NCBI RefSeq assembly: GCF_034702125.1
Contig: NC_085858.1
Span: 53,849,286 to 53,913,285 of the forward strand
Source of the DNA: Engraulis encrasicolus
Taxonomy: Eukaryota; Chordata; Actinopteri; Clupeiformes; Engraulidae
Reading direction: 5' to 3'
Length of the DNA: 64,000 nucleotides
The notes beneath the pieces were generated by a model, which was given only the letters and a program-made list of their open reading frames with translations, made no database searches and had not been told where the DNA came from. Numbering within the stretch: the first letter of the stretch is position 1; every line of letters begins with the position of its first letter. The translations under genes and the position numbers were made by a program. Shown here piece after piece: positions 1-64,000 of the stretch.

Positions 1-897
1 TGTGTGAGAATTTCCTTGATGAGAGGACAAGAGGGGGGAAAAAGGGAAAGTGAAAATAAGTGAGGCACATTTTAAAACGGACGTTATCAAGCCTTTGGAG
101 GAAATAATCTATTAAAAGGTCCGTCAATGATCCTTTTGTCTCAAATGCAGATATACAGCACAGCGGACTGCTTGTAATGACGCGTGCAGAATGGTATGAA
201 GGAAACAAAATGTAGAACAGAGGACACATTGTCTGGCATGTTTCCCACAGTCTTTCCTGGATAAATATCAATCTTCGATGCCCAATCACTTCACAAACTT
301 TGAGAGTAATCAAATAAATCCTTTAGTTTTGTCAAATAAAATGTATGCGACATTTCATTAACACTCCGGTGAAACATACATACTAATAGTAATAAAAAAA
401 ATAACAAATCCTGAATAGTTCCATCTGCCCAGAATCTCATAAATGGACAGCAAGCCTTTGCACGGTACAACTATGTTTAAAACACTCCTTAGTTTGGCGT
501 GTACTAGCACAGTGCTTCGTCGTCCAGTCCATCACAACACAGAGGGTCCAACTCAAACTAGTACCTCCCATACTCTCCTTTTGGCTTGTGGCCTTGTGAC
601 TTGAGGCAAGACATCATTGATGGTGGAAGTTTTAATCAAGAACACAACAAAACACAATTGAAAGGTCATTTTCTCCTTTGCAATGGGGACGTTGAATGGG
701 GAAAGGGCCCACAAAGTCGCTCCGCCTACGCAGACAGCGGGAGAACGTTATCGTTTTCTCCATGGAGGCGGGGGCAAAAGGCCACAAGCAAAAGCAGAGC
801 ATGGGAAGTACTAGTTTCAAATAGACCCAGAGAGGGCAAGTCAGGGGAGGCTTCTGATTGGTGACACGTATGGAATGCTGCGTTCCACAGGCAGCCA
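1..897 (-). other. tbl3 3'UTR and downstream sequence
   Basis: No gene is seen here. The part next to 897 is 3'UTR. At about 745-785 the sequence resembles the edge of the MITE at 52391-52685 (shared gagaaaacgata-type block in inverse orientation), suggesting an old related insertion. Confidence 0.4.
631..636 (-). promoter_or_regulatory. possible tbl3 polyadenylation signal (ATTAAA)
   Basis: ATTAAA on the minus strand, about 260 nt after the tbl3 stop codon. I see no canonical AATAAA on the minus strand between 1 and 897, so the 3'UTR may instead run past the window edge. Confidence 0.3.
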
Positions 898-33037
<32,140 letters not shown>

Positions 33038-34305
33038 CGTCCGTGTACCCGCGTGTAAGATATATTCACAAACTATTGCCAATCAAAAAGCAGACGTTAT
33101 GAGAAAGGATATTCATTCATCCAACTTTACTGTCACACGCATCCAACATGTGTCTACATGAGTGGTAAACTGTCGCATGTATTACACGTCATGAGAGACT
33201 TGGCTACATGCACACCGTGGGAGGGCGCTGTTGCACTACAAACCACGGTCATGCCAAACTTGCTCATGAAGTTTACACAGCCAGCTGTGAATTCAATGGG
33301 CCTTCATCACAGACCTAGAGCATAGAGGATTCCTCTATGCCTAGAGTAAACTTTATTCTAGGTCTGTGGCCTACTGCTCATGTTAGTGCAGGCCAAGACA
33401 ATGGCTTTGCATTTCAGTTTGCAGATACATGCATATTCAGGTTAATTAAATAATATTTAAAATTAATTAATTATACATTAAAATGTATTTGCATAAGCAT
33501 GGTCTATTTATCTTAATAATTAGTTATAATTATAATAATTAGTAATAGAGAAGAGAAGTGAAGCTTTAGGTTATTAAAGCAAGAACATATTCATTAAAGA
33601 CTTCTTCCTCATGTCTCAGAGCAACTTAAAGTGGACTGATTTTTTGTAAACTTTTTTTTAATGTTAACCTCTACACTAGTTGAAAAGAATAACACGGAAA
33701 AATGAGGGTATAAGAGCAATAATTCAATGACGCCATTGCATAAGAATTAATGTGTGTCAAATGTATTACTTACCATCTGACATTTCCCCACAGATTTGTC
33801 ACCAGAAAGTATTTTTTTCATTTTTATTTTTAAACTTACAACACAATAAACATAAAAATGAGATCAAAGGCATGCTGCTTTATCAGACCTTATCAGAGAT
33901 TCATAACTTTGGTTTGCTTGACCTTGTAGCTCTTGTTTATCATCAGGAAGTGATGTTGTATCCCACAACCAACACGTTTCATGGCAAGTTTTACTTCACA
34001 CTGCCCTGTGACACTTAAGTTACACATTGAAGAGGGGGACAATTCTTGTGAAAGCCTACAAAAAAGAACTTTAGTGTTAAATATTGAAACTATAAATGTA
34101 ACAGTAGGCCTAGTAACCAGTGATGAGAGTAGAGTAGAGTAGATTGTCACATACAATGCTCCAACCAACCTACATTACAGCTTGTAGTAAAATGACTGGT
34201 AGAACTCCACAACGTGCAAAAAGGATTAACAAAAATATTAACTTAAAAATTCACATATTAAATGAGATGCATTTGATGCAGTACATACAAGGCAGGGTGG
34301 GATGC
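33038..34305. other. tbl3 upstream region and 3' flank of mucin-like gene A
   Basis: No gene recognised. 33823-33828 holds an AATAAA on the minus strand, a likely poly(A) signal for gene A. A TATA box or other core element for tbl3 is not evident. Confidence 0.45.
33823..33828 (-). promoter_or_regulatory. poly(A) signal of mucin-like gene A
   Basis: AATAAA on the minus strand, 478 nt past the stop. The equivalent signal is kept in unit 2 at 39157-39162. Confidence 0.5.
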
Positions 34306-37300
34306 TCAGGGCAATATCACCTTAATAAGGCAGAAGGGAATCAGACTGAGCCAGAATGAGAGACACAGAGCCAGAGTGTTCCCCTGTCCAGAGGCTGTGG
34401 TGGCCACTGTCATCTGCACTGCCTGCGTGACGTGTGCTGTGGTGGTGGTGGTGGGTGCAACAGTTGATGTGCATTTAGCAGGAGGGTGAAGTGTAGGTTT
34501 AGCAGAGGTGGCTTTAGATGTGGTTACTACAGGGGTACGTTCAGTGGACGCGGGTGCAGAAGTTGGTAGAGTGGTGGGTTGAGCAGTACGCATTCCAGTA
34601 GTAGTCACAGCGGTTGGTTGAGTAGAGGGTAGGACAGAATCAGTAGAAGCTGATTCAGTAGAAGCTGGCACAGAGGTAAGTTCAGTAGCTGGTTCAGTAG
34701 AGGGCAGTGCAGTGGATTCAGGGGATTTAGTGGATTCAGGGGTGGGTTGAGAAGCAGCAGGTCCAGTGTGATCTGTGGTGGCAGCCTCAGTGGTAGCTGA
34801 AGAGGTGGGGGAATCCGTAGTGGTGTTTGAGGCTCTTATGGACCGTACAGGAGCAGATATGTAAATCACCTGTAAGATAATTACATTCATTTGAAAGATT
34901 ATAAAGGCATTATATTTTATAATATGTGCCCAATCCAAGTGCCTTGAATGACAATATTGCACAGATGTGTTAAAGTGTTAAAGTGATATTGTGCCATTTT
35001 TGGAAATCAGTTCATTTTACACCTCCCCTTGAGTTAAATGATTGAGGTGTACCCGGTACCTTTCTCCTGTAATTTCAGCCATTCACTGAGTATGGCAATT
35101 CTACTTTCAAGCAAGCAATTAACATTGAATCATATGAGGCCAGCTAACAGTTATGATTCAATGTCAATTGCTAGCTTGGAGGTTAAGTTTGCACTGCCAG
35201 ACTCAGAGAACGACTGCAAATACAGAAGAAAGGTACAACTCAATCATTTAACTCAAGGGGAGGTGTAAAATGAACTTGTATCCAAAAATAGCACAATATC
35301 ACTTTAAGGACAAATGTTAATGCCAAGAATATTTTTTAAGTATGTGAAGTAATTGTGTAATAAGTGGGTTTAATACTGTATATGAATTCAGGGAACCCTT
35401 TAAAGTTGGAAGATGAACAAATGCCTTGTAAATATGAATATACACAATGGTTGTAAAATATAGGAGTGATTCTCTAATTCGCCTACACTTTTAAGTCCGT
35501 GGATTTTATTTGGCAATTCCACTATCTATTAACTGCATCCAATGATGTTTTGGACATTAGAAAACATTTATCTTTCATATAATACAGAAAGTGTAGACAT
35601 AGCATTATTTCCCTCAGCAAGAATGAATATTTAATACTGGTTTTGGGCGTTTTCATGCCGTCCTGTTTTCCAAATGTCAGATTCAGTCTTCATATTAGCA
35701 TGTAAAGAAACTTTTTTTGCCCAAGACGATTGCAAATGTTGATTCACAGTAATCATCACAATATGACAAAACTGTCAGAAAGACCACTGTCCTTTCCATT
35801 ATACATGAAATTTGCCATTTTGTGTTTGTCCACGAAAACTGTGTTAACGGTGTCACGGTCTGAAACCTCCTCCATAAATCAGTAATGGTTTGGTCTAAGG
35901 CTATACGAATAACATCACGTGATGTCATAACCTCTTTGGCAGGATACGGGAAGACTTTTTGGTAAATATTGAGCTCCATCCTTCCATAATTTAATCCATT
36001 CTTTTTCATGTTCTCATAGCGGGAAAATTGCCTGTCAACGGTGTTATCAACATATTCATAAGAATCTGAATTAGAAATCACATGTAGAAAAACACAGATA
36101 AAGCATACAGATACATTAATTGATTAAGGTGTTGTGGTGGAACTTCTGAGGTCCTCAGTTAGCACAACACCATAAAAATGGCTGAAATGTCAACGGTGTT
36201 ACCGTCAATGGTGTTACAATTAAGTATGACAGTCAGGGTTGCCAGATGAGGCTGATGATTTCCAGCCCAAAAAGTGATCAAAAACCAGCCCAATTCTATT
36301 AATTTATATGGCAGTGGGAAGGTTTTTCTGATAGATGCCATTTTTACCCGCACCCGGCCATCCTAAGCAGCCCAATTGGGCGGGAACCAGCCCAATCTGG
36401 CAACACTGATGACAGTTGAGGAGGAGTATGTTTTTGCCAATTTATATCCATACTGACAGACAAACAAACTAAATAATTTGTGGTCTAGGGAGATGGGTTT
36501 GTCTGCTCTTTTTTTTTCGCCTAAAAAAGTGCCGACTTGTTCCCCTGCACTGTTGACCGTAACACCGTTGAGTAACACCGTTGACTGTTTTGAAAGTGTT
36601 TTTGCGCTATTGATCCCTTATGTGTTGGAAAAATCCTATGAACATACACTAGGAATTATCTCTGGAGAAGGAAGTCTTGTGTAAGGAGGGTGACTATATT
36701 CAAATCAGACGTTACAGGGATTTATGATGAAAAATGTGTCAGTCTGTATCACAGTGACTCATAAAATCCTACTTATGAAGCTCAACAATCACATTTTCTA
36801 TATCAGTTGCACAGATTAAATACAACATTACTGCTAAGGGACATACGCACTTTCAAACATATATTGTTTCAACTCTGTAGTATTTTTATATATGTTTGAA
36901 ATGACATAGTATTTGTCCATAACACTGTTGACAAAATAATTAAGCAAATGTTCGCTTTCATTAGAGTATTTATCAAATGATTTAAGATTAAGCTTGGCAA
37001 TTTGTTTGTTTGAAAACTTAAATACACTATGTAAACATCTAGGTCATTTAGTTGAAAAAAAATACTGATAAATGACATTTTGCTTTTGCCAAAAGCGTAG
37101 GGGAATCGTAGAATCGCTCATAAGACTTTTTGATACAACTTCTTTACAGTTGAAAATGCCCTTAAAGTTATGTGTGAATGTGAAAAGTAGCCTTCTGCAC
37201 TTTACAACCCTAGTGAACAGAATAAGCACATACAAGAACTGAGATGAAGCCTTGACACTAACTAACCAAGTTAAGAACCATGTAATAAAGTAAAAGAACT

Positions 37301-37534
37301 GGTGTACATAAATAACATGAATGAGCCATACCTTGAAGCAAAGTGTTTGTGTCTGAAGAAGCATGATTGTTAGAAGAACTCCTCCAGTAAACGTCCTCAA
37401 TAAATCTGCAAAAATAAAATTAAAAATCACTACAGTATTATACAGTATATCTGTATATGAATATGCAAGTCATTTTTTGGTCAAAGTCAGTAAAATATCA
37501 ATTAATAAGCCAATAATAGTGCGTACATACCCAT
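34306..37534 (-). CDS. mucin-like secreted or membrane-anchored protein, copy A
   Basis: Three coding exons: 37534-37531 (ATG plus one base), 37405-37332, 34869-34306; 213 aa. Residues 1-26 (MDLLRTFTGGVLLTIMLLQT...) form a signal peptide. Residues about 35-185 are rich in Thr, Ser, Pro and Ala (repeated PSTEPAT, TTLPTSAPAS), typical of O-glycosylated mucin stalks. The last 24 residues are hydrophobic (LALCLSFWLSLIPFCL then IKVILP), fitting a GPI-attachment signal or a terminal membrane segment. I do not recognise a named family. Gene B is its tandem copy. Intron 2 holds two unit-specific insertions (34970-35307 and 35464-37121). The start is supported by conservation of exon 1 and both splice sites in copy B. 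Confidence 0.75.
34974..35307. mobile_element. long-TIR MITE at a TTAA target
   Basis: Ends ttaaagtgatattgtgcca and the complement tagcacaatatcactttaa, with long inner inverted repeats (acctccccttgagttaaatg and its complement). Unit 2 has the empty site gtgttaagga (about 40768), so the target duplication is TTAA and the insertion post-dates the gene duplication. Confidence 0.85.
35464..37121. mobile_element. 1.66-kb element with subterminal CAACGGTGTTAC motifs
   Basis: Termini agtgattctctaattcgcct and agcgattctacgattcccct (the latter read on the minus strand from 37121) are imperfect inverted repeats. The interior repeats (C)AACGGTGTTA or its complement at about 35848, 36034, 36192, 36208, 36554, 36568 and 36919, in both orientations. 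Absent from unit 2. Its ends and layout resemble 5282-10988. Confidence 0.55.
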
Positions 37535-38609
37535 AATTATGAGTAAATGTCAGCCCAACTATGGTTGCCTTTTGAGCGAATGAGGCATTTCATTGACAAA
37601 ATTCCATAGACAGTGTCTTCATTAAAAACTAGGAATTAAAGTTAATGCCTTCCAGCTGTGAAGAGGAGTATGAACAAGATTTAAAACGGCACTCAACATT
37701 ACAGATTATTTTTTCAATATTGCATGTTTTGACAATTCTGCAATTTTTGACTTTTGGCCAATTGAGCCCCCCCTGGCTGCTGCCATATCTAGCCTGTGCA
37801 TTAATCTGGCCCTGGTTGTGTCTCTCTGTTTTGCCTCCATGAGTCAGTGGTCCCAGATATACATTGATGTGAAAATAACGACTGATAGATATCTGCACTG
37901 CTGTTGACATTCGTCACTGTCATTATCATGAATGTCAATAGCCTATTTGATTTTCAGGTGGCTTTTAAAATACATATTACATTTTAACACTGGCACTGCA
38001 CACTATATGTGAATGACTTGGTCTTGCAGACTGTGTGATTTTTGATTAGCCAATAGAAACCTTTTCAGTCTCCATACCTTGGTTAATTCCATTCAGCATT
38101 TCTTAATGCATTGTGCATGAGGCACTGCATATTTTCATTTTGGACATGTGTGCTGTGCTAAGGCTTTGACAAACATGCTCATGAAGTCTAGCTATAAGTC
38201 TACACAGCCAGTTGTGAATTCAAATAGGCCTACATTCTGCTCATGTCAGGGCAGGCCAAGACAATGGCTTTGCATTTCAGTTTGCAGTCACATGCATATT
38301 TACGTGAAAAGGTCAATGAAAATGCAAATGAAAATGTAAATATTTATTTGCATAAACATGGTCTATTTTAATAATTGGCAATTTAGTAATTGAGTAGAGA
38401 AGTGATTCTTTAGGCTACTCTGGCACAAAAAAGCACATTCATTAAATACATTCATTAAAGCCCCCATGTCTCAGAGCAACTTTAAGTGGGACGATAGAAC
38501 TTTTCAAAATGTTGACCGCCATTTTAGTTGAAGAGTAACTTACACATGTATCCTTGCCCCATATAATTGGGGCAAAATTTATAAGAGCAATAATTGAATG
38601 ACCCAATTG
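37535..38609. other. region between mucin-like gene A and the unit 2 insert
   Basis: Upstream flank of gene A and the duplication junction near 38120-38176. No gene or clear core promoter seen. Confidence 0.4.
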
Positions 38610-39072
38610 CAGGGGTGGAAAGCTTTTATGAGTACTTTGTACTTGTTAAGTGGTTTTAAAAAGTAATACTTTTACTTGTACTTGAGTACATCTTGACCCA
38701 AGTACTTTACTCAAATACACTGGAACCTGGCCTGAGTAGAGAGTGAAAAAAATGGACAAAAAGCCATGCAAAATAAAGCCACAATCTGCCGGAAATTAAC
38801 GATTATGCAGGATGGCACACAGCATTTCCACTATTGAACTGTCTTGGATCAGTGCATTGGATGATGGCTGGTGCAAAGAAAGAGATAGAGGTTATGGAGG
38901 ACGATATTCAAGAAAAAGAAACATTAAATTATCGAGAGGAAAGCTAATTAAAAGTAACTTTTACTCAAATTACATTTTTAACTGGAGTACTTTTTACTTT
39001 TACTTGAGTAGGATTTAGGCAACGTAAAGATACTTTTACTTGAGTACACATTTTCTGTACTCTTTCCACCTC
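38610..39072. mobile_element. hAT-like element with iterated ACTTGAGTA motif
   Basis: Ends caggggtggaaagc and actctttccacctc. Several copies of tacttttacttgagta lie inside. Absent at the matching place in unit 1. I see no clear target duplication. Confidence 0.6.
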
Positions 39073-39156
39073 ATAATAATAAGAATTATTGATTGCCAAA
39101 GTTATTACCTACTATTTGACATTTCCCCACAGATTTGCCACTAGCATGTAGCTTAT

Positions 39157-39162
39157 TTTATT
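39157..39162 (-). promoter_or_regulatory. poly(A) signal of mucin-like gene B
   Basis: AATAAA on the minus strand at the position equivalent to 33823-33828 in unit 1. Confidence 0.45.
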
Positions 39163-39684
39163 TTTGCTTTTCAAAACTTAATAAAAAAAAGAGGAGATCA
39201 AAGGCATGCTGCTTTATCAGACAAGACATTCATTTATTATTTTGGCTTGACCTTTAGCTGTCGTCTATCATCAGGAAGTGATGTATCCCACAACCATCAC
39301 GTTTCATAGCAGGTTTGCATACTTCACATTGCCCTTTGACACTTTGGATACACATTGGAGAGGGGACTAATTCTTGTGAAATACACATAGCCTATAAAAG
39401 AACAAAACAAACTTCAGTGTTGAACATTGAAAACATAGGACTAAATGTAACAGTAGGCCTAGTTAGCAGTGATGAGATGCGTGTCATTTCAGGCAGTACA
39501 AGGCAGAGTGGGTTGCTCAGGGCAATATCACCTTAATAAGGCAGAAGGGAATCAGACTGAGCCAGAATGAGAGACACAGAGCCAGAGTGTTCCCCTGTCC
39601 AGACGCTGTGGTGGCTACTGTCATCTGCACTGCCTGCGTGACATGTGTGGTGGTGACATGTTTGGTGCTGGTGGGTGCAACAGT

Positions 39685-39696
39685 TGATTGGGCATT

Positions 39697-39729
<33 letters not shown>

Positions 39730-39742
39730 CAGTAGTAGTAGA
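39685..39742. repeat. (TAG)n trinucleotide repeat
   Basis: Fifteen TAG/CAG units. On the minus strand, in the frame of gene B, they read as CTA/CTG (Leu) codons just after the gene B stop. Confidence 0.9.
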
Positions 39743-39768
39743 GTAACTTTAGTAGTGACGTGTAGGCG

Positions 39769-42700
39769 TCAGTGACGAGTAACTTTAGGAGAGTGACGTG
39801 TAGTATGTTTAGTAGGATAGTGACGAGTAACTTTAGTAGGATAGTGACGTGTAGGTTTAGTAGGAGAGTGACGAGTAACTTTAGTAGGATAGTGACGTGT
39901 AGGTTTAGTAGGAGAGTGACGAGTAACTTTAGTAGGATAGTGTGGACGTGTAGGTTTAGTAGGAGAGTGTGGACGTGTAGGTTTAGCAGAGGTGGCTTTA
40001 GTTGTGGTTAGGGCAGGGGCACGTTCAGTGGACGCTGGAGCAGAGATTGGTTGAGTAATGGGTTGAGCAGTAGGCATTCCAGTGGTTTCAGTGGTGGGTT
40101 GAGCAGTAGGCATTTCAGTGGTAGCTACAGAGGTGGGTTGAGCAGTAGGCATTTCAGTGGTAGCTTCAGTGGTTGGTAGAGTAGTGGGTTGAGCAGTAGA
40201 AATTTCAGTAGTAGTCACAGTGGTTGGTTCAGGGGTGGGTTGAGTAGAGGGTGGAACAGCAGCTAGTTCAATAGAAGATTGGTCAGTAGAAGCTGTTTCA
40301 GTGGAGGCTGGCACAGAGGTAAGTTCAGTAGAAGCTGTTTCAGTAGAGGGCAGGGCAGTGGTGGGTTCAGTAGACGTTGGTTCAGTAGAGGGCAGGGCAG
40401 TGGTGGGTTCAGTAGAGGGCAGGGCAGTGGTGGGTTCAGTAGACGTTGGTTCAGTAGAGGGCAGGGCAGTGGTGGGTTCAGTAGACGTTGGTTCAGTAGA
40501 GGGCAGGGCAGTGGTGGGTTCAGTAGATTCAGGGGTGGGTTGAGAAGCAGCAGGTCCAGTGTGATCTGTGGTGGCAGCCTCAGTGGTAGCTGAAGAGGTG
40601 GGGGAATCCGTAGTGGTGTTTGAAGCTCTTATGGACCGTACAGGAGCAGATATGTAAATAACCTATAAGGTAATTACATTCATTTAAAAGATTATGCTGC
40701 TGTTGTATTTTTTACACTGGGTGCCCACAATCCAAGTGCATGGAATGACAATATTGCACTGGTAGTGTTAAGGACAAATGTTAATGCAGAGAATGTTTTT
40801 TTAAAGAATGTGAAGTAAATATGTGTAGTAAGTGAGTTTAAAACTGTACATGAATTCAGAGAACCTTTCAAAGTTGGAAGATGAACAAATGCCCTTTTCT
40901 GACATTGCAAACATGAATATACATATTTACAGTTTTTCTCGATTGGTTTGGCTAATTTCTTGAAACCGAGATGACATTTCTATAAATTTTGGGTAATTTG
41001 GCTAAACATTCTTACACTTCTGCACAACAGTTCAGATAACTAACAAAATGTCATATACCTCCCAAAACAGCTCATTCTTGCATCAGCACTAAACCTTCTC
41101 CCACATAAATAGTCAGTACCATAAAAATGGCATATATCCTTCTCAATTGGTTTGGCTCATTTGCATTCATTTAGTCATTCTGTCAAAATAAACTGGATGG
41201 TTCAGCATAACGCCATGGATCCTCATCACTTGCTCATATCGCTCCAAAAACAGTTTACGCGTCTGTCGAAACTAAATTCCTTCCACAGAATGCTGTTTGA
41301 AAAAATTTCAAGAAATTAGCCAACAGAGGAAACTGTAGTATACACGGTTGTAAAATTATTTTCTACAAACTAGTAAAGTTTAACAATATCATCTGGCCTG
41401 TTGAACAGTGTCATGAATTTACTGTTTACAGTAAAGAAATTCTTAAAATATTATGTCCTTGACTGTTTTGACAATTGTGTAGACTACTTGCATATGATGA
41501 CACACAATTAAATCAGTCTGACGTTTTGGTGAGGGCAACCATTGGACTGAGAATTGTCTAATTCGTTTAGATAAGACAGGTCAATTTATTTGGAAAATGT
41601 GCTAAATGTATGCTCAATGTGTCAACTGTAGGGTAGGCTACTTGTACATAGCCATCTGCAGAGATGTACTAAACATTTGAGACATGTACAAAGCATTTGA
41701 AATTTGATGAAAGCAATGAAAAATGCCATTCTGTTGTGGGAAACTGAAAGTTGATTTGGAGATTTGTCCGTGTTGTTTTGAGAATGTCATCTCAGTTTTG
41801 AGAAATTAGCCAAACCAATCGAGAAAAACTGTGAATGTACTTAATGAATCATGCATCGATTGTGAAATATTGACTTTTTGATACAACTTTTTTTTTTTTA
41901 CAGTTGAAAAAGTCATAACAGTTATGTGTTCTGCCAAAAGTAACCTACTGCACTTGGCAACGCCAGTGAACAGAATAAGCACATGCGAGAAGAACTCAGT
42001 TCAGCTCAGTTCAGTAGCTTTACTTGTCCCATTATGGACAATTGTTGTGCAGCAGTAGTACACCTCACACACACACACATACTTCACCCATAAAAATATT
42101 AAAAACACAAGAAACACAAAAGTTTTAGGAATAATAATAGAATTATAAAAGCATGGTGGAGAAATAAATAAATAAGTGCAGCACTAAGAATACATAAAAG
42201 TTCATAAGCGCGCTACACATGACTACCGGTATCTGCATTTTGTAGTTGAGTTGAACAGCTGAACAGCTGTGGGTACGAAAGAGTTCTTGTATCTGTGGGT
42301 TCGTGCCAGTGGATATTTAAGGCGGGAACCAGAGGGCAAAAACTGGAATTCACTATTAAGGGGATGAGTATAATTTTCCAAGATTGATTCGGCCTTCTTC
42401 ATTACCTGCTCTTCATACAATACAGTCTTATTTTTCTGCTGAACGGCGGTGATTTTACGGCATACCTTGATACTCAGATGAAGTCTTGACACTGACTAAC
42501 CACGTCAGGATCCATGTAATAAAGTAAAAGAACTGGTATACACAAAGAAAAACCTTGTTTGAGCCATACCTTGAAGCAAAGGGTTTGGGTCTGAAGAAGC
42601 ATGATTGTTAGAAAAACTCCTCCAGTAAACGTCCACAAGAAATCTGCAAAAGAAGATAAGTTACATTACTATAATAGGCTATTGGGTGTATAAATATGAA

Positions 42701-42770
42701 AGTCATTTCAAAAAGAAGTCTGTCAGTAAAATATCAATTAATACGCCAATAATAGTGCGTACATACCCAT
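39769..42770 (-). CDS. mucin-like protein, copy B, lacking the C-terminal anchor
   Basis: Exons 42770-42767, 42643-42570 and 40662-39769; 323 aa. Signal peptide MDFLWTFTGGVFLTIMLLQT... as in copy A. The Thr/Ser/Pro-rich region is expanded by tandem repeats: a PSTEPTTAL-type array (about 40320-40520) and a basic PTKVTRHSPTKPTRHY-type array (about 39770-39990). The frame ends at TGA (39771-39769). Beyond it the same frame stays open through a Leu run and then the gene A-like tail (LALCLSFW... IKVILP) to a stop at 39519-39517. As it stands the product lacks the anchor and may be secreted, or the copy may be decaying, or the TGA may be an error. Confidence 0.6.
39775..39995. repeat. coding minisatellite in gene B (KVTRH/KPTRH units)
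   Basis: Repeats of about 30-60 bp built from gagtaactttagtaggatag and gtgtaggtttagtaggagag. Gene A has only a short single version. Confidence 0.85.
40320..40530. repeat. coding minisatellite in gene B (Pro-Ser-Thr-Glu units)
   Basis: Tandem blocks of gttcagtagagggcagggca gtggtg, sometimes extended by agtagacgttg, encode LPSTEPTTA/PTSTEP units. Length is a multiple of three throughout. Confidence 0.85.
40930..41831. mobile_element. nested terminal-inverted-repeat elements
   Basis: Left end cagtttttctcgattggttt...ggctaatttcttgaaa at 40930. A matching inverted end occurs at 41335 (tttcaagaaattagccaaca) and a closer one at 41831 (aaattagccaaaccaatcga gaaaaactg). A further degenerate inner end is at about 41135-41165. 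Absent from unit 1. Superfamily uncertain. Confidence 0.6.
42002..42492 (-). mobile_element. 3' end of a LINE-type retroelement
   Basis: The minus frame to 42223 reads NSEFQFLPSGSRLKYPLART then HRYKNSFVPTAVQLFNS, the typical C-terminus of fish LINE ORF2-type proteins, followed by a ctgaactgaactga-type 3' tail. 5'-truncated; lies in intron 2 of gene B. Confidence 0.65.
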
Positions 42771-44072
<1,302 letters not shown>

Positions 44073-44078
44073 TTTATT
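44073..44078 (-). promoter_or_regulatory. cmc4 poly(A) signal
   Basis: AATAAA on the minus strand, about 190 nt after the cmc4 stop. Confidence 0.6.
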
Positions 44079-44266
44079 GTAGTCAGACTCATTAGGGTAA
44101 AACCGACAAGACAGACAAGCTGTGGTGACACGCTTTGCTATGTGCAGTGACTGGCCAGTAGCCACAGTGGGAAGACAGAAACATCAACATTGAACCTCCA
44201 CAACTCAGCAGCGAGGAAGACGTAGGGGGGAGTCAGACACGAGGAAAAGACGTTTGGTTTCAAAGG

Positions 44267-44555
44267 TCACGTCTTCTTCTCAGCTGCCGCCTGCTCTCTG
44301 GCAAATCCGGAGCAGCAGACTGACTCTTCACTAGTATGTATAACGCAGCACTTTCGCATCTCCTCGATTACATCCGCACATCGGCTTTCAATGTATTTGT
44401 TTGCTGCAACAGAAAACAACATCCAATTTATTGCACAGCCATTTAATAAAAACAGAAGATTGCACAGCCACCCTCCACTCCGCTAGGATCACGTTACCTT
44501 GTAAACATTTCTGTATCTCACAGGCTTGCCGCTGGCATGGATCTTTCTTAGGCAT
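44267..44555 (-). CDS. cmc4: cmc4, twin-CX9C mitochondrial protein, 2 coding exons
   Basis: Exons 44555-44498 and 44403-44267 join in frame (19 codons plus one base; two bases plus 44 codons and TGA) to a 64-aa protein. It starts MPKKDPCQRQACEIQKCLQ and continues ANKYIESRCADVIEEMRKCC, then VCCSGF. Cys7-X9-Cys17 and Cys28-X9-Cys38 form the twin CX9C motif of small intermembrane-space proteins oxidised by the MIA40 pathway. Length (human CMC4 68 aa) and the MPxKDPC start, ESxC, RKCC and CSGF landmarks fit CMC4 (formerly a product of the MTCP1 locus). The 94-nt intron has GT-AG ends. A 5'UTR exon may lie near 44700. Too short for simple ORF scans. Exact molecular role is not well defined in the family. 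Confidence 0.93.
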
Positions 44556-45026
44556 TCTTTAAACAGCGTAACATGAATTGGTAATGTTAATACATGATCT
44601 TCACACTTATATCACAAACGGTAGCCCATTACTTTGTGTAAATTTTAACTTTAAACCAAGGTTAGCGTTCTTCACCTGAAACACGGGTCACTAGCACTCA
44701 CGTGTCCCTGCACACTTCCGTTATGGCAACATCAACAATTGTCAAAATAAAAGCATCCACAGTAAAAGTACCTGTCCACCGCTTTAGGTTCAGTTCTTGA
44801 CTTAAGTCAAATACATAGAACTAATTCATTTGTACTAATACTAATACTGTATTATTTATATGACTCCAATACAGCTCAAACCGCTTAAAACCTTTCATCA
44901 GTGTAGAGAAATATTTGGCTGTTCATTTACATAACAAAATTGCTACTTTTCAAAGAGGCAAAGTCAGATGTCTTTCCTGCTAAATGTAATTGTTAATCAA
45001 ACTTAATTAAATTTGATGATACTGTA

Positions 45027-45918
45027 CAGAGATGGGACCAAGTCACTAATTTGCAAGTCGCAAGTAAGTCTCAAGTCCTTCCAATCAAGTCCGAGTCAAG
45101 TCACAAGTTACGACACATTTGACCAAGTCAAGTCCAAGTCCAAGTCGTGCCAAAGCCAAGTCAAGTCCAAGTCCAAGTCTTATTTTTTCCAAGTCCTTAA
45201 CAAGTGACAGTATTGACAATTACTTTTGGTCATAAATTAATTACCTCTCGACACTGCTTCGCATGTCCCCCTTCGCCAGTCATGTCTCTTACATGATTTC
45301 ATGTTTTTTTGAGCATGGTTCGGCATGGTTTCTGGTTTGACTATGTTTAACTATAATATGAACCATGGTTTTAATCTGAAAACTAACCATGGTTTTACCA
45401 CGGTTTATAATTATTCATTAAATTACACCTAGTTGCCGCTTTTTTTATTCAATGCACAGTGACGGTGCTTGGAACAGAGGTTCGGTGCCTTGCTCAAGGG
45501 CACTTCAGTCATGGATGGAGGGGTAGGGAGAGATGGGCCTAAGGGTGGGATTCAAACCTGCAACTTTGTGATCTTCAGTCCAACTCCCTAACCATTACAC
45601 CACGGCTGCAAACAAGTTTTCATGTTTTTTGGGTGATTACGATTTTCGTAAGGGGTTCTAAACAAAAATAGTAGGCCTACTGGTACTGTTTAAGTGTACA
45701 TTGTTTAGTTTTTTCACACACAAATGAACAAATATATATATATATTCATTGACTTGGAATGCTATTGCAAGTCATTGCAAGCTAAAACTGGCAAGTCAAG
45801 TCAAGTCTCAAGTCAATAGCGTACAAGTCGAGTCAAGTCACAAGTCATTCCTAATATATTGGCAAGTCAAGTCTCAAGTCGAGTCATTTGTGACTCAAGT
45901 CACAAGTCCACATCTCTG
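45027..45918. mobile_element. hAT element built of AAGTC iterations, with nested SINE
   Basis: Ends cagagatgggaccaagtca and tgactcaag...ccacatctctg, flanked by atactgta (45019-45026) and acactgta (45919-45926), 7 of 8 matching. Both ends contain dozens of caagtc/aagtc copies. A tRNA-derived SINE body sits at about 45445-45612. Confidence 0.82.
45445..45612 (-). repeat. tRNA-derived SINE nested in the hAT element
   Basis: gccttgctcaagggcacttc and gtgggattcaaacctgcaac are landmarks of fish SINEs; the tRNA-like head is at the right end on the minus strand. Confidence 0.65.
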
Positions 45919-46311
45919 ACACTGTATTTTATGGCCTTTTTGTGCCTTATTAATGACATGACAGCAAAAATATAACGAAAATTATGGAAATCAGTGGGGC
46001 ACAGAGATGGTGGCAGGGTTGGGCCAAGACCCAAGCCGGACCCGAACCAAGGTCCCCATGGGCATGCAAGCCCAAATATGGGGGGCTTGGCGTGCTGCAT
46101 CACATTATCCCCAGTTGTTAATCAATGTCATTGCATAGGATTGTGTAACTACTTTGTAGATGGTTGTTGTTTGTAAATGGCCATTGTAGGATAACCCCCT
46201 TACTGACCTAGGAGAGAGCAAAATAACATCAACCATTTTTTTTCACACCCATTTACTGTATCATTGCTGGAACACACCACACATTGCACAATGTCAACTA
46301 AAGTACTTTGT

Positions 46312-46317
46312 TTTATT
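46312..46317 (-). promoter_or_regulatory. likely lin7b poly(A) signal
   Basis: AATAAA on the minus strand, about 890 nt after the lin7b stop. Confidence 0.45.
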
Positions 46318-47205
46318 GTTATGAACTAATCAGTAGTAGTACATACATACGGTAAGTACAACGTAAATACAGTGTAGGTGTGGGCACAGTGTGTTGAGGG
46401 GGTTGCATTTCCGCAGGCAGGTCAGGTCAGAGGCAGGCATGACCTTCCAAGCCCCACACCAATATCTCTGACCAGACAGGTCCCCTCCACCAGTGGTCTC
46501 TTGTCTCGGCTTCACCAGCGTAATCAGACCAATGAGATGGATGATATGACAACACAGGGCATGAAACCAACACAAGTTGCAGAAAGGAGTAGGAATGTGA
46601 CCCAACTGGGTATGATCAAACAAACAAACAAAAACAAACAGTAAAAAAAACAATGTTTAAATCAAGCTTAAGTCCTTAGTTCTGTCAAGAACAGATATGT
46701 CTGGAAAAGGAACGTCACACCAGTCTTGACGCCAGCAGCCTTATGAGGGAGTGAGGAAGGATGAACACCGTCTTCTTTCCTGATGTTTTCTTGGGGAAGT
46801 GCACCATACGTATATCCGCATGCAGCAAGTCTGCCAGGAGGTATGCACTATGTACTGATATATACAGTTTCAGAAGCTACAGCAAGTCAGCTCCTGTCTC
46901 TCTCTCTCTTTCTTTCTCTCAAATCAGGACTAACAACACAATCTAGGTACTGAGACCGCATAGATATTTAGAATAAAAAAAGGGGCGGGAGAGGTTGTCT
47001 TCTGACGGGGGAGCTATACGCTTCAACACACAACTATGTGTATAATAGAGGCTTAATTTAGATGGAGATAGTAGAGCAACATACGGACAACACAGCTAAG
47101 TCAACCCTACAGTACGCTGACTTCCTCTTACACGACAACCAACCACATGCCTTCCTGCCGGACTGACGTCGGGACGCTCTTTGGAAGAAGTAAGGAGGAG
47201 ACGGG

Positions 47206-47856
47206 CTAACCACGGGACTCCAAGGATCTGGAAGATGGACACACACATACAGAGCCCAGTGATTAAAGGTTCAATTGGTAACATTTTTAGGTTTTCATTA
47301 TGATTTTTCCCCATTTATTTGCAAAGAGTGGTGTCATTATGGCATGATAAACTCATAACAGGTGTAGGGTAGGGTTGGGGTTAGGGTAAAGGGTTAGGCA
47401 TTGTCACTTCTCTGCCCTGGCAGGCATCGAGGAGGGGAGGGAAAATCTTGTGAATTGTGCATTTAAGGTGTATGCTGTCCATACAGATATTCAAAGTTTG
47501 TATTTGTGCAGATGGACCAGCCACACCAAAAAGCAAAGCGCTGAAAATATCAGATCCAGACGGTTGGCGTCACTGCCGCAAGTGTTGACTTCAGTCAAGG
47601 TGTCTAAAATCTTACACGACAATGTTATGACAAGTCTGCACATGGGAGTGGTGGCACACCGTATTGTATGCGTGAATTTTTGGAGGGATACGTACGAGTA
47701 GCTGGTGTGTTGCTGGCGTCTCCGTGCGCTGCGCAGCTTCTCGAAGCGAGCCTCCATCTCCTCCAGGACCTTTGGGGTGTATCGCACCACCAGCTTCACC
47801 GAGCCCTGGGCCGCCTTCAGCAGCTCCACAGCCTTCTCATGGTGCTCACCCTCCAC

Positions 47857-47896
<40 letters not shown>

Positions 47897-50800
47897 AGCA
47901 CGCGCACGCACGCACGCGCGCACACGCACTCAAGCACGCACACACAAACACACATTCTATCAGGTTCATGTTTCATGGTATTAACCCTTCAAACATGAAG
48001 AGTTACATTGCAAAATGACGTAAACACCATTTTTTGACTTGTGCATCTTATTATTGGAAATGACTATTCAGTCGCACTAGGTCCTACAGTATCATCTACA
48101 AACCCCAACTCCGATGAAGTTGGGACGTTTGGTAAACAGTGAATAAAATCAAAATGCTATCATTTTCAAAACATTCAATCTATTCATTAGATGGAGAATA
48201 GTGAAAAGACAACATATTAAGTGTTAAAACCAAGAAAAAATATTGTTTTGGGGGACATATGTACTCATTTCTAATTTGATAAATCCAACACGTCTCAAAA
48301 GAGTTGGGACGGGGACAATAAATGGCAGCAAATGTCGAGGAAGACTAAAAACAAAACAAAAGACAACACTTAACAGTTAAATACATTAACCGATTGATAA
48401 ATTTATTTAAAGAACAGTGTTAATTCCTATCTTGGACATGATTTCACCAGCTTAAATGGTGGGTGTATTCCTTGTCATGTTTTGCAATGTTTTCCTTTCT
48501 GTAGTGCTTACAGTGTGACAGTTCTTGACCAAAAGCCCACCATTTTATCACCTGCTGGTCCTTATGATGGCGCCAAACTGTTAAAACATAGTAGAGAATG
48601 CAATTTGACCTTACTATGTGGCAGTAATCGAAGATCTCCATTCAAAATATAATGCATGAGTGGCTTTTCATGCTGTTTAAAACCCATTTATACCATTCAG
48701 CACTGTATTTAACTCTACAGATGAGTGAGAACATCTTAACCAATGCACTACTACACCCGCATGCTATCATGGAGGCTGACTTTTGAAGCTAGCACTAACA
48801 CAAGTTGGATGGTCCATTTTCACTGTAGCACAGGGTGTGCAATGCTCTATTATTGTCAAAAAGAATGGACTTCTAGAACTTCTGCCGACTTCTGTAAGCA
48901 AAGGACAGTTTCCCATGTCTTCTGGGTCTATTTCAAGTGAGCTCAGGTGCTTAGGAGAATGTTACACCCCTGTATCATTTGCACGCATTAAGCATTCTTA
49001 ATATGGTCAATTTTCAATAGCTCTAATTCCTGGAGTGCTAGAGTGAGACTACAGCCAATATATATTTCATGATGTCATGAACCTATACAATGATTTTAGT
49101 AACAAAAATATGTCTTATATACACTCAATCGTGGTAAATCAAAGGGAATTCAAAAATGTATGTAATAACTATGGTAATTATTCCCTTTGCATCTTTAATT
49201 CTGAGTGACTCAGCCTCTCTGTGATGATCTTATACCTGGACACCTATATTGTCTGTCAGTACAATTCATTTTGAAATGTTCTTCTTTGTTGTTTTATCTT
49301 ATTTGGATGTTTACTAGGTTTCACTGATCCCCGTCCCAACTTATTTGAGACGTGTTGGATTTATCAAATTAGAAATGAGTACATATGTCCCCCAAAACAA
49401 TTTTTTTTCTCAGTTTTAACACTTAATATGTTGTCTTTTCACTATTCTCCATCTAAGGAATAGATTGAATGTTTTGAAAATGATAGCATTTTGATTTTAT
49501 TCACTGTTTACCAAACGTCCCAACTTCACCGGAGTTGGGGTTTGTACGTACAGTATGTGTGAATTCTTGCCACTCACATCTTTTGATAATACACTTTTTA
49601 AATCTATAGAAAATGCATCTTGCCATGCAGTGCAACACCCAAAACAAAGATGTCAATATCCCCAAGTGCCCCAAAATGAATATACGTTATTTTTGCAACG
49701 AAGCTCTTCATATTCATGTTTGCGCACACACACTGAGGTTTGTGATTCTTCATTACATCTACCTGCAATGAGAGGAAGCCGTTTCTCTACAACTATACAA
49801 TAATCCTATACATTAACATATATGAACTGCACATACAGTAAGCCCTCTGTTTCTCTAACAGGCACATGAGACCATTGTCTTGCTGAGTCGAGGCACTGTT
49901 CCAGGATTAGCATGACCATTTTCACACGACAAAATGAACAGGGGATTTCCTGGCAGGGGGAGCTGAGAGGACCATCTGCTTGCCCCGAGAGTAATCTGCT
50001 AACCGTCTCTCTGGTAAACGGCCCATTGGGCTGACGTCCACTAAGCACCTCACACACAACACACTAACGTGCACCTTCCTCTTCTCCAATCCACCCCACA
50101 CCCCAAAGCTTGCTCTGTCCCATCCACTTATACAAAACACCCATTACGGCTAACCTCTGTGTGTGTGTGTTACTGATGACTATTTATTTGAGCTTTATTG
50201 ATTATTGGGTCAGAGTCAGACGTGGGCTCCGAACATTTGTGAAAATCTCAAGTGGCCCCAAAGTTGGGAAGGGTTGAGAACCTCTGGCTCACTATTAAGT
50301 AAGAATATATTGAGAGGAAGGACATAGATTTTACCCCACGCCATTGACATGACCATGATAAAAAGCCATAGACTCCACTCCCCTGCCCCACTCACCACTA
50401 AGGGTGTGCAAAAAAAAAAAATCGTCATGACAATGCATTCATGATATACTGCATCGATTCATGACAATGTATTGTGATACTTATTTTCACGATATACTAT
50501 TAATGCCAATCGATTATTTAATAATAAAAATGAATTTGCCACTGGTTCACTATCTTCAGTAGAATGTAGGTAATATTTCTGTTGTAATGGAAGCTTTCTC
50601 CCAGATGCTAAAATGCTTAATAAAATTAATTGACTTATGAATGCTACACAGCAACTGGCAAATAAGCTGCATTTTTACACATTTACAGAAGTAAACATTG
50701 CAATAGTACATGAATCGCAATGCATCGTGATAGAATCGCATCGTGGCATGTGTATCGTGAATCCTTTGCCAATACCCTGCCCCCACTCACCACGCCATTG

Positions 50801-53800
50801 ACTGACAGGAGCTGGTCGCCCCTCTTCAGGCCTCCCTGCCTGTCGGCCACCCCGCCGGGGATGACGCGGGAGATGTAGATGGGCGAGTTTTGCTCCTTGC
50901 CCCCCATGATGTTGAAGCCCAGGCCCTCGTCCGTCTTGGGCAGCTCCACCACGCGGGGATGAGCGTGCCCCTCGCTGGCAGCGAAGGCGGCTACGGTGGC
51001 CTGCAAGGATCAGAGAGAAGGGATCAGGGGCTATTTCTGTTTTGTTGGCGCTCCCTCGGGATGCACATTATCACACACACACACACACGCACGCACGGAC
51101 ACAGACACAGCAGTGGTGCACATGCATGCCATGCTTGACTTGTATAGTAATTACTTCTCTGATGATCATTACTTTATTACAACTGATATCAACAGTCATA
51201 ATATGCAATAACTTTACAATAATAATACGCTACTTAATCCTTAACCCATTAAGACACGGCGTTACAAATTTGCTGTTACCAGAATGGCAATGACCAAGTC
51301 GAGGTGCATTACTAAAGGCCCTGTCTTATGTCATAGTACTGTAGTACTATAGTAGTTAACTTTTCAATGTCTTTTACGGCGTGCCACTGGAGGTACAGCG
51401 TGCATTAAGGGCCTACCTTTTTTAGGAATAAGCTGAGAAGGTGACACACTCTACTAGAAGTAAATGCCACTAAGTATGGTGACACGTGTAAGGGGGTGCA
51501 GCGATTTCGGTCGTAACACATCACCCATGGCCGGATTACCCTTAAGAGCCAGCGGCACAGTGCCCAGGGACAACAAGCGTTGGCAAATACCGAGGGGGTC
51601 ACCGATATGATACAAACGTTCGTAAAGGGGGCGCCTGTGAGATATAGTGCGCAGGAGGAGCACCATGTTTACAATCTTGCGCTACTGCACACTTCACCCT
51701 AGCAATCCCATGCTGTTCTGATGCCATGCTTCACACTGTGATGGTGGCCATGGTGCTCTGCTCTGACTGTCGTGCCAATGAGCCGGGCTCTTCGGTGCAG
51801 TGGTCAGAGCCTCAATTTGGTACCCCTGAAGGTCTGGGTTCAAGTCACAGCAGGGCAACTCTACTCCCCTGTGCCACACACACACACACACACACACACA
51901 CCATTGTTTAAACTGCCGTGAAAGAGTAGTGAAATAACAAGCATGCTTACTTTGGCTGTGGCCTGGGCTCGTACTTCAGGGCCCCCTACAATGTCCAGCG
52001 TGTCATAGAGCTGCTCATACACCTGGTGGAGAGGAGAGAACAGAGTCAGGAGCAATCACATCCAAACCAACAAGACTGGCATTTCATGATTAAAATGTTC
52101 TGCAGTTTAAAGGAACACTAAGCCGTTTTCCCTCTTTGATCAACGTACAAGTTGGAAGCCGAGGCATGACAGGGATTCTGGCCCAATCATTCAGATATGA
52201 CTTACACATAGGTACTGTAGTTACAGTCCATGATGGGTGGCAAACTGAACTAAACTAAACAATAATTACTAACTTAAGTGCTTATCGTCCCAGTATACAG
52301 TCAATGCCAGGGGTATTCAATTAAAAGTCACTGAGGTGCAATTTATCTAATTCCTCACAGAAAAAGGGCCGAACATGTTAGCGCGCCTATGGGTGCATCC
52401 CAATATGTGTCCTTGCCTCCTCCACTTGTGCTTGTCTCCTCGTCCCGCCTCCTGGCCCCTCCTCCGTGGAGAAAACGATAAAGTTTCCCAGCTGTCAGCC
52501 TCGCCACAACAACTTTTGAGGGACTGTTTATCATTCACCATCCCAATTGCAAATGAGAAAAAGACTTTACAATTTAGCTTTTGCAAGATATTGAAATATA
52601 ATGCTGTTGTCAGTGATGTCATCATGATGAGAAGCAAGTGGAGGAGGCAAGTGGAGGAGGCAAGGTCACATATTGGGATGCACCCTATGTTTTCATTTTG
52701 TTCAGACCTCATGGAGGGTATTAGCCATGCCATGCAAGGGCCGGATCTGGCCCAAGGCCAGTTGAATAGCCCTGGGGCCGGATTCACAAAAGTTTTCTTA
52801 AGATAAATCTTAGGAAGATTCTTAAGAAAAAAAGTAAGAAGTTCCTAAGATTCATCTCAACTGAAATCCTTCAATATTTTCTTAAGAACAATGCCAGGTC
52901 CCTAAGACTTGAAAAGCCAAAGAATTTTGGAGCTATTGCATTTAGACTTAGAAAAACTACTCAGTGTTCCTTTAACAGCGAGAGTGAATGCTTGTAAAAA
53001 CAAGACATCAGCCTAAATCATTCTGACATCTGCAAGCCAAACGACATTGTGATTAGACTGAAAGACTAATAGTGCATAATATATGACATGACATTTCAGC
53101 AAGACTCTAACTTGTGTAAGATCTACCGGAAAGTTTGTACAGGATTAAATGATGTAAAAAAATAAATAAAAAAAAAACACCTCTCCATTCGATCTCAAGT
53201 CACGTCTTCAATTTGTAATTGAAAGGGTTTGGTGAATAGATGAGTGACAAATTATCAGCATTGACAGACTGTTTCAGCTACCAGTGACAGGCCAACAGGG
53301 CAACCTATCATCCAGCAAAAACCTAGCATTATCAATAAGGCTATCATTCATCTCTGTGACAACAAACAACACTGTGCATTCTGACGATTACACTGAGCAA
53401 AGAGTGAGGATGCAAGTGGTGTATGTTGCAGGTGCACAGACCATGTGTTACCATTCATTAGACCAGGTGGATATCATATCAATCTGGGAGTAGCGGGTGG
53501 TGGGGGAGGGGAAGACAGCAAGGCATCTACAAAAAATCACCAGTTAACCTCATTTACCATGATCAGCCAGTTTCCTTGAAATGCACTAATGCTGACTGGA
53601 GACACTTGCAGGGAAAAAGACAGTTCAGAGATCATCAGTTACACACCCAGATAGGTTGGGATGGACACATAATGGACAAAATCAGACTGCATCACCTCTC
53701 TGATTGCAGCACAGAACTTGCTCTGAAGAACCCGCTGAAGGGCTTGAAGTTTGGGTGGGGGCAGCTCCCCACTTCTCTGCAACCTGTCCAACAACTCAAT

Positions 53801-54278
53801 CACTCGACAGATATCTGGTAGGAGATGAGGAGATAAGAGAGTAAGAAAGTGGGATATGAGAAGGCAGCTTGCCAAAACCTAGATTCAAATATATTTAATG
53901 GCCATTTCCATGCATTTTACAACATATGCCTACTACAGTTAAATAACTCATTTGGCATTATTATAAGACAGCCAGGTAGAAGAATGCACGCGTAATTGGT
54001 TGAGTAGGCAGAATATGTCCTCGCACCCACCACACACGCACATCAGCCGTCTATTTTCATTGAAGAGCTCCCCCCTACGTCCGTTGTCATTAGTGACAAC
54101 TAATCCCACTTGTCGCCAACGCAGCTAGTGCGCTGACGACGCACAAAGACTATTTCAGAGACTCATTTCTTTGACAGCACAACCGCATTTGTCATGAGGA
54201 AACTCTTCACTCAATCATAATCAATACATCTTATTGGGTACCTCTTTCGAGACATAGCGGTTCCGCCATAGTCGCCAT
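47206..54278 (-). CDS. lin7b: lin7b, LIN-7 homologue B (L27 + PDZ scaffold), 6 coding exons
   Basis: Exons 54278-54242, 53814-53696, 52022-51951, 51000-50791, 47859-47696 and 47227-47206 sum to 624 nt: 207 aa plus TAG, the same length as human LIN7B. The L27 domain (residues about 13-65; [20 protein letters not shown]) binds CASK/MPP partners. The PDZ domain (about 92-175) carries the GLGF loop ([10 protein letters not shown]), [20 protein letters not shown] and LLSVNGVSVEGE. The C-terminus SYSSLESRG is the LIN7B ending and separates it from LIN7A/C. It acts at basolateral junctions and synapses in the LIN-2/7/10-type complex. The start [13 protein letters not shown] matches the human MAALVEPLGLERD. 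The 3'ss of exon 5 lies in a (GT)n tract. Confidence 0.97.
47861..47893. repeat. (AC)n microsatellite at the lin7b exon 5 acceptor
   Basis: In the transcript a (GU)n tract runs straight into the acceptor (gtgtgtgtag at 47860 and up), replacing a normal polypyrimidine tract. Confidence 0.9.
48099..49544. mobile_element. 1.45-kb DNA transposon with about 230-bp TIRs
   Basis: Begins caaaccccaactccgatgaa and ends with its near-complement (ttcaccggagttggggtttg), flanked by TA at both sides (48097-48098, 49545-49546). The inverted similarity continues to about 48320 and from about 49325. No long transposase frame. Lies in lin7b intron 4. Tc1/mariner superfamily is likely from the TA target. Confidence 0.8.
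50403..50765. repeat. ATCG-rich dispersed repeat in lin7b intron 4
   Basis: Repeated aatcgcatcgtg / tcatgatatactgcatcgat motifs, ending 26 bp from the lin7b exon 4 donor. Similar in kind to 16690-16930. Confidence 0.45.
51781..51860 (+). repeat. tRNA-derived SINE head
   Basis: ggctcttcggtgcagtggtc followed by gtctgggttcaagtcac (box A and B-like), in lin7b intron 3, ending in (AC)n. Confidence 0.55.
52391..52685. mobile_element. MITE in lin7b intron 2
   Basis: Ends gggtgcatcccaatatgtg and cacatattgggatgcaccc, with tat on both flanks. The interior has ggagaaaacgataaag, shared with about 745-785. Confidence 0.75.
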
Positions 54279-54927
54279 GTCCGCTTCCTTCCCAGTGTGG
54301 TAATATGATGACATCATGGAGATGAACTCGCCTTCAGCCTCTGCGGTGCGATGAAAGGACGTGTGTGGTGCGCTCGGCAGGATGCCAAAAGGGGAGTGCA
54401 ATCCTAAGAATATTCCCAAGACCTTCAGCCGCCTTCTGTGCAATCGAGAGGTAGCGTGCCGTCCCCGTGTCTTGCGTGGTCGTATCCTGGGGTTGGGGAA
54501 CACCTTAAACTGGGAAGATGACTGCCAGCGGAGACGTAAGGGAGAGGAGGACCACTTGACTTATCTACGTAATGCACTACGTAACACTCTCTGAGAGCAG
54601 GGCGCATCTTTAAATTGTCACTCAAGAAGCACTGTAAGCTAAGGCTTTTCAAGGATACACTGTTGTGTGTTGAGCTACTACCTTCGTAGTTACTGGTGTT
54701 CTAGTCATACAATTATGAAAAATATTAATTGGCAGTTTCATCTTGATACAATTGAATTATGTAAAATATGAATTGGCCTTTCCACAGTATTGACAATACC
54801 TGTCAAAAAATATCAGTCTGACTTGCATCCTTGTATGACCTGTACATAAGAAGAAACTGTCAACAAAGCTGACTTGACAACAGGGACATACACAAAGCCA
54901 GATAACATGGTTAAGTAAAAAAGGTAT
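54279..54927. other. short spacer between snrnp70 and lin7b
   Basis: About 650 bp separate the snrnp70 poly(A) signal from the lin7b start codon. It should contain the lin7b promoter and 5'UTR; no TATA box is obvious. Confidence 0.5.
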
Positions 54928-54933
54928 TTTATT
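54928..54933 (-). promoter_or_regulatory. snrnp70 poly(A) signal
   Basis: AATAAA on the minus strand, about 820 nt after the snrnp70 stop; it defines a 3'UTR of roughly 0.8 kb. Confidence 0.6.
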
Positions 54934-55752
54934 AAAAGAGAATGTAGATGCAGAACAGAATCAAATGACTCCAAAGGAGCGGTTCACAAGGGCTTTCTCG
55001 AAACAATTAGAATTAACATAATAATTACAAACAAAAAATGATAGTGAGCCTGTGGGAACATTCTCTTCAGATTAAAAACAAACTGTAGGGGGTGTTCATA
55101 ACTTCCATAATGGAGGATGGTGTTACTGGTCAATTTGCCTTCGTGCTGAAGTAAAGAGCTGGTGTGGGGAGACTTTTTCTGTTGCCAAAAAAACCCAAAA
55201 CATTTGTTTTCAAAAAACGGACGACAAAGCAAGCATGGAAGCTTGGCATCTCAGGGGGAAAAAAAAAAAGAAAAAAAATAAATAAAAAATTCGGTGCTAC
55301 AGCAAAGTGTCCCAATATTCCGCATAAAGCACTACAGTCGTCACAGACAAGGGTGTGTGTTGAAGTGAATTCATGAGAGATGAAGGAGGGAGGAGGACCT
55401 TTGTTGGACTGACCAAAGCTTTAAAAGCAGACGTGAGCGAACATGTTCATATGCATGAAGTTCCTATTGATGATCCAAGTCCTGAGACACCGGGCTGGAC
55501 TCAACTCACCCATTTTGGTACACAGTAGCTTTATTACATCACAGCTTTCTATTACTATGCATGAGTGGGCACACATCAGGTAAGCACAAGGACACTGAAG
55601 ACCATTTGTGTTTGTTGAGTGTGGGAGGCTTTGCCTCAAACCAACATGCCAAAAGGACAACTGCAACAAAACCAGAAGCCAATGTAAATAAATGAATGAA
55701 TGAATGAATGAATGAATGTCTCAGTAGGATTTCAGACAGGGTTGTTTTTGGA

Positions 55753-58700
55753 TCAGTACTCGTCGGCTTGTGCCTCCATCTTGTATCCGTTCTCGTTAGA
55801 GCCGTAGCCTTCTCCCGACTGCATGGACTCCTGGTCCATCATCATCATCCTCATGCCGTCCTGCGAGCCCTCTTCAGACTGGGGTGGCATGCCCTCTCCC
55901 CTCTCCCTCTCCCTCTCCTCGCCCCCGTTGCCCATGTCATCCATGTCGCTGGAGGGGTGCAGCATGGAGTGGCGCTCCTCTCGGCGGTCTCCCCGCTCCC
56001 GGTCGCCCCTGTCCCTCTTGTGCTCGCGGTCGCGATCGCGGTCCCTCCTCCTCTCGCCGCGGTCTCGGTCCCGGTCCTTGTCGCGGTGGCTGCGCCGTCT
56101 GTCGCGGTCCCGGTCTCTGTCCCTGTCCCGATCCCTGTCTCTGCCTCCTCCCCTCTCCTCCCTCTCCTCCCTCTCCTCCCCCTCCATGCCTGGTTCCTCT
56201 CCGTGGCCCATGTCTCCTCCTGCCATCTCATCCATGCTCCGGTCTCCTCCTTCTCCCATCATGCCATCCATGCCGGGGCCCTCTTCGCCTCCCTCCGCTC
56301 CCTTCCCTCTCTCTCGGTCCCTCTTCCTGTCCCTGCTTCTGCTCCTCCTCTTGCGATCGCGGTCGCGGCTGCGTTCTCTGCTGCGCCCTTCTGGCCCGCC
56401 GGGTACCCCCGCGCCTCCTCCGCGCTCCCGCTCCCTGTCCCTACGGCCCCTACCCTCCTCTGGTGCCCCTCCTCCTGCTGCTGCTCCGCCCCTCTCTCTC
56501 TCCCGGGAACGGGAGCGCCTGCGTCTTTCTCTTGAACGGGAGCGGCGGCGTTCACCGCGCTCACCCTTGTCGCCGCGTTCACGCTCCCGGCTCCTCTCTC
56601 GCCGATCACGCTCGCCGCGGTCCCGATCACTGCAACAACACAGGACGAGAGACAATTACATTTGAGGGGAAGCCGCGACAACAGATTGCTTCAAAAGGTT
56701 CACACAGCTTATTTTTTTTCTTTCATGATCAATGGTACTCACCCGCCGCCTCCACCAATCGGTCTGTCATCGTAGCGAGACGTGTCGTCCCTGCCAGAGT
56801 GCTTAATGTTGACGTCTGCCCCTCCCCTTCGGGTCCCACCCAGGCCACCACCTATCCAGACAAAACACAACACCATTACTACTACACACTGAAAAGTGTA
56901 ATTAACGGTATACAGATGACAATGAACACTCAAGAGTAACGAGTCAAGAGTAGACCTCAGTGGTGCCTTTCTTACCAAGCCTACGTGGATGCCACCCCTT
57001 CACCGTGCGACCCCTCTCCACGTCCACCAGCACTCTTCTCCCGTCTATCTTCTTGCCGTCCGCATGCTTGTAGGCAGCTACCGGAGAACGGAGAAAAAAC
57101 AAGTGTGAGAAAGGGGGAAAGCCGTGCAGACGTGGAGGTTTTGAAGGCCTCTCCTGCTCAGCACATTTCTGCAGTCCACAAGAGGAGGACACCTGGATAC
57201 TGCTTACCTTCACCGAGAGGAGGAAAAAGGACAGGGTGGAGCATTTTCAAAAACGTTTCAAAGCTGAATTCCATGTCGTCTCTGCTTTGCCTTCGACCAG
57301 ATAAAGTTCATTTTCAAACCACTCCAGTTACGGAGTCAAACAGGAATGGAGGTCCTTCAAATAGCAGCATTGAACCATTTACTGAACTTTGTAGCTTAGA
57401 ACAGTAACATTATGAAACTATGAAATATTTCTGCTGCATACTTACATCTCCATGCCTACCTTTCCAAAATCAGCCTTGCCATCACTTTGAAATGGCATTG
57501 AAGGCTGTTATTTCACATGTTGTGGTATAAATGGGTTCATCAACCCTCAAGATAGGGTCAGGGTGATGTATTTAATCCATTAGAGAAGCTTACTTATGAA
57601 CCCATCCCTTTTTTCCTATTAGTTTTGTTTGGGTTATGTCTTTGCTTTAGACACATTCGCCCAATCAATAAAATTAAAGCAAAAGGTTTAAGGAGTGCCA
57701 GTTTCACAATGGCTTTTACACTCCTGGTCTACTGGTTTAAGGGGGTCAAGAGAGTTTGATCAAGTACAAGCAAGAGTGTAAAGTAATGCTGGTGCAAGTA
57801 AACTCCTTTGGGCAGATTGCAGCCTCGAATCTCTTTCCCTTGTTGACCAGCTGTCTTGGCATGCAACACTGCAGGTCAGCAGAAAAATACTCCCATATCA
57901 AAATAAATACCATGACAAAATAAAATAAAAAAGTGCCTGCGTGGTTTGTTGGCTGAAATTCAGCCTTTCTGAACATAAAATGCCAGACTGGAGAGGTTTT
58001 TTTTTCGGACAGAGCCTCAATCATGTCATGTTGTCCAGTTAACATCCACAGAAAAGACATGCACTGTGTCACTCCCAGTAAGAAGTTACCAGCCTTACCT
58101 GACGCCTCCCATCACACACATACACACACGCACATCACACTCACAAATGCAGAAATAAGAACTGCTATAATTCTGGAATATACTAATTTAGATGTCGAAA
58201 TACAAATTTTTGGCCGAAAAAAAAAAAAAAAGTTGCCAACCGTGCAGAAAAGCTGAGTCTCGTGGCATTCTGAGGATCAGAGAACCAGTGTCCAGTTGAA
58301 TGAGTACAATATGAAATATTTTGAAAAATGAAAAATGTTTTAAATTATTATTTTTAAAGTCAAGAAATCTATGGTAACATGAGGGACCACATACTAGTCA
58401 CCACATACTAGTACCTGCATCCAGCATCTTACCACCTGCCGCCAAGGCAGCTACCTCACCTGCGTGGACACGGGCCTCAAGTACCCTGGAGGAAACGTCT
58501 GGAAACGCAGCGTACGGTTCACCTCACAGTTCCCATAACTTACGCATGAGGGCTACATAACGTCCAGTCGCTTTGACGCGAAAAGATCGGGTATCATCCA
58601 GTTCTTTAGTGGATTGGGGGACGGGGGAGCGCGCGGATCGATCCGTCTTGCTACTCTCGGTCTGCACTGCAGATGAGGTGAAGATCCAGTGGCGTAGGGC

Positions 58701-61700
58701 ACAGAGATCGTTTGCCAACCAATCAGAGGGCCTTACCACAAACCCCCACCTCTCTTTCTAACACAGAGGGCCTTACCATCCACCCTCGCCTTACCTAACC
58801 CACACTGGAGGGCCTTACCACACACCCTCATTAAGCTAAACTAACCAGAGGGCCTTACCACAAACCCTCATGCACCTCACCTACCTTGCAGAGGGCCTTA
58901 CCAGCAACCCTCTTCATCACAAGCCACTTCAAAAAAACAAGCTTTAAACTGTTACAGCCCCTTACACCCTCCCAAACTATTCCCCCCCCCAAAAATTTAA
59001 ATCCCCACGGTCAAGCAAGACTTTTAAAAAATTATAACTATGTATTCTTGCTTGAAGATAATATCCCCAAGATAAACAGCACAAGGGGAGAATTGCTTTT
59101 TTAAATGAATCTTGTTAGTTTTGTCTAGAATAATTTTGAATGATAAACTGAACTAAATGCATCCAACTCTGAAAGACTTAGAAAGTCTATTGCACCCGCA
59201 TATTAAAGCAGGAATTATTTTAGAATAATTTTTGCCTGTGTGTCTTAGTGTCACTCAACTACTAGGAAAATACCTAGGCAAAAGTGTTGGAAAATGGAAA
59301 ATAAGGTGTTGTCAGGTCTAAAGGGTTTTTTTTCTCTCTTGGGTCCTCTCTCTGTGTGGTCCTGCGTGTGCTGTATGAAATTCCCCTCGCTGGCAAATTC
59401 TCTTAAAGCCTTTTTTCCATGATTGCTTTACAAAACAGGAGTTACACTACTCAAGATTTGGGAGGATGACCGGGCAGTAGTTCATGAAGTTCAGAAGAGG
59501 CCGTAGTAGAATTTGCTTTTCGATGCTTTAAAATACATGTTCTTTCTCCATTCTCATCTGAGACCGTTATAAAAGGGACTAACTTTAAGGGTTGTAAACG
59601 GTTTGGTGAGTGATTGTGAGGCGCTGACACTGGAATCCTAAATACAGCCGAGATTGGATGGGAAAGAAGAAAAAAAGCGACCAAAATCTTGGAGTATAAC
59701 TCCTCTCATTGGGCCAACAATTCTGATAAAACCACAGCTTTAAAAGAATAGTCAGACGGAGAGGAAGTTCATACGCTAAACTCTTGACGTGAGGCACGTT
59801 CAATGCCCAAAACGCCTCATGTCGTGGCTTACTAATCAGAATCTCTGATGGACCCGGTGGAAATAGATTTTTTTTTTTTTAATTGCATCTTGCCCATTGA
59901 ACGTGGCCCAAGCCTTAACCCTAATGGGGGGACATGAGGGTGTAAAGAAATCTTACCCATCATACAAACCCATCATACCAACCATATAATGAGCTGTGGT
60001 AGTAGGGTGTAGATGTATCAAAACCACCAGCATGATCTGCAAGCCAGCTCTAGCCAATAGCCATCAGAGATAGGCGGCTGCAGTGGCAATGAGAACAACA
60101 CAGAGTTAATACAGAGCCATGGCCGTCTGACACCACTCATCCTCACCTCACCTGAACTTGTAACAAAAATGATCAAAAAAATTCACAACGCTTCAGACAA
60201 ACAGCAAGAGGGGGGGTCACCTTTGGCTTACCGTCGCCGTCTCTAGCCAGAACAACACCCTGGCACCCCCACCCCTCCCAAAAAGGCATGCCACTAAACG
60301 CTTCACTTCACAACCGGCCTGATTGCAGGGGTGAAGGGACAAGGCGGTCAAAACATTTGTTTTTTAAATAAGGAAATGCCTGCCTGTCTTAGCTAGACCA
60401 AATGGCCTCCCTCCCATCTCCCTTTTCCTGTACCCATGCCCTTTGTGTATGGCAGTGAGTACGGTATATACACACAGGCACGCAAGGCCTCGACGGACCA
60501 CAGATATAGAGAACTATAGCACGCACACACACTCACAATGAGGGACATACACTTCCCCTGCATGCCTATAGCTGGCAGTGGTTGTATGTCACTCACTCAT
60601 GCATGTGTTTTTTTTCCATTCTTTGAATTAATCTTGAATTCTCTCTTGCATGCTACTGTATAAAATGTGACGGAACATCAAATACGCTGGCTAAAAACAA
60701 AAATGACCCTTTGAATTGTGTGGGGTGTTTTTGTGCTCGCATCAACACGTTGCGGTTTGGTGCGAGATGGGGCCAAAGCCCACCACAACACAGCTGCTGG
60801 ATTACAGCAAAACTGCCTTGAGAGGAGTCCCTGCCATTCACCAACATGGTGTAGGTGTGAGGAGAAACGTGAACGGGTTACTCACAGTGCATGTCCCTCT
60901 CGTGCTCGTACTCGATGAAGGCGTAGCCACGGGGCTTCCCCGTCCTCTTGTTGTACACTATGTAAATCTGGACAGGGGAGGAGGAGGAGGAGGAGGAGGA
61001 GGAGGAGGAGGAGGAGAAGAGAGCAAGGGGAGCACATAGAGTCAAGTACTCTCCATTTCTTCACATGCACAGGACATACAAGGAAATTTAAATTGCGTTT
61101 CTCTCCATCCCAGGTAAAGAAATATAGAGGACTGACAAAGTTAAAGATAGAACCAATGACATTTCAAAATAACATTTTAATCACTTAAACATAATCTAAG
61201 CTAGAGACAAGACGACAAGAACAAGACTAGTGCGCAAAGACACAGTACAGTAACATAAAAGTAGCGTAGACACAGCAGTACAGTAGCCCAGACACGCAAG
61301 ATGGGAAAAGAGGGAGGGACTGGCGAAGAGTCGTATGGGTGTCATGTGTGAAGGCATTAAGTACATCAGCTTGGAAAAAGTAATGCCAGTGTAATAACTT
61401 ACTCGTTTGATGGGCCCGTAGACTTCAAATTCCCTTCTAAGTTTGGATTCTGTAGTATCGTAGTTCTACAGAAATGAAGGTAAGGTGAGGTTCAAATGAG
61501 ACGGAATCAGGAGTCAAAGGTCACCAATATTAAATTGATTTAGTCAACTTGTATAAATAGCCAGGCATAAAAACATTGATGCATTTTTTTTTTCACTAGA
61601 CACTTACAACTCGAGCCACAAACAGCGTCTTGAAGGCATCGCCTTGTGCATTTGGATCATTGTGAGGATCCCCTGTGGATTTACAGAAGGTGAAAATGTG

Positions 61701-62762
61701 ATTAACATCATGTTGTGATCCTGCGATAGTTGCCACCCTACTTTCAATGCATGCGATAGGTCTGAACTAGGGATGTGCCGAGTCCAACATTCGGTTTCTG
61801 CCTTGTTGATGGGGTTTGGTTTCGGTGATCAGAGTATGATTTGATATTCGGTTCTGGCCAAATCCTAAGCATTGAATTCCGTATTGGGCAGAACCTTAAA
61901 AATCAGGATTCAATATGTCCCTAGTCTGAACGCAAATGCACATCTACTTACACAACTTCAGCTCTTCCTCCATGACCGTCTGCCGTCTTTCGATTTTCTC
62001 CCGTCGCTGAAAAAAAAAAAAAAACACAAACACATTTGTAAGACTGCAAATACTTGTAGAAATATTTATATTCAATACATACCACAAAATGCACCATAAT
62101 CATATTTGATCGAATGCATGCTAGATCTCTCACAACCCAAAGGCTGACATGCTAAACGTGAATACAACGACAACACTTTCACAAATGCAAAGACTACTCT
62201 TGACCATTCGATCAGTAAACAATAGAGAGCCATCAAAGGCACATCAGACCGGTTTTTCACAAGTTGAAGTGATTAAACCCAAGAGCCATCTATCTCCTCA
62301 CCTTTCTCTCCAACCGCTCATCTCTGGTTTCGGCTCTGGTGGGTGGCGGCGCATCTCTGGGGTCCTGAAACACACCAACTAGGGGTTAGGGGCAACCACA
62401 ACACAATTATAATAAAACCGATAAAAAAAGTGTCCCTGTTATAAATGCATATTGTTACAGAATGTTGAACAAGCCCCTTATGTCTGTACTGCAGTGAGTT
62501 TCAGATAGACCAATGTACACAAGAGGATGTTTTGTCCAGCACAATGAGACCAATTGCTCAATCATATTTAACATGACCTCAAAATGAACCGAACGTCCAC
62601 ATAATCCCTGCTTACCTCGAAGTGTTGGATGAATGGTGCAATGCCACAGTATGGCTGATTGTGGCGTTTCTCATGGGGAAGCTTCTCCAACTGAGGCAGA
62701 AAGGGGATGGGGTCTCGGGGGGCAAACAATGCCAGCAGGTTGGGGGGAAGAAACTGCGTCAT
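55753..62762 (-). CDS. snrnp70: snrnp70, U1 snRNP 70 kDa protein, 9 coding exons
   Basis: Coding exons 62762-62616, 62364-62302, 62006-61952, 61672-61608, 61465-61403, 60967-60886, 57077-56976, 56851-56743 and 56629-55753 sum to 1563 nt, 520 aa (human 437). The start [20 protein letters not shown] is nearly identical to human. The RRM has RNP2 LFVARV (residues 105-110) and RNP1 RGYAFIEY (144-151) and binds U1 snRNA stem-loop I. A Gly-rich linker ([15 protein letters not shown]) is followed by a long Arg/Ser/Asp/Glu-rich RS/RD domain in the last exon, which contacts SR proteins. The extra length lies in the C-terminal domain. An untranslated first exon splices from 63388 to 62769. By analogy with human coding-exon numbering the 3.8-kb intron is called intron 7 and contains regulatory sequence (see below). 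Confidence 0.98.
58544..58666 (-). other. predicted in-frame cassette exon in snrnp70 intron 7
   Basis: Acceptor ctcatctgcag (ending 58667) and donor ATGC/gtaagt (58543 on) bound 123 nt with no stop in the frame of the upstream exon. Phase is kept on both sides (one base from the upstream exon, two from the downstream), so inclusion would insert 41 residues ([19 protein letters not shown] ... RYVALM) after ERDMH in the RRM. Base composition is CpG-rich, unlike the surrounding intron. No transcript evidence; a second AG five bases downstream would break the frame. Confidence 0.4.
58726..58912 (-). promoter_or_regulatory. cluster of hairpin-displayed 5' splice site motifs (U1 binding array)
   Basis: On the transcript strand five 22-nt units (58912-58891, 58869-58848, 58829-58808, 58787-58766, 58747-58726) have the form GAGGG-6 nt-GTAAGG-CCCTC, spaced 40-43 nt apart. 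GGTAAGG is complementary to the U1 snRNA 5' end; a sixth GGTAAGG (58795-58789) and AAGGTAGGT (58887-58879) lie between. GAGGG and CCCTC can pair, placing the motif in a loop. Published work on human U1-70K describes an alternative 3' splice site in this intron that needs an adjacent cluster of 5' splice sites and intact U1 snRNP, giving an NMD isoform. This array is the likely fish equivalent. Confidence 0.75.
60975..61017. repeat. (GGA)n / (TCC)n triplet repeat forming a polypyrimidine tract
   Basis: On the transcript strand about 13 CTC/TCC units end 8 nt before the acceptor ctgtccag of the exon 60967-60886 and serve as its polypyrimidine tract. Confidence 0.9.
61768..61923. mobile_element. 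small hAT MITE with perfect TSD
   Basis: Ends tagggatgtgc and atatgtcccta; perfect 8-bp duplication gtctgaac at 61760-61767 and 61924-61931. Iterated attcggttt/ggttt motifs inside. Lies in a snrnp70 intron. Confidence 0.88.
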
Positions 62763-63387
62763 GGTTTACCTGTGAATGCAGAAAAGATGTTGAGGGAAAA
62801 AATATATACTGTATGAAACGTTTGCTCTCAAAAGTAGGGTGCTGCTGAAATATGCGTAATGAACACCACTCTGACGTTTGCGTGGACGTATGGTAACTGG
62901 TTGCTTCAGCATTCAACACACAAACTGAGAAAGCTAGCAACTACACCAAATGATTAAGTAGTACCAGGGACAATCATTTTGCCATCAATAAGAATACAAC
63001 ATATAGTGACCATTCACGGTTATCAATGCACGTTGATGCTGTAGGCCTAATGTATTTAAGACAATCATAATAAACGCAGAAGTCCACCAACGTTAACTCG
63101 TAGCTGTCGGGAAAGGCTAATGTCGGTTGTAAGAAAAAGGGGTCCGATTGTGAGTTTGAAATGCAGTGAAGGGTCATAAGACTATACGACTGCTAATGCT
63201 ACTTTATTTTAAGTGTATCCACTATTTGATTACCATATATTCTACAACAATAGCATAGAATGACGAAAATCCATCCATTGTCCATTAGCTTATTAGCTTT
63301 GCTAGGCTACAAGTCTAACCAACGGTGTGGACGGAAAGGCATCAGCGCCTTCAGTGTAGGCCGCGTGCAATCAAGCCACAGACTTAC

Positions 63388-63590
63388 CTCAGCTCCGCAT
63401 TCAATCTTCGAAGAAAGGCTCTCCAGTAAGGAGAATTTAAGTAATGTTTTCGTTCTCCAGGAACACACACGCAATCGGTTAGTTCCAACAAGAAACTTCG
63501 TTTTACGAATCTTTCTCCAGGCTTACACAAAATTATCTGGTCTTGCAGTAACTTCTCTCTTGTACAGCATATCCTTGAAATGGCGGGTGT
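63388..63590 (-). other. snrnp70 untranslated first exon (5' limit uncertain)
   Basis: Donor GAG/gtaagtctg at 63388-63387 on the minus strand. The coding exon begins 7 nt before the ATG, after the acceptor ttcacag (62770). The transcription start is a guess. Confidence 0.5.
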
Positions 63591-64000
63591 GATGCCGTAA
63601 ACCACCGGTAAAAGCTTTACGACACTTGGTAATAAAGTGCATCTCGACGACAGAGGCGTGTCTCTGGTCTTTGTAGACCTCCCAAAGATTTTTCTTCTAC
63701 CTAACATTTGGTAGGCTACAAGCAATTGTTTGGCCTAGGCTCGGCCTATTGTTTTTTTCTCCCAAAATGTACCAGGCATCTTTTGATAGTTTCTATTTTC
63801 AGTATTTGCTCTTATGGGCATTCTGTCGCCTTATGGGGGTCCGCTCATTTTTCCGACGCACCATTGGTCCGATGCGTCAAATGTTCCGAACATTTCCCAT
63901 TGATCCTAACTTTTTACCAATTAAATGAAACCCTTTGTCCCGACAGTCCAATGTTCCGACCAAAAGCTGCTTTAGATCACCGTCATCTCTGAAGCCTACG
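63591..64000. other. upstream of snrnp70
   Basis: No gene recognised. 63840-63970 has several atgttccga(c/a) iterations, probably a repeat. Confidence 0.4.

Follow-up and report, generated by a model that had tools for sequence, protein, structure and literature searches.

In the 64-kb stretch of Engraulis encrasicolus DNA analyzed here (the window; C2:53849286-53913285), intron 7 of the U1-70K gene contains a real, unevenly diverged tandem repeat of five U1-site-like hairpins, which lies outside the published regulatory cluster of that intron. On the evidence of sequence alignment, the potential U1 sites of the array form a further group within the autoregulatory intron, apart from the published one. 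We put at roughly 0.5 the probability that it serves as an added U1-docking element, composed of decoy 5′ splice sites and distinct from the exon 7a switch. The sequence of the array, its position, its complementarity to U1, its density of 6-bp matches, and the higher constancy of its arms and core as compared with its spacer and linkers were all read directly from the DNA.

RESULTS

The gene is encoded on the minus strand, where exon translations match the RNA recognition motif (RRM) of U1-70K (snrnp70). When a 63-amino-acid query covering exons 7 and 8 was run against the 1.43-Gb genome, both exons were found here, and the two weaker matches elsewhere were only 45 and 40% identical, from which we infer a single U1-70K gene. 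In a protein search whose length range left out full-length proteins, the top three among the best 120 of 2803 matches came from fish (Periophthalmus, Onychostoma, and Pimephales) and were 95 to 96% identical. Intron 7, delimited by exon translations and by its length and ends, spans 57078 to 60885 (minus strand, 3808 nt); with a slash marking each splice boundary, it is bordered by ..ATGCACT/GTGAGT at exon 7 and by AG/CTGCCTAC at exon 8. Exon translations, intron ends, and the genome query all agree with the first-pass annotation, which had named the gene as U1-70K and placed the array in intron 7, where it occupies positions +1974 to +2160.

All five units match the minus-strand pattern GRGGGN6GTAAGGCCCTC without mismatch. 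Each has a 5′ arm, a six-base spacer, a GTAAGG core, and a CCCTC 3′ arm. In transcript order, the spacers are TTGCTG (unit 1, 58891 to 58912), TTTGTG (unit 2, 58848 to 58869), TGTGTG (unit 3, 58808 to 58829), TGGATG (unit 4, 58766 to 58787), and TTTGTG (unit 5, 58726 to 58747); the 5′ arm is GAGGG in units 1 to 4 and GGGGG in unit 5. The units are head-to-tail tandem copies with start-to-start distances of 40, 42, 40, and 43 nt, and Tandem Repeats Finder reports the array at period 40 with 70 to 75% matches. The earlier description of five 22-nt units at a 40- to 43-nt period, with paired arms around GTAAGG, is therefore accurate, as is its GGGGG arm in the unit at 58726, which pairs with CCCTC through one G-U pair. 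It had also taken all six spacer bases to vary; in fact the spacer reads T-NNN-TG, and only three of the six do so.

When up to three mismatches were allowed, the window yielded seven matches, namely the five units and two 3-mismatch matches elsewhere, a number reached in none of 100 dinucleotide shuffles of the window. This result rules out chance only, and not neutral copying, because shuffles do not model tandem duplication. The exact GAGGG form (a pattern that excludes the GGGGG unit) occurs five times in the 1.43-Gb genome, four of them inside the array. A search of the window with a covariance model of the units turned up no additional complete copy, the next match being partial (E = 0.19). 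Rfam returned no match at gathering thresholds, a two-unit array pattern had no match in viral contigs, and a limited literature search did not find hairpin-borne 5′ splice site repeats in U1-70K.

Each core forms 6 bp with the U1 5′ end, for a predicted duplex energy of −8.5 kcal/mol, which bears out the earlier view of the cores as resembling U1-type 5′ splice sites. The corresponding predictions are −7.1 kcal/mol for the authentic exon 7 donor, ACT/GTGAGTAA; −6.9, −7.6, and −9.2 kcal/mol for sites A, B, and C of the published cluster (see below); and −9.9 to −11.1 kcal/mol for three sites in the linkers. Counting Watson-Crick runs of at least 6 bp, the array holds 6 sites per 200 nt, the maximum on either strand of the 64-kb window; the next group, also in intron 7 (starting at 58543), holds 3, and all others hold at most 2. 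The background maximum by the same count was 3 sites per 200 nt (20 stretches of 10 kb, 200 kb in total, of which 49,466 bases read N). When G-U pairs were admitted, runs of at least 6 numbered 11 in the array, 8 in a plus-strand stretch at 34451, and 7 in the 58543 group. For Watson-Crick runs of at least 7, the top 200-nt stretches (31498 and 62769) hold 2, and the list of leading stretches does not include the array; for runs of at least 7 with G-U pairs, the array has 4, a tie on the minus strand, and a plus-strand stretch at 40403 has 6. The array thus leads in only some of these counts, and the claim of exceptional density depends on 6-bp runs. An enclosing 5-bp Watson-Crick stem was found at 4 of the 6 U1 sites in the array versus 5 of 205 in the background; elsewhere in the window, such a stem encloses 5 of 52 minus-strand sites, none of these five in intron 7, and 0 of 40 plus-strand sites.

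Other repetitive features of the window include a dense minisatellite cluster at 39771 to 40527 (periods of 24/48, 39, 42, and 69 nt among others), which contains the plus-strand stretch at 40403 that leads for U1 runs of at least 7 with G-U pairs, and a 200-nt-period repeat of 1.9 copies at 14585 to 14959. A 218-amino-acid open frame on the minus strand (34306 to 34962) overlaps a stretch of the plus strand with many U1 sites that tolerate G-U pairs.

Constancy is distributed very unevenly along the period. Identity is ca. 90% among units and ca. 52% among linkers, compared with 48% for shuffled linkers; the linker value was reached in 24 of 500 shuffles, so that linker homology is barely above random. 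Within the unit, 18 of 22 columns are invariant, the exceptions being the A/G position of the arm and the three variable columns of the spacer, whose length is the same in all five units and half of whose bases are fixed (the initial T and the final TG). Columns within the unit have a conservation of 0.94, compared with 0.50 for the remainder of the period, a contrast reached in none of 100,000 column permutations, and full constancy stops at the arm ends. Departures from the consensus fall in 6 of 15 cells in the three variable spacer columns and in 1 of 55 in the arms (Fisher p = 2.3e-4, from hand-entered counts). Column conservation accordingly upholds the earlier statement that arms and core are more constant than the spacer, and the linkers are less constant too; the argument that had been drawn from a freely varying spacer is weakened by the fixation of half of it. 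If units and linkers were copied together, this pattern would point to constraint on the unit. The argument fails if the 22-nt units multiplied independently of the linkers, a route that weak linker homology leaves available. Since that homology barely exceeds random, it is uncertain how old the array is and, with that, how much weight the conservation argument can bear.

The hairpin is likely to exist as a local fold. Single units have predicted folds of −8.2 to −10.8 kcal/mol, matched by 0 to 45 of 2000 mononucleotide shuffles, and the predicted fold of the 187-nt array (z = −2.31) was equaled in 4 of 200 shuffles, or in 1 of 200 when only the units were shuffled. Five-base-pair stems do arise by chance, in 0.5 to 1.2% of random sequences in the 22-nt layout and in 6 to 13% anywhere in a 38-nt window. 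Predicted arm pairing is 0.86 to 0.98 in windows of 30 to 40 nt and drops to 0.19 to 0.86 in windows of 120 to 200 nt; in contexts of at least 261 nt, the mean arm-pair probability lies anywhere between 0.06 and about 0.97, depending on the unit and the context, and hence fold prediction does not keep the same structure across units and contexts. The equal arms of neighboring units are predicted to compete (adjacent-unit pairing, 0.26 to 0.86 in windows containing both arms), as are other pairings in longer contexts, and the stem could be extended by U-G pairs over core positions +5 and +6. Opening a core with 60-nt flanks is predicted to cost ca. 0.1 to 4.4 kcal/mol, which is ordinary for intron 7, and the unit cores are not more accessible than other GU sites (percentiles of 0 to 0.72 among 231 sites, 57300 to 60700); prediction does not, then, suggest that the hairpin exposes its site unusually well. 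Covariation cannot be scored within the array, where five of six pairs are invariant and the sole change is from A-U to G-U. With arms nearly invariant, folding inconsistent, and core opening ordinary, hairpin display is plausible, but these results do not bear out the first-pass claim that the hairpin itself is selected. We rejected the idea that the linkers are tuned to free the hairpins: arm pairing was matched in 68 of 200 linker shuffles, and by window size there was a weak effect at 80 nt (19 of 200) and none at 60 nt (56 of 200) or 120 nt (147 of 200). Most linker shuffles fold more stably than the native sequence (in one run, 199 of 200 matched or exceeded its stability; in another, 197 of 200 exceeded it).

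U1-dependent autoregulation resides in U1-70K intron 7 (PMC3798272), and the same paper describes a regulatory cluster of 5′ splice sites, A, B, and C of exon 7a, in human, mouse, and zebrafish. In the human gene, these sites lie just downstream of an alternative 3′ splice site near intron position +643, with an additional site, D, beyond them, and in human cells the cluster is reported to be sufficient to account for the switch under study (PMC3798272), which counts against the docking reading of the array. The array had earlier been read as this cluster. However, a 40-nt human A/B/C footprint that we rebuilt from the morpholinos of PMC3798272 finds its best match in intron 7 not at the array but at 59950 to 59986 (minus strand; intron positions 900 to 936), with 34 of 36 aligned bases identical and one gap (score of 57 versus a maximum of 28 in 200 shuffles). 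The counterparts of sites A, B, and C are therefore at 59982, 59969, and 59956, ca. 1.05 kb upstream of the array. They sit on a 13-nt repeat (59955 to 59983; 2.2 copies, 93% matches), so that both U1-site groups of intron 7 are tandem repeats. A candidate exon 7a would run from the acceptor CCACTGCAG/CCGCC, picked by eye, to site C (59957 to 60077, minus strand); joined to exon 7, it reads MHSAYL followed by an in-frame stop. Another candidate acceptor would start the exon at 60036. A site near 60259 (intron position +627, with an in-frame stop) was dropped as exon 7a, as the morpholino sequences place the cluster at 59950 to 59986. The 85-nt distance from acceptor to site C that we derived from the Methods of PMC3798272 is uncertain, the RNA being 139 nt long in the Results and 184 nt in the Methods, and was not relied on. 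The A/B/C pattern had no match in prokaryote genome contigs, as expected for a fish gene. The human minigene, said to retain those parts of intron 7 that are most conserved, comprises intron positions 1 to 844, 1,928 to 2,227, and 3,077 to 3,162 (PMC3798272); its middle block falls at about the same intron distance as the fish array, which we take as a lead only.

The units are not the only U1-site-like sequences in this part of the intron. Two of the four linkers contain such sequences that are stronger than the unit cores: in linker 1, the overlapping AAG/GTAGGT and TAG/GTGAGG (58875 to 58887, minus strand; sites 58884 and 58880), which form 8 to 9 bp with U1 when G-U pairs are counted, and in linker 3, TAG/GTAAGG (58789 to 58797, minus strand; site 58794). 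A third linker has one at 58749 that depends on G-U pairs. Downstream of the array, at 58409 to 58546 on the minus strand, lies a second, non-hairpin cluster (for example, CAG/GTGAGG at 58459 and GTG/GTAAGATG at 58432), which ranks second in density on that strand of the window when runs of at least 6 bp are counted. Part of it (58453 to 58477) is 72% identical over 25 nt to a stretch of linker 1 that runs into unit 1 (58874 to 58898), a weak link, and the whole of 58414 to 58912 may be one older repeat zone.

DISCUSSION

How might such an array work? In the docking model, to which we give even odds, five equal, moderate 5′ splice site-like sequences, spaced about one U1 footprint apart, could be occupied at once. 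When U1 snRNP is plentiful, the bound decoys would prevent removal of the downstream part of intron 7 or, alternatively, strengthen the nonproductive choice of exon 7a; either way, U1-70K output would fall. The short hairpins may hold each core in a loop and keep neighboring sites apart. U1 binding, decoy action, an effect on splicing, and a role for the hairpin are all our extrapolations from the DNA. U1 protects 23 nt upstream and 12 nt downstream of its site (Sharma 2011, cited in PMC6002489), and these 35 nt are just under the 40- to 43-nt period, so that all five units could be bound simultaneously; the units and the linker sites, which are 13 to 27 nt away, probably could not. In a model cited in PMC3798272, inhibition is mutual between neighboring 5′ splice sites that are bound. 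The same paper concludes that use of the alternative acceptor leaves the remainder of intron 7 largely unspliced, an outcome with which a row of bound decoys would be consistent. A more elaborate version, which we consider doubtful, is that the array is a multivalent counter of U1 snRNP, in which five loops displayed in fixed geometry at one-footprint spacing would set U1-70K output through graded occupancy, and the six bases that always separate arm from core, free in their middle, would be the strand spanning the U1 duplex within the loop. Docking, hairpin display, and the decoy exon discussed below are overlapping readings, and the probabilities that we attach to them do not sum to one.

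The array could instead be a neutral, diverged minisatellite, that is, a 40-nt tandem repeat with an incidental GTAAGG and no splicing role. Tandem Repeats Finder sees an ordinary array of head-to-tail copies, the window has other minisatellites, and the chance frequency of 5-bp stems given above also favors this reading. Nevertheless, divergence is not even along the period, as the contrast between units and linkers makes plain, and the array sits in the one U1-70K intron with a known role for U1 sites; we regard neutrality as unlikely, though well worth keeping in mind. The near equality of arms and core in constancy would also suit a repeat whose GAGGG or GGCCCUC is recognized by a protein, the complementarity to U1 being incidental. 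Against this, the arms are complementary to each other, the core retains its U1-pairing bases, and no specific protein is indicated, which makes such a protein site improbable.

Two further possibilities give the array a part in RNA processing other than docking. The more credible, although we lean against it, is a second poison or decoy exon, in which an acceptor-like GCTTGTTTTTTTGAAG and the array donors would assemble a pseudo-exon, leading to intron 7 retention or nonsense-mediated decay (NMD). A pyrimidine-rich tract and AG do lie directly upstream of unit 1 (possible acceptor GCTTGTTTTTTTGAAG/TGGC, 58927 to 58942, minus strand), and joined to exon 7, such an exon would have the TAA of unit 1 as its first stop. 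Intron detention is known to require decoy exons that carry several weak splice sites (PMC12017769), and weak 5′ splice sites within an intron are what the 6-bp cores provide, as judged by duplex energy. Moreover, mouse Snrnp70 has a second nonproductive event besides its poison exon, a nuclear retained one (PMC5062968). On the other hand, the candidate acceptor (58926) was picked by eye, and its strength was judged in the same way. The other possibility is that array-bound U1 guards against premature polyadenylation in intron 7 (telescripting). ATTAAA occurs on the transcript strand of intron 7 at 59883 and 57576, and an internal poly(A) event is annotated for mouse Snrnp70, although the authors of that work suspect that the RNA is an intron retention product (PMC5062968). 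A search of intron 7 for AATAAA and ATTAAA, however, found only these two ATTAAA sites, neither within 900 nt of the array, and a guard function seems very unlikely.

Should the docking element prove real, it would be a second, repeat-built U1-sensing element in a core splicing feedback loop. It would also make it possible to ask, in a natural setting, whether 5′ splice sites in hairpin loops can serve as nonsplicing binding sites and how snRNP levels depend on the number and spacing of decoys.

Several known systems resemble the array in part. The exon 7a cluster (PMC3798272) shares with it the intron, several closely spaced, tandem cryptic 5′ splice sites, and the expected pairing with U1. 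It differs in its 13-nt spacing (59950 to 59986), whereas the array has another sequence, a 40- to 43-nt spacing, and pairing arms, and the units of the array lie not directly 3′ of the exon 7a acceptor but ca. 1.05 kb beyond site C. The decoy exons of detained introns (OGT, SF3B1, and ARGLU1; PMC12017769) likewise present several weak intronic splice sites and are thought to engage the spliceosome without being spliced; tandem hairpin repeats are not described in the available portion of that report, and the acceptor of the array is only a candidate. Like the array, the USSE of U11-48K and U11/U12-65K places tandem 5′ splice sites in the gene for an snRNP's own protein, where they serve as binding sites and not as donors (PMC5473595). 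Its sites are U12 type and read by U11, whereas the array cores read GGTAAGG, which is U1 type and not U12 type, and the array is thus not of the USSE type. Finally, U1 trapped by HMGA1a on the pseudo-5′ splice site of ER-alpha exon 1 (PMC6002489) parallels the proposed behavior of the array in that a decoy holds U1 unproductively; there, a single site is held by a protein, whereas in the fish intron a whole array of sites would do the holding.
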